Source: Amphibalanus amphitrite (Eukaryota > Arthropoda > Thecostraca > Balanomorpha > Balanidae). From it: a stretch of DNA of 64,000 nt. Both the position numbers and the translations under genes were made by a program. How positions within the stretch are numbered: position 1 is the first letter of the stretch; every line of letters starts with the position of its first letter. The notes beneath the pieces are model-generated. The model was not told where the DNA came from. It did no database searches and was given only the letters and a program-made list of their open reading frames with translations. Positions 1 through 64,000 of the stretch are shown here, piece by piece. Location of the stretch: NCBI RefSeq assembly GCF_019059575.1, contig NW_024881694.1, positions 620,001 through 684,000 of the forward strand, written 5' to 3'.

Positions 1-1205
1 TTGGAAATGTTTGTGCAAAGGCGTGTTCTGGTCATTGGACAGTGGACAGCCGGTAATATTTTACTAACGTCAAACTCGCTATATCGCTGAGCTTGGCCTT
101 TTCCACAGCCTACATCGTAAATAAGCAAAAAGACACGCTGGAAATGAGAAGATTAACAGTGTGTCTTACACTTCACGTGCAGTGCACCGTGCTTACTGCC
201 GTTCAACCGTGCCTGTGAAATATGTCCACTGCATGTTCGAAATAGGCATTCACAGAAAAACTCCACGCCTTTATGTCCAGGAGACGCTGGGGGCGAGTAG
301 CTCACCCCGGCGCCACATCAGATCTGATAACTGGTCAGTTCCGGAGAAATGTCGCGATTGCATGATCGGTCCGGCTGTGTGGTCGGGAAGTTTTCACGGC
401 GCCGCGAGCCGACACGGCCGGGGGCGGCCTCTACTGGCCGCCACTTGTCGGAAAACGGACCCGGCTCGATGCGGGCGGGGCGGTGGGAAAGCCTCACCCT
501 TCCTCCTGCTGCCCTAGTGCTGCGGCTACCCACCGCCAGTCACCAGCCTCCAGCTCTCCAACCTCCAGCTGCTCACCGGCCCACTCACTGCCCTTTTAAC
601 TACCTCCCTAACCGCCGGGCCCACTATCCGCACCCACCCACCAACTCCGACACACATGGAGTCATCAGCGGATGCAAATGGCTGCCGGTGACACTGGTGA
701 CGTCTGTGACATCACTGACGCAGCCGGGCTGCTGATGCACGCCCCTCAGAGTGGCACGGGACGGCGACAAGCCGGCGGCCGCAACTCAGCATCGGCCGAC
801 GTCACTTAGGCGTGCTGTGCAAATTAGCACGATTCGACTGTGCACTTAGGGCGCGGGGGATTAGGGGGCGCGCGGGCGTCGCAGCCTGATTGGATATTCT
901 GTCCGATGTGACTGGGCGCGCTGACTGGGCCCGGACAAAGCGGCTCTGAACGCTGACAATGTTTTCGGCAGATAAGCGATGTTCGAGATTAAAAGGCTGC
1001 AGATGAGGCAATTTATTTTCAACGTGACTCACAATGAGACGTAGATTCGATACATGCTCTTTAAAAACGAATGTTTTAGTAAAAGCATGGGACAAAGTTC
1101 GTAGTACCTATAGCGTTACCTATAGGCATACCCATTATAGGCATTTAGGCATTAACGGTAAGCTCAATACAAAGAAAGCCAATTCGGTAAAACAATAAAG
1201 CATAT
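1..1205. other. Non-coding left flank
   Basis: About 300-800 is GC-rich and the remainder AT-rich. Frames here are short and none shows a recognisable domain. No exon of the Pax gene was found, although its downstream exons are expected on this side of the window. The stretch ends at the TA dinucleotide (1206-1207) that precedes the first inverted-repeat element. Confidence 0.5.
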
Positions 1206-1207
1206 TA

Positions 1208-1603
1208 GTCAGGGGAAGGAGGCCCAATTTTGGGCCGAATAACGCAAAATTGGGTAGAGCTTAGCAAAGGGTGGTTTCTGGGACAAAAATGACCGCTGAA
1301 TCCGAATCTGACCGGTGCGCACCTCTAACTAATGTTGCACCACTTCCAGAGCACGTGCAACTGCGTGGTTCATCTTTTTTGGAGAATGGTACCTTTTTAA
1401 TGAATTGCAGTGTAACGTCGTTGATATTTGAGATATTGTTTTGAGATTTTGTCCCTGTGCTACAAACACATGGCGTAATTGAAAGCTGAAGTTTTGCAAT
1501 GTTCGGGCAGCCGATGACGTCACCGTGACGTCATTTACCTATAAATGAGTTGAAAAAGTCGTCTTGTCCTTAAAGCATTTAACTTTATTCCCGTCGTATG
1601 CAA
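1208..1603 (+). repeat. Left inverted-repeat arm of the composite element
   Basis: This pairs with 6580-6975. Near the tip it carries a CCCAATTTTGGGC palindrome and a second AAAATTGGG, so a short motif is repeated under the terminus. Further in lie two CRE-like octamers TGACGTCA at 1515-1522 and 1526-1533, four bases apart, which the other arm also has. Confidence 0.75.
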
Positions 1604-2259
1604 ATCAGGGAAGGGAAAATAATCAAACATGATCTATGAACATTTCTGAGTCGGATCATGCTAAAATCGTTTTTGCAGAGGTACATGTGAGTCACATTGA
1701 GAACGTGACAGTCCAAGTCACCACCTGACAAATTTGGTCAAACTGGATGAAGTAGCACAGCAGATTGATGAATCACGTGAAATAGGATATTTTTATATCA
1801 TTTTTACCGTGTTCTGGCGCTGCGGCGGCATTTAAATCCAAATACTGTTGGCGTTGAATTGACTAAATATCGTTCCTTTGGTCTTATTTATAGTTCAAAT
1901 TATATAATTTTTTATTTATTTCAAGTAAATATTCATTCTTATGATTTATGAATAACGGAAAGTCAGCGTGGGTTCAGCTTAGTCGTTACGTGCGTTTGGC
2001 TACCGATAAAAAAATGATCCAGAATTGTGCTTGTCATGAAGACTGGGAAAGAAAATAAGAAGCTGTGGTTTATCAAAAAGGGCAAAAATCACCTTTGTAA
2101 GAAAGTGAAATATCTTAGATATTTGAGGCAAACAATCCAAGATCGAAGCGAGACCACACGATTGACGATGCAGGAACAAAACAGTACCTACAAAAATGAT
2201 CTGAAACCGAATGCCTCCTCATAAACCTGTTTTGTGTGAAGTGCATTTTCTTGGGACTA

Positions 2260-3481
2260 GGGGAAGGAGGGTGAATTGCGCCACCTTAAGGAAAAACGCT
2301 AATTGTGAGAAAACCGCTGGAGATATAAGCATGCATTGGTGACCATTTCAAAGAGGAACTCATTGGCTACGATTTAAGAGCCTCCCGATCAATTAAGAAT
2401 GTTCGTTTGCTTCTGACAGCTGCTTTTTCAGAAACATGTAAAAGGGCGCATTTGCCAGCAACTGCTGTAAATTGCGCCAGGGGGATGGCGCAATTAGAAC
2501 CCAATTGCGCCCTATACTTTAACATGGCTAAGCGAATGAGACGGAATGCATACACCCCGGCAGTCTAATCTCATTGCGGCTTACTTTAACATTCATAATG
2601 TTATTCACGCTGGTTAAATAATAAATGTAGGTGTAAATCGCGATGTTTTTTGCCCAGGTAGATAACTTTACATGTGTTCGTACGCTTGTAAAAGTGCAAC
2701 AAAAACGTTTACTGTAACCGACTAGATATATGTGAACGTATGCGCCTATACGGTTACATTTTCAATCGTTTCTCTCGAAATTAATAATTTTTATTGTTTC
2801 GACAGCTTTATGACATCAGTTTTTACTTTTTTATCATAGCTGTCACCTCCCACGCCTGAGTCCATGTTGAAAATGTCGTATTTTGTCAATTACACCAAAA
2901 GTTCGTAGCCTAAATGGCAGCTGCATTATAAGTTTGACGAGAGAAATAATTTGCAGACTGACGACAGCGGGCTGCTCCCCTGCCTGACATTAAACTCCTT
3001 CCTTATTGCAATCAGTTAATGATGCATTCATGCTGTCGTGATACAATAGCTACACCATCATTCTATTTGCGCCCCCCTGGCGCAATTGCCATGGGCGCAA
3101 TTAAAATTGAGGTACTTTTTAATAAAAGCGTGGACGTTATCATAAAGATGTTGAAGGAAGTTAAACTGTTTTAGTGAAATATAATGAAAAAAGGGTTCTT
3201 CATTCTAAATATCACTCTGAAAATCACACAAATATCACACATTTTTATAGCCAACGGTTCAAAATACTGCAAAAAAGCTAAGAAAACGCCGTAACATGTT
3301 TGATGGCGTAATGAGCCTTGCTGATTGGCTTCATCGAGGAGCTTGGGCCATAAAAGGAACTATCCAGTGGGAAAAATAATGTTTTCGAACACAAAATTCA
3401 AAACATGCCATTGAATCCGTGGGAACGTTGGTGGGCGCAATTGGTTAGGACTTAGGAGGGCGCAATACACCCACTTTCCCC
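2260..3481. mobile_element. TA-flanked inverted-repeat element with repeated GCGCAATT motif
   Basis: It begins GGGGAAGGAGGGTGAATTG after TA (2258-2259). It ends with the diverged reverse complement, ...CACCCACTTTCCCC, before TA (3482-3483). The motif GGCGCAATT or its complement recurs near both ends (about 2275, 2470-2510, 3070-3100, 3433-3463). No long frame is present, so it is a non-autonomous element of 1222 bp. The G-rich tip and TA flanks match the elements at 1208 and 26701. It lies inside the 5.8-kb composite. Confidence 0.75.
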
Positions 3482-3492
3482 TACATTGCAAG

Positions 3493-3793
3493 CAGGGCTG
3501 CGGAGTCGGAGTCGGAGTCGGAGTCGGAGTCGGTCGGAGTCGACATTTGTGACCGGAGTCGGAGTCGGAGTCGGAGTCGATTTTAGAAACCCGAGCCGGA
3601 GTCGGAGTCGGAGTCACCGAAAATCTGTCGACTCCGCAGCCCTGCTAGGTCTGCGGAGTCGGAGTCGGGAGTTGGAGTCGGTCGGAGTCGACAATTCTGC
3701 CCGGAGTCGGAGTCGGAGTCGGAGCTGGTTTTTGAAAGTCGGAGTCGGAGTCGGAGACGGAGTCGCCGAAAATCCATCGACTCCGCAGCCCTG
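3493..3793. mobile_element. hAT-type MITE built of GGAGTC repeats
   Basis: The ends are CAGGGCTGCGGAGTCG and its exact reverse complement. The whole unit is flanked by a perfect 8-bp direct repeat ATTGCAAG (3485-3492 and 3794-3801). An 8-bp duplication with CAGGG tips is typical of hAT transposons. Inside are two tandem palindromic half-units, 3493-3644 and about 3649-3793. Each has GGAGTC hexamer arrays on one side and a GACTCCGCAGCCCTG end on the other. No coding capacity. Confidence 0.85.
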
Positions 3794-3801
3794 ATTGCAA
3801 G

Positions 3802-4128
3802 TGAAAATTCATTTGTATCAAAGGAGCATGGATTAGTGATTGCCCTATAAAGTTGAAGCTTGGTGACACCTTCAACATGCATGCGGCTCGACACCATCAG
3901 ATGCTCTTGGAACACACATGGAACCGTTTTAGACAAAGCTGCAGAATGCAGATTGATGATGACGGTCGCGACGAGCTGAATATGGAGCTCTCCCAACTCG
4001 CCCGTCTGAGTCCAAAAGAGATTGAATAGTACCAGCATGCGGCTGCTGGAGAAGGGAGAGCTGGAGCTGGCAGTACGGGCCAAGGATCTGGCAGGCCGGG
4101 AGTAGGTATGGACGCCTGACGCGACTCC
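3802..4128. other. Unassigned DNA upstream of the LINE fragment
   Basis: A short plus-strand stretch from 4036 reads MRLLEKGELELAVRAKDL and then stops at 4102. It may be decayed reverse transcriptase from the element that follows, but I cannot support that. Confidence 0.3.
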
Positions 4129-5363
4129 CTCCGGACGATCCCGCTCGGAAGCTCATTGATAAGACACCGCCACCTAGACTACATTACAGAGCCCACCTCC
4201 ATTGGATGCGGAAGAAACAGGAAGCCCAGGAGGTGGGAGTGCCGGCGCCGTCGCCGCCAGATGAGGACGTTGCTGGCCTCCAGCATCGACCCTGTTTCCG
4301 ACGAGTGGGGAAGTGGGTGTGCGAGGAAGCTGGACTGGGTGGAGTGCCCGTAGCCCCACTAACCCTGCACCAGGGAGAACCGCCGTGGAAGCAGTACAAC
4401 ACCAACGTCCACTTCGGCTTACAGCTTCCGAAACCTACCAAGAGGACTGACCCACCAGAATTACGGAAGACTGCAACCCTGGAGGCCCTGGCCGCCTACC
4501 CAAATCAAGACCTCACAATCTGGTCTGATGGCTCTGCCCTAGACGGTACCAAGAAAGGCGGCGGAGGAGCCCTCCTCGAACTGCACCGTGAGGGACGCAA
4601 GATCAAATGTACCATACCGGCAGAAGTCGTAGGTATGCAGCAGCATGCAGGCGGAGCTGGCGGCGATGTCGAAGGCGTTAAAATGTTTCCTGGGACTGCA
4701 CCCTCGCTGCCATTCGGTCTGTCCTGCTCTGCTCGGACTCCCTGTCTGGCCTCCAACTGCCCAGCCGAGGCCCAGCAGCGCAGGAATCGGCCCTGACACA
4801 GGGCATCTGGGCTCTCCTGCACTCTGCCGCGGCCGGGGGCAGAGCTATCAGTCTCCAGTGGATCCCGGGTCACGCGGGGGTCGAGGGTAATAAAGAAGCG
4901 GACCGCCTAGCAAACATCGCGGCAACATCAGGCGACCAGCGTCGGATCCCAGTTGACCTGGCCTGTGCGCGCATCGCCATCAGACACTGGGCCGGCCGGC
5001 TCACCCTCGATCGCTCCAAGCATCACCCACATCTGGAGAACACCCCTGGCCACGACGACCTCGACCGATGGGGACAGACCACTGTCTCGCAGATCCGCAG
5101 CGGCTGCTCACCCCTGGTCCGGGCCACACTCTTCAGGATTGGCCTGGCCACCAGCTCTCTCTGCGGACAGTGCAGCGAAGAGGACACGGTCGTGCACCTG
5201 CTATGCGAGTGCCTGGCCGCGCAAGAACGCGAACCTGGCTCTGGGGGCCGCTCCCCACCCTCTAGGATGTGCTCTCGGGGCCGGCTAAATACGTCACGGA
5301 GTTCCTCGACCGAGTGGGGCGGATCACGCCAGCTGTGGACCAGCCCCGGTCTGCCGCGACCTA
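4129..5363 (+). pseudogene. Broken non-LTR retrotransposon: RNase H domain and C-terminal Cys/His motif
   Basis: This is the 3' part of a LINE polyprotein split over three frames. Frame one (from 4129) reads DPARKLIDKTPPPRLHYRAH and reaches the RNase H start IWSDGSALDG at about 4520, with the first catalytic Asp. Frame two carries AELAAMSKAL (4648 on) with the catalytic Glu. Frame three (from about 4700) has VLLCSDSLSG and IPGHAGVEGNKEADRLA, giving the other acidic residues. It continues to a zinc-knuckle-like CGQCSEEDTVVHLLCEC near 5170-5215. After another shift, DVLSGPAKYVTEFLDRVGRI runs to a stop at 5363. RNase H after reverse transcriptase is found in I, R1, LOA and Tad-type LINEs. Frameshifts and an in-frame stop show it is dead. 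The reverse transcriptase itself is missing. Confidence 0.85.
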
Positions 5364-6579
5364 GGGCACGGCCGGCAGTGCGCGGAAGAAGAAGAAGGGA
5401 GAGCCGGCTGACGCACCGGAACAGGTGCATCTATCCGAGTCCTGCGTCAGAACGACCAGTCGCTCTGCTCCGTCGACCTGGCCGGCGACTTCACGTACCG
5501 GCTGGTTGGCGTCGTACAACTTAACGGCGGTGCCAAGCACTCGGGATACTACCTATGTGCGTATGCCGCGTGGCGTGTACTGTACAGAATGGGACGGAAC
5601 ATATTGTATCATCACGAGACGCGTCCGCTGGATGGACGAGGCACTCGTCCTGGGCGAAGGCCACCGCCCAGGGTGCACAGAGTCACCGTGCCGGCGACCG
5701 GCAGCCGAACGCCTCCTGATAGTAGCCGTGCTACCTTATGTGTGTTCGCCTGTGCATGTGTGTGTATACTGTATACCTATGTATTTACCAAAAGAGATGA
5801 ATACAACCAACCAGAATCAAATTCTCTTCGGTTAGTTGTTACGTGTTCTTCAATGCTCGGGTATGTGACGTCTAAGAACATGAATAACCACAAGACATTG
5901 ATAAGAGCTTGGGACATAACACATGTGAAACCCTCTGTGACGAAATTTACGCCCACCTTATTAGGTAGGTACGTATGCCAACGTAATAAGCTAAAACTAC
6001 GCCTGTAAAGAACACATCTAATTCTAAAATCTCGCAAGCATACAATGCCTTACGAATGCTTTGCGGCGCCAACACATATTATGTATGAACGACTTCTATA
6101 CCTTACTTTGAATTTCGTCATGTGGCGTCCTGAAAACGTCATCAGCAATTTTTCAGCTAAAGCTTTTGATCAAACCACATAAGAACAATGAAAGCATTTT
6201 CCATGCGATTATCTTGATAATCGGCCAAAGCGATTGGTAAACTACATGACCATTTCCAGTCAGATAACCTTTACTAGCGTGGTGATAATCGACCTGAGCC
6301 CATGAACTGCGGTAAAATATAATCTTAACCAATCAAAGCCAATTTGCATACTATTCGATGCGTCTCGGTGAGAGAATCACAACGATGGTAAAATGGACGA
6401 CATGCAAGCATTGTATCAAAAGTTATTGCACAAAAACTATTTGGGGTAAAAACGCACGCTCCGCGGATTTCGCCCCAAAAATTTAAGGCAAAATGGTACT
6501 TCCATCCAGACGATTTTTACTTTTTGCAACGGGGAGATATTTTCTGAGCATGCTCAATGCATTTTAAACCCGCCAATGA
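5364..6579. other. LINE 3' tail region and interior of the composite element
   Basis: About 5364-5830 may be the untranslated tail of the LINE fragment; no clear terminal repeat was seen. From 5840 it is AT-rich non-coding DNA. At about 6352-6393 a segment containing ATTCGATGCGTC followed by ACGATGG resembles the core of the AGGTCA-rich elements at 23.0, 32.6 and 44.7 kb. Confidence 0.4.
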
Positions 6580-6975
6580 GCGTATCCTGTGAATAAAGTT
6601 AAATGTTTTGTTGTCACATCTCATTTTCTCGTCAATTTACGAATAAATGACGTCACAGTGACGTCATAGATTGTCTGCGATATGCGTTAACTAAAATTTT
6701 CATTTATGCAATGAATTTTGACTATAATATTAAAGTTTTGGAACACAACACAACTACACGACAAGAGTTATTTTAAAATATATAAAAAGGGTACCATTCT
6801 TCAAAAAAGAAGAACTGCGCAGTTGCACGTGCTCTGGAAGTGGTGCAACATTAGTTAGAGGTGCGCACCGGTCAGATTCGGGTTCAGCGGTCATTTTTGT
6901 CCCAGAAACCACCCTTTGCTAAGCTCTACCCAATTTTGCGTTATTCGGCCCAAAATTGGGCCTACTTCCCCTGAC
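6580..6975 (-). repeat. Right inverted-repeat arm of the composite element
   Basis: This is the reverse-complement partner of 1208-1603. Paired CRE-like octamers are at 6648-6655 and 6659-6666. The tip reads CTTCCCCTGAC and is followed directly by TA and the 3' tail of the neighbouring LINE. Confidence 0.75.
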
Positions 6976-7100
6976 TATCATCATCATCATCAATTTATTA
7001 CAACATCCTTGACGGACAAACACATATACATGTACACATACACATACACACCTATACCTACATACACTACGAGTACGATCAGTTTTTCAGCCGACGGGGC
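6976..7100 (-). other. LINE 3' untranslated region and (TGA)n tail
   Basis: Read on the minus strand, about 120 bp follow the reverse transcriptase stop and end in AATAAATTGATGATGATGA. This is a short trinucleotide tail like those at the 3' ends of some LINE clades. The tail stops exactly at the terminus of the composite element. Confidence 0.6.
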
Positions 7101-8398
7101 CTATGAATGGCCTTGATTGAGAGCATCGCATGTCAACAGTCTGACGAGGCTCCAGGCACAGGTATCGTTTTGGGCCATCAGCCATCGTAGTGAGTCGGTT
7201 AAGCCACAGGGGACAGTAGGACATGTTACCCACTCGGGCGATACGTGGCCGCCAGCGATCCTGACAATGCTACCAAGGCTTCCATCACACAAGGCGAGCA
7301 CATGGTTTACAATCGAGCCAGTATGTCTCGTAGAACTTGTGTTCAGAAAAATTCGCGCTAATGCACTGAACAAAACGTCACGGAGACGATGGTCCCCATC
7401 AAAAGCATCCCTGAGGGCAGCAAATTGCGAGCGGCGCAACAGTGCCTGAACATTGGGGATGTTAAGTGCTTTCATCAGCGCTGAGTGATGAGCACTTCGT
7501 GGTAGCCTTAACGCTGCCTTAAGCGCAGTTGCCTGCCACCGTTCTAAGCGTTCGATGTCCGCGGAACTCAAAAGGGAAATAGAGCAGCCATAGAGCATGG
7601 TTGGGGACACAATCGCACGCCAGAGAAAGGCTTTGTCTGCCCCCGGTAGAAACGGACTGAACATGCCAGCTGGGGACAGACCGAAAAACGCACCCCTGCC
7701 CCTACGGATTCGTTCGGCTACCTGGTTGGCGCCCTGTAACTGCGAGCTCAGTTGGACTCCCAGGTGCTCTGTCTTTGGTTGGTATCGGAGAGTTTGCCCA
7801 CACAGATGCCAGCGGGGTATTTGCGTAATGAGCTCTGCGCCGAAAATGAAGCTGTGACTTTTTGTCATGTTAGGCGAATTGTGCACAAAATCTATCCTCC
7901 ACTTGCTCGCGAAGCTAGTAACAACATTCAGCATGCCTTGCAAATCACTCGTGTTACCGGACATCAGAAGAATATCGTCAGCGTATGCCACTACTGGGAT
8001 ATGGTGACCGAACAGGATGGGGCCGAGGCGAGAGTCATCAAGCTCCTGAATCAGTGGCATGAAGAACATGTTTGTTAAGCATGGTGACAAGAGAGCTCCC
8101 TGTCTTACCCCACGACGAATTGCGAAAGCATCTGACCACGCTCCAGCAAAGCGCACTCGGGAAGTTAAATGAGCGTACCATTTAGTCAAGAGGGCCCAGC
8201 TTCTCTTAGGTAAGTGTTCGTGTGCACGGAGCAGAACAGCTGAGTGCCAGAGCCGGTCGAAGCACTTCCGAGCGTCTAAATTGGCCACAAACAAAGGAAC
8301 CCTATGCGACAGAAAATGCTGCGCTGTCTCATGAATAAGGATAGAAGCCTATATGGATGGAGCAAACTCACAGAGGATTATCGCCTGCAGGCGAGCGA
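7101..8398 (-). pseudogene. 5'-truncated LINE reverse transcriptase
   Basis: An open frame of about 397 codons (7101-8294) begins inside the reverse transcriptase domain. It shows the catalytic LDARKCFDRLWH, the RGVRQGALLSPCL loop and the YADD box (AYADDILLMSG, residues about 103-113). A thumb and C-terminal region follows, with no RNase H. The same frame continues upstream as ILIHETAQHFLSHRVPLFV, crosses a TAG, and has a plausible CEFAPSI before it fades near 8398. The fingers, endonuclease and ORF1 are absent, so it is a dead 5'-truncated copy. The clade is uncertain; the TGA tail and lack of RNase H leave several options. Confidence 0.85.
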
Positions 8399-11300
8399 AT
8401 CAGAGTACCACAACCATTCAAGGGAACGTCAAAATTTAGTCAATAGGTTTTCACCGTCACAAAAACAAGACCAAAAGATCACCTTTTGTTCGCTAGTGGG
8501 CAGTCTGAGAAAGAAAATTGCCAAGTAAAAGACCTCGAAGAGCTTGTTTTTGCTGAGACGTCTAAAAAGCCAGGGACAATGGCTGTTAGAAACGGCGAAA
8601 TAAAAAGGATTTCAACGGGGCATGGCAGGTGGGACGAAGCAGGTCTATAAGTGAAACTAGCCTGTCTGTATAATCCTGACAATGACATATTTTCTGTAAG
8701 ACAAACTTTTTGTTTAATACCACGAAAGTGCACTTTCGCACGAGTCGAAGCACGATAAGGATCCACATCAACCAAATGCCATCAGTTTCCTCAAGCGATG
8801 GACAAATTTCAGCTGCCTGTTGTCGTTTAAAATTTGAATGACAGTCTGAGTTTTCAGAAGGCTCCACACTGCGCTTGTAAGGTGACGACTATTGACGTGA
8901 TGCTTTCTGAGCACCCTGAGCTTGTGCCTGACCAGCATCGTTCGCGCCACGCAGCCCGCGCCTGACCTGCGCATCACGGCCGGTCCGTATCAGCGCGACT
9001 CGGCTGATGACTGTGATCTGTGCGCGGCGCGTGACCGCTCTGTGTTGAAAGCACGACCCTCCCCGCTCAAATAGATGGTGCGATCAATAATCACCGGCCA
9101 ACCCTCCATTACTGGCGTCCAACGAAAATTGGCGCCGCAGTCCGCATAAAAACGAACTCGAACCGCGCCGAATAATGATGTAGTTTTCACCAGGTCGTGT
9201 TCTTCTATTACTCTTCCATTGTTGAAGTCCGCGTCAGCCAGCTGATGCGGGTGCGATTATTTGAATTCCAGCACATCATTTATTTAGGACTTATCAAGGC
9301 GGTTGGGATCCGGCCGATACGAGCGGTCATTACATTAGGGACGAACGCGAGAGATAGGCCGGCGAGAATGGGCAGATCGGTGGCATCTGAACAAATCTCG
9401 TGGCGCTGAAGCCGAGGTCAGGCTCGGATAACACGTATGAGAGGTTCCATCCGACGATTCTCGACACGCGACGCTTTTTGTTCGGCTACCGAATCAGCGG
9501 GCCGCAAACTAGCGCATCGCAAACAATGTGCCTTTTTGTTGAGTTGCGTTATCTTAGAGAAACACAAAGAGTCCGAAAGCATTCAAAGAGCCGGATGAGT
9601 CAGGCAGGCGACATCCGTGGGCCCGGAGCAAGACGAGCACACTGGCGCGCGCGGCTGGACTACAATTGAGCCCCCGAGCCGTGACGATCTCGGCAGTCAG
9701 GGTCGCCGACGTACCGAGAGCGCACCGGCGTAATTTATTGTTCTCCGGTCTCATAAAACCATTACGTGGCTGTCTCTGACCAGATTCTGTCCAATTATGT
9801 CTGGCGTGCTGTGGCAGGTTTTCACAGGGACGCAGCCGGCGGCGTGGGCCCTGTTCTGGCCCTGATGAGCAGCTAATTGATGTCGACATGAGCGCTCGGG
9901 CCGACTGCCGGTCCGCTCGTGGCTCGCGCACCGTACCCCGGCACAGACACGGATGTCATTGCCCCGCAGAAGCCGGCGGCGCCCGCGGGGGCAATCTGTT
10001 CCCTAATCACCGGCCGCGCGCGGCGGGGGAACAATAGAAGCTCGTTTAGAGGTCAGGCAGACTGCCGTGCGGCAGTGATAACTCAGCAATGACCACTGGC
10101 ACTGACCGGCCGGAGGTGCGGAGCTCTCTTCACATTGTGAGCTCGGACCCACCGTCACTGGGTCAGGCCAAACATTCGTTAGGGTGCAGATGCAGTGTGA
10201 AGCCACCTCTCTCTTCTCCCTGCGGCCGCTCGGCACACCTCTCTGCCACGGCGGCCTCTCTGAGGTGGCGAATGAGATGCACGATGTGCACATTCCTTCT
10301 CCCGTCACCGACAGCTAGCCATCAGACCCGCCGACCGTCGCCGCTCTAAAGATAGCCGCCGCAGATAATCCAGCTAAGTCGCCGGCTGCCTGCGTTTACG
10401 ATTGACTTGAAGCCGCGCGTCCCCCGATGCTGCTAGCAGGCGAGACCGTATCGGCGCATCACTGTCGGCGGATAACCAACAGCCCGGCGGACCGAGAGGC
10501 GGCGGAAGAGGCCGGTAATCCAGCCAGCAGCTGAGGGGCGCCGCTGAGTCTGGCAGCTGCTTGGACCACCTTCAACGGTCATCAGCAGTGGCGTCCGAGC
10601 GGTCACCGCCGCCGCGCGATGACGGTCATCGCCGCGAGATGACGTGTCATGAGACGCCAGATGACGGGCGGGCACGTGGCGGAACAGACGGCAGACAAAT
10701 GCCGCTCCTCGCTGATGGTGTTTACTGGCGAGAAGTGTCCATCGTGACATGTGCTGTGGGGAGATCCCTCCGTGCTCTCAGTATTGTGTCGCTGACTCCC
10801 TCTGTGCTCCTCTTGCGTGGTGCCTCCTGCGCTTTTCCGCTGGCGTTCTGTCCTGTTCTACTCCACTATCCCCCGCTCTGCTCCGCTCTCTACCGCTATG
10901 TCCCGCTCTGCTCCACTCCCTCCCTCTGTCTCCCTCTGTCCGTCGCCCTCGTGCGGCGGCGGCGGCGCGTTGTCTCGCGGCTCGCGCTAATGTCCGGTGC
11001 TGACGGGGCCGTTCGCCGGCTCAGTTTGGCTGCCCGTACCCGGTCTGGTGGGGCCGATCGGGCGCAATTGGCCGCCATCATCCCGCCGAGCGGCGCCGAT
11101 CGGCCGGAACGTCGGCAGATGGAGGCGGCCGGCCGGCGCGCACTGCACTCGCCTCCCATTGTGGACTGGTGACGCAGCCAGACGCCGACACCGCCGCCCC
11201 TGCGCCGGCGCCGCGGCCGCTGACGGGCGCGGAATGCACCGCCGCCCCGCCGCAGCTCCCCCGCCGCCGCCGCCGACACTCCGCCGTCACTGGTGGAGAC

Positions 11301-11420
11301 CACTCTGTCGTCATCGGAGCGATTCCGGTGGACAGTTCTGCTCATGGATGGTGGATGACATGGGAGATGGCTCAGAGATTCGTGTTTTTGTGAAGTGGTT
11401 AGCTAGCTCGTGACTGATAA
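8399..11420. other. Non-coding, GC-rich from about 9.9 kb
   Basis: No exon or element ends were recognised. About 9900-11350 is rich in CpG, with C/T runs (10855-10935) and GCC-rich DNA (11180-11290). Long frames on both strands here reflect few stop codons in GC-rich DNA. It lies in or beyond the 3' intron of the Pax gene. Confidence 0.4.
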
Positions 11421-13360
11421 AGCTTTCAGCCACTCCTAATTTAGTGAATTGAGTCTTAGGCTGGAGACTTCCAGTTTGCGGTTAACTCGCGTTTATTTTG
11501 GTGGCTAACTTCCTTACACGCTTAAACTGCTTCGCCGTGGCTCTAAAACTGCAAGTTTATGTTTGTGTAACTCAAGCGTGTTATCTGTCAGCAGAATTAC
11601 ATTATGTGCAGTTGTACTTCTTCACGCTGACACAAAATTGTGGTGGTCGACATAAAAGGGAGATGAAGTTTTAGCTCAGAGTAGTGGGTACACAACCTGT
11701 CGGGCTCGCTAGGTTCACTTTTCTCAGTAGTGCGAAGTGCAGCCATAGTGCACTTTGATCAAGAAACTGGTTTGCTGGAGGATATCCGGGGCTTTGCTTG
11801 CTGAAGCCAGTGTTTGCACAACGTAACAATAACTTTGAACACAGCTCTGAGACATAAGCGGTGGACAACTCGATTCGAGGCAATCATACTTTCAAGGGTA
11901 GCGTGCCTTAGCCGATTAAACTCATGTTTATTCAAACTTGTGAGCTATCCTCGACGTTTAGACTGACGGACCACATGAACCAGCCGGCTTTGAAGTCCGC
12001 TATGGCCTGCAGGTCGAAGAAACATTGAACTGAGCTTAGGACTGCCAGGTGTTGTATGATTGAACACTGACATGACTGGCACTCCTTTGGAAAACATACC
12101 GTTATTGCTCAAGAGCAGCGCCATTATTTCGAGGATCATTTTGTTGACTCCATGACCACATTGATATTCTGTCTCTGAATGCCTGGACTGAGCTGAGCTC
12201 TAAAATCAACTCGCTCTAATTAACATAGCTGTGCCCGTTTACAAGCAGGATCAGGCGTGCCGACCACCAACCGCGCCGCTTTCACGTCACTTTCGAAAGA
12301 TTTCTCTCCCACGGGTCCGCTGTTTTCCGCATTACAATATTTACAGCCCTGGGGCTCCGTTCTTCGGCTATTCGGCCCTCAAAGAGACCACTTTGCTATT
12401 TGCAATTGCATCTTGTTTTTGCCGTGGCATGCCGCCGCGGAGTGCATTGCTCAGTTGCCGGCAGAGTGTCAGTAACAGTAGCACCAGTTGCGGCAACAAC
12501 GGCCGACCGTGTTGTAACGGTAGCGAGCCGTGCCGTAATTAGTCGTAACAATCCATAACGGCGACGACGTACAACAGTTTGCGACACCGCTGTTGGCCGC
12601 GAGGTGTGAAAATCGCGCGGCAGGGTGCAGCGTGGACGGGTCGGTTGGTGGGAGCGCTCCCGGCTCACGGGGAGGAACCCACGCCACGGGCGGGTGATGA
12701 CTGATGGAGGTTTGGAATCGGCGCTTCCCGACATATTGACGATGAGTTAAGCTTGATCGACGCTGAGTAGCACATCGGGAGAAAGGGAGCGTTGATGGAT
12801 CCATGGAGAAATGCTTAAAATAATGAAGAGCTGTCAGATGCTGTTCATAAAGTTTATTTTGTATAGGAAAAGCGTGGAAGTATTTCGGAATGTGTCGCTA
12901 TAAAGGTGACATAAATTCATTAACTTTGCATGACATGGTATTTACAGCATCAGCTGCAGCAATGATTTTTTTTTTCAAGATATCGAGCAAAGAAGGCAAA
13001 TACGGAATTGTGTTTCTAGCGACTCTGTCTAACGTCATCTTAGCTCGCGGAAGTAAGCTGCTACTTCTCCCGTAAAAGACATTCGAAATGCTGCGATGTT
13101 CTTCGAAAATGACTGCATGTGGTAACTGCAGGAAACAGCCGATTGTTGCAGAAGCTGAAAATAGATGGTCGTGCATCTACATCAATGTAGGAGGTCGAAC
13201 ACACTTGCAAGGCATCCCTAAGCCGCTCATAACCGTCAGGAATGGTAGCTGACATTTCATCATTCTGCTGTGCTTCGGACGCTCAACATGCCTGTGGTGA
13301 TAAATAGGGACTCTTTAGCTATTAGAGGATAGCTAAAAATGTTTATTTTTGGACATCTTT
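11421..13360. other. Non-coding, no recognised feature
   Basis: Mixed composition. I see no domain, tRNA or terminal repeat. The right edge is the (AAAT)n tail of the minus-strand LINE. Confidence 0.4.
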
Positions 13361-15565
13361 TTATTTATTTATTTATTTACTTCGTAGTGGCCGTCCCCTA
13401 TCTATGACCGAAGTCAAAGAGGCTATTCTTGGCACTGAGTCAATAAAAGATGGTGATGAAGTGGGTAAAAGAACATCATGCTATGACATAAAAAATGCTT
13501 AAAAATCACGATAAAAGCGCACAACACAATGCACATACATATACATACATATCACACTTCGTCCGCACCAGACGTCAGTCGACGTTTCAGCTGGTTTCTA
13601 AACTCGGTGACGGTCAGATCAGTAAAGGCGGCGGGGAGAGCATTGTACAGCTCTGCGGCACGGTATGTAAACTGCCGCTTTCCCGCCGCCGTGCCGCGTA
13701 TGTCAGGGAGACTCAGCAGGTTGTCACTGCGAGTGCTGCGCACATGGTTGGGCCGTTCGCGGTTCGTGAAGAACCGAGCAGCCAGAGACTCGGGCTGCCC
13801 AGTCTGACGGACCTTATGAAGCAGTGTGAGGGTGTGATGGACGACCAGGTCTTGGGAACACAGCCAGCCCAGGTCTTCTCGCACGGCGGATATGTGGTCA
13901 AATTTACGCTTTCCAGAAATGATGCGGGCTGCATAGTTGAAAATTTTTTGAATGGTTGCCATGTTTCTGCCAGAACCGTTGCCGTACACTGCCAAACCAT
14001 AGCGGATGTGCGAGAAGACTAGGGCTGAGACGATGATAGGAAGGGATCCGGGGGGTAGGTAGTGACGTAGGTGAGAGATGGCGGTCAGGATCCCTACGCA
14101 CTTCCGAGACAGCTGTGATACGTGCGAATCCCACGAAAGATGACGGTCGAAAGTGATACCAAGATTTTTCGCCTCGTAGCCGGGAAGGAGAGCTGTACTC
14201 CGAAATTTTACAGAGAAGGGGGGAAGGTTTCGTAGATTTTGCCGAGTGCCGATAGGGAGGAGCTCAAATTTCGCCTCGTTGACTTTCAGTCCATTGGACC
14301 GAAAGTACGCGTCCAGGGATTGAAGGGCCGCCTCCATGTCACCGATCAAGGCTGGAAAGGCGTTTTTTCTGCCAGAGACGAGAACCTGCGTGTCGTCGGC
14401 GTACTGCGTGACGCAGGCGCCGGCGGCATGCAGGCTGAGGTCGTTCGAAAAAACCGTGAAGAGAAGAGGGCCGAGAGAGGAACCTTGGAACACGCCTTTG
14501 GTAATTGGACGAGACTGGGAGATAAGTGTTGGAGAAAGGCTGACGCTCTGTGTATGGCCGGACAGGTAGCTGGAGAACCAGGAGGTGTCGATGCAGTAAA
14601 GCTGCAGCTTGGATAGTAATTTGGAATGATCGATGACATCGAAGCAGCGACTCAAATCGATGAGGCAGAGAAGCGAGATTTGACTTTGATCCATTGCGTG
14701 AAGCGCGCGGTCGGTGACGTTAATGAGGGCTGTCTCGGTAGAGTGTTGGGGCCTGAATCCGTGTTGGGATTGGGAGAGGAGATGGTTGGATGCGAGGTAG
14801 TCGTACAGCTGGAGCTGCACCACCTTCTCCACTACCTTCGCGATGACAGGAAGGATCGATATAGGACGGAAGTTTGAAGGATCGTCGGTGTTCCCGGACT
14901 TGTGAATTGGATGTACCAGGGCGTGCTTCCAGGATGACGGTACCTCGTTAAGAATGATGCTGGAGTTAATGATGTGCAATAAAACAGGACCGATGATGCT
15001 AAAAGAGAGCTTAAAAGTACGAATACAAAGACTATCAGTGCCACTAGCGGAAGAGTTGCGCATACTAAAAATGACTAGCTGTAAATGACTAAGCGTGATG
15101 GGCTGAAGGGTGAAAGCGCAGGCGCCCACCCGCGGCAGCCGCACCGGCACCTCACGGGCTGGACCCAGTGCAGCCACCTCCGCGGCTACCCGCGGGCCGA
15201 CGCCGACAAAATAATCGTTAATGGCGTCAGGGGTGACAGCTGGAAGCACACCCCGGTTTGGTCGCCCATCGGTAATGAGGTGACGCATGTGTCGCCAGAG
15301 GGAGCTGGGGCCGTCGCTGCGAATCCTATCGGATATGTGCTGCCGGTTGTCCGCACGTATAGCAGAGCGCACCTCACGGTTGAGCTGGCGGTACTCAGCT
15401 GAGGCGTGCCCACCGGCCCGCAGCGCTGCCCCTCTCCGTATAATCAGGTCACGAGTCTGGTCAGATACAGGTGGAGCCACCGGGTTTCTGAGCCGAACAT
15501 CTCTAAAAGGGGCGTGTCGGTCGATGACGAGGCGGAGCCGATCAATCGAAAACTGATTGGCTAAT
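13361..15565 (-). mobile_element. CR1/L2-like LINE, 5'-truncated
   Basis: Minus-strand non-LTR element. The 3' end is marked by a repeated AAAT tail (13361-13380) after a 170-bp untranslated region. The 5' end lies near 15565, where similarity to a LINE linker stops. The endonuclease and ORF1 are missing. No convincing target-site duplication was found. It is inserted in the Pax intron, in the same orientation as the gene. Confidence 0.85.
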
Positions 15566-15630
15566 ATCCCGATACCAAACAATGTTTGCGTGCTACATTG
15601 ATTTGAATCGGCATGCAAACTTATGGTCAA
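13552..15630 (-). CDS. LINE ORF2 fragment with reverse transcriptase
   Basis: An open frame of 692 codons without a stop. Residues 26-200 resemble the linker after the endonuclease (IDRHAPFRDVRLR). The reverse transcriptase spans about 235-480, with HPIHKSGNTDDPSNFRPIS, HGFRPQHSTETAL, CLIDLSRCFDVIDH, GVFQGSSLGPLLF and QYADDTQV (YADD about 409-413). The C-terminal end YNALPAAFTDLTVTEFRNQL is typical of CR1/L2/Daphne-like LINEs. The first 25 or so residues are probably flanking DNA, so the start codon is not genuine. An intact frame over 2 kb suggests a young copy. The product would be a retrotransposon enzyme, not a host protein. Confidence 0.85.
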   Translation of the reverse strand: MTISLHADSNQCSTQTLFGIGILANQFSIDRLRLVIDRHAPFRDVRLRNPVAPPVSDQTRDLIIRRGAALRAGGHASAEYRQLNREVRSAIRADNRQHISDRIRSDGPSSLWRHMRHLITDGRPNRGVLPAVTPDAINDYFVGVGPRVAAEVAALGPAREVPVRLPRVGACAFTLQPITLSHLQLVIFSMRNSSASGTDSLCIRTFKLSFSIIGPVLLHIINSSIILNEVPSSWKHALVHPIHKSGNTDDPSNFRPISILPVIAKVVEKVVQLQLYDYLASNHLLSQSQHGFRPQHSTETALINVTDRALHAMDQSQISLLCLIDLSRCFDVIDHSKLLSKLQLYCIDTSWFSSYLSGHTQSVSLSPTLISQSRPITKGVFQGSSLGPLLFTVFSNDLSLHAAGACVTQYADDTQVLVSGRKNAFPALIGDMEAALQSLDAYFRSNGLKVNEAKFELLPIGTRQNLRNLPPFSVKFRSTALLPGYEAKNLGITFDRHLSWDSHVSQLSRKCVGILTAISHLRHYLPPGSLPIIVSALVFSHIRYGLAVYGNGSGRNMATIQKIFNYAARIISGKRKFDHISAVREDLGWLCSQDLVVHHTLTLLHKVRQTGQPESLAARFFTNRERPNHVRSTRSDNLLSLPDIRGTAAGKRQFTYRAAELYNALPAAFTDLTVTEFRNQLKRRLTSGADEV

Positions 15631-15842
15631 CTTAAGCCAGTAAATTGTTTGACATATAACCTATCAATCTATTTTTACTTTTGTAAAAGTGTTGAAGGAA
15701 ATAAGCTTGATTGATGATTGAATCTTGAACTTTTTCAGACTGATTCTCAAACTAAGCCGATTTATTAGTTCCTTTAATGCGATAAAGAAATGGCATAACC
15801 AGAGTGAAGAACAAAAGCGAGAGAGGTGCAGCACTTGAAATG

Positions 15843-15935
15843 ATAAACAATGGATTGGACTCGGAGTCCGAGTGATGTCCGAGTCGAAGCAGGAGTGGAA
15901 ACCGGGGTCGAAGTTGGGTTCGGAGTCGGCGTGAT
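15843..15935 (+). repeat. Degenerate GGAGTC-type repeat
   Basis: Spaced GGAGTC/CGAGTC hexamers resemble the filler of the hAT-like MITE at 3493-3793, but no CAGGGCTGC ends are present. It lies just downstream of the Pax exon donor. Confidence 0.45.
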
Positions 15936-15952
15936 CGGTACTCACTACTCAC

Positions 15953-16096
15953 CATCTGCCACCAGTTTTTCTCTGATCTCCCACGCGAAGATGGTGGGGT
16001 TTTCTCGCTTGTACTGTTCGATCTTGTTGACCACCTGTGGGGTGGCCACCTTGGGCTTGCTGCCCCCGATGACGCCTGGGGGTCTCAGAGAGCCGC
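15953..16096 (-). CDS. eyg: Eyegone-type Pax exon: RED half of the paired domain
   Basis: A 144-bp minus-strand exon with acceptor cttttcag at 16097-16098 and donor GTGAGT from 15952. Both introns are phase 1. It encodes [19 protein letters not shown], then [20 protein letters not shown] and REKLVAD. That is the linker and the first two helices of the RED subdomain, which binds DNA in Pax transcription factors. The start [18 protein letters not shown] without a preceding full PAI domain is the hallmark of eyegone and twin of eyegone (Pax6-5a-like proteins), which act in eye and appendage development. The next exon should begin by completing a Gly codon and give VC... then PSVSSINRI. I could not find it or the homeodomain in the window. 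Whether it is eyg or toe cannot be decided here. Confidence 0.9.
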
Positions 16097-16768
16097 CTGA
16101 AAAGGAGAGGGGGCGTTAGAAATGCAGGGAGATACCGATAGGGATATCTGCTGGGCTGGAGAGGATGAAGGAAGGCAATAAAAGAGATAGGCAGTCAGAT
16201 ACAGATGCTTGCTGTACCGCATTGAAAACATCGAGTTGATGCAATGACGTTCAGCCTGGCGAAACGGCTCGATCCAACGCCCTCTCAAGACTCTCCTTAA
16301 TTAGTGCAAGGCTGCTACCAGGATGCAAGGATGTATTTTTAGACATCGATTAGACGCTACCTACCGCGAAACTTCTGGAGCTCAAAGCGCGGTGAACCAC
16401 GTTGGTGAAGGACAACTCGTCACAAGCTACCCTAGACAAGCGTCAGTGTCACAAAGTGAGCTATCTCGCCGTGTTAGGTGGAGACGAGATGACAACCCAT
16501 CAGTCAGAAAGGCACCAGAGCGACTTATCCCGAGACAATCAGCATGTAGGCATTCCTGTTTGAAAAGGAACTGTGACAATCAGCACCTGCTACCAGATCA
16601 ACATTGCACCGGTGCAGGTGGGCAGTAGCCGTGGGTGCCGAGTCTTGCAATGCAAAAAATCACAGCCAGGCTTTATTCAGGCTGCATATTAATTAGACGA
16701 AACAAGAGTGAAGGTTAATTCTTTTAAAAAGACTGAACTCAATGTTATTGTGAAATCTTAAATCATAA
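16097..16768. other. Pax intron, unassigned part
   Basis: Intronic sequence between the RED exon acceptor and the G-run element. It begins (on the minus strand, nearest the exon) with a C/T-rich acceptor tract. No other feature is seen. Confidence 0.5.
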
Positions 16769-17690
16769 CCCGGCAGTTGCTGGGGTATTTCGCCACCCAC
16801 CGTTTGCTGGGGGGGGGGGGCGTTAAACGCCCCCAGGCGATAACTCGAGAACCAATAGGCGCAGCGAAACGCACGAGGCGGCAAACGAAAGAACGCGACG
16901 AGACGCTTCAGATGAGTACTTTAAAGTTGAATTTTGAGGTCACAGGTCGGGTCAAGGTCAGGTCAAACACCTGAAATCGGGCTTTCAGTAGCATGGACTT
17001 CAGGACTTCGCAATGGGCGCCTCTCGTCATAAACTCTGTCAAAACGGTGCACAATCCATCATATAAGGCCTACAAGAGTGTCAGCTCCATGTAGGGGTCA
17101 TTCAAGCATAGGCCAGGGTCAAGGTCAGGTCAACCGGGTAGGCACATATCTCCGAAAATCAAAACTGATATTCGCAGCCTGTGACACATGTTTTATGGGT
17201 AATTTTGGGCGTAGAACACGATGGTGACATTCATTTAATCATATGTGTACGTGTTTGGCTCAAAAAGTTAAATTTAAGAAATGCATGTATCATGGTCGTG
17301 AAGTAGTCACGAGAAATTGCCGAGATTCAGTTCAAGATTTTGGAAAATGCGGAACGATAATCAATAATCGAAGATAGCCATTTGATTGTTCATGGTATTG
17401 GCAGTCTAATGGCGTTTACGGCATGTCTGTATGTCTATTCTGTGATTTTATATGATTTTTTAAACATATGCCGTTTTTGGTCTAAAACTCAGAAATCATG
17501 ACGTCACTAAAACCTCGATATCTCAAAAATTTTCCGAACGATTTTTTTTGAAACTTTGTCACAATAAACTTGAATCAATTTCCTACAGGTACCCAAAATT
17601 TGGCGCGCCTGCGGCGCGCCGTTTTTACGCTATGGCCCGGCGAAAAAAGTGGGGGCGTTTAACGCCCCCCCCCCCCCAGCAACTCGCGGG
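16769..17690. mobile_element. G-run/AGGTCA element, copy A
   Basis: A 922-bp element. It starts CCCGGCAGTTGCTGGGG after ATAA and ends CCCCAGCAACTCGCGGG before TTAA (17691-17694). Just inside each end is a hairpin, GGGGGCG...CGCCCCC, with runs of up to 13 G or C. The interior has AGGTCA-type hexamers (16938-16966, 17105-17130) and GACGTCA near 17500. A GC hairpin GGCGCGCCTGCGGCGCGCC lies at 17602-17620. The first 300 bp are nearly the same as 42816-43110. TTAA flanks and CCC...GGG tips would fit a piggyBac-type non-autonomous element; this is inference. No coding capacity. Confidence 0.75.
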
Positions 17691-17694
17691 TTAA

Positions 17695-19486
17695 ATGGTC
17701 ATAACTCATAAAACAGCTTACGTACACTAACTAGATCACTGCTCCGACTCATTCTTTGGACTCGCACTGTAAAAGACGCATATTCCGTATTGGATTGGAA
17801 AACGACGTTTAAATTCAAGATATCCCCTGGTGCACAACTTTGATCGACGTTTGTTCAATATCAACGACTATCAGCCTAAACGTAACGAAAACACTAAATT
17901 ACATCGGCGCAACGCACGCGTACACAGTAATCACCATATTTTGACAGCGAAATCGTGCATCAACAACAAATCAGTCGGTCGCGACAGCGGAGCGCACAAA
18001 TCAGCGCCGAAAATGTCCATTGGCCCGCTGTAGTAGCGGACATTTTCCTGCCCAACTGCAGTGGCACACGCGCTGATCTCGGGCGATTATCAGTACCAAT
18101 AGAACGGCAGTGCGCCGGCCGTCAGCAGCACGAGACGCAAGACAAATGGTGCCTTACGCGCCGGGAAAATTCGCCACGGGTCGTACCCGGCCCTGTCCGG
18201 TCGCAGTGCGTTGAATCATTGAGCGCAGCGTGGTGTGGAGACGGTGTCGCCGATGCCGACGGGGCTGGGGCGATCCACGAAGCGCGCTGCGACGCAGCTG
18301 TACCGGGTTATGCTGCCGTGACGGAAGTAATTGAGCCCACAAGCAACTCTTCAGCTAATTCATTAACACTGCATGTAGTGCACGGAACCCAGGCTTCGCT
18401 CGATTACATAACGCCGACTTTGTGACCGGAGTGCAGTTTGGGGTTACAGTAAGGAGGATGAGTCGTGTCGAAGGCTGTCTGCCAGTTCATTGTATGAGTT
18501 TCCGTTTATGTACGGTGTTTATTTACTTTTACTTACTCTCCATGCCTAAACTTTTGGTTGTGTGAGATACTGTGTGCTGTGGTAGACTTTCCCAAACTTG
18601 AAAATATTATTTCGATTTAACTTGTTATCTTTTGACCTAACTGTTTTTAGTGCTTTTTACTCCGCTAATCGACGCGGAGCATCAATTTTTAAACATACCT
18701 ACATCAAACAGCATGACCAATACCCGGACATTGGATTGAAAAGGCAGCACCGTTTCGTTCTCTCGCCAGGTGCCGTACCCATTAAAGGCTGCCAATGCCT
18801 GTTCACGTTAGCTCGTGGCTGATTGGACTCGTGGCCATTTCCCTCTGCAGAGTGTCACTTATCAGCGATGATTGCGAGCTTGCAGTGCCAATCGGAGGTT
18901 TGCTGCATCATCTCTTATGCGCCGCATCACCGGCCTCACCATGAGCAAATACGAGACTATCGGTGACCAAGGTAGTTTAGATGCACGGCCCTGCGCTGCC
19001 GAAGCGTTCCTTTGCAACCAAAGTTGACACCCTTGATTGCGAATAACTATTCAGCTATCGAATGCCACTTGGACTTGAGTGAGCCGCCTTTAGCCCTGGA
19101 GCTTTTGAATAAGGGTGCAGGTGACTGAGCACTCGCCCGTTCTGCACACACTGATGAAGCAAACTCTTCGCCATTGAAGTGTTTATGATGTATAGGCAAA
19201 TGTGCCGATGATCGAGACAATCAACTGACCCACCTTTTTAGAAACAAAGTTGGTCGTTGTGGAGTTTGAAAGGCAAATTGGAACGGTAAAAGGCACCACT
19301 GGGTCTTGGATGGGTTAGAAGCATGGAATGTTATTTGGGTGAACATTAGGTTACTAGGTATCCCATTGGCGTTTCTAAAGACATCGACGTTGAAAATCAG
19401 TACAGCAACAATGACGCATTGGGGCATGACATCTCAGGGCAGATTATGATGTCTCCACAAGACGTTCAACGTATTGTTCTACTTAC
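17695..19486. other. Pax intron, unassigned part
   Basis: Intronic DNA between copy A and the 19.5-kb exon. A small inverted repeat AAAATGTCC/GGACATTTT lies at about 18011-18047. Nothing else is supported. Confidence 0.45.
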
Positions 19487-19669
19487 TGAGCAGCTTGGTG
19501 ACGGCCGTCTGCTGGCTGATCATCTGCTGGGCGAGGTCGTACGGCCTCATCGTGTAGCGGTTCAGCTCAAGCAGCCGCGCAGGAGACATCTGAGACATCT
19601 GAGAGAGCTGAGACATCTGAGACAGGCCGTGCGAGCTGTACAGCTCCCGCAGCTGCGGCGGAATGGCGC
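19487..19669 (-). CDS. eyg: Eyegone-type Pax exon: residual PAI region
   Basis: A 183-bp minus-strand exon with acceptor ctccattgcag and donor GTAAGT. Phase 1 at both ends lets it join the 15953-16096 exon as ...[19 protein letters not shown]. It encodes AIPPQLRELYSSHGL, then a Gln/Met/Ser run, then SPARLLELNRYTMRPYDLAQ and QMISQQTAVTKLL. The last part matches the short remnant of the PAI subdomain kept by eyegone proteins immediately before the RED subdomain. The Q-M-S run is coded by imperfect repeats of a 9-bp unit (TCTCAGATG), so its length may vary. The exact phase match with the next exon is strong support. Confidence 0.83.
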
Positions 19670-19834
19670 CTGCAATGGAGCGGAGGCGCGGAGTTAGTCG
19701 CGGAGTTGTGCAGTCACCGAGTTATGGTAACAGATAACTCCGCTGCACACTCGCCATAGAGGTACACAGAAAACACACCCTCCGCCGAGTTAGGCATGCA
19801 ATATCGCCGAGTTACCCTAGCTTAGTTACACTCT

Positions 19835-19945
19835 CGCCGAGTTACACACTTGCAGTGGAGTTACACTCGCCTAGTTACACCCTCGCCGAGTTACACACTT
19901 GCAGTGGAGTTACACTCGCCTAGTTACACCCTCGCCGAGTTACAA
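19835..19945 (+). repeat. 49-bp tandem repeat
   Basis: Two exact 49-bp units (19835-19883 and 19884-19932) and a partial third unit. Each contains variants of a shorter CTCGCCGAGTTACAC motif that also appears, degenerate, from about 19690. It starts about 165 bp upstream of the Pax exon acceptor. Confidence 0.9.
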
Positions 19946-20378
19946 GCTGTCACTGCCGTCTCCTCACGGCACAGGTGTAGGCTGAGAGGCTTTTCGCATG
20001 CGAACTGCCCGTTAACCACCTGTGACCCATCTTTGACCCAGCAAACTGCACACTCGAAGGTGATCGAACTAATTTACAGAGGGGATTCTGGGGTCTTAAC
20101 ATTAGGCTGAATCACGTTACAAGTTTTTGTCTCAGCTTTTTCTGATGCTATAAACTTAGCAATTAGCATGCTTTTCAAGGTACTCGATATAAGATTACCA
20201 AACTACATGCTCCAATTTTGTTTCTTTTTTATATTGTCACCTTAACTTAAGCAGACTTGTTATCACTGTTCAGTAACTTTCCCTAAACGAGACACCTGAA
20301 AAAAACTAGTCCTTCCAAAGCGAAACTCACCCGAAACAACCATTTCAATATATTTCCAGTCATTTCCCGTTATCGTTC

Positions 20379-20436
20379 AAGATGGCGGCGGCGGTCGCTC
20401 AATGGCTACGCATTCCTGGTTGACGCGGGCGCCCCG
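20379..20436 (+). promoter_or_regulatory. Possible plus-strand first exon with YY1-like start
   Basis: CAAGATGGCGGCGGCGG matches the YY1-type initiator found at many animal promoters. A GTAAGT donor follows at 20437. The ATG in it opens only 13 codons, so any exon would be untranslated. This is suggestive only; it could mark an antisense transcript in the Pax intron. Confidence 0.25.
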
Positions 20437-20442
20437 GTAAGT

Positions 20443-22677
20443 CCGCGGTCGCTCCCCACACACTCATTCCTCCGCGGTGTGAATGACTCATTTCCCATGC
20501 CGAGCGTGGCTGACGACTGGCTTTGCCTTCCGTTAGCCGACAGCGTTACTTGTACAAACCTGAGAATGTCCTTAAAGGCTGTCTGGCTTAAACCAAAAAT
20601 GACGCCGACAGTAATCGCATTTATGTAAAACCGATCATGCGTGCAGTTTAGCGGGCAATACACGCTATCGGGGCTTACTCGACTGAACTGTTCGACCAAA
20701 TAACAGAGCTGATTGATCACGATAATCGCATTAATCGCCGTATCATATCATTCAGCCATTCGTCTAGGCTAGCCTGATCTTTCCGATGTTGTATTTTCAA
20801 AGTATGCTGTGTGCTTTGCGATAACGACATATCGCCTTATCTTTAACGATACTGAGAAGATTCAAATGCACTTTGTTTTATGGAAGGACTGGGTGGTGAA
20901 TAAATTGAAAACCATCAAGATACACCGTAGAAACACAATTTATTTACCACAAATCGACACTGTTTGCACATCTACACAGCGACATACGGTCACGGCAGCA
21001 CCAGGATTCACTGCTGCCTACTGCACAGTGCAATTGCACATGCATGGCAAAGCGACGCGCTGATTCCCGACTCCAAAAGCTGATTGGTGTGTTTTAGCAG
21101 ATAACAACATTGTGCCCGGCTTATGATGGCTCTGTTACCATGCCAACCAGGCCGCTGTGCATAATTTGTGCTGACATAATTTGGGCGTGTATGCCATTGA
21201 TGCGCTGCAGGTAAAATACGATGCAGCCGTAATGCGCGCAGTTGTCACCAGACATCGTTGCACTGAGCTGTATTCGGTCACATTTTGCACATGCATGTCA
21301 TGCTATTTAACTCGACAGTTTCATAATTGTTGACTATAGCCTAAAGGAGTTATGCGACAGTTATTGAAAATTGATGATGCAAAAATATGAAAAATGTTAA
21401 AGGTATTCAAAAGGTTTATAGATAAGTATTTGCGTTATAAGAGGACGCTTAGAAATTACTGAGAATTATATTTTTATTTAAATATTGCTCTTCGGCTGAC
21501 CAGCCTTTATTTGAAGTCATAATCGCATCGTATCAAAATCGCGTCGAGTCCCGCACCGAACCGAACCGATATGTCTGCCCAGCCGCAGCGAGAGCGCAGC
21601 AGCTCAAATTGGCCCCTGCAATTGCCAGACGACGAGCGGCTCGAACACGATTATCGACATAGTACACGGTGACAGCACCGCTCCTCTCTAAAAAGACTGT
21701 GCCCGCTCGGACCGATTTGGACAGGGAACGCTGTGTTCTGCGCGCCTGGGACGCGATGGCGACGCGTTAGAGGACGCCGGTTCTGCAGCGTCGCCGGTCG
21801 ATGTTTGACACAAAGGGCCGTGACACCCGTGTCACCGTGTCACAATGTGAGTGTCACCCGTGTCTCTGAGTGTCACAAAGGTGGTGACAGCTCCCGGCGA
21901 CCGCGTCCTGAGACGGTCCGGAACGGTGGCTCACCGTGGGCAGAGGCAGGCTGAGCGGTCGGACAGGCAGGCAATAATAATTATTTTGTTTTTTGAAAAC
22001 CCATGTCTCACAATAAAAAGTTAGAATTTGTAGTTTTTTAGCATAGTTATTACAAGGATAAACTAATCTCTCATCAAATTTCAACGTAAGAAGCGTGAAA
22101 CAAGTGTACAATATATGCATATATGTCGATTATTTGTGTGCAAAAGTTTGCTTTTAAAACGTGATAAAGTAGTGATTTATTTGTAAGATTATACTCATCA
22201 TATAAATGTGGTTTTACATATTTTGAAAACATCTAAAACAAAACATTGCTTTCAAAATGTGCACCTTAACTTGCTATTGAAATTTGAATCTCATCAACAA
22301 AATAATATCGCCTCATATGAATGCGTGTTACTTCAACGCAATGAGGTTTGCAGCCTTTACATTATCTTTCTAAAATTTAGAATTATCCTTTTAAAATTTG
22401 CGCCGGTGAGGTGCACCGCGGCAGGTCGCCAAACACACGAACGGTAATGCGTCAGCCTGGTGCATCCCAGCCCACAGGCGGTCATGAACAAAGATGAACT
22501 GAGCAAAGAGATTTCGGGAGATTGAAAAGGTGCATGCTATGTCAATGTAAATACATGTGATGTCAGTATGTAACCAAATGAGAATTAAAAAAATATCCAG
22601 CACAGTTCAGTCAATGAAAAAGGTGAATTGAGCTGGGTCACTTTCAAAATATCCCAGCAAATATTAGTTTCCATGGA
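20443..22677. other. Pax intron, unassigned part
   Basis: AT-rich from 20.7-21.5 kb and after 21.96 kb. A short GC-rich patch is at 21540-21950, with repeated GTGTCAC words (21828-21890). No exon or element ends were recognised. Confidence 0.4.
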
Positions 22678-22685
22678 AGCATAAG

Positions 22686-22835
22686 CAGTAGCGGCCAAAC
22701 ACCTTCAATTAGGGGGCACTGCCGACTTTTGGTCCCATTCTTTCCATGCAACGCCCATTGGGCTAATGTTAGAATGCCAAAATCAAAGGGCAGGGGGCAC
22801 GGTGCCCCGGTGCCCTCCCCGTTCCACCGCCTGTG
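22686..22835. mobile_element. Small hAT-type MITE
   Basis: A 150-bp insertion flanked by a perfect 8-bp repeat AGCATAAG (22678-22685 and 22836-22843). The tips are CAGTAGCGGCC and ACCGCCTGTG, an imperfect CAG..CGG pair. The interior has G- and C-run halves (AGGGGGCA and TGCCCTCCCC). Confidence 0.7.
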
Positions 22836-23019
22836 AGCATAAGTGATAATTGACTCATCACCCAGTTGCCTAATAAATCATCTAACTTGTCTTTGAACAT
22901 TACAGACAGCCTAGAACCTACAAGATTTAAAGGCACTAAATTCATTTTTATTGATTACAATCATGCTCAAAGAAACGTTGTACCATATAAAACTATGGGC
23001 ACTAAATAAGTTTACTTAA

Positions 23020-24019
23020 CCCGCGCACCGACGGGGGTCTGCGCCAACTTAGTACCGACGGGGGGGGGCGGATAACCGCCCCCCCCTGAGATCTCGAGAA
23101 CGAAGCAAGATAGCGACAAGCGGTAAACGGCATCGGATACGCACGGTCAAGATCTACAATTTTTACTAAGGTCATTTTCAGGTCAGGTCAAAGATGACGT
23201 CACAGGGGTCGAAAAAGTCAAAATGGCGGCGCTAAATATGGAGAGAGTTTTTCTCGAATAACTTTCGAATTAGTCAAGATAGGAACAAACTAAGGGCATC
23301 ATCGTGATCCTCTCGTCAATCCGCATCGAATGATATATATGTTGACCTCGAAAGGTCAAGGTCAAAGGTTGACCTCAGGTCACGTGACCTCGAGGTCATC
23401 ATGTATATCATTCGATGCGTCTTGACGAGCTGAACACAATGAGACCATCCACGCGTCTGTATCTTGTTCCTGTACGGAGTTATTGGCCAAAAACCTTTGG
23501 TGACCTTTGATGACGTCACATGACCTCACAGCTGCCCAACAGCAAAACAGACCTCAAGGTAGTGAAGGTTGATCGTATATGAAGTCATGTATGGTATATG
23601 GGGCCATTCCGACCCGTTTTAGTGGTAAAAACAGGGAGTTGATTTTTCCCCCATTGACTTATAATGGGGAGGTCGCGAAATTGACCTGACCTTAGGTCAC
23701 CGATATCAAAATTCCGAGATATACAAATTGTAGCTACTAATGACCTAATAACATCCTGCGACTTTCAAAGGCCTCCGACTTCTACTGTAGCTCTGGCACG
23801 GTGACAAAGTTGCAAAAAAGTGACTTGAGGTTGGGTCATTCAAAGTGACCTGGTGACCTGACCTTGAAAGGTAGGAGGTTCAAACTTGCACACCATGTGT
23901 AAAATTGATAAGGGAATAGTCATACCAAATTTCGCGGCGCTACGCGCCGCGGTTTTCCCGCTATTCGCGAAAAACCTCAGGGGGGGGCGGATATCCGCCC
24001 CCCCCCGTCGGTGCGCGGG
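23020..24019. mobile_element. G-run/AGGTCA element, copy C
   Basis: A 1000-bp element with the cleanest ends of the family. It has TTAA on both sides (23016-23019 and 24020-24023) and perfect tips CCCGCGCACCGACGGGGG and its complement. Each end carries a hairpin: GGGGGGCGGATAACCGCCCC on the left and GGGGGCGGATATCCGCCCCC on the right. The interior is packed with AGGTCA hexamers in both directions (23160-23200, 23340-23400, 23670-23700, 23820-23880). Two copies of a TATCATTCGATGCG core face each other around 23313-23335 and 23405-23425. A GC hairpin CGCGGCGCTACGCGCCGCG lies at about 23933-23951. Confidence 0.8.
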
Positions 24020-24023
24020 TTAA

Positions 24024-25533
24024 TATTGCGCTCGAAACTGGCTTGATGTATTTGAAAAAAAAAATTGTCCATGAATGGAATTCAACCTCCTATAACTGTT
24101 TGAAGTCATGCTCGCCGCTTCTCAGAATGCACAGCCTCTCATTAATGTGAGGCCACTTACGTAACTCCTTTGAGTTGGTTGAAGCCACCAGTTTCAGCCA
24201 AATCTAAAATGGAAAAGTTGCCTATCCCCATGGGTTTTGCTGAAAATGGTTGCGCACCATGCTATTCTTGGGGTTCTGTTGAAAGTGTATCTGATAATGC
24301 AATAGAAGAGAATGAGATATAGAAATTATTTGATACCCCATTCAATGATAAATCGTTTTTTTGGAAGATAAGCCAAACACCCCAGTCCTTAGGGTAAGAC
24401 ATATCATAACCCATTCACAGTATCGAATTAATGATCGGTAAGCAATCCAGCGCAATAAAAATCAGTGAGTTTCCAACCAATGAAGACGTCAGAATTAGTT
24501 CACTCATCACTGGTGCCATCGGACATCATTTCATTTCACAAATTTCAGCCCCATGGTGTTCGAATCAGCGCAGATGCTAACCTGCTGGTTTGGAATGAAT
24601 GAACAAACGGCACTATCTGCAGAAAAGATCTCAGTCGTGCTATTATATGGCATGGTAGTTTGCTACATTTCGAATTAAAATGAGTGAGACGATTGTGGTT
24701 GATGCATAGTTTCCCGCTCAACAATGACATAAGTATAACCAAATAATTTCATTTTACCACCACATGGCCCAATAAATAGTCCCAGAAGGGTGAACAGTAT
24801 CAAAACGAACCGACCGAACCAACTCAGCGGAACCGATCCGACCTGTCCGATCAAACATAGCAAAGCGAACTGAACCTACCGAATCGACCCGACCAACCCG
24901 ATTTGACCGACCTAACCGACCTGACGAACCCACCCAAATCGACCCTGCCGTAGCGCGCTGGCCGTTTTCCACGTTTTGTGAGCCATCAGTAAACAAGCGT
25001 CACACCGTTCGGCGCAGACCGAGATGACGGCGATAGCGGGCCGGTGCTGCGTGCCGATCGAGTCGTGCACACCGGCTAGTTGCACGTGCACAGACAGCTA
25101 CACACCGAAAAACCACCATCTAATCGCTTTAATTAACAGCGATTTCCTGCTTAATATGCTGCGTACCGGTTTTGAAATAGGTTGACAATCGCTTCATTTG
25201 TTACACTGCAAAATAATCGACGTTGTCATCAGATAAGAATGGTAGTGTGCTAAGTTTCTCTAAGCACTCTGATTGTGGTCTTTGGTGGTCGTGGTATTTG
25301 CAACTTGGAATGAATAACTGTAGTGGTAGCTCAATCACCGTGTACTAAATTCATCCAGCAATCGTATTTTCAATTAGATTTTGTGCTATGCAGAAACTTA
25401 TCCTTATTTTCATCACCATACATCACCCGGCTACTCAAATTATTGTCACTTAGTGACTACCTGAGGCGATAATCTGACTGTGGCCATGGCCAAATGTTAT
25501 GTGACGATAGGGGATTCTATACAGCACAACCCA
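24024..25533. other. Pax intron, unassigned part
   Basis: Mostly AT-rich. About 24795-24955 is a degenerate array of CCGACC/CGAACC words with no fixed period. On the minus strand, 24165-24245 is open and followed by GTAAGT, but the frame does not suit the Pax exons and no family is recognised. Confidence 0.35.
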
Positions 25534-26333
25534 CACTGAAAACAATTCAACCCGCGGATTGCGAGTTGGCCCGAGTATCGCGGGTATTTTGAAGAAATTA
25601 CCCGCTCTGCGCGAGTTTTTGCTGCCGGGTAGGCTGACTACCCGTTTAGCTTCCCGCGTTTCGCAGAGCATCCCGTTATCATCGTAGCTTTCACCCGCTT
25701 CACGGGTGTCAACACCCGCTATACTCGGGTAAAACAGCAACCCGTCATGCGCGGATACATGAAACCTCCTCTGGCGGGGTCAATCACTCGTCCGCAGCGG
25801 GTTGTGGCCGCAGGCGTTACTCGCGCCCACGGAGTAAGCGCATCACGCAGGTTTTGCATCGTGTAACTCGCTGCGCCAAGGTAGATGACATGCTATACGC
25901 AGGTTGCCTTGATCACGCATGCTGATGACCACGTGGACTTTCTGGATTTTTCTGCGGAACCTGCAGCAGCCTGCATACGCCGGTCCAAGGCCATGCATGC
26001 GCCGGCCTGCTTCAGCCCTTCACGTCTTGGCCGGCAGAATATTTCGCTGGAACGCTCAGCAGAATATTCTGCAGTCCGCGAATCTGGCGCATTGTGGTGA
26101 AGTTTGCAGACCGTTCTTAGCACATTTTATTGGTAAAAATAAGCCTGGATAAATAAATATTTCCCGATGCAAATGAAATATTTGTCCAAACTATTCCTTA
26201 ATATTTAAAACACTATAGGCGGATTCATGTCAATTGTCTAAGATAAGCCTTTTTACTTTCTGTATTGAGTCCGCCGTCAGTTCTTCATTTTAATCTGATA
26301 TACACCGACATTTCAGTCGATTTACGTCAGGTC

Positions 26334-26452
26334 GACTGTGGCGCAGTTGGTAGCGAATCGGTTTGCAATATCAAAGATATCGGGTTCGAATCCCGGCGGG
26401 TTGGCGGCGTTTTCCTCCTTGAACGCCGCCACTGGAGGGTACTTTACCCTCC
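26334..26452 (+). repeat. tRNA-like segment followed by two hairpins
   Basis: A-box-like TGGCGCAGTTGG (26339-26350) and B-box GGTTCGAATCC (26383-26393) sit at tRNA spacing. The T-arm is CGGG-TTCGAAT-CCCG. The acceptor stem does not pair, so this is not a working tRNA. It resembles the head of a tRNA-derived SINE. It is followed by hairpins GGCGGCGTT/AACGCCGCC (26403-26430) and GGAGGGTA/TACCCTCC (26434-26452). The tail is unclear. Confidence 0.5.
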
Positions 26453-26700
26453 ATCTGATTTGGACACCCTACCAGCGGATATTTTTACTCGCAGAAAGCG
26501 AGTTCCCAACCCACGCAGCGCAGGTAATACGCCATGTGCGGATTGTGTACCCGCTGCGAACGGGTAGGTTGCCTTCTGTGTGTGGGTTGAGTCCCCATCC
26601 TATGCGGGTTAGGTACACAATCTACTCGGGTTGACAGCCTGCGATATGCGGGTAAACGCACCCGCTGGTAGAGTGTCAAATTAGGTGGTGGGTAGGTGTA

Positions 26701-27646
26701 GGGGAGAGTGGGGTCAAATGTAACACGGGGCAATTGTAACAGTGTTAATAATTCATAAACTTACCAATAGAATGAGCTGATGTTAAGACCGAAAATGCGT
26801 AATTCTATACTGCCTTTCCCAACAGAGTTTGAGGCGAAAGTGCCGGGTATGTCGATGGCTGTGCACAGTAATGTGTTTTTGAGAGCATTTTGTAAATTTT
26901 TATACCGTTATATTTGATTAGCTCACTCCCGCCATTGAAAAGATATCGACTTCAGACTTTGTGTAAGCGTTAGCAGGCTTGTTGTCCATAAATTGAAAGC
27001 ATTAAATGCTGTACATGCAACATCTTTTTTGCACCAGTTTCGTCTAAAATATGTCAAGGCGCGACGGGGACAATTGTAACATTTTTGCAGGGGTCAAATG
27101 TAACAGGCTATAGGTCAGTGGCCATTATGTCAAACTCGTCAAATTTTCGAGGAAGATGAAACATTGCTAGAATTAAGAGAACTGTAAGTTTTATCGCAAT
27201 CGGCAGTTTTTTACGAAATTTATTTGCGAAAAACCGAGGGAGAGGAGGTCCATCGAACCCCTGCATAAGTGCGAGGTTTTAAGCCTTTTTTCCTGAGAAG
27301 AAACGTACCTACCAAGTCTGGGAAGATGAACAAGTGTCCAATACTTTCGTTAAGTCAAATTTTTGGGAAAAAATGTGTTGCTGTAGCCTGTAAGTTAACA
27401 TGTTACAATTGTCCCCGGGTGGTGTTACTTTTGACCCCGTATCTGGGGTGAATTGTAACAGCTGAATTGACTTTTTCGGACAACAATTTTGACCCGAAAA
27501 AGAAGTTATTTCGGAAATGTTTTAACTGCATTTTAAAGACAAAACATCGTAGTTTCTGATAATAAAAGAAAGAACTTTATAACTGCAAACGTCTTTTCAC
27601 CAAGTGATAAAATGCAAAAAATGTTACAATTGACCCCGTTCTCCCC
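26701..27646. mobile_element. TA-flanked inverted-repeat element with repeated GTAAC motif
   Basis: A 946-bp element. Tips are GGGGAGAGTGGGGTCAAATG and, on the other side, the complement of GGGGAGAACGGGGTCAATTG, with TA on both sides (26699-26700 and 27647-27648). The motif GGGTCAAATGTAAC or GGGGCAATTGTAAC, in either direction, recurs near 26711, 26729, 27068, 27092, 27401, 27425 and 27450. The architecture matches the element at 2260 with a different motif. No coding capacity. Confidence 0.8.
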
Positions 27647-28088
27647 TACCCGCCAGCAGCAGGTTTTACTCGCTGTACGCGGGTTGAATTGTTTTCAGTG
27701 CAGACTTTGACGCACGGTGTAAGCGGGATTTACGGGACACTGAGCGGCGGTCCGGCATCGAGACGTCCGTTCACATAATGCTGCCCCAACATAGCTGCAT
27801 GAGAAGATTATTAGATATTCTGACAAATATCCACATATACCTCAATGGTAAACTGGGATGCGCACATGAAACATGGTAGAAATTTTCAGTGGAGCAAAAA
27901 CTAACAATATGGGCCGCCCCGTGCCACGATATTGTTCAAAATGATTGCCTGTGTGAAACATATGGGATGCTGCAATTTTGGGGAAAAAATTCACCTATGA
28001 GCAATTCTCAATGCATAAGGTCAATCTGAACCACATATACAAAAAAAAAGAATACACAGCAGGCACAAAATCAAGAATGCATAGGGAT

Positions 28089-30103
28089 TAGAGATGCCAC
28101 AAATTTGCAATTTCATTACCCGCTCCGCCCCGCAGCTACCCCTTGCCCAACCACAACTACCCGCAAGCTGATTTTGGCTGAGCCGAACCCGCAAAAAACC
28201 CGCAATTTTAAAAACCTGCTTTTGCGAGAAAAAAATACAGCTGGGTCAGTGCTAGAGCTATATAAACCTTACTTGCTTCATTGCTGTGCAGAAAAAAAGA
28301 CAGCCAAACAAATAGTAAGGACTTGAAATTGCTATGCTAAGCCCTCAGGAAGTGCACACTGGATAGTGGCAAATGAATACATCAATACATTTGAAATGCC
28401 TTTCTGAAAAGAGTTCAGTAAAATCTTTCTTTCACCTTACCCTTCAGCATTGGCTGAGGATCAAAATTTCACTCTGGCTGCCTCTCAATGTTGATGTTAG
28501 GCTTCTGGAATGATATTGTTATCAAAATGAATGTTGATATAAAAAGATATGCGGTTTCCAGTTAAAAATAAATAGTGACACGGTGAATAATGAGTATCCA
28601 GTCGATCTACACATAAAACAAATTATGCAAAATCCCAGCAAAAACCAACTAAGCACCAATGAACCACGGATTTCTGGGAACATGCGTCAGAAGCGTCGCC
28701 AACAGCTGATTGCAAGAAAGTTACAGCGACTAAATTCTTGCAGCCGTAGTTAGTGCGAACTTGTTGCGAAAACAGCGTTGCATAATGCATATTCATGTGC
28801 CATTCTGATAAAATTATTTTACACAACAGCTACAGTTTTACAATTCAGAGTTAATTCACCGGTTAAGAAAAAGAGACAGAAAATACGAAATTAAATGTAA
28901 TAATTTTATAGATCTGAGGCCTCTTGCACCAAAATCCTCTTGCACCAATGCTTGGATTATTTTGCATCGTATACCCAGTCCAAGTCTCAAATGTAACAAT
29001 TTGCATGCAAAATTTAGCAAGCACATGTAGGATTATGTATTGGGCTATTGCAAACAAATTTACCACCGTTAGATTATATTATTCTGAAACCGGTTTTTCG
29101 ATTTTACCTAGCTAGGTAGCTTGGTGCAAGAGGCCTCTGGTCTTGGTAATCCTCTCTGGCTGGTCCTCTCTCAGCATACAAATGATAAGGACATAAGAAG
29201 ACAAAAGAAATAAAAGAAATACGTGGTTTTGAAACATGTATAACTGCTATTTTGAGGTATTCAAAAACCAAGACAGAAAAATTGATTGTAAAATTATTAT
29301 TGCGTCATCAATGACAGCTTTCCTTTGCCTCAGAGACCAAAATTGACGCAGTCAAATGCCAATCCTTGTCAGAATGTCGGAAGTGCGCCAGTATTGTCTT
29401 GCGTTATGTTTGGGCCGCATGCCTGATGCCAGTCAATATTTTGATTTTTTGTAAGGGTAATTGGTGTGTTATTTTCGTAATATAGGGTGGGACAGAACAT
29501 AGAGTAGGATTAAGGATAGGTAATCAATGAATTTGCATCAAATTTTGTTTAGCTGATAGCTCTTTTTTATGCCGACCAGACGCAAATAAAGTAACATGTG
29601 GCATTTGCTCTGATTTTCAACATCTCATTTTAGTCTGGTTTCTTATAATGTATATCTAGTGCACACTGCACATAGACTTCAGTTCAGCTTCCTATAAGTT
29701 TGCTTTCAGGTTCTTTTATGTTTTATGGAATGTTTTCATCAGCATTTATTTATGCTTTGTAGTTTGTTGCTTGTACCCTCCCTGGTTTGGTCATTGCTGG
29801 ACTGTGGATGCTATTGCTGGTTGTTTTCAGTTTTGCATTTGAAATGTGCTTCCTTGATATATTTTTATTTTTGGTTCTGTTTTAGAAGTTGTTTTGATGA
29901 ATATTGTATTGTTAACCTGAGCAAATGCACTTGGCATTGTGTTTTGCATCTAAAAAAATACAAAAATAAAATTTATAGGTTCTTAAGTCTGACCGCCAAA
30001 TACCCGCCACACGACAAGTTTTGCTTCTCGAACCCGCCAAAAACCCTGCGGGTTTTGAAAACCCGCAGAAAGCGGGTTCGCGGGTTCAAAAGTGGCATCT
30101 CTA
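28089..30103. mobile_element. hAT-type element, non-autonomous
   Basis: Tips TAGAGATGCCAC and GTGGCATCTCTA lie between perfect 8-bp repeats ATAGGGAT (28081-28088 and 30104-30111). ACCCGC/GCGGGT words cluster under both ends (28120-28210 and 30000-30085), like the subterminal sites of hAT elements. The 2015-bp interior has no transposase-like frame. A smaller inverted-repeat element is nested at 28916-29137. Confidence 0.85.
28916..29137. mobile_element. Nested 222-bp inverted-repeat MITE
   Basis: The left tip GAGGCCTCTTGCACCAA is an exact reverse complement of the right tip TTGGTGCAAGAGGCCTC. The left tip is partly repeated (CCTCTTGCACCAA again at about 28935). No clear target duplication. 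It sits within the hAT-like element. Confidence 0.7.
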
Positions 30104-30111
30104 ATAGGGAT

Positions 30112-31430
30112 AAGACATCAGAGAGGGCCATCAAGAGGTACTCATCTGTTGAATATTTGACACCTGATGTGCGTATCTGGGACCGTACCTGGGTGCGGGG
30201 TGGTGGGCAGTGGGTGCACGGGCAGCGGTGCAGCAGTGCGCGGCGGCGTCAGTTTCCACGAGGGCGCCGGCGGCGCAGCGCCCGCCGACGCGGGCGCAGC
30301 GTCCGAGATCAACATGTCGATCGAGTGACGGAGTCGACCGGGGCCCTCCACTGTGGCGGCACGCAAGGCACGGCGGCGGCGGCACGGGCGGCGGCGGCGG
30401 CGGCGATCGCGGCGGCGCGGCGACACGGTCTGAGCGGGCGCGGCGCGCCTGGCCGCGCCCGCTCAGCGCTGCTCGCGCCGCGCTCACCCCGCCCCTCCCC
30501 GGCGGCCGGCGCGCCGCCGCCGCTCATTGGTCGGCGCCGCGGCCGGCCGGCGCGGCGCGGCCTCCCATTGGCCGAGCCGGCGGCGGGGGCGGCGCCGCCG
30601 GCTGCCGCGTCATTGGGCCAATTACCGTGGGTGCCGGTAATGTTCGGCCGAATTGGTGGCGGGTAGTTATTGAGCGCGGCGCCGCTTCATTAGGGCACGG
30701 GCGGTGACGTGTTGCCCCGCCCGCCGGCCGCCGGCCGCCCAGCGGCGCAGGCCGCCGCCAGAGCCGCCGCCCGCTCGCAGCAGCACAACACACGCACACG
30801 GCACATGCACGAATGCACAGGGCGAAGCGGGGAGCGACGCGCCCCAATTAAGACAGTTGCACGCACAGGGGTATGGTCTGGGTGCTGGCCTACAGAACGT
30901 ATGAGTGAGTTCAGATGCGCTGGGAAACTGGAAAGGCTGGCCTCTCAAATATGAAGGAGCGCTTTGATTCTGAAGGCATCAAACATCCACAAAGAGAATG
31001 AATGAGTCGCGCGAATACCTACTTGAAAGATCGACAGTTGAATCAGTACCGGCATGAATAATACTGAACGCTGATAAGTCACAAGAATCTCGCTTTCAAA
31101 CAAAACATACTTTTAGTCGCATGAAGCCAATTCATGCGACTGATTTCACTAAGTTGCAGCATAAGTTCACATCTTCACTTAGACCCAGTTTCTAATTGGT
31201 AGCTGTATGTAATTATCACTCACCTCGTTCTAAGGTGAGTGAGCTTTCCAAAATTGAAAACATATCCATTATTCACCCGCTGGAATTCATACGACTAGTC
31301 CTGAAGCTTACCTACGTAGTTCCCTGTTTTGCTATCATCAAGCTATGAAAAAGCCAATTTCAAAAATAAAAACTACAATAAGCGCTGCCAGCCAGTAGCG
31401 AAGTAAATTTGCTAAAAGTCTGCTTCGTGA
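30112..31430. other. GC-rich island and flanking DNA
   Basis: About 30180-30850 is strongly CpG-rich with GGC repeats. It contains a block with AT cores in GC-rich surroundings (30612-30695: CCAATTACC, CCGAATTGG, TTATTG, TTCATTAGG). It looks like promoter or enhancer DNA of a developmental gene; this is inference. At 31115-31141 there is a hairpin AGTCGCATGAA/TTCATGCGACT. Confidence 0.4.
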
Positions 31431-31452
31431 GAAAAACACGGAACAAATAGTG

Positions 31453-31490
31453 CATGGACGCGTTTCGATTATTAAATCTTCATCAGCATG
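31453..31490 (-). ncRNA. Hammerhead-ribozyme-like motif, minus strand
   Basis: This is the same 38-nt sequence as the motif at 31571-31608, in the left arm and on the opposite strand. The core boxes and GTC triplet are identical. Confidence 0.6.
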
Positions 31491-31570
31491 ACATAATCAC
31501 AGAGAAAACAAGATATGATAGATATGTATGATATGATATGATAGATATAAAACAAGATATGTGATTATGC

Positions 31571-31608
31571 CATGCTGATGAAGATTTAATAATCGAAACG
31601 CGTCCATG
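31571..31608 (+). ncRNA. Hammerhead-ribozyme-like motif, plus strand
   Basis: The order is CATG (stem I), CTGATGA (31575-31581), an extra A, GATT-TAAT-AATC (stem II), GAAA (31595-31598), a very short stem III AC-GC-GT, the cleavage triplet GTC (31602-31604), then CATG (stem I). All core residues expected for a type I hammerhead are present. The unpaired A before stem II is not standard and may weaken it. Confidence 0.6.
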
Positions 31609-31760
31609 CACTATTTGTTCCGTGTTTTTCTACTTGTCTCTATCAATATACATCTGCTTCGTGATAATGTAAATCCCTATATGTCCCAGCCCTTCCATTC
31701 AAAATCTCGCACGGTTGGGATCACGGGTCTCCAGCGGAACTGGTAGGTCGTTTCGTGATA

Positions 31761-31830
31761 CGGTTTGGCGCGGTTCGACACGGTTCAACACGGCTCGACA
31801 CGGCTCGACGTGGCCTGACGCGGCCCGACA
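31761..31830 (+). repeat. 10-bp minisatellite, seven units
   Basis: Seven consecutive 10-bp units of the form CGGCTCGACA, with drift in each. Each unit holds one or two CpG. Confidence 0.85.
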
Positions 31831-32277
31831 AGCGACCAACGTCCCCCGCGGCGCCATTTTCCAGAGTTTTCGGGACGGCAGCCACATCCAGCCGCAGACC
31901 TCTAACCCTGCCCATCCCTGCGCGTCTGCTTAGGTTCAGAAGCGTTTTGTGTTCTTCTCTCTATTTGTTATACTATTTTTCGCCATTTCTGGTAACTCTT
32001 ATTATTTGGCATGATTAAATTATTCTTGCTGTTGAGATGTTGACTTTCAGCTGAGTTATTTCATTGACTTGGACGCAGAGAAGTGCGAACGTCTGGTTCA
32101 CACTGGTTACAGCTTACTTCAAGTGTAAAGCGGCTGATCTAGATAGCACAGGCTAAAATCGGAAACATCAGAGTTCACTTCGATGTGAATCGCACTGGAC
32201 TTGACTTCTTTATAGGGCCTTGGACTTGACTTAGCCGTAATCGCCACGCTGTATGTGAGAGGCTAGTGATATCAATC

Positions 32278-32339
32278 CATACATACATACATACATACAT
32301 ACATACATACATACATACATACATACATACATACATACA
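32278..32339 (+). repeat. (CATA)n microsatellite
   Basis: About 15 uninterrupted tetranucleotide units. Confidence 0.97.
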
Positions 32340-32432
32340 GACTTATAGTACATAAATTCTGCTAAAATGCTAAAGCCTCTGCTAAAGCCAAGAAGTTTGA
32401 GGTGCTGCTCTCCGACTAACCCGGATACTCAC

Positions 32433-32491
32433 TGGCTACAGAAGTCAGCGGATCCATACTGTCCTTGCTCGCCAGGGCTGCGACTTTTGCT
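32433..32491 (-). CDS. Candidate upstream exon of the eyegone-type gene
   Basis: A 59-bp minus-strand segment between a good acceptor (tgtactttttcag, with a CTGAC branch-like word about 30 bp upstream) and a GTGAGT donor. Its end phase is 1, exactly what the 19487-19669 exon needs. Joined, the frame reads ...AKVAALASKDSMDPLTSVAS followed by AIPPQLRELYSS. The ATG at MDPLTSVA could be the start codon. No homology supports it, a 59-bp open stretch is easily found by chance, and the bases CAGGGCTGCG in it resemble a hAT tip. Treat as a testable prediction. Confidence 0.4.
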
Positions 32492-32565
32492 CTGAAAAAG
32501 TACACACCGAAATGTCAGTCTCAGTAGTGGTTGGAAAGACGACGAAAACAAAATCAGACCATAAT

Positions 32566-33806
32566 CCCGGCCGGGCCCGGGGGGTAATCCCAACCACCGC
32601 AGCCCGGGGGGGGGGGGTTTCGCCCCCCCCCCCCTGTCTAACTCCGTAAATAAAGGGGCTACGGAAACAAAAGCGATACCAAACGAAAGGTCCTTACGAG
32701 ACGATTCTAAAGCACCTAAAATTTTTGACCTTTGGTCAATTTTCAAGGTCAGAGTTCAAGGTCAAAGGCAAAAACCGGCACATGTGTAGTGATCTCAAAG
32801 TAAGCCTTCTAGAGGACGGCAGGCTGCATCAAACCGGCAAAATTGGGTGTCAAACGAAAGAAGAAAATCTGAGGATTCCGAAACTATGCTCAAAATCAAA
32901 GGTCAAGGTCAAGGTCACGCTCAAAATTGACCTCAAACTTGGCACTTTTTCGCACATCTTGCGTGCTAACTTCCAAGATGTTTTGAAATGTTTTGAGGCT
33001 TATCAGTTCCCTATTTGTGGTTCATCTTACGATACAAGGCTTCTCAAAGGTCAAGGTCACAGAAGAGTATCCCTGCTAGAGGCTATTTCACTAATTCAAG
33101 TTAGTTATAATAAGTAAGACAATTTTAGATATTATAGGATTAAATTGGACTTACTCCACAAGAGAATCGTTTTGCCATCCGGAAGCTCTAAATGAAGGCT
33201 GAGAGGAAAATAGATGCCAGATTCGTGATCAGCGGATACAAATCCATCCATCATAAACGACCTTTCATGTGTCAAGGTCAACCAGAGGTCATTCGAGGTC
33301 ACATGAGGTCAACATAAAATTTGACCTTTTACGAACAAAATATATATCATTCGACGCGGCTTGACAAGGCGAATGCGATGGTACCACTGCCGTAGCTCTA
33401 GGGCCATTTTTGTCGAAGTCATTTGCGAAAAAACTAAAACCACATTTCGGGGTCGTTGACCTGACCTCTGACCTCAGGTCACCAAAACTATTTTTCTATT
33501 TTTTCTCTAGGTCAAACGCTACACAACCGTGCTCGTAATTTGTCTTTATCTCTAAAACTCTATTTTTAGCAGCTATTTGAAGTTTGCGTCTGTGACGCCG
33601 AAGTTTGCCGTGCAGGGGTCTAGAAAAATGGACCTTGTGACGTCATCAAGGGGGCTAGGTCCAAATTTTTTACTTCAGAAGATGTCAAATTGATGGGAGA
33701 AAAGGTACTGAAAGTTTCGCTTTCCTATCCCTAAGCGTTCGGGAGCTATCGCAAATATTCGCCAGAGGGGGGGGGGCGAAAAGCGCCCCCCCCGGGCCCG
33801 CGAGGG
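32566..33806. mobile_element. G-run/AGGTCA element, copy D
   Basis: A 1241-bp element. Tips are CCCGGCCGGGCCCGGGG and the complement of CCCTCGCGGGCCCGGGG. Flanks are ATAAT and ATAT rather than TTAA. End hairpins are GGGGGG-TTTC-G-CCCCCC on the left and GGGGGGCG-AAAA-GCGCCCCC on the right. AGGTCA-type hexamers are dense (32729-32765, 32898-32925, 33048-33060, 33272-33325, 33450-33482). The core TATCATTCGACGCGGCTTGA is at about 33345. It begins about 75 bp from the candidate exon acceptor. Confidence 0.75.
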
Positions 33807-36600
33807 ATATGGTGGTCGCTCTGAAATATTCGCAAATATCCGTATTGAATCAAGAAGAAGCGATACAAAATCCTAACGACCTGCACGAACGGTAGTCAAT
33901 GACTTGATATAATCTGTCCTGATTTCATTATCAAGGCGGATCACTTTACTGAGTGAGCTCGGAGTCCAACAGGAAAGTCGTCCCATGACTGACAGTTGGC
34001 AACCAAACGCACGACATAATTGCCCGCCTATTTGCACTAGACGGATATTTCTCGAGCTCTAATACCATGCGCAATACATGCCAGCATGTAGCGGAAAGTC
34101 ACCTTGAGGTGACATTTTTCATATCAAACTTGAATCGCGTCGGTCGCAATCAGTACCAGAAATATGTCGCTTTGCAGCAGCAGCGTTGACAGCGATAGAG
34201 ACAGCGGTATGCCATTCATTGTGTCTCTTGACCATGTAGGTGTTTATATATGCATAGGAGGTCACGCAAAAAGGGGAAGTTTTCGAAACGCTGGCAATGA
34301 ATATTAGGCATATTCTCTGTATACGGACGATTGGAACGGACTCAAAGGCCTTAACTGACATGACAAATTAATTGAAATGCTGCCTCATGACAACTCAACA
34401 AAACCGTCTTATGTAAATGACACTGATAAACATCGAAAGGGCGATATCCTTTGTGGGTGCTAATCAAAATGAATAATAAAGAAACATTTACGCACCATCC
34501 TTACTTTCTGCGTCCACTAGATCCACTAATTTGCCCATTATCCGATCTCCTGTGTCGGTAAGAATGGTGTGGCGTTACTGATAATATGCTAGCTTGCGCT
34601 CGCACCAGCAATGTCATCATACCAAACAAGAACACTTGCCATTCGTTATCGCTCTCCGCACGCCTTCCCGGCTCGCCTACCGTCGACATGCCGATTCCGA
34701 TCAGTTTCTGTCACGTGCGCGTGCGGTACCCCCCCCCCCGTCTCCTCCCCCAGAGGGGGGACCTGTCAGCGTGCGTCTCCAGCGGGCGGCGCGAGCATCC
34801 GACAATAAATTAGGCAGTCATCTGACGGCGTCTGATAGACACGATGCCGGCTCGATTAGACGATCGAGTCCTGTTCTGCGCACCTGCCCGGCCCCAGACG
34901 GTGGGATAGAGCGGAGAACAAAGACGAGACAAAGCTCGGGGCAGCTGGAGACACAGGCGGAGTCTCAGTTCCATCGGGAACACCGGTCCTAGCTCACATC
35001 CTGTCATCGCTCGAATTTATTCATGGTCTTCCCTGCTTCTGCTTTTCCTGGTTCCAATACAACCACCACCGCCAATTACAAGCAGGGCAACAAACCATCG
35101 CCATTGGCACCCAGTTCATTGGCTTTCAGCAGTTTAATCCATTCTGTAATTTCTGTAGTCCATCCCAGCTCAGCCCAATCCAATTCAACCCAATCCAAGT
35201 CAGTCCAGCTCACTTCATTCCAGCACATTTATGCTGAGCCCAGTCCAGTTAAGCCCATTGCAGCCCAGCTCAGCAGAAGACTCCCAGTCCAGTCCACAAC
35301 AATCCCCCAATCCATACAGCGGACAGCGGACAGCGGCAGCGGTAGCAAGGACAGCGGGCAGAGCGCAGCTGGCAGTTGGCAGCGGACAGCGGACAGTGGG
35401 TAGCGGGACAGCGGGCAGCGGCAGCGGTAGCAAGGACAGATGACTCGCCAGCTGTACGGTTCTCCGGCCCGTGTCCTATCGTACGATCACTCCCAGTGAC
35501 CGGTGTGCTGGTAGGCATGTCGTTGTATGTACGTACATAGTACCGAGGACAGCGGATGTGTGACCGGACCGGGATGAGGTGTCCGGTTTATGTTCGGATA
35601 CTGGGATGGTGGGATGGTGTCGGTGTGGATACAGGATATGTGACCAAAGTGAATTGGTATACATGGGGAAAAGGCAACGTGCATGACATCAGATTCTGCT
35701 AGAATTCGGAATCGCAATTCATTCATACCCTGTAGTTTTCTCAGTTGCCATGGTCATCAAGTAAGGTAAAGTGGAAACAGCCCGGTGCATGGTCTTCGAA
35801 TTGCGATGGAAACCTATGGAAATGAAAAATTGTAAGGGCGGAACGGAACTAATCTACCGGTGCATTTAAAATTGCATGAAGCCTAGTCTTCACACGTCTT
35901 TTTCCTTTTAAATAAACATTGCCTTGCATTCCTTCGCCACCGTCAGTCGTCCGCATGATTAGTTTCGATCCCTTGCATAATGCACGCTAACCATAGTTGC
36001 ACCATGTTGACAGGCCGTAACATTCTTCGGCGAAAAATTCGCCTCTGAAATGGGTTCGGGCGGTGCGCGGAGCGCGTGAATAAGTCAGCTGGCGAGGAGC
36101 GGCGAGCGGCGGCCGGCGGCCGACTCCGGCCGCGCGCGAGCTTCTCACCGCTTTTATCTTGACACTTGACATATGACATTTCAGCGAACTCGGTGTCCGT
36201 CGCAGCCGGCAGTGCAGCCGACAGCAGCATTTATTAATGGCTGCCGGGGCGTGTTGAAATGTCGCGTCCTGTGTCGTCGCCCGATAGGAGGTCTCTGATG
36301 CAGTGTGCAGCCGCCGCCGGGCTGCTCGGCACCCCTCCCCTCCCCTGGAAACGGCCCCTCCCCGCCCCACTGCGCCCCCGTGGAGCGATCAATACGAGCC
36401 GAGTGACCAGTGGGGACTGAAGACGCGCCTCCAGCAGTCAGCAACCATCAGGTAGGGGCAGGACATTGGTCAGAAATACGATTTCACTTCACTTTTATGA
36501 AGCAAGTTTGAAGGTGATTTTTTAGCGAGATTTCACTATATGCGTGGCGTTTTCGACCTTCCGCTGTCCAAGGCGTTTAAGTGAAAATATTTCACTAAGA
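33807..36600. other. Non-coding, with simple repeats and a GC island
   Basis: About 35150-35300 is a degenerate array of CCAGT/CCAAT words. 35325-35440 is an array of GGACAGC-type units in which AGCGGCAGCGGTAGCAAGG occurs twice. About 36040-36450 is a CpG-rich island ending in CAACCATCAGGTAGGG, a possible plus-strand splice donor. No protein family is recognised. Confidence 0.4.
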
Positions 36601-36644
36601 AACAATGCACCTAAATGGATGAGCATTTCAATGGGATGAATTCC

Positions 36645-36678
36645 AAAGGTCGGGGGTTCGAGTCCCCGTATAGTCCAA
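36645..36678 (+). repeat. tRNA-like 3' fragment
   Basis: A perfect T-arm CGGGG-GTTCGAG-TCCCCG-like sequence (36651-36668) contains B-box GGTTCGAGTCC and is followed by TATAGTCCA. No matching 5' acceptor or D-arm can be placed with confidence. It is probably a tRNA pseudogene or a SINE remnant. Confidence 0.4.
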
Positions 36679-36967
36679 ATCTTTAACGAGCTTGCAAAAG
36701 ATGACTGATGTCATCACTGTCAACCGTGGAAGCCGTATGGCTACCCATCTACGCTGGAGTATGAAAAACATCATCTCATAATTTGGTGAATGTAGTTCAG
36801 TTTGGTTTCTCCTTGTTTATCTACATATGTATAAACTCCAGTAAGTGGCTGTAATTTTCAAAATTGAAGGAGCGATTATGGCTTTTGACCTAGCCTCTTG
36901 CCTAACTTCAAACCAAATAAGGCTTCGTATATCGTTGAGAGCTGTTGCGAGGAGCATGATAAATGTA

Positions 36968-37101
36968 GGAAGTATCATTAGAATATATGACCTTCTCCTC
37001 GGAAAATGACCAAATGAATGAAAATGATTATTTATAAATAATCATTTTCATTCATTTGGTCATTTTCCGAGGAGAAGGTCATATATTCTAATGATACTTC
37101 C
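36968..37101. repeat. Perfect 134-bp spacerless palindrome
   Basis: Arms of 67 bp match without error around a centre at 37034/37035 (TTTATAAA). CCAAATAAGGCTT occurs just before the palindrome (about 36912) and overlaps its right edge (37100-37112). The arms are unlike any other element in the window. Confidence 0.97.
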
Positions 37102-38323
37102 AAATAAGGCTTTGTTCAGACATCAGCTTACAAGCTGCATGCAACCGTGCTTAAATGCTACCTTTATCCATAACGTAACCAAAGGCATGACACCGAATAC
37201 CATTCATGAAATTACTCCTTGCATGTCTGATGCCTTATCTGGTCTCACTGCTTTAACTCCAAAAGTCAAATCCAAATAATGCTACCGCGCCATCTTTCCG
37301 CTATCAGCTGCAAGTACCAATATATCATTTACCAAGTCTGGTTTACTGGGACATTCCTACCCCGACCAAGGTAAATTTGGAGCCACTTTGGAGCCACTTT
37401 GCATGCCGGCTGCCGACTCTAATCGTCCGTGCCGCCGTGACACCCGGCTCCGCTGTCCTGGCGTGTCGCCGGCGCCCCGCTCCGTGAGGCGCGCCCGCGG
37501 GCTTATGGCCAGGGCGCTTTGATCTGTTCAGGGGCGGATTTATTACCTCGCGCCGGAGCGGAGCGGTGCGGAGGACAGCCGGCACGCCATCCGCCTCGCC
37601 AGCCGAGCTACTTGGGTCGCCGGTGCTTTATTGGAGCTTCGGTGGCCGGCCACTTTGGTCCGCGGTTTGCAGAGCGGGCGGGATGACGCCCGGCATGCGA
37701 ATGAAGCTGATTAGGAGCTGGGTTAATTGCCGGCTATGCAGCGCCGGCTGGCTCACAGTGCCGACAACGGCGGCCAAATAGCGGCGCGATTTATGCTGCC
37801 GAGAAGCGGCGACGACAGTTAGGAGTGCGGCAATAATGTTGCAGCGCTGAGTGAGACATTCGGCCCAGATGATGTCCCTCGGAGGTGACTGAAGCTAGGC
37901 GAGGTGATGTTTTAGGGGACATCGAGCTATCGGAACGACTCGATGTCCGAGAACTTTTACAGCTTTACAACATGGACGATCTACTCGTGTATCAACCTTT
38001 ATCAGTGGTCACACAAAACCTAAACACTAAACAGTGCCTCGCCACCCATGGCGTCCCTTCCGAACGCTCCTCACCAACCCCTTGTTGCTCGCTCCCCTCC
38101 CCTGAGGATCCCCCGTCGGCCATGTCGGTCGGCTCGATCGACCGGCGCTGCCTGCACCGCGGCGACCGTTGCCTGACCAATTACCGGGCTCATTAGCGAG
38201 CGTGTATTATTGAGCGGGTGGCGAGCGCTGTTTGCCGTCCCGTCGTTAGTGGCGATCGACCTGGTGGCCGGCCGCCATTAGACCTGCCCGGCGCGCGTCG
38301 CGCCCGACGGAGCCGACCAACTG

Positions 38324-38359
<36 letters not shown>

Positions 38360-41300
38360 TGGGGTACTGGCCAAAGGAGGAGGGGTTGGAATAGAGAAAA
38401 GTGGGCTTCTTCGGAATGTTTGAGTGAGAGGAGTAGAGATTCAGTCACCACTCGGGATGAGAGGAGTGGAGATAAGGGGGAGTGGGGAACAAGAGATGGC
38501 TGCAGGGGACTAAGGAAAAGGCAAGGGTTTCTGTCATCGAAGTCCTAGTCAAGTTCTCAATGTTCCCTACAACAATGGAATGGATTCAGTGCTTTGCTTA
38601 TTTTCTCCACTTCGATGGCTCTAAATTTCATTCGACGCTGCTTCTCCATAAGTTTAATTTCTTCATTTGGTGTTGATATACTTGTGTTCAAGGAGAGGGG
38701 TTTTCCCTAATGAGCTAAGTACAATAAGACGCTGTCGATTCTCTACAAAGAACGCCGCATTGTCTGTTGCTCAGAGTCTTTCCAGCTGGCTTTAGTCGAA
38801 ACCGACTGGAGATGGAGTGTGGCCATAGCTCTCAGCTCATCGGACCGACTGGGCCATAGGGCCGCATACCTGCGCCACAATGAGCATACCTGCGCCACAA
38901 TGCGTCACACAAGCCGCCCCGCTTCGCCACTAATGCCACCCGATATGGGGGCAAGTGACTCATTTAGCATAGCTTGTTATGGGGCGATTTAGCCAGGCAG
39001 GACGGCCTCAGAGCTGCCAGATGCCGACAGAGCTGCCAGACGGACCGGCTAAGGAGGCGATAAGTGGCGCAAGGAACGGCGCAGTGAGGCAATCAGTGGC
39101 GCAGTGTCGGTGGGCTCAGGATGAGCTGTTTGTGGAGCGAATGGGAAAACAAGGCGGGGGTCCGCAGTGCGATCAGCGTCAGAGATGAAGCGATGCCTTG
39201 CCTAGCCATGAGCTGGGTTCAAGCGATGACAGGGTGCCTCGTACAGCTTGGCTTCTCCTTCGTATGACCATCATTTGGAGTTCAAAACATTAACATACAA
39301 TCCTCGCGTTGATAGTGTTAACGTAAAATATATGGCATGATAATTACGTTACATGGATGAACGCAGTTAAGTTGATATCTTTATCAGTTTAGTGTATATG
39401 GCAGAACAATCACTCGAAAAATGCAAGTTTTGAAGCCTCAATAGCTATGATAACCATAAAGCCGCCTATTCCGAAGCTTCGCCTCATACCGTGCCTTAGA
39501 AGAGGTGTAGCTATTCAGCAGGAGCCATGTGTGGTGTGGCACACACGCTTTGTTGCAGTACAATCTAAGTTGCAGTAAAATGAGGCGAAATAGGCTGCGA
39601 GGTAGGCTGTGCCGCGCGGCACCGATGTCTTGCGGTGCAGCCTACCAACACACATGCAAATCGAAATTTGATGATACATCGCAATACAGCTTTTTTGTTC
39701 GAATGTGCTGAAAAGGTTCACCGTTTTGCAAGCCCTAGATTATTGAGTTTTAAGCGTAGCTGAAAAATGACATAACATCAAGAGTTTTCAGATTGGTCTC
39801 CCTTATTTCAAATGCCTATTCAGTGTTAGCCGTGCCTTAAAGCTAAAATCCAGTCTGTTTAGACCAAACTCCTCCTCAAGCCCTATCAGGGTCAGTTGTG
39901 TCTCGAGACCACATAAAAGTTGACCGACCGCCCTCCTAACTAGCGCCCCTCTGGGTGGTATATGGAGACAAATAGTCTCCGCTAAACTGAGACAAATCGC
40001 GGCCGTTTGCGCAGAGAATGGCTCTGTTCGGCCGGACCTGCCTCACACAGAGGTGGTCCACAGAGCGGAGAGACTCCAAACCCATCGGAGCACGCCACAA
40101 TGGTGGCAGTGAATCGGGCTATATTTCGGGACTAATTTGGGCACAAAGTATAAGTCTTGTGTCGACGATTGTTTGTTGGTAAATGACCAGAGACGGAGAG
40201 AAGGGCAATAGGAAAGAACAGCTAGTGCATATGTGAGACTTACTTGCGGTTGTGTAATCATTCAGGCATTTTATCATCTGATTTTCTTAAGTGCCTCAAC
40301 ATAAATGATAATGATCAACATGTATTTGATCTTGGAGTGAGCGCACCCGTAAGGTCGAAGTCATTATAGTTAGCGACTTTCTGAATGTCTGTCGTTCTGT
40401 AGCGAGCAAATGCATCAAGATGTGTGTCAAACCATTAATTTCCATCCAAGCTGCAAACGAGAATGATTTCATCTTGAAATCAGACGGCTCACTAGGTAAG
40501 ACATCGGGTATGCAGCTCCACGTCGGCATATCGGATAAGCTCACTGAAAGCGGGGTCACTCCTTCCAATCATCTCACAGTCAAATGCCAGAGTCACCGTC
40601 GACCGGAGATGGTCACTAACGGCTCTGTCGTCATAATGTATTGGTTCCGGCGCACGGATCAACCATTTTTACCGCAATAAGCCATTTTTACCGCAATAAG
40701 CCGCGCTGGAATGATGGAACGATCTGCGGCTCCACGTAGCGAGATTTTTACCAGTCATTTTTCACACGGAAAAGATGATATGTGAAGGTGATTTGACAGT
40801 GTCGATAATCTGACGTTTGGCAGATAAAAGGCAGCACGTGGGTAGCGGAAACATATCTGCCTGCGGAAAAAGTCACGGGGTAGGTAACGACATTTGTCTC
40901 CTTGATGCATTGCTGAAGTGGACATTTGACAAACCTGATCAACAGATGGTATGACAGCTATAAGATGGATTGGAAATGATTTAAAGTGGTAACCTTTTTC
41001 ACATGATAAGATTTATTGAATGGAAGACGAGGGAGACGCACCGAAAATCTTCGCCACATACCTATTTATTAAAATGTCTATTGCTAAGAGTTTTACATAG
41101 TATTGAGAACAAAGTTGCGAAGCACGACGTGGCTTGGGATTTCTTTACCGAGACGCTGCTCTAGCGGTGAGAAATAATATTACATCTGAGAGACTACTAG
41201 TTGACATTTTGATCACAGATATATCAAGCTGAAAGGAATACTCGTTGAATATTGCTACCAGCCTTTACATAATCAACTTGAATAAAAAGCTATAATAGGA

Positions 41301-42435
41301 ATTACGATGATAACCTGGAGGAGGTCCTCATATATTTTTCATCTACAATACTTGCCTCCTCAGAAGATTAAGATACTTTTTAGTACTCCTGACACTCAGG
41401 TACCCATATGAAAAAAGCGAAGCATAAATGACGAAATCAGCATATCTACAATGTTTTCCATTTTAGTGGCGGCGAACTGAGCGAGCCCGGAGCGCTGAGC
41501 CAACCGAACAAGAGGCGAATACAATGCTGTTCGACAGCTGTGTCGCGGAGCAGCACCAAGGGAAGGATGGCGCACAATGGCACACAAGTGCGCACCGCAC
41601 GCCTGTTTGGCTGCGGCAAACCTCACTCGACATAATTAGGAGCGGCCAAACAGCGCCCGAATATCTGCTCCGCGTCGTGTCACCGCCTTTTTTTCCCCAT
41701 TCGTCACATGATACTCGCTGCCGCCGATCGCAAAAAAAAAACGTCGACAGTGACGCTGACAAAGACATGGCCCCCGGGGTGTCGTCAGCGCGCGTGCTCC
41801 TCCGTCCGCCCCAGGGCGCGTCAATAGCGGGGCTCCATTACCGACGGCGAGCGGCGCCGTGCACAGGTCATTGGGTCCCCAATCGCCGCGGGCCATCGCC
41901 GCCAATGACCTTCGATCGGACCTGATCACCCTCTGACCTCCCCGGACACTCACCGTGCTGGGCGGTCGGCTCGGTCACCCGGGTCACTCGGCGGGGTTGG
42001 CCGGTCGGCGCGGTCACCTCGGTCGCCTGCGGGGTCGACGGGTCAGCAGCGCGCAGTGCGGGGCGCCCCGGGAGCGACTGTGGCCGCCGGCCGAGCGCCA
42101 GCGCCGCCGCCGCCGCCGCCAGCCGCTGCCCGGCAGCGCACCTGCTTTCTAACCAATTACCTGGCGGCGGGCGGCGGCGGCGGGCACGGCGCCCGGGCCG
42201 GGCGCCGCCGCCCGCGGCCGCCCCGGACCGCCGCCGTGCCGGTCAGCCGGGGGGGGGGGGGGGGGGGACCGGAGGAGCTGACGCGTGAAGTGGTCTGCAC
42301 AGGAAGTGGGGGTTCATCCTGATGGAGGAGATTGCGGCCGTCCCGTGTCGCAGGAGGCGGACCAGCCGGCTGGCCGCTCGGAGCTGGTGGGTGGGCGCTG
42401 TGGGCCATATAGGGCAGCTGGGGGCAATGCTGTGG
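37102..42435. other. Non-coding, GC islands at 37.4-38.4 and 41.8-42.3 kb
   Basis: The islands contain AT cores in GC-rich DNA: 37700-37850 (GATTAGG, TTAATTG, AATAATG) and 38175-38280 (CCAATTACC, CATTAGCG, TATTATTGAG, GCCATTAG). Short duplications occur at 38864-38902 (19-bp unit twice) and 40660-40698 (CCATTTTTACCGCAATAAG twice). 41945-42055 is a degenerate GGTCACC-type repeat, followed by GCC repeats and a G run at 42250. I find no supported exon. Confidence 0.4.
39601..39646. repeat. Imperfect hairpin sharing a motif with 48.0 kb
   Basis: GGTAGGCTGTGCCGC (39601-39615) faces GCGGTGCAGCCTACC (39632-39646). The same GAGGTAGGCTGTGCCGC words recur in the tandem repeat at 48025-48100. Confidence 0.6.
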
Positions 42436-42479
42436 AATTTCGGAATTGAACATCATGCATGATGTTCAATTCCGAAATT
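42436..42479. repeat. Perfect 44-bp spacerless palindrome
   Basis: 22-bp arms AATTTCGGAATTGAACATCA... meet at ATGCAT (centre 42457/42458) with no mismatch. Confidence 0.95.
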
Positions 42480-42815
42480 ACATGTAATTGCAATATTTTG
42501 GGGGCTAAATGCATTGCTGGTGGGGTTGTATTTATATCGGTTAGTCAGCAATGATGCTGCAGTCTGCAACACCGTCACGAAAAAGTGATCAATTGGCAAT
42601 AGAAGCTCATACATTAAACATAGGTGAAAGATATGAACGAATGAAAGATCTTTCGGTAGGAACTCCCGTTTCATCTAGGCCATGTTTAATCGATTTTTTA
42701 ACGAAACGTATAAGGAAACGATCAGCGCGGAAAGAAATATTGCAAAACAGCAAATTGCTTCTCCTCTCCTTCGATCCAGGTCTCTAGCTCACACCAAAAA
42801 CTTAAAATTGCTTAA

Positions 42816-44181
42816 CCCGGCAGTTGCTGGGGAATTTCTAATTTCGCCACCCGCCCGTTTGCTGGGTGGGGGGGGGGGGCGTTTGACGCCCCCAGCCGAT
42901 AACTCGAGCCAACCAATAGGCGCAGCGAAACGCACGAGGCGACAAACGAAAGAAAGCGACGAGACGCTTCAGATGAGTACTCTTAAGTTGAATTTTGAGG
43001 TCACAGGTCGGGTCAAGGTCAGGTCAAACACCTGAAATCGGGCTTTCAATGGACTTCAGGACTTCGCAATGGGCGTCTCTCGTCATAGACTCTGTAAAAA
43101 CGGTGCACAATCCTTCATTTCCTGCCCTGCTCTTCATCCTTCAGCCCTGGAAAACTGTTACAGGAAACCTATTTTCATTGACCTCGAGGTCCCCGATGAC
43201 GTCACAGGTCAGATCAAAGTAAAAATTATCAGCATTTTTGCTGGTTCATAATTAAGGCTCTGAAAGGCCGGCTGACAATTCCGATCAGACTCATTTTTGG
43301 TTTACGCACTCTTTGATATATGCCTTAGATACCCTAAGGGTACCGAACTTTTACCTCAAAATTTTCAGGTCAAGGACAGGACATCCTAGGTCACGAAAAG
43401 TGTATATCATGTATCGGGTCACGTGACGAATATTTTATGGTCCATGTTACTCGTAGATTTAGAAAACAATGTCGTCTGTGTCATATGAGGTCATTTTCAG
43501 CTGAATTTACCGGGGGTCAGGTCACTTTCAGGTCAGAAATGGTCAAATTTTGATAATATTTTTTTTTTCAATAAAAAAGGAGCCTTTTAGATGCAGTTTG
43601 AACTCAGGAACACGATGGTGCCATTTATATTGCTGTACGATGTCAAAAACATACTGGAGAATGGTTTTGAAAAATATAAAATTGCAAAATTTTGACAATA
43701 ATGCAAATGCCAAATAACTTGCCTATTATTGAAGATATAGGGCTAAAACTTGCTATTAAGTTTATGAGTGTGTGTTCATACATTTCAGTTTTTGCGAAAA
43801 ATTAAAACTTTTCAAAAAAAAAATCAAAATACATATTTTTCAAAATTTTCAAAAGTTCGAAAATTTGAGATCGCAGTTTGATAGCTATGTGTATTTGCAG
43901 TCCAATAATGCAAGGAAATTGGATGTAGCTTTAAAACTTAGCTCTTGAAAGCGTTTGTCGTAGTTCAATATTTTGCATCAAAATCGGCCGACATGACGTC
44001 ACTCTGACGTCACTTCTGGTCAAACTATGGTCGATAAAAAGTTGAAAATTTAACACAAGGTGTCAAATTAATGCCGCTGAGGGTATCGCAAGTTTTGTGT
44101 TGATCCGTCAAACGGTTCAGAAGATATTGCCGAAAAACGGGAGGGTACTCTGTAGAGCCCCCCCCCCCCGTCATGCGCGTG
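42816..44181. mobile_element. G-run/AGGTCA element, copy B
   Basis: The left end is TTAA (42812-42815) then CCCGGCAGTTGCTGGGG, as in copy A. A G-run hairpin GGGGGCGTTTGACGCCCCC follows. About 300 bp match copy A closely. AGGTCA hexamers are at 42999-43026, 43185-43215, 43370-43395 and 43500-43550. The right end is less clear: a C run then GTCATGCGCGTGTTGG near 44160-44185 resembles the tip of copy C. A second candidate end (GGCCGGGATAT) lies near 45460, so the element could be longer and interrupted. Confidence 0.65.
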
Positions 44182-44599
44182 TTGGATCTCACAGCTTGTA
44201 TATCTCGAATTTCTTTTGGAGGGTCACCCTAGGATGGTTCGGCCACGTGATCTTACCATCGTGTGTCAATGGGGAAAATATGGAAACTTATTTTGCCGCC
44301 GGAAGTGATCTAAACCCTAATTCAATATACCCTGATCTAAACCTACCTCATTACCTCAAGCACGTGGAATCGTGATTTCACGCTCTCCCTTCCATTCCAT
44401 TCCTTGAATGTTTATTTGCAAGGCATAATGTTTTACTTCTGCATTGTTGACCTTTTGTAACGTCATTTAGGACGTCACTTAGGCCATCGGAGTTTTTCGT
44501 CAATAGTACCCAACCAGTTGAGCTATTGAGTAAGGAAAGCTACCAGTGGTGGACCCAGGAAAACTTGCCGAATCGACTAATATGTGAGATGACCTGCTT

Positions 44600-44890
44600 C
44601 TCCTTCTCCTTCGACTAGCCTAGTGACCTCGGGGCATGACCTGACCTTTACCTAAGGTCAGCATCCTAAGTTGACCTCATCCAACCAAAAAAACTTATCC
44701 TTCGACGCGCTTGAGCATGACGAACACGATGGTGCCGAAATCGCGTCTCATATACCATTTTTGGCGAAGCTAAGTATTTACCAAAAATCGAACTCGTACC
44801 TTGAAGCACTTCACCTGACCTCAGAAATCACCAGTTGATCTGAAACCCTAAAATCGGGGACGAATCGCCGTGTCTCGTAACGGTGCATAT
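44600..44890 (+). repeat. Partial AGGTCA-type segment (copy E)
   Basis: Contains GACCTGACCTTTACCTAAGG, then ATCCTTCGACGCGCTTGA with ACGAACACGATGGTGCC. This is the same core seen in copies A to D. Its own ends are not visible; it may be part of copy B. Confidence 0.55.
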
Positions 44891-44965
44891 GTTACGCATA
44901 CACTCGTATTTTTTCGCTGGGCTCTAGCTCAGCTAAGGGCGAAACAGCTTGGGGGTCGCACCCAT

Positions 44966-45442
44966 CAGGGGCGGATCCAGAAAATCTCCAAGGGAGGGGC
45001 CATTAGAAACCAGGAGGCCCCCCCCATAATCCCACCTGTTGGAGGCCCCATCTTCCCACTTGTTGGCCCCCCCCCCAAAAAAAACTGCGTCTATTGAGCT
45101 TATCTAGCTGTTCAGGCAACATCTCAACATCTGTGCAGGCTTGGAGGCCCTCTGTGCAGGTTAGGAGGCCCTGTAAAAGTGGTCATCTCTGTGAGTATAA
45201 GAGACCTCCAAGTTATGAAAAGCTTTACCAATCTTCTAACAAAGAAGTCTTCTCAGCTAGTCTTCTAAGAAATAACTAAGTGGGTAGGTTAAAAAAACTC
45301 ATCGGATTTCGGCCACTTTATTTTCAGGAGGCCCCCTTTTCAGCTTTTTAACTTTTTAACTTTTTATTTTATTTTTGAAAAAAAAAATCGGCCAAGGGGG
45401 GGGCCATGGCCCCCATGGCCCCCCCCCTTGTATCCGCGCCTG
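44966..45442. mobile_element. hAT-type MITE with GGAGGCCC repeats
   Basis: Tips CAGGGGCGGATCCAG and GTATCCGCGCCTG are flanked by perfect 8-bp repeats GCACCCAT (44958-44965 and 45443-45450). The 477-bp interior has repeated GGAGGCCC words and a terminal GGGGGGGCCATGGCCCCC palindrome. No transposase. Confidence 0.85.
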
Positions 45443-45450
45443 GCACCCAT

Positions 45451-47191
45451 CTTGGCCGGGATATATGTAGAAAACCGATAGGTCTGGCAAGGGATAAGGT
45501 TTCCCAGTGCATATGCATTTGTAATTTGTATGCTAAAATATACCTATTGATTGAGTCACCGTAGACGCAGCGCATATATGCGATAGACAACACGATATCA
45601 CAAACGGTGGTAATGCCTTAAAGTTCATCTGCATTTGGTAACCTGTCTTATCGTGAATAAAATAAACGCCGTTCCTTGATCGACAATCGCTTTCAATTTA
45701 GCGCTCATTTGAAATTTTTGGATGGTCCTGACCTGACCCACCGGCCTCAAAGAGACCGGGTCGACTGCCGGTGCGGCGGGTATCGAACTGAGATGGACGG
45801 AGGCTCGACGGAGCTACCGCCCAGACCCGGTCCCCGCATCGGACAAAGCGGCAGGTGATGGTCCGCCTGCTCTGGTCCAGTCCAGATGGTCTACCCACCG
45901 ACCCCCGGCCCCCCCCCCTCCATGGTCCGGTCGCTCCCGAACGGACCACAACAGGTGACTCCATCGATACACCGCCGCTACCGACGCCACCTACGTTCGA
46001 TCACCTGCCACCCCCCCCCCCCTCTCCTCCGGTCCGCAGGCAGGGCGAGTGGCGGATCAAACCCCAACAAAGTTTTTGCCTCGGGCGTGACTCCATTTTC
46101 TATTGAGGGGAGTCGCTGATTTCCTTTTCACCCTCCCCTTCTTTCACCCCTGGCAGGCACCCTGCGGTGCGTCCCACACCCCTCCACTGCGACCATTTTC
46201 CGACCAAATTGCGAATTTCCGCCGCCGCCGGCGGGCCGTCGGATTGGCGGCCGGTGCCGGCCGGGCGCCGCCATTGGCTGCAGCCGTCACGGGTGAAACC
46301 GTGCTCGCCCCTGAGTGAGCACGGTCGCGTTCGGTCGGGCCACGCGGAAACGGTTGGACGCGCCCGGCGCAAAATGGACGCCGCCGCAGCGGTGCAGCCG
46401 GGCCCGGCGCAGCGCCGGTCTCGGCTGCACCCTGCACCGGATGCACGGCAGTAAACGGCAGCGTGAGGAGGCGGCCACCGACTCCAGCGGGGGCCCGGCA
46501 GGTCGGCCGGTCGGGGAGTGGATTAGGCAGGGCGGCTGGGGCCGTGTTTGAGCGACAGGAAGTCGGCGGCCGGTGGCGATGGCTATCAGGGAAGCAGCTC
46601 TAGCTGGCTGGCTGGACAGGCTGGTCAATCCGGGCAGGAGGAAGCAGCCAGAACAAAGAGATTGCCAGCCAGTTAGTGCTCGGGCCTCCCTACGCGGGAG
46701 CGGCGACGGCGAACAGGAAGAAAGGGATTACACTCATCAGTTCATTTTTTCACAGAGCCAAGTCCAGATCTAGATCAGTACCTAGCATTTGCAGAGACCG
46801 AGCACCGGCTCAGGTCCGTACGCATCTACACAAGCTAGTACAACACAAGTGGCGCCAATTGAATGGCTACCGAAAATGGCTGTCCGGTTTTGTGATGTTC
46901 TGATGCAAATTAAACTGCTTGAAGTGACGGGAAACGAGTGCAGAGAACAGCACTTATCATTGAATATCACATTCCTTTCAGTCCTGCAGTATGAATTCAG
47001 TTGCCTACAGGATGTGTAAATTTAGACTCAGTTCTGGGCAGCACTACTGTGCGTTCCAAGAAATATACGTATTTGCGATGGAGGACCTTTTGCTAGCATA
47101 AAATTAACACTAGCGATCATTATTACATGTCAATGTCGGTCTAATGCGGGCCACAAAACCGAACATTTCCTTGGGCTCCTACATCCTCATA
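45451..47191. other. Non-coding with GC island
   Basis: 46140-46640 is CpG-rich and holds a hairpin ACCGTGCTC/GAGCACGGT near 46298-46324. Frames run open on both strands because of the GC content. No domain recognised. Confidence 0.4.
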
Positions 47192-48208
47192 TTACCAAAG
47201 AGTCCTAGCCAAGGTGTGCCACAGAAAAGCTGCCATATGTTCATTCAGAAGAATTTCTTGATTGAAAACCAGACCATCCTCAAAAGCAGCCTTGTCAAGT
47301 ACCCGAGCTTTCTCCTTGCATGACATTATGTCATGGAGTCGTTCTCTCGTGTCTCGACTCTCACAGCACTCCGACCGACCTGTCACCCAAATTCCCATAC
47401 AAATCCGACGACATACAGCGTGTGCCGCGACACACTGCGACACAAAAGCGGCCATTGTGCCGGCGGCGACAAGCGGGGCGCGGCGGCGGCGGAAGCGGCG
47501 CACTTTTCGCGGGCGGCGCGCGCCACGCCGCTCGCAGCTGCCGCACTCGCACCTGCAGGCCAGAATTTCTAATCTTTTGTAGACGGATGGGTAAAAACGG
47601 CGCGGCCGAGGCGATAGCGCACGATTGGTCACACCGGGCGACCAAGCCGAACGGCGTCGGCGGCGAAGACTTGCAAGGAGCGGGATGGAGGCGGGGAGGG
47701 GGATGTCACAACTGGCGTCAGGGAAGCAGAAGATGGCGCAAATGGGCAAAAGAACAGCTCTTGAATGCAATGAATGAAACCGAGCGAAACACTCGAAGAA
47801 GTTCGTAATGGAGCGGGCATTGCGAGAGGCATGGTGCTCGTAAATCTTAATTACAGAAAACAGATTAATCGTGCTGGTGCTAATCGTTTTTCTGAAAATA
47901 CGTATTTTGAAAAAAGTAGGCGTTGAAGACAAAGAACAGCAAAGGACGAGCTTCTGTGATAATAATGAGATCAAGTTTTCGCCAAATCTGACGTGAATCC
48001 ATCCAGCAAATTTATCTTCGAGATGCTGTGCCGCAATACGTTTTGAGGTAGCTAGGCTGTGCCGCAATACGTTTGAGGTAGGCATGCTGTGCCGCAAGAC
48101 ACCAACGACTGCTGCGCTGCATCGCAGCATATCTGAGATTGTGAATCGACGGCATTTCGTTGATGCGGTGGTAAGCGAAAACGATTTAAACTTGCGCGAC
48201 GCTGTCAA
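47192..48208 (-). CDS. Long open frame, no recognised family
   Basis: 338 codons without a stop on the minus strand. It crosses both AT-rich DNA (47830-48208) and GC-rich DNA (47450-47560). The middle is very basic (RRPRKVRRFRRRRAP). The end reads KEKARVLDKAAFEDGLVFNQ and then EILLNEHMAAFLWHTLART. The N-terminal third includes the translated 30-bp repeat (VLRHSMPTSN, VLRHSLATSK). A frame of this length is uncommon by chance in 64 kb, but there is no domain, signal peptide or splice context. It may be fortuitous. Confidence 0.2.
   Translation of the reverse strand: MTASRKFKSFSLTTASTKCRRFTISDMLRCSAAVVGVLRHSMPTSNVLRHSLATSKRIAAQHLEDKFAGWIHVRFGENLISLLSQKLVLCCSLSSTPTFFKIRIFRKTISTSTINLFSVIKIYEHHASRNARSITNFFECFARFHSLHSRAVLLPICAIFCFPDASCDIPLPASIPLLASLRRRRRSAWSPGVTNRALSPRPRRFYPSVYKRLEILACRCECGSCERRGARRPRKVRRFRRRRAPLVAAGTMAAFVSQCVAAHAVCRRICMGIWVTGRSECCESRDTRERLHDIMSCKEKARVLDKAAFEDGLVFNQEILLNEHMAAFLWHTLARTLW
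48025..48100 (+). repeat. 30-31-bp tandem repeat
   Basis: Units starting GCTGTGCCGCAA at 48025, 48056 and 48086; the third is partial. The motif is shared with 39601-39646. Confidence 0.8.
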
Positions 48209-48867
48209 GTGGTTTGAAAAACATTTCCTATGTTATTTCAAACTATAACATTGAATTGAAATTATAACATTGAGTTTTTCGATATGCCTGTTTGGTGTGC
48301 AATTCCCACTACCAGATGGATCTCCCCGTGCGTTTTAGCACCCATGCAAGCAACACGTAAGCCGGCAACCAATCGGGAAAATATTTGTTTTCGTGGCTAT
48401 CTAAGCGTAAATACTATGCCTATATTTCCGTAACATCCGTTTTCTACAACTATTTTTTAATCTCTGTCTACCAATCAGCGATGCTCGACTGTAAGCTAAG
48501 TATCGATCAAGGCAAAGCCTTCTCCTAGTTTCTTCAGGCCATATTTGAATTAATCCCTCAATTTTCAAATGACCAAAGTCCCGGCATTGCCGCAACGTTC
48601 GCCAGCCCTCTGCCATTCAAACTGTATCGGTCAGTTAGCCGCACCCCCGCTCAACTTCCAGACAGTCGTGACCAGAGCTGCTCCTGCCGACCGGAAGCAG
48701 ACGCCCGCGGTCCGGCCATCTTCCTGCCTCGCCGGCCGATAGGGCACGATCGGTGACCCTCTGCTGGCCATGAGAACACATAGATAAGTCACAGTTCGCC
48801 CCAGGCAGCCGCCGCCGGCGGCAGAACCGTGAAGGGCAGCTGAGGAGGGCAGCGGCCATGGCAGCGC

Positions 48868-48892
48868 CCGAACAAGGCGAGTAAGTCATTTG
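48868..48892 (+). CDS. Possible first coding exon on the plus strand
   Basis: GCGGCCATGG is a strong Kozak context. The frame encodes MAAPEQGE and runs straight into GAGTAAGTC, which fits a splice donor. The upstream DNA is GC-rich. No following exon could be identified, so this is a weak prediction. Confidence 0.2.
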
Positions 48893-51800
48893 TGAAGGAG
48901 AGATCGGACGTGATTAAGTTGGCAGGACGCGGCACTCGGTGGGATGCTTTGGGATTCATGAATTAGCCTAAATGTGTGATGCTCTCGGAATTACCATTGT
49001 TTGTGGGGTTAAATCTGATATGACGAAAGTGTGATGGAAATTGCAGAGGTGAAGAAAAACACGCCGCCTCTCAGTTGTTCTTGTGGACATGAAACCTCAG
49101 AGGCGAACAATAAACACTGAATGCTGAAAAAATGTTGAAATGTTGAATGTTTGAAAAAAAACTTTAACTACAAAAACATACGTTGAAGAGAGGCTGTCGC
49201 TTCTGTAAAAAGTGCGCGCGGCGTAGGTACGCGGAATAAGGTTTTGCTTAGTCCGGCGTCTGGAATTGGATGCCTGCAGCCAGGTCTCGACTCTGGGTGA
49301 CTTTTATTGAGACGTACGAGCAGCATAACATGTCAGCATCCTCCACTGAACTCATACAACAAACATTCTACACCGAACTGAATCCAAGCACAAAAGACAG
49401 CATCGGTGCAGACTGACGACATTCCGTTATGTTTTCTACAGTCCTCCGCTGTCCCAGGCTGACCAATCAATCCATTGATGAGCCGCCCGACAGTCGAACT
49501 CGGGTCAAACAGTCGACCGCCACCGTTTCCAATAGCGGAACCGCCCGCAGTTTTCATGTTCTCCGGACGTCTACAACTCTACAGGCAACCTTTCGAGTCC
49601 TCGGTCTGTAGTTTGTCAGGCGCTGTCGATTCAGCGGACAGTTTTCCTTCATTTGGCAGCCCTCTGCGATGATTGGTAGTCGGCGCATACTTTGGCCGTG
49701 TACCGACTGTCGTCTGTTGCTGTGATCGACCCCCGATCGGCACCTGGACAAAGGCGGTGCGTGGGCCGCCGACATGACTCGCCTGGTCGGACACTGGGCG
49801 GCCGGGCCATGTTGCGGTGTTCTGCTCGACATCTGTAGTATTAATTACAACCAGGAATGCTGTACTTTGGATGTGCCGGTCTACCAAACCACCGTGGACA
49901 TGTCAGTACTGGTTATTGCCTAGTACTTGGACCGTTCACGCAATGTTTATCAAATGCGCGAGCAGAGGTTTTCGGAAAGAAACTTGGCACGGTAGTTGGA
50001 CTGGCGTTAACACACATTCCAACATGAGACAAATCACATCCTAGTCACGGGAGGAAGTCATATGCAAATTACACTTTAGGCTATTTTCCTCTCTAAAATT
50101 AATAAGTACTTCTACAATCTACAATATAATGTTCATATTCCATTTTGCACCCTTCCGTTCAAACAACTTTACAACAATCGTAGTTTATACTTTCTTCCTA
50201 CGATCTGTAAGATACCAGGAGTATGTTAAAACTTCCTATTGAGTTATCTTTATCTGATATAATCTCTGATAAGCTAATCAAGACATACATCGGAGCGTCG
50301 TTGTGCGTGTTGTCCAGGTACATAGTTAGCAGACGTATGACTATTTTCCCTTCGCGCACATGTCAAACAGCGCTTGCTGCACCATGGTCGCTATTGGTCA
50401 AAAAGCACGAGTAGACCCGTATGAACGACTTACGTTATAGTCATGGCTCATATTGCCGTATATTGGTATAAGTTAAAATAACGGAAAAATTTGCGTGACA
50501 AATGATTTCAAAAAGTACAATTGGCTCATTAAACCATGTATGTAGATGGAACAGTAGTTCAGTTAACATTTGCATGCATATCGGTAACCAAACGTCCTTT
50601 TTGCCTATTAGTATAATAATACACGTTCGTGCAACTCTGCTGAATAAAGTACACGGTGCACACCACTGGCTACACGGGCGTTTTCCACCATATCCTGTGT
50701 CTGTTTTCACGCCTGTGCCGGCAGCCGCTGCCACCATCTGCACCAGCTCAGTAGCTGCTGACGCGCGATTCAGGCCGTTCGGACCGTAAGTTGGGGCCTG
50801 TCACAGACCGGCACCGTCGGTCAGACGGACGGCAGACATGTTGTTTGGCCACCGTTTGGAAGGGAGGCGGCCGCAGCGCGTTTCCGGCGAGCAGTGGCGC
50901 GCGGCGGCGAGCGGCGCCGCACCGCGCCGCATTCGCCGACGTGGCATTCAATCAGCTGAATAGACGACGCCTCCCGCCCCGCATAAGTGGCTTTGTGACC
51001 GCTGCGGATGTTGCCATTTTGTTCCCCGCATTTACACATGGAAAAACAATGCGCTAAAGCGGAAAAGATGGGGATAAAACAGCATAATTACCATGACGAT
51101 AGCATCACGGCCTCACTTGGGAACGCACCCATAATGGCCGGGACGGCGACAGATAGGAAATAAACGATTACAGAAATGACGGCGTGTCCATTTTCCGGCG
51201 GCGTGCGGCCGCGCCACATTCGCCGCCCATTAGTGGCGCGTCGTTATTGATGAGCGGGTGCCGCCGCGGCGAATTGGCCGCAATCGCGCCGTCGGCACCG
51301 GAGGACAACAGGGGAGTGAGCGGCCGACGGGGCTGCGTCGGCGCGCGGCCGGAGAGGAGCCCGTGTCAGCCCGTGTCAGCGGTGTCATAGGGGTGTCATA
51401 GGGGTGTCATTGGGTGTCGTTGGATGTCGGGGTAGGCAGAGCGCGGAGGGCAGAGAGAGGAAGTGAGCGGAAAAGGTGGAGTCGAGATGAGTTGAAGTAA
51501 ATATGTCTTTTGAATCAGCTGACGCGACGTTGTGTGCCTTTGTGTGACAGACTTTGTGTAACAGGCACACGGAGAGCGATCGCCCATGGTTATCGGAAAA
51601 GTGCTGAGGAGAGCGAGGAATGCTGGATCGAACGCTATTCGGCTCTAATTAGTATTGACGAGCCGTGTTGCAATGTGGCATGATGAGCTGAACTTCACCG
51701 GCTAATTTACCGCCAACCGACGCAGTCTGGAAAATTGGAGCTGGGAATACCGATTGCGAAAGTTCGATAGCATCATAGCTCGAACGGTTGACTTTCGTCG

Positions 51801-52212
51801 ATAGATTATGACATGTGGGCGCCTGGCGTCCCAGCCATTTACCATTATCTTGAATCGCTCGGAGCCCCCATATTTGCGTTCTGATGGACACTTGAAGTGA
51901 CATCTGTCATTTTTCCACCATGAGCGCCTACGGTCCAGGCATATAGAGGCAATGGCCGACCAATCACAATTAGTGCGACAGATGGCCAAGGCTTTCAGAA
52001 ACACATTAGCTTATGGCTAGATATTAGGCACATAGTCTAGCTGTTAGGCTCTAGACAGACACTTGTGCATCGTAAATTATCCATCTATTTACTCTAATTG
52101 GAGCATGCGAATTTACATCCACGCTTATTCTGATTCAATTCCGGTTTCAGGATATTTTCAAGTCCCGCACACAAGCAAAATTTCAGCAATATCTCGAATA
52201 TCTCGCAGCCTT
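48893..52212. other. Non-coding, GC island at 50.7-51.45 kb
   Basis: The island has AT cores in GC-rich DNA (51218-51290: CCATTAGTGG, GTTATTGATG, GAATTGGCC, GCAATCGC). A GGTGTCATAG repeat of 11-12 bp follows at 51361-51426. The rest is AT-rich without supported features. Confidence 0.4.
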
Positions 52213-52303
52213 TCCCGTAGCTCAGCCTCTTCCCACAGCCAGTTGAAAGAGCGCTGTTCTTCCAGTGTTGGGAGCCCGGGTTCGAGTTGCTCCGGCGCTC
52301 GCC
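52213..52303 (+). repeat. tRNA-derived SINE fragment
   Basis: GTAGCTCAG at 52217, AGTTGAAAGAGCGCTG and B-box GGTTCGAGT (52279-52287) lie in tRNA order. A 14-bp insertion (CCTCTTCCCACAGC) breaks the A-box region. Pairing in the T-arm is partly lost. This is a decayed tRNA-like head; no SINE tail was recognised. Confidence 0.5.
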
Positions 52304-53548
52304 GTATGAGACTCCTCTATCCGTTTTTTCCGTTGAACCTGAATGTAGGTATCCGTCAAAGTGCAGAAACGTTTGTACCGAAACGCGTATTTCTAACTGA
52401 ATGCATCACTTTGATACATTAATAATAACGGGGCCAAATACTGTGATATAGAACAGTGTGAATATCTAGCACAATCGAGAAACCGGTGATTAAAACACTC
52501 ACACTTGCAGATAATGCTCATTGTGATCAACCACCAGACTACAGTTCAGTTTCCGGTTTCTGTTACAGCAGAAGTGGCTGATTTTAATTAGTGTAGGCGT
52601 ATTACTACCACGATTAGGCAACACTGGCAGGCGGTTTCTGCAGAATGAATAAAAATTTGGGATCATTGATGTGTTATCCTGCTAATGATTTGGAGATGTG
52701 GACTGCGAACACGCATGCGGAACAAAAGAAAGCTGGTCATTTACTCAGCACTTGCACAACGTGCGGTATTGTGCAGTGGCTAAGCTTGAGTGGTCTTACG
52801 CTGTAAGTTATGACCTAGATTTGTTCCAAGTTTCAATGAGAAGAGGTTATGCTTTAACTGATTTGAGGCTACAGTAGCCTTCACCATTGAACTGCCAATA
52901 GCATGGTTCACAGTTCACACTTCACAGTAGGTACATACATACATATAAACACGTTAAAAGTTAAACGTACCTAAAAGCGTACTCAATGCGCATGACATCT
53001 AAAAACATCAATTGATCATTACTTGTTTGCTATTATTTGTTATGAAACGCAAACAATTTAATACAAATGTCAAATGCCTAGAGACAGTTCTACATCAAAA
53101 GGCATTTGTAATTTGAACATTGAGAAATCTGATTACCGAAGTCAAAGATGTTACAGCTGAACGTCATGAATTGATCATGTGATTGTGAATCTTATCAAAT
53201 TGTTTTCCTTATTGTGTTTTGCCTGACATGAATTTAATCAGATCATTGTAATATATTTTCAAATTTGATTTTTGAGTAGAAATATATGGAATAGCAGCAT
53301 GTAAATTCCAATGTGCCCTTCTTGTCTTTCTTTCAAAACAAATTGCATGCTTGGAATGCAGTCAACGGAACAATGGTTAGCCTGATGTACGCTAAGCATT
53401 ACATGCAAGCAATCAAACATTTCCTCCAAGCAATCCAGGCCACACCGAGGCGTATTTACACTTGTTAACCAGCCGACCGACGCCTTCATTGACGGAAAAT
53501 TTGGCGGAAGTTGATCACATTTTACGGGTCTAGCTAAAAAGTTCACTG
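52304..53548. other. Non-coding, no recognised feature
   Basis: AT-rich; nothing supported. Confidence 0.4.
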
Positions 53549-53938
53549 GTGGTCACCTGTAGTGGGCATACTCAGCAACTGTCACGGTTCGTTGGAGATG
53601 TAGACATTGTCACTGTGGTGGGTTTTGGCGATGCATTGTGTCGCACACGATGTTATCTCGCCTATTTCATGAGCAGATTAGCACGGAATGAACACTTTGG
53701 GGCATTCCAGGAGCCTGACCAAGACATGGCAACGGCAGAGCGGGACCATGCTGTAGTAACGGAAGCTAGGAAAGCTGTGTATGTGCAGGTATGAACATCA
53801 GTGACAGCTTGACAGTGCTTTGTTTGAAATTCCATACAACGTTTGCTTCGCAGCATTATTGTGAACAATAATTTGATTGATTTTTTCGTGGTGGTGAAAG
53901 AAAAGGATGGAGTTAAGCGGTTCAATGAAGGCAATAGC
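53549..53938 (+). pseudogene. Protein-like fragments of unknown origin
   Basis: A frame to 53794 includes RCYLAYFMSRLARNEHFGAF and QEPDQDMATAERDHAVVTEA, then RKAVYVQ and CAGGTATGA, a possible splice donor. About 75 bp further on, after TTGCTTCGCAG, a second open stretch (about 53855-53974) reads IVNNNLIDFFVVVKEKDGVK and then RFNEGNSPYYLMRNLALD to a stop. Together they look like two exons or a broken gene, with residue composition more protein-like than neighbouring frames. I do not recognise the family; the fragment could be host or transposon-derived. Confidence 0.3.
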
Positions 53939-53979
53939 CCTTACTACTTGATGAGAAATTTGGCTCTTGATTAGGTATA

Positions 53980-55849
53980 GGAAACTGCTTGAATGCGTTT
54001 CTGATTGTGCTTTTTGCGTAAAATGTATAAAAAAATACCAGTAGCAAGTAAAAAAAAAGAAAAATGTTCCGGTCAGCTCAGCTGCCTGATGAAAAGAGCG
54101 AATAATTGACATGCCAAACCCCATCATCAACCGTCCCGCTGTCTCCGTAGTCCGTCTTCTCCCACTTCCTTCAGTGTCTGTCCTATACCGACTATTGCCG
54201 CGTCATTCATTTGCCACACCCGCGCCAGGTTGTCTGCACGGGCGCGTCACATCTCGCCGCGGCCGCGCCGGATCGCGCCGCGCGGTTCCCACGGCGCGGC
54301 ACAATCGGCGAGTGCGCGCCGCGCGCCGAGATGCGGCGCTGATGCGGCCATTGTGACGCGCTGTCGGCCGGGACGCAGTCGGAATGCACTGCACAGACAC
54401 GGGCTAATGGCAGAGGCGTCAGGCCGCGACAGCCGAGCCGCGCTGGGCGGCGGTGACCGAACCGAGCTTAGAGGGAGCCGACAGCTGGGCTGAGCTAGTC
54501 CTGACAGCTGAGCTGAACCAGCGCCGACAACTGAGCTAACGACCAGCGCCAATCAAACCGAGGTGACTGTTCTAGCTTCCCTTATATTTATTTCTGCGTG
54601 CACATGCTTTCCATCCCTTCACCGTCCCTGTTATATTTTCCGCCATGACCTCATCCTAGTTCACGCCTTTATTCCTATCCTTGAACTGTGACCATTCCTT
54701 CTCATCCCTGACTTGGCCATTCAGGGAATCGCATCCGCCACCACCCGCTGCCCCTTCATACATCCCGCCCTGACCTCACCATCCGTCCCTTTATCACCTC
54801 ATTCACACCCCCCATCCCCTATCCACCCTGTTCGCACCTGTTGTTTCAGCATCAGCTCCATCCCGTTCCTCGCCCTCTCCACCCACCCTCTCTCTGCCGG
54901 CCGATAACATTTCATTCCCACAGCCATTCTCCGGCGCTGACCGCCGCCACCTTCTCCCGGCCCGTCGCGCTGAGGTCGGGCGGCACTATCAAAGCGATAC
55001 CGTGGCCAGATTAAATGCACTTTAATGTCACTGATGAAAGGTAGTGATGATTGAGGCTGGGACGATAGAATCACGCCGCTCAGATCGGGACCAATAATTA
55101 TCACCGTCCGTGGTTCTCACGGCTGTTCGGCGCACAATGGGAGCCACCGTGCCGCCGCCGCGCCGCAGACGTCTCGGCCGCGCCGCCTCCGCCTCGGCCG
55201 CGCCGCGGCTGCCCCGGCCGCGCCGCTATTGACACGGCGCGGCACAGACGCGCCGCGTCATCGTGCCGCCGCTCAATTATTGCTCAAATGCTCGATAATT
55301 GCAATTCAAAGGCAGCGATATTCAAATCATCGAGGTGAGTTGCACATCACATGAAATATCTGTCTGTAAATTACCTATCTTTTTGCTATTCGTCTTAGCG
55401 GTCGGGAATAATGGTTGGGCCCGGGGTCGGTCTTAATTGGCCGCGCCGCGATCAGCCGCGCCCCGCGTTTGCCGCCGCTCGACGCGTCATCTGCGCCGCG
55501 CGCCGCAATGAGTCGCGGTCGCGCCGCATTGGTCTCGGTGCTCGCCGTCCGCGCCCGCGGTCAGCGGCGCAAAGAGCGGCCTGATTAAATCCCATTGAAA
55601 ATGGATATTATTAATACGCACTGTCGGCCGTCAAAGGCAACCGATCCGTCTTCTGGGATAACTTAATTACCGGAGACTGTTTTGGATGCTGCGCACCTGA
55701 GCGATTTGTGTTGAAAGTTGGCCGAGCTGACAGAGCTAAATGCACGGTTGCAGCGTCGGGGGCACTGAGAATAGGTGGTAATTACGAGCGTGAGGAGGCT
55801 GCTGGCTGCCTGTTCCCCTGCGTCCAGAGGCAGCGGGAGTGGTGTGGAA

Positions 55850-55852
<3 letters not shown>
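53980..55852. other. Non-coding with GC islands
   Basis: 54200-54500 and 55130-55580 are CpG-rich. AT cores lie between and within them (55262-55335: CTCAATTATTG, GATAATTGC; 55420-55440: CTTAATTGG; 55600-55670: ATTATTAATAC, CTTAATTACC). They look like regulatory DNA; no exon seen. Confidence 0.4.
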
Positions 55853-55939
<87 letters not shown>

Positions 55940-55940
55940 T

Positions 55941-55987
<47 letters not shown>

Positions 55988-55988
55988 T

Positions 55989-56057
<69 letters not shown>

Positions 56058-56059
56058 GT
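55853..56059 (+). repeat. (GA)n microsatellite with GACAGATA interruptions
   Basis: About 207 bp of AG dinucleotides, broken by GACAGATA or GACAG at about 55935, 55981 and 55995. Long Glu/Arg or Ser/Leu frames across it are artefacts of the repeat. Confidence 0.98.
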
Positions 56060-59000
56060 TAGGAAGAGAGGGAGTGTTTGGAGATAAGAGGAGTGTATTT
56101 TCAAAAAGGTTATCGTTAAAATCTGTTATCGGACTTTTTACAATTATGCAGGCAGATGTCAAGGAAAAAAACATTTTCAGGAGAATACGAAGAAAGAAAT
56201 CATAGCACTTCAATTCCATCATTTTTAGCGGTCGTTAATCAACTTCACATATAGCTAAACCGATCGCGGTGACGGCGTTTGTTATATCTATCAAAGCAGT
56301 GCACACTGCACGTGACGCCACCGCTGATGCGCTGAACGGGCTCGCCCCAGAGCCGTGCCGCGGCCCGACGGTGGACGGACGGCGCGCGCCAGAGGCTGCT
56401 CTGAGCCAGCTGGTAAACCGGTCACGTCATCAAGTGGCTCGAGACGTATCAGACAGCTGGTCGGATCTGACAGTCGACGGACGACCACAATACACACACA
56501 GTACACACCGTACGGACGACTCCGCTCAGCTCAGACAGCCGGCGGGCGACGCAACTCGGAGCTCAGACAGCCGGCGGGCAACCAGCTCTCGAATCAGCTC
56601 AGTTCAGCAAAACTCAACTCACCGCTCAAACAGCTGCGAGCTGCTTGCTCCGCTGTGGGTTAGTCATTTTATATAGGACGCATGTAGGCGAGCTTAGGCG
56701 GCTCATCTGCGGACATCGCGGATAGATACACAAGCATAGTGGTATGATTCGCTGTCACGTGAAAAGGCGAAAAGGGTCGCCTATGCCTGCTAAGTCATAG
56801 TCGTATTTAGTCGTGCCTACTCGGCCGAGTAAACCTCGTTTCTCAGTCTCCCAGGCTTATGAACTCTGTACCGACTGTCAGTCTATGAGCTCGTAAGTAC
56901 GTGTACAGGGCGGGCACGCATGATCTCAGATCATTTATCGTGCTAAGCTATCTGCTATGTTGTGGCAAAGGAAGCGCGGCTCCATTTATAGATGAGATTG
57001 GTCTGCTCGATAGCCGGTATCGGCGAATCCTGTCGATTCTGGTAGTTGTGTCTTGTGAGGAATGCGAGATAAAAGATCAGGTAGTTACAGCGTATGCGGC
57101 GTTGTGAAATATTGGAATGCCTTCTATTCTGAGCATGAATGCATTTTGACGCTTGAAAATACCTACCAAAAATGTTAAAGCATATTTACTTCACTGATTG
57201 TAAGAGATATTGTTCATGTTATAAGTTATATTGCCTAATTTGAGCACTTGTGTCTTTCAGAATTTGAAGCAGTTTACACTTGTATTGAGCTAAGTGCAAT
57301 TTCGAAATGTTTCAAACATATTATTCAAAGAGCGTAGCTTGACCGTTGGCATTTATGAACCAGGATTAGACTAAGCACTGTAGCCTTATGACGCATTGAA
57401 GTGGTATATTAGGACTTCCTTGAAATTATTCGAACTATCATTCACGCAAGCATTAGCAAATGAGAGCAATGAAGCCTACCTGGATGCTGCTTACCACATG
57501 GACGCTTAGCGCAAAGAGCATGTACGGTATGCTGCAGCATCGCTCGCTGGCGGTGAGCAGTTGGGCTTTGAGCTTAGGTACACCTCCGTGGCGACTTCAT
57601 TAAAGGCAGCTGCCGGCATCCCTTTCATTGCTGCTCGGCGACTTGCCCGCCGCCCTCGGTCCGGGCCACTCGGGACCACTCGGGACCCACTCGGGACCAC
57701 TCGGGACCACTCTCAAAGACCACTTCAGGCCATAATCGGGCCATTTGCGCAGTGACTTGGCCGGATCGGCTCCAACTTAGACGAATCGCTGGGTCGGCGC
57801 TCGGCTAAATTCCACTCGCCCGACGAGCATGCATTACCGCCTGGACCGGGGCAAATGCTTAGTGGCATACAAATGAGGCGAGTTAATCAAATCAGGCTGA
57901 GAGAGACGTCTTGCGTGCCGTCGTGATGACCATGTCCAACACCGCCGGCGCCTGCGGTTATCCCGAGCACGTCTGGGCGCCCGGCGCCACTTGTACCCAG
58001 TAATCATCCCTCGCTTCATCGCAACACTGCGACAGCATGATTGATCACGTGATCAGCTCTATGTAGTCAGCGCAACCCTGCCTAGTCGCAGCAGCTCCAG
58101 CCTGCGGTCAAGCGGGGGGGGGGGGGGTAACCTGCATTCAGTCAGTGAAACGCTGGGTTTGTCAAGCGCTCGACAAGTATCGGACATTGCCAAATCAGCG
58201 CTGTGTCTAACTGAGTAATGGTCAATGGTCGCAGTCAGTAGCTGGTCATCGGCCAGTGCCCAGTGCCTGACCAGTCCTGACTGGTGTTCGACTAGCTAAT
58301 AACCTGCATCGGACCAACGCCCAACCTGCAATGCCCTGACCATCAGTCCCTCACCAAAACCGGACCGTCCCGACCAAACCAACCCATCCGACCAGCCCAA
58401 CCAGATCTACCAGCGCTGTGCCTGACCACTGACAAGAGCAGTGCTCTACCAGCACTGTGCCCGACCAGCTCACCACCGCGCGTTTCCGAGCTCATCAGAC
58501 CACCGGGCCACTTCCCGGGTGTGTGATACCGATCATCCCAGCGGGACACGGCCCGGGCCGCCACCGAACTATGCGAGCCGCTCCCGCCCGCGCCGGCCGC
58601 CGACTCGACACCGGAATGTGACGACAGGACTCGAGATGGGCCGGGGAGAGGAACGGCAGTGAGCGCGCAGGACGACTGTTTGATGGCGCGTGACATGTGT
58701 CAAGGCGCGTTTGGTGATGTGGTGATCTGATCTGACGACCGCGTCAACAGTTTGTCAGGAAGTACCGGAAAATCGTCAGAAGGCGGGCGAAATTCGGTTT
58801 GCATTTTAACGAAATGTTTTTTTTATTGAGTATCAATGTATGCTTTTCTCAGCTGAAGTCGAGATGGGATAATATGTAGGATTTATGTAGACGACAATGC
58901 AAAAACCACAGTGATCTTGAGAAGTGCACCTAGCACAGATGACCAGTCACTGAATTTATCTCTTTGCATTGGAGATATAAGCTATCAAACAACTCTGCGA

Positions 59001-61757
59001 ACAGACGCCGGTTCCATTCATTTTTCAGCCCCCGTCGCCTTTGACGGACCCCTCTGATCGGCCTCGGCACGCGCTCTTCCAGTCCATCAACCCCGGGTCG
59101 GCGGCGGTCCCGACGCGCCGGTGACAGTTGCGATTGTTTTGTTTGTCTGGGGCGCGGCACGTGCCATTAACCGGGCGGGCTGCCGTACGCCGTCGACCGG
59201 GCCTGGTTGGGGCGAGGGTAAACATGCCGCCAATTAGTCCGCGCACCTCTTCCGCTCCACATCGCTGCCATTCCTTGGAGCGGACCGACGCGACGGAAGG
59301 ATGTCTTCGCTTTACTGGAGAGTGAGACACTGTGAAATCCGAAATGTTTAGCTTTGCAGACAAAACGATTGAGGCTGACGAGAAATTCAGCAACAGGAAA
59401 TGTAGTTAAAAACGCCCCAGCGAAATCAAAAGCACAAGTGGCTACAAGTGGCCTCCTGATCTGCTGGTGAAGCAGCATTTACACGGTCCTAAATCCCCCC
59501 GACTCTGGTCAGCTAATGTTCCACATCCATTACACTCGCGACACTACCCGAGGCCGTGTCCCCACCTGGAGCCATGTGTCTCGGACACCGGGCCCCTCCC
59601 CCGCCCCGTCTCCAGTCACCGCACGCGTCTCCGAGCGTCTCGATCTGGGGGGAGAGGCAGCTGCGCGCGCCACGCGGCGTCTCGGCTCGCTCGCAGGTGG
59701 TCCGGCTCGCATCGGTCAGCCAGCGCCGACACCGCGCTGCTATCGGCGAATCTGGCCGGCACGCGGCCAGTAATTGGACGGCTCCTTGCAAGGCACCTGG
59801 GACCGGCGGCGGCACGTGCTCCGGGCAGGTGGGCCGCCGCCGCCGCCGCCACCGCCCCGGCGACGGGCCAGGCTACTCGCGCTAATGATTTAAATGCTAT
59901 CCAGGGCGGTGGCGGCGGCGGCGGCGGCGGCGGGCGGTGGCGAAACTGGTCGGCAGCTGAGGCCGGGAGCTGACCAAATCGTGTCGGGGACCGGAGCGGG
60001 CGCTGTCGGAGCGGTTTTTACGCTCGCCCGGCCCGCCGGCGGCGGCGGGATGAGAGGGACGAGGGTGTCGGTGAGGACGGATCGTGAGGGTGCCATCGGC
60101 GGGTAGCGGGCTCGGCGTGCAATCCCACGCCTCCGCCGCCGCCGCCACCGGCAGCTGATCTCACGGACAGATGGCGCAGATGGGAGCCGAGGTGATAAAA
60201 AATGAGATAAAATGGGGCGCTATTGTTAGACTGAGTGCCTTATCATTAATTATCTTGGTAATTGGTTACATTGTAATATGTTAAAACCGAATTTATCGTT
60301 ATATGTACTGTGTTGAGAGCATGAGTAATATATTGAATCCATATAAAGCATGCGTCAGCCACCAACCGATTCCTCTCAATCCCGAGCCCCCATCATCCTC
60401 ATGATTCTTCACTCCTATCCACATCCCTTTTCATTGCGCTAATTGTTTTATTTTTCCTGTTGTATCGTTAAAATTCTTCACGTCCCCGATAACTGCCCTA
60501 ATTAACAGCTCTGTCTCGCCAGCGCTGTCGGCGGCGGCGCAGGCGGAGGTGTGTGGGCGGCTGGGCGTGCTATCTCTCCGCACCACCTTCGTGGCCGTCG
60601 CGCGAGGAATCAGCAACACGCGGCGACGAGTGGCGCGCGACACCGATCGCCGCGGCGATCACAGCGCGATACGTGCGCACGGAAACAGTGCGTCGTGTTT
60701 GTGCCGGCTGCGCCACGATACGATCGCGGCGCGCGCGGCCGACAGCGCAAAGAATGTGAGCCGGTAGTCGGCCGGTAAAGGGGGAGGGGGCACTGTCTTC
60801 CGCTTGGTTTGATGGTCAAATCTGATCAGCTTTTTTAACTGTGATTTTTAACCTACGTGCTGCTATTGGGATAGGCAAAAATGTTTAAGTCTGGTATCAG
60901 AGTTCAAACTAATTTCATTTTATGAAAAAGACAAGTGTAAAAAAAGACACAAACACAGACCAATGATAAACTTTCGGCACAAAGCCTATCACAATACATG
61001 GTTATTTTTCAGAGACCTAGTAAGCATACCTACCTGTATGTATGTAGTGTATGTATGTATTGACATCAAAAGCCTTCCACATATGACGTGGCGATTACGG
61101 TTCTTCCTAATGATTGTTCGTGGACTGTTTTTCAATTACCTAGGTCGATCACATACCCCTGCCCCATATGTATAGCCTCCTTTGGGCACCTGTATAGCTG
61201 TATAATAAGTGATCGGCTAAGCGGTTGGAAAGGCCCACGGTAACCCTTCTCCAGCTAGGTCAGTTTACTGACATCCAACCCCGGTGTCTTTAGCTGCACC
61301 GACGGCCACCAAGCGAGTGTATTGCTCCATCGAATGATGACGTCACTGGCCAGTCGAGCCCGGCGAACAATATGGATTGTGCCCGTGTCGGCTGTCGCCC
61401 CGACCGGACAAAGGAAGTGTGTGGCGCGTTTCTGGGCCACTGTGCGCCGCTCACTCCTCCCCGGCGGTCGATGCGGCGAAAGAATGTCACCTTTGTCCAC
61501 ACACGCTTTGTGACAATTGTTTAAAGGAGCTCCGGAGTGCAGGAGAGAGCTCGAGCAGGGGCGGAGGTCTCGGAGTAGACGGTCGGGTTTGCGGAGAATC
61601 CAGTCGGATGAATGGTGGTGAGGTTTTCCTTCCGGCTGAGCGGTAGTGTTACCTAAGTAGGTGACGAGTCCGGTCCATTTAAAACCCGGCGGCTGACGTG
61701 CGAGCAGACAGATAAGCTCGATCTTTGCTGTGCTGCTATTTTCTTTTTATCGAAATG
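56060..61757. other. Non-coding, several GC-rich stretches
   Basis: 56300-56620 contains CTCAGACAGCCGGCGGGC-type duplications. 57661-57712 is a 10-bp minisatellite. 58110-58127 is a G run. 58200-58450 is a degenerate CTGACCAG-type repeat. 59540-60160 and 60530-60770 are CpG-rich with GGC/GCC runs. No splice-bounded exon with a known domain was found. Confidence 0.4.
57661..57712 (+). repeat. 10-bp minisatellite (CGGGACCACT)n
   Basis: Five units, one with an extra C. Confidence 0.9.
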
Positions 61758-62089
61758 TGCATTACCAGGGGCGTAGGCAGGGGGGGGCCACTGGGCCATG
61801 GCCCCCCCTTGGGCGCCGAAGGCGCCCTTTGCGATTGGAGGGCGCCGAAGGCGCCCTCCAATCGCAAATGCAATTGTGATATAATCGAATCGAAAACAAT
61901 CGCGACTGGAGGGCGCCCTCCAATCGCGAATGTGTTTACAGGGAAAATACGGATGGAGGGCGCCCTCGGAGGACGCCCATTCCAAATACGCCCTCCAAAT
62001 ACGGTTGGAGGGCTCCCTCGGGCGCCCTCCAACCACATTTGTAGGCTGTAGCTCTCTAAGCATAACGGTGGTCGCCTATGTAAGCCGCT

Positions 62090-62865
62090 GTCCTGTAAAT
62101 AAGCGCCCTCTCACCCGAAGGCGCCCTCCTATAGGTCGCCACCCTGCTACACATTGCCGCCCTTCTGCTGATCGGCGTCCTCATAATTATTGGCGCTCTC
62201 CTACCTATTGAGCCCTCATGTGAAATTTTGAAGGCCGCCTTTCTCCCTTTTGGCACCCTCTTGTTCAGTGCCGCCCTCCTACCTATTGGTTCCCTAGTCC
62301 TTCCTGTTGAATGTTAATCGGGGCCCTTCTCCTATTGGCGCCCTCGTGTAGATCGCCGCCCTCCTAACCACTGGCACCCTCCTGTTGATCACCGCCCTCC
62401 TATCCACTGGCACCTTCCTGTTGACCAGCGCCCTCCGCACAGACGCCCTCCTGTTCGTGTCATCCTCTTGAGCAAAGGCGCCCTCCTCACCATTGCCACC
62501 CCCATTTTAATCGTCACCCTTCCGCTCATTGGCGACTTCCAGTTGATGACCGCCCTCCCACCTATTGGCGACCTCTTGTTGATCGCCACCCTCCTATTGG
62601 TGCTCTCCTGTTCCTCGCCACCCTCTTACCTGGTGGCGCCCTCCTGTTGATTGTTGATCGGCGCCCTCCTACCTATTGGTGCCCTCCTGTTGATCGCTGC
62701 CCTTCTATCCATTGGCGCCCTCCTGCTGCTCGCCAACTTCCTACCTATCGGTGCCCTACTGTCGAAACTCGGAATGTTGATCGGGGCTCTTCTACCTATT
62801 AGTGCCCTCCTGTGGATCGCAGCCCTTCTACCTATTGGCAAGATCCGTTGATCGCTGCCCTCCTA
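62090..62865 (+). repeat. GCCCTCCT(G/A)-type minisatellite in the hAT element
   Basis: About 40 imperfect units of roughly 18-20 bp, alternating forms like GGCGCCCTCCTGTTGATC and GCCCTCCTACCTATTG, so a dimer of about 38-40 bp. It gives artificial frames of Ala/Leu/Ile (plus strand) and Arg/Ala (minus strand). Confidence 0.85.
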
Positions 62866-63093
62866 TCATTTATTTACTCCTTTGGCATGTTTTTCAACTT
62901 AGTCGTTCTATTGCACATAGTTGATGTCTTGCCTGTGAAAACTGCCACAAATGAACGTGCATTCAGCACAATGAATGAAGTATCTATACCTACCAAAACT
63001 ATCTACGCTCTACGATGCATAAAACACGTCTTTGGTATTAACGGATTGATCCTACTTTACGTGCATCATGGCATCTATATGGATTACGATTAA
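62866..63093 (+). pseudogene. hAT transposase C-terminal (dimerisation) fragment
   Basis: The frame from the minisatellite continues as LVVLLHIVDVLPVKTATNER then AFSTMN, and ends INGLILLYVHHGIYMDYD and a stop. LPVxTAxxERxFSxMN followed by an Arg/Asn-Gly-Leu...Leu...His block is the conserved C-terminal signature of hAT transposases, which mediates dimerisation. Lys replaces the usual Ser in LPVST. The catalytic RNase H-like fold and zinc finger upstream are gone. The 8-bp target duplication around the element independently supports the assignment. Confidence 0.75.
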
Positions 63094-63758
63094 GTATTGT
63101 CAACAGGTTCGGGCGCAACAGCAGGCATCTGAAGTTTCGGTGATTGAAACTGGTTATGTGGGTAGTGGGTACACTGTATGCATCTGTGAGAAGGCTATGA
63201 AGGCTGGTCTGAGGTAATTTGGATGATGTTTACGCATCTCGCGCTCCGGTATCAATCCGATACGGTGATCTGGTGCGTAGATATGCCACCGCCAATAAAC
63301 TTTTATACATCGACACCCATGAGCCAAGCTTTCTGTACAGTTTGTGTGGCAGCGGCCCGACCAAACCTTAGGTATTTTTTACACCTTCAAATTTGGTAAA
63401 AGAGCGAGAGGAGCTTTGAACAGTGATCGTATAAAAGGCGTGCCTAAAAAGCGGAGGAAAAGGTTGTTTTCAAAAATTTCGCGCGCCTTCGGCGCAGCAT
63501 TTCAAGACCACTTGACCTTTTGTGACCTGGAGTATAATGAATACACACGATGCAAAATCAATGCAGCACGACCTATACGAGGTTACGCAAAAAAAAAAAC
63601 TGGTGGCATGGTAAAAAAACGCCTCCCAACCCCCCAACCCCCACTGAGCGATTTTTTATCTCGCGACCGTATGGCGCCCTCCTTGGGTGAGGTGGCGCCC
63701 TCCAAACCCTTGGCCCCCCCCCCCTTCGCGATTTTCTAAATACGCCGCTGTGCATTAC

Positions 63759-64000
63759 GTACTGAAGTAGATGAATTGAAAGTGTTCATTTGACATCTCT
63801 GACGAAGTACTTAGGTAAACAGGTCATATTCAGTTTAAATGATAGGTATCAATCATAGGTAAAAATAATCATAGGTAAAATAAATACCTAGGACATATTT
63901 TGTAAGCAAAAACCAACCAAAAGCGGGTTAAAATCGGTTTCACCAAAACTCATGAGCACGACCATCTATCATTTTACACACCACAGCACAGCCAGCCACA
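63759..64000. other. Non-coding right edge
   Basis: AT-rich; AATCATAGGTAAAAT-like words are repeated at 63855-63885. Nothing else supported. Confidence 0.4.

What the first reader, a model, noticed from the sequence alone, without database searches (positions are those of the whole stretch)
31431..31651. Head-to-head pair of hammerhead-like ribozymes in a 221-bp element with a 12-bp target duplication
Seen: two inverted 69-bp arms, each with CTGATGA, a 4-bp stem II, GAAA, a minimal stem III and GTC followed by a CATG stem I. A perfect 12-bp direct repeat flanks the unit. Known: Penelope-like elements carry type I hammerheads. Inference: a tiny non-autonomous Penelope derivative able to self-cleave from either strand. 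The inverted arrangement without any coding part is unusual.
Basis: partly seen in the sequence, partly recalled or inferred. Interest (0 to 1): 0.8.

Follow-up and report, generated by a model that had tools for sequence, protein, structure and literature searches.

The report
Miniature palindromic Penelope retrotransposon insertion
The 222-base palindrome is one of many short, coding-free insertions of a Penelope-type jumping gene in this genome; each arm carries a small RNA motif that may be able to cut itself, and comparing the copies hints at how these elements insert.

Summary
Window 31431-31652 holds two inverted arms, each with a complete type I hammerhead core, between 12-bp target duplications. 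It is one insertion of a Penelope-like element (PLE) family in the window's own 807-Mb genome. The 34-nt ribozyme occurs 289 times there, and one relative carries a 784-codon open frame with reverse transcriptase and, at sub-threshold score, GIY-YIG endonuclease. The head-to-head layout is published as typical for Penelope, and 33 of 33 opposed neighbours are head-to-head. The palindrome is mostly not an amplified unit: 26 different middles in 27 parsed mini copies. In a whole-element transcript the ribozyme is predicted to be buried in a -121 kcal/mol hairpin. Rfam finds no hammerhead, and the core has one extra A. Of 46 unique paired insertions with measured ends, 45 have one 3' end with a ~22-nt tail and one without; none has two tails; TSDs are mostly 12-13 bp. 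I read this as paired target-primed reverse transcription, with minis as run-off copies of the RNA 5' end. New member of a known kind; the insertion evidence is the interesting part.

The parts
31419..31430 (.). left target-site duplication TCTGCTTCGTGA
   Evidence: (12 nt)
31431..31516 (-). left arm: tailless antisense copy of the PLE 5' region, family coordinates about -108 to -22
31453..31490 (-). hammerhead in left arm; predicted cleavage between 31457 and 31456 on the minus strand (mirror of the right arm)
   Evidence: coordinates mirrored
31517..31559 (.). 43-nt junction filler, GATAT-rich, with an 11-nt AAAACAAGATA piece that matches the element; not found as the middle of any other parsed copy
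31560..31631 (+). right arm: sense copy, family coordinates about -93 to -21
31571..31608 (+). hammerhead in right arm: stem I 31571-31574/31605-31608, core 31575-31581, extra A 31582, stem II 31583-31586/31591-31594, GAAA 31595-31598, palindromic CGCG loop 31599-31602, cleavage predicted after C31604
31606..31652 (+). open frame MHYLFRVFLLVSINI..., the same residues as near the start of the 784-codon frame of L010 (true start codon unknown)
31632..31652 (+). 'tail': extra 3' sequence present on this arm only
31653..31664 (.). right target-site duplication
   Evidence: one search shows that the two flanks overlap by it

Best explanation
It is a very short, coding-free insertion of a GIY-YIG-type Penelope-like retrotransposon. 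SHOWN: membership of a family with hundreds of ribozyme copies, a relative with an RT frame, TSDs, two classes of 3' end, head-to-head order, mostly unshared junctions. INFERRED: the element's enzyme made a staggered cut with about 12-13-nt 3' overhangs; each overhang primed its own cDNA on PLE RNA, one starting at the distal site (tail) and one about 22 nt upstream (no tail). Both cDNAs ran to the 5' end of the RNA, near family position -108, and the two cDNA ends were joined by host repair with filler or micro-homology. Filling in the overhangs gave the TSD. Because starts in the 5' pLTR run off after about 100 nt, the result is a 200-bp palindrome without coding sequence. The hammerhead in each arm is inherited cargo; in the palindrome it is most likely silent because it pairs with its mirror copy.
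For: Family: 289 matches to the 34-nt ribozyme at up to 2 mismatches, 0 to the reversed control. Relative L010: 784-codon stop-to-stop frame with RVT_1 at E 3.4e-13, GIY-YIG at E 0.0023 in its C-terminal piece, partial tandem plus inverted copy, 12-bp TSD. The frame opens inside the hammerhead and contains the residues encoded by the window's right arm. Head-to-head: 33 '-+', 2 '++', 1 '--', 0 '+-' neighbours within 10 kb among the first 100 listed places. One tail per unit: 45 of 46 unique units; 17 of 18 in the subset that came from the ribozyme pattern. TSD 12-13 bp in 32 of 46, 9 bp or more in 40 of 46. Different middles in 26 of 27 parsed unique minis. The tailless arm reaches at least 5 nt further inward in 15 units, which copying back from the tailed cDNA cannot give. 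Run-off: in 11 pattern-derived minis the tailless arm ends at -106 to -111 in 10. Precedent: a purified PLE protein cleaves and extends both strands and starts at two sites that bound the 'tail' (PMC11167929, main text read).
Against: GIY-YIG is weak: 18.7 bits against a cut-off of 22.6 in one piece, not listed for the whole 784-aa frame at E<=0.01, and not listed at E<=10 for the C-terminal piece of the second copy. At least five copies (L011, L021, L023, L046, L049) show no inverted partner in the fetched stretch, so pairing is not obligatory. The in vitro PLE showed no difference in start site between strands (PMC11167929), whereas here the ends are unlike in 45 of 46. With strict end calling no TSD of 7 nt or more was found in 15 of 47 units. 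Identical joints with different TSDs exist (L038/L061; L044 and L030/L064 nearly so). No empty allele of this insertion was found. No transcription start is known; tailed arms end more variably (-88 to -121, and only 3 of 11 at -106 to -111).
Confidence: 0.75

Rival explanations
1. A genuine non-autonomous mini-element: the palindrome itself is transcribed and re-inserted by the PLE enzymes as a unit.
For: Mini units are common: 20 of the 33 opposed neighbour pairs have ribozymes 74-148 bp apart (some of these are duplicated loci). They share boundaries and TSD length. L038 and L061 have the same middle but different TSDs; L044 has the same joint with substitutions; L064 differs from L030 by one base.
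Against: 26 different middles in 27 parsed unique minis (four more, L024, L028, L040, L065, could not be parsed there, and their fillers differ from the others). The shared joints are all without filler at the commonest end positions, where repeated independent formation is expected. Arms match the RT-bearing relative at 98.9-100%.
Confidence: 0.08
2. Fold-back (self-priming): one cDNA is made, folds back at the RNA 5' end and copies itself, giving a hairpin.
For: Inner ends of the two arms agree within 2 nt in 14 of 31 minis, permutation mean 9.7, p 0.007. Both arms of L037, L044, L052 and L071 share variants not in the reference, which fits copying or one shared template RNA. Self-priming has been proposed for Penelope (PMC3846280, passages).
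Against: In 15 units the tailless arm reaches at least 5 nt further inward than the tailed arm, and a copy cannot exceed its template; the tail could not be added by copying a tailless strand. In L010 the two arms differ in length by more than 1 kb, the tailless one being longer.
Confidence: 0.14
3. A working pair of ribozymes that process RNA from both strands of the element, for example to make small circular RNAs as in animal retrozymes.
For: Complete core and palindromic CGCG loop III like the amphibian ribozymes that work as dimers (PMC7229834, parts 1-3 of 6 read); the isolated 46-nt core gives stem I pair probabilities 0.45-0.85 and stem II 0.85-0.95; predicted dimer -11.3 kcal/mol. Seven arms end at -44 to -50, near the predicted cleavage site -48.
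Against: Whole transcript: hairpin -121.3 kcal/mol, ribozyme pair probabilities 0.0; even one arm alone (73 nt) gives 0.04 or less. Cis dimers need tandem, not inverted, copies. Extra A in the core; no Rfam hit. Only 1 of the 7 short arms ends exactly at -48 by the calling used.
Confidence: 0.05
4. A DNA-transposon MITE or a chance inverted repeat.
For: Long near-perfect inverted repeats.
Against: The right arm carries a 21-nt tail between inverted repeat and TSD; arms match an RT-encoding element; 289 ribozyme copies.
Confidence: 0.01

Closest known systems
Penelope/Poseidon-type Penelope-like elements (PMC3846280; PMC11167929)
   Same: RT frame (GIY-YIG weakly scored here), pLTRs in direct and inverted order, head-to-head junctions, optional tail on one inverted pLTR, TSD, minimal hammerhead at the start of the frame.
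   Different: TSDs mostly 12-13 bp (8, 9 and 10 bp in the cited rotifer examples); tail about 22 nt (31 bp in rotifer; 30-40 bp for D. virilis as cited in PMC11167929); coding-free minis are common here; one extra A in the hammerhead core.
Minimal type I hammerheads of PLEs and amphibian satellites (PMC7229834; PMC7761336 passages; Luense 2017, title only)
   Same: Type I, a single base pair in helix III capped by a palindromic tetraloop (as described for axolotl); predicted weak as monomer.
   Different: Extra nucleotide between A9 and stem II; AT-rich 4-bp stem II; not recognised by Rfam. An extra core nucleotide has a viroid precedent (title seen in the reference list of PMC6155905; its position is recalled).
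Animal non-LTR retrozymes (PMC7229834)
   Same: About 220 bp, hammerhead, no ORF, low GC.
   Different: Retrozymes are direct tandem repeats; this is an inverted pair, mostly with its own junction, and with a PLE parent.

Membership tests
Penelope-like element, GIY-YIG clade | reverse transcriptase in the parent element | tested here: met
   RVT_1 E 3.4e-13 in L010, also in L020 and L021
Penelope-like element, GIY-YIG clade | GIY-YIG endonuclease downstream of RT in one frame | tested here: inconclusive
   PF01541 E 0.0023, 18.7 bits, below the cut-off of 22.6, in L010:824-1219; no GIY-YIG listed for L010:5200-5763 at E<=10 or for the whole frame at E<=0.01; YKIPCGSCDKSYIGETGRG resembles the motif by eye (motif recalled)
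Penelope-like element, GIY-YIG clade | pLTRs in tandem and inverted orientation | tested here: met
   L010 self-comparison: direct 891-nt and inverted 2048-nt copies; 33 head-to-head neighbours
Penelope-like element, GIY-YIG clade | tail on one of the inverted ends | tested here: met
   45 of 46 units
Penelope-like element, GIY-YIG clade | RT groups with PLE/telomerase RTs in a tree | not tested
   no PLE reference proteins at hand
Type I hammerhead ribozyme | invariant core CUGANGA / GAAA / UH with three helices | tested here: met
   all core letters present, plus one extra A before stem II; helix III is a single pair
Type I hammerhead ribozyme | match to Rfam hammerhead models | tested here: not met
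   no hit at gathering or at E<=10, nor at gathering in 4 relatives
Type I hammerhead ribozyme | self-cleavage | not testable with these tools
   needs an in vitro assay
Animal retrozyme | direct tandem repeat of hammerhead units giving circular RNA | tested here: not met
   arms are inverted; the 3 same-strand neighbours lie 2580-2593 bp apart, the PLE unit length

The most novel reading that the evidence does not exclude
PLEs of this family insert by pairing two reverse transcriptases on one RNA molecule: the subunit on one overhang starts at the distal site and its partner 22 nt upstream on the other overhang. Two starts can therefore not coincide, every paired insertion is head-to-head with exactly one tail, and starts in the 5' pLTR give coding-free palindromes.
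Probability: 0.45. Interest if true: 0.65.

Novelty: new member of a known kind. Interest (0 to 1): 0.5.

Why it matters
How Penelope-like elements complete an insertion is described as open (PMC11167929: additional steps yet to be validated experimentally). This family offers dozens of near-identical insertions whose ends, TSDs and junctions can be read directly. They suggest a simple rule (one distal and one proximal start per paired insertion, 12-13-nt stagger) that a purified PLE protein could test. They also suggest that templates are mostly not cut by their own hammerhead: 327 copies of the 3' segment (up to 1 mismatch) against 289 of the ribozyme (up to 2).

Tried and rejected
Rfam for a hammerhead: none in the window, in a 321-nt and a 49-nt stretch, or in L010, L011, L013, L020; the permissive hits were mainly microRNA hairpin models fitting the palindrome. 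Collection scans for the ribozyme with its flanks: 0 in viral contigs; 1 in genome contigs, a Streptomyces stretch that I take as chance because I see no stem II in it. A ribozyme pattern without the extra A and with the same loop III: 0 in the own genome, so other PLE families there were not found this way; the protein search for them did not complete. PDB sequence search with the L010 frame: weak matches only, best RT at E 0.0046 behind a ribosomal protein at 0.0025. Empty allele of this insertion: none. Idea that arms end at the hammerhead cut: only a weak cluster at -44 to -50, partly from loci picked for lacking the exact ribozyme; not used as main evidence. Fold-back and unit amplification: see rivals.

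Rows dropped and selection. 8 of 55 pairs were dropped as duplicates by flank, and L059 because its leftmost arm runs on into the element; the tail count is then 45 of 46 with L070 (-14/-19) as the exception. L024-L043 came from a BLAST ranking with the whole palindrome, which favours short units with one tail; L010-L023 were picked by a tailed arm. L044-L071 came from the ribozyme pattern list: 28 of 50 clusters that I set out to fetch, 17 in list order and 11 chosen because both arms were listed close together; the 22 not fetched are mostly single-arm places. Every counted pair needed both arms to match an anchor that spans the cleavage site, so arms ending before it could not be counted as pairs. 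The place lists show only the first 100 of 289 and of 327 places, and the two lists overlap. L003-L009 are the same loci as L024-L030. Inner ends are numbered with the last tail base as -1, outer ends with it as 0.

Papers: PMC7229834 parts 1-3 of 6 read; PMC11167929 main text read; PMC3846280 part 1 of 5 and passages; PMC6155905, PMC7761336, PMC6431247, PMC8969392 passages only; Cervera 2014, Luense 2017, Terminon 2017 and Craig 2021 not held, known by title only. Whether the one-tail-per-unit rule or dual priming is in print was checked only by the searches in an open-access library; PMC3846280 already says the tail is on 'one of' the inverted pLTRs.

Full report
WHAT IS THERE. The window holds a 222-bp unit at 31431-31652 between copies of TCTGCTTCGTGA (31419-31430, 31653-31664). 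Two 72-nt arms, 99% complementary, lie 58 nt apart. Each arm carries CATG-CTGATGA-A-GATT-TAAT-AATC-GAAA-CGCG-TC-CATG: the complete hammerhead core with a 4-bp stem I and stem II, a single A-U pair closed by a palindromic CGCG loop, and one extra A before stem II. A descriptor finds only these two mirror sites in the window; simulated windows gave 4 hits in 60 and at least one hit in 11 of 500.

WHAT IT BELONGS TO. The window lies in an 807-Mb assembly. The 34-nt ribozyme occurs 289 times there with up to 2 mismatches and never in the reversed control. In L010 it sits at the opening of a 784-codon stop-to-stop frame with a reverse transcriptase domain (E 3.4e-13). A GIY-YIG endonuclease is seen only weakly: E 0.0023 in one C-terminal piece, under Pfam's own cut-off, and not in the matching piece of the second copy. 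The frame opens inside the hammerhead, and residues near its start, MHYLFRVFLLVSINI, are those encoded by the window's right arm. L010 has a 2.6-kb unit repeated in partial tandem and an inverted copy. RT, pseudo-LTRs in both orientations, a tail, a TSD and a hammerhead are the marks of Penelope-like elements (PMC3846280, PMC11167929). The host was not identified.

WHY IT IS MOSTLY NOT A SEPARATE MINI-TRANSPOSON. Twenty palindromic copies were aligned to the window's. Arms are almost identical; the middles differ. Of 31 unique minis, 27 could be parsed and show 26 different middles; L038 and L061 are identical with different TSDs, L044 has the same joint with substitutions, and L064 differs from L030 by one base. 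These shared joints have no filler. Many other fillers contain short pieces of the arms. TSD sequences differ between unique copies and are mostly 12-13 bp. Most palindromes therefore formed at their own insertion; copying of a unit is not excluded for the few shared joints.

THE RULES OF THE INSERTIONS. Among the first 100 of the 289 places, 33 neighbouring pairs within 10 kb are head-to-head with 3' ends outward, 3 are same-strand at 2580-2593 bp, and none is tail-to-tail. The overlapping list built from a 22-nt 3' segment gives 30, 4 and 0. Sequence was obtained for 55 head-to-head pairs, 47 unique by flank; one (L059) lacks a measurable end. Of the other 46, 45 have one end at about 0 (tail) and one at about -22 (no tail); L070 ends at -14 and -19; none has two tails. 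By origin: 17 of 18 from the ribozyme pattern, 10 of 10 picked by a tailed arm, 18 of 18 from the whole-palindrome search with the window. TSDs are 12-13 bp in 32 of 46 and at least 9 bp in 40 of 46; a stricter end-based search found none of 7 nt or more in 15 of 47. In the 11 pattern-derived minis the tailless arm stops at -106 to -111 in 10, the tailed arm in only 3. Solo copies exist (L011, L021, L023, L046, L049: no inverted partner in the fetched stretch).

MECHANISM. A staggered cut leaving 3' overhangs gives two primers. If each primes a cDNA on PLE RNA, the product is necessarily head-to-head, and filling in the overhangs makes the TSD. A purified PLE protein cleaves and extends both strands, and its two start sites bound the tail; it showed no strand difference in start site (PMC11167929). 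Two cDNAs that nearly always start at different sites suggest coupling, perhaps two enzyme subunits on one RNA; this is inference. Both arms of L037, L044, L052 and L071 share variants absent from the reference, as one template RNA or fold-back would give. Copying back one cDNA on itself is disfavoured because the tailless arm reaches at least 5 nt deeper in 15 units, although matched inner ends (14 of 31 minis, p 0.007) fit either fold-back or a shared RNA 5' end. Short units are read as run-off copies from starts in the 5' pLTR; that position -108 is the RNA 5' end is untested.

THE RIBOZYME. The hammerhead pairs alone give -2.4 kcal/mol for the monomer; a dimer is -11.3 against a best -14.4. 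The isolated 46-nt core shows stem I and II pairing at 0.45-0.95, one arm alone 0.04 or less, and in the whole transcript the arms pair with each other (-121.3 kcal/mol) and hammerhead pairs have probability 0.0. Of 94 ribozyme copies in the 46 unique loci 83 are perfect, as expected for young copies and no proof of function. The 3' segment occurs 327 times (up to 1 mismatch) against 289 ribozymes (up to 2), so most 3' ends were copied through the cleavage site. Seven arms end at -44 to -50, a weak hint that some templates were cleaved.

VERDICT. A real, well-read feature of a known kind: a coding-free Penelope insertion with a head-to-head layout usual for the group and probably silent ribozymes. 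The copies together give an unusually clean view of how such elements insert.

Noticed in passing
L075, L076, L078, L079, L080, L086: More than 130 nt of non-PLE sequence is fused to the last 77 nt of the PLE 5' region (hammerhead lacking C3 and the stem I 5' strand) with a variant tail, at six loci; some share flanks. A chimeric repeated unit.
   Followed up: partly
L054, L081, L082, L084, L089, L093: Seven arms end at -44 to -50, close to the predicted hammerhead cleavage site (-48); L089 exactly at it.
   Followed up: partly
L044, L051, L057, L062 and L076, L078, L080: The TSD of one mini insertion, ATGGATAGTTGT, resembles sequence next to the chimeric units: perhaps one larger repeat carrying both.
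   Followed up: no
window 36968-37101: Perfect 67-bp palindrome with no spacer.
   Followed up: no
window 7101-8294 and 13552-15630, minus strand: Two LINE-like reverse transcriptase frames, RVT_1 E 5.2e-18 and 5.4e-33; LINE is my reading by eye.
   Followed up: no
window 31546-31552: TATAAAA in the filler, about 25-30 nt upstream of the right-arm ribozyme; seen by eye, possibly chance.
   Followed up: no
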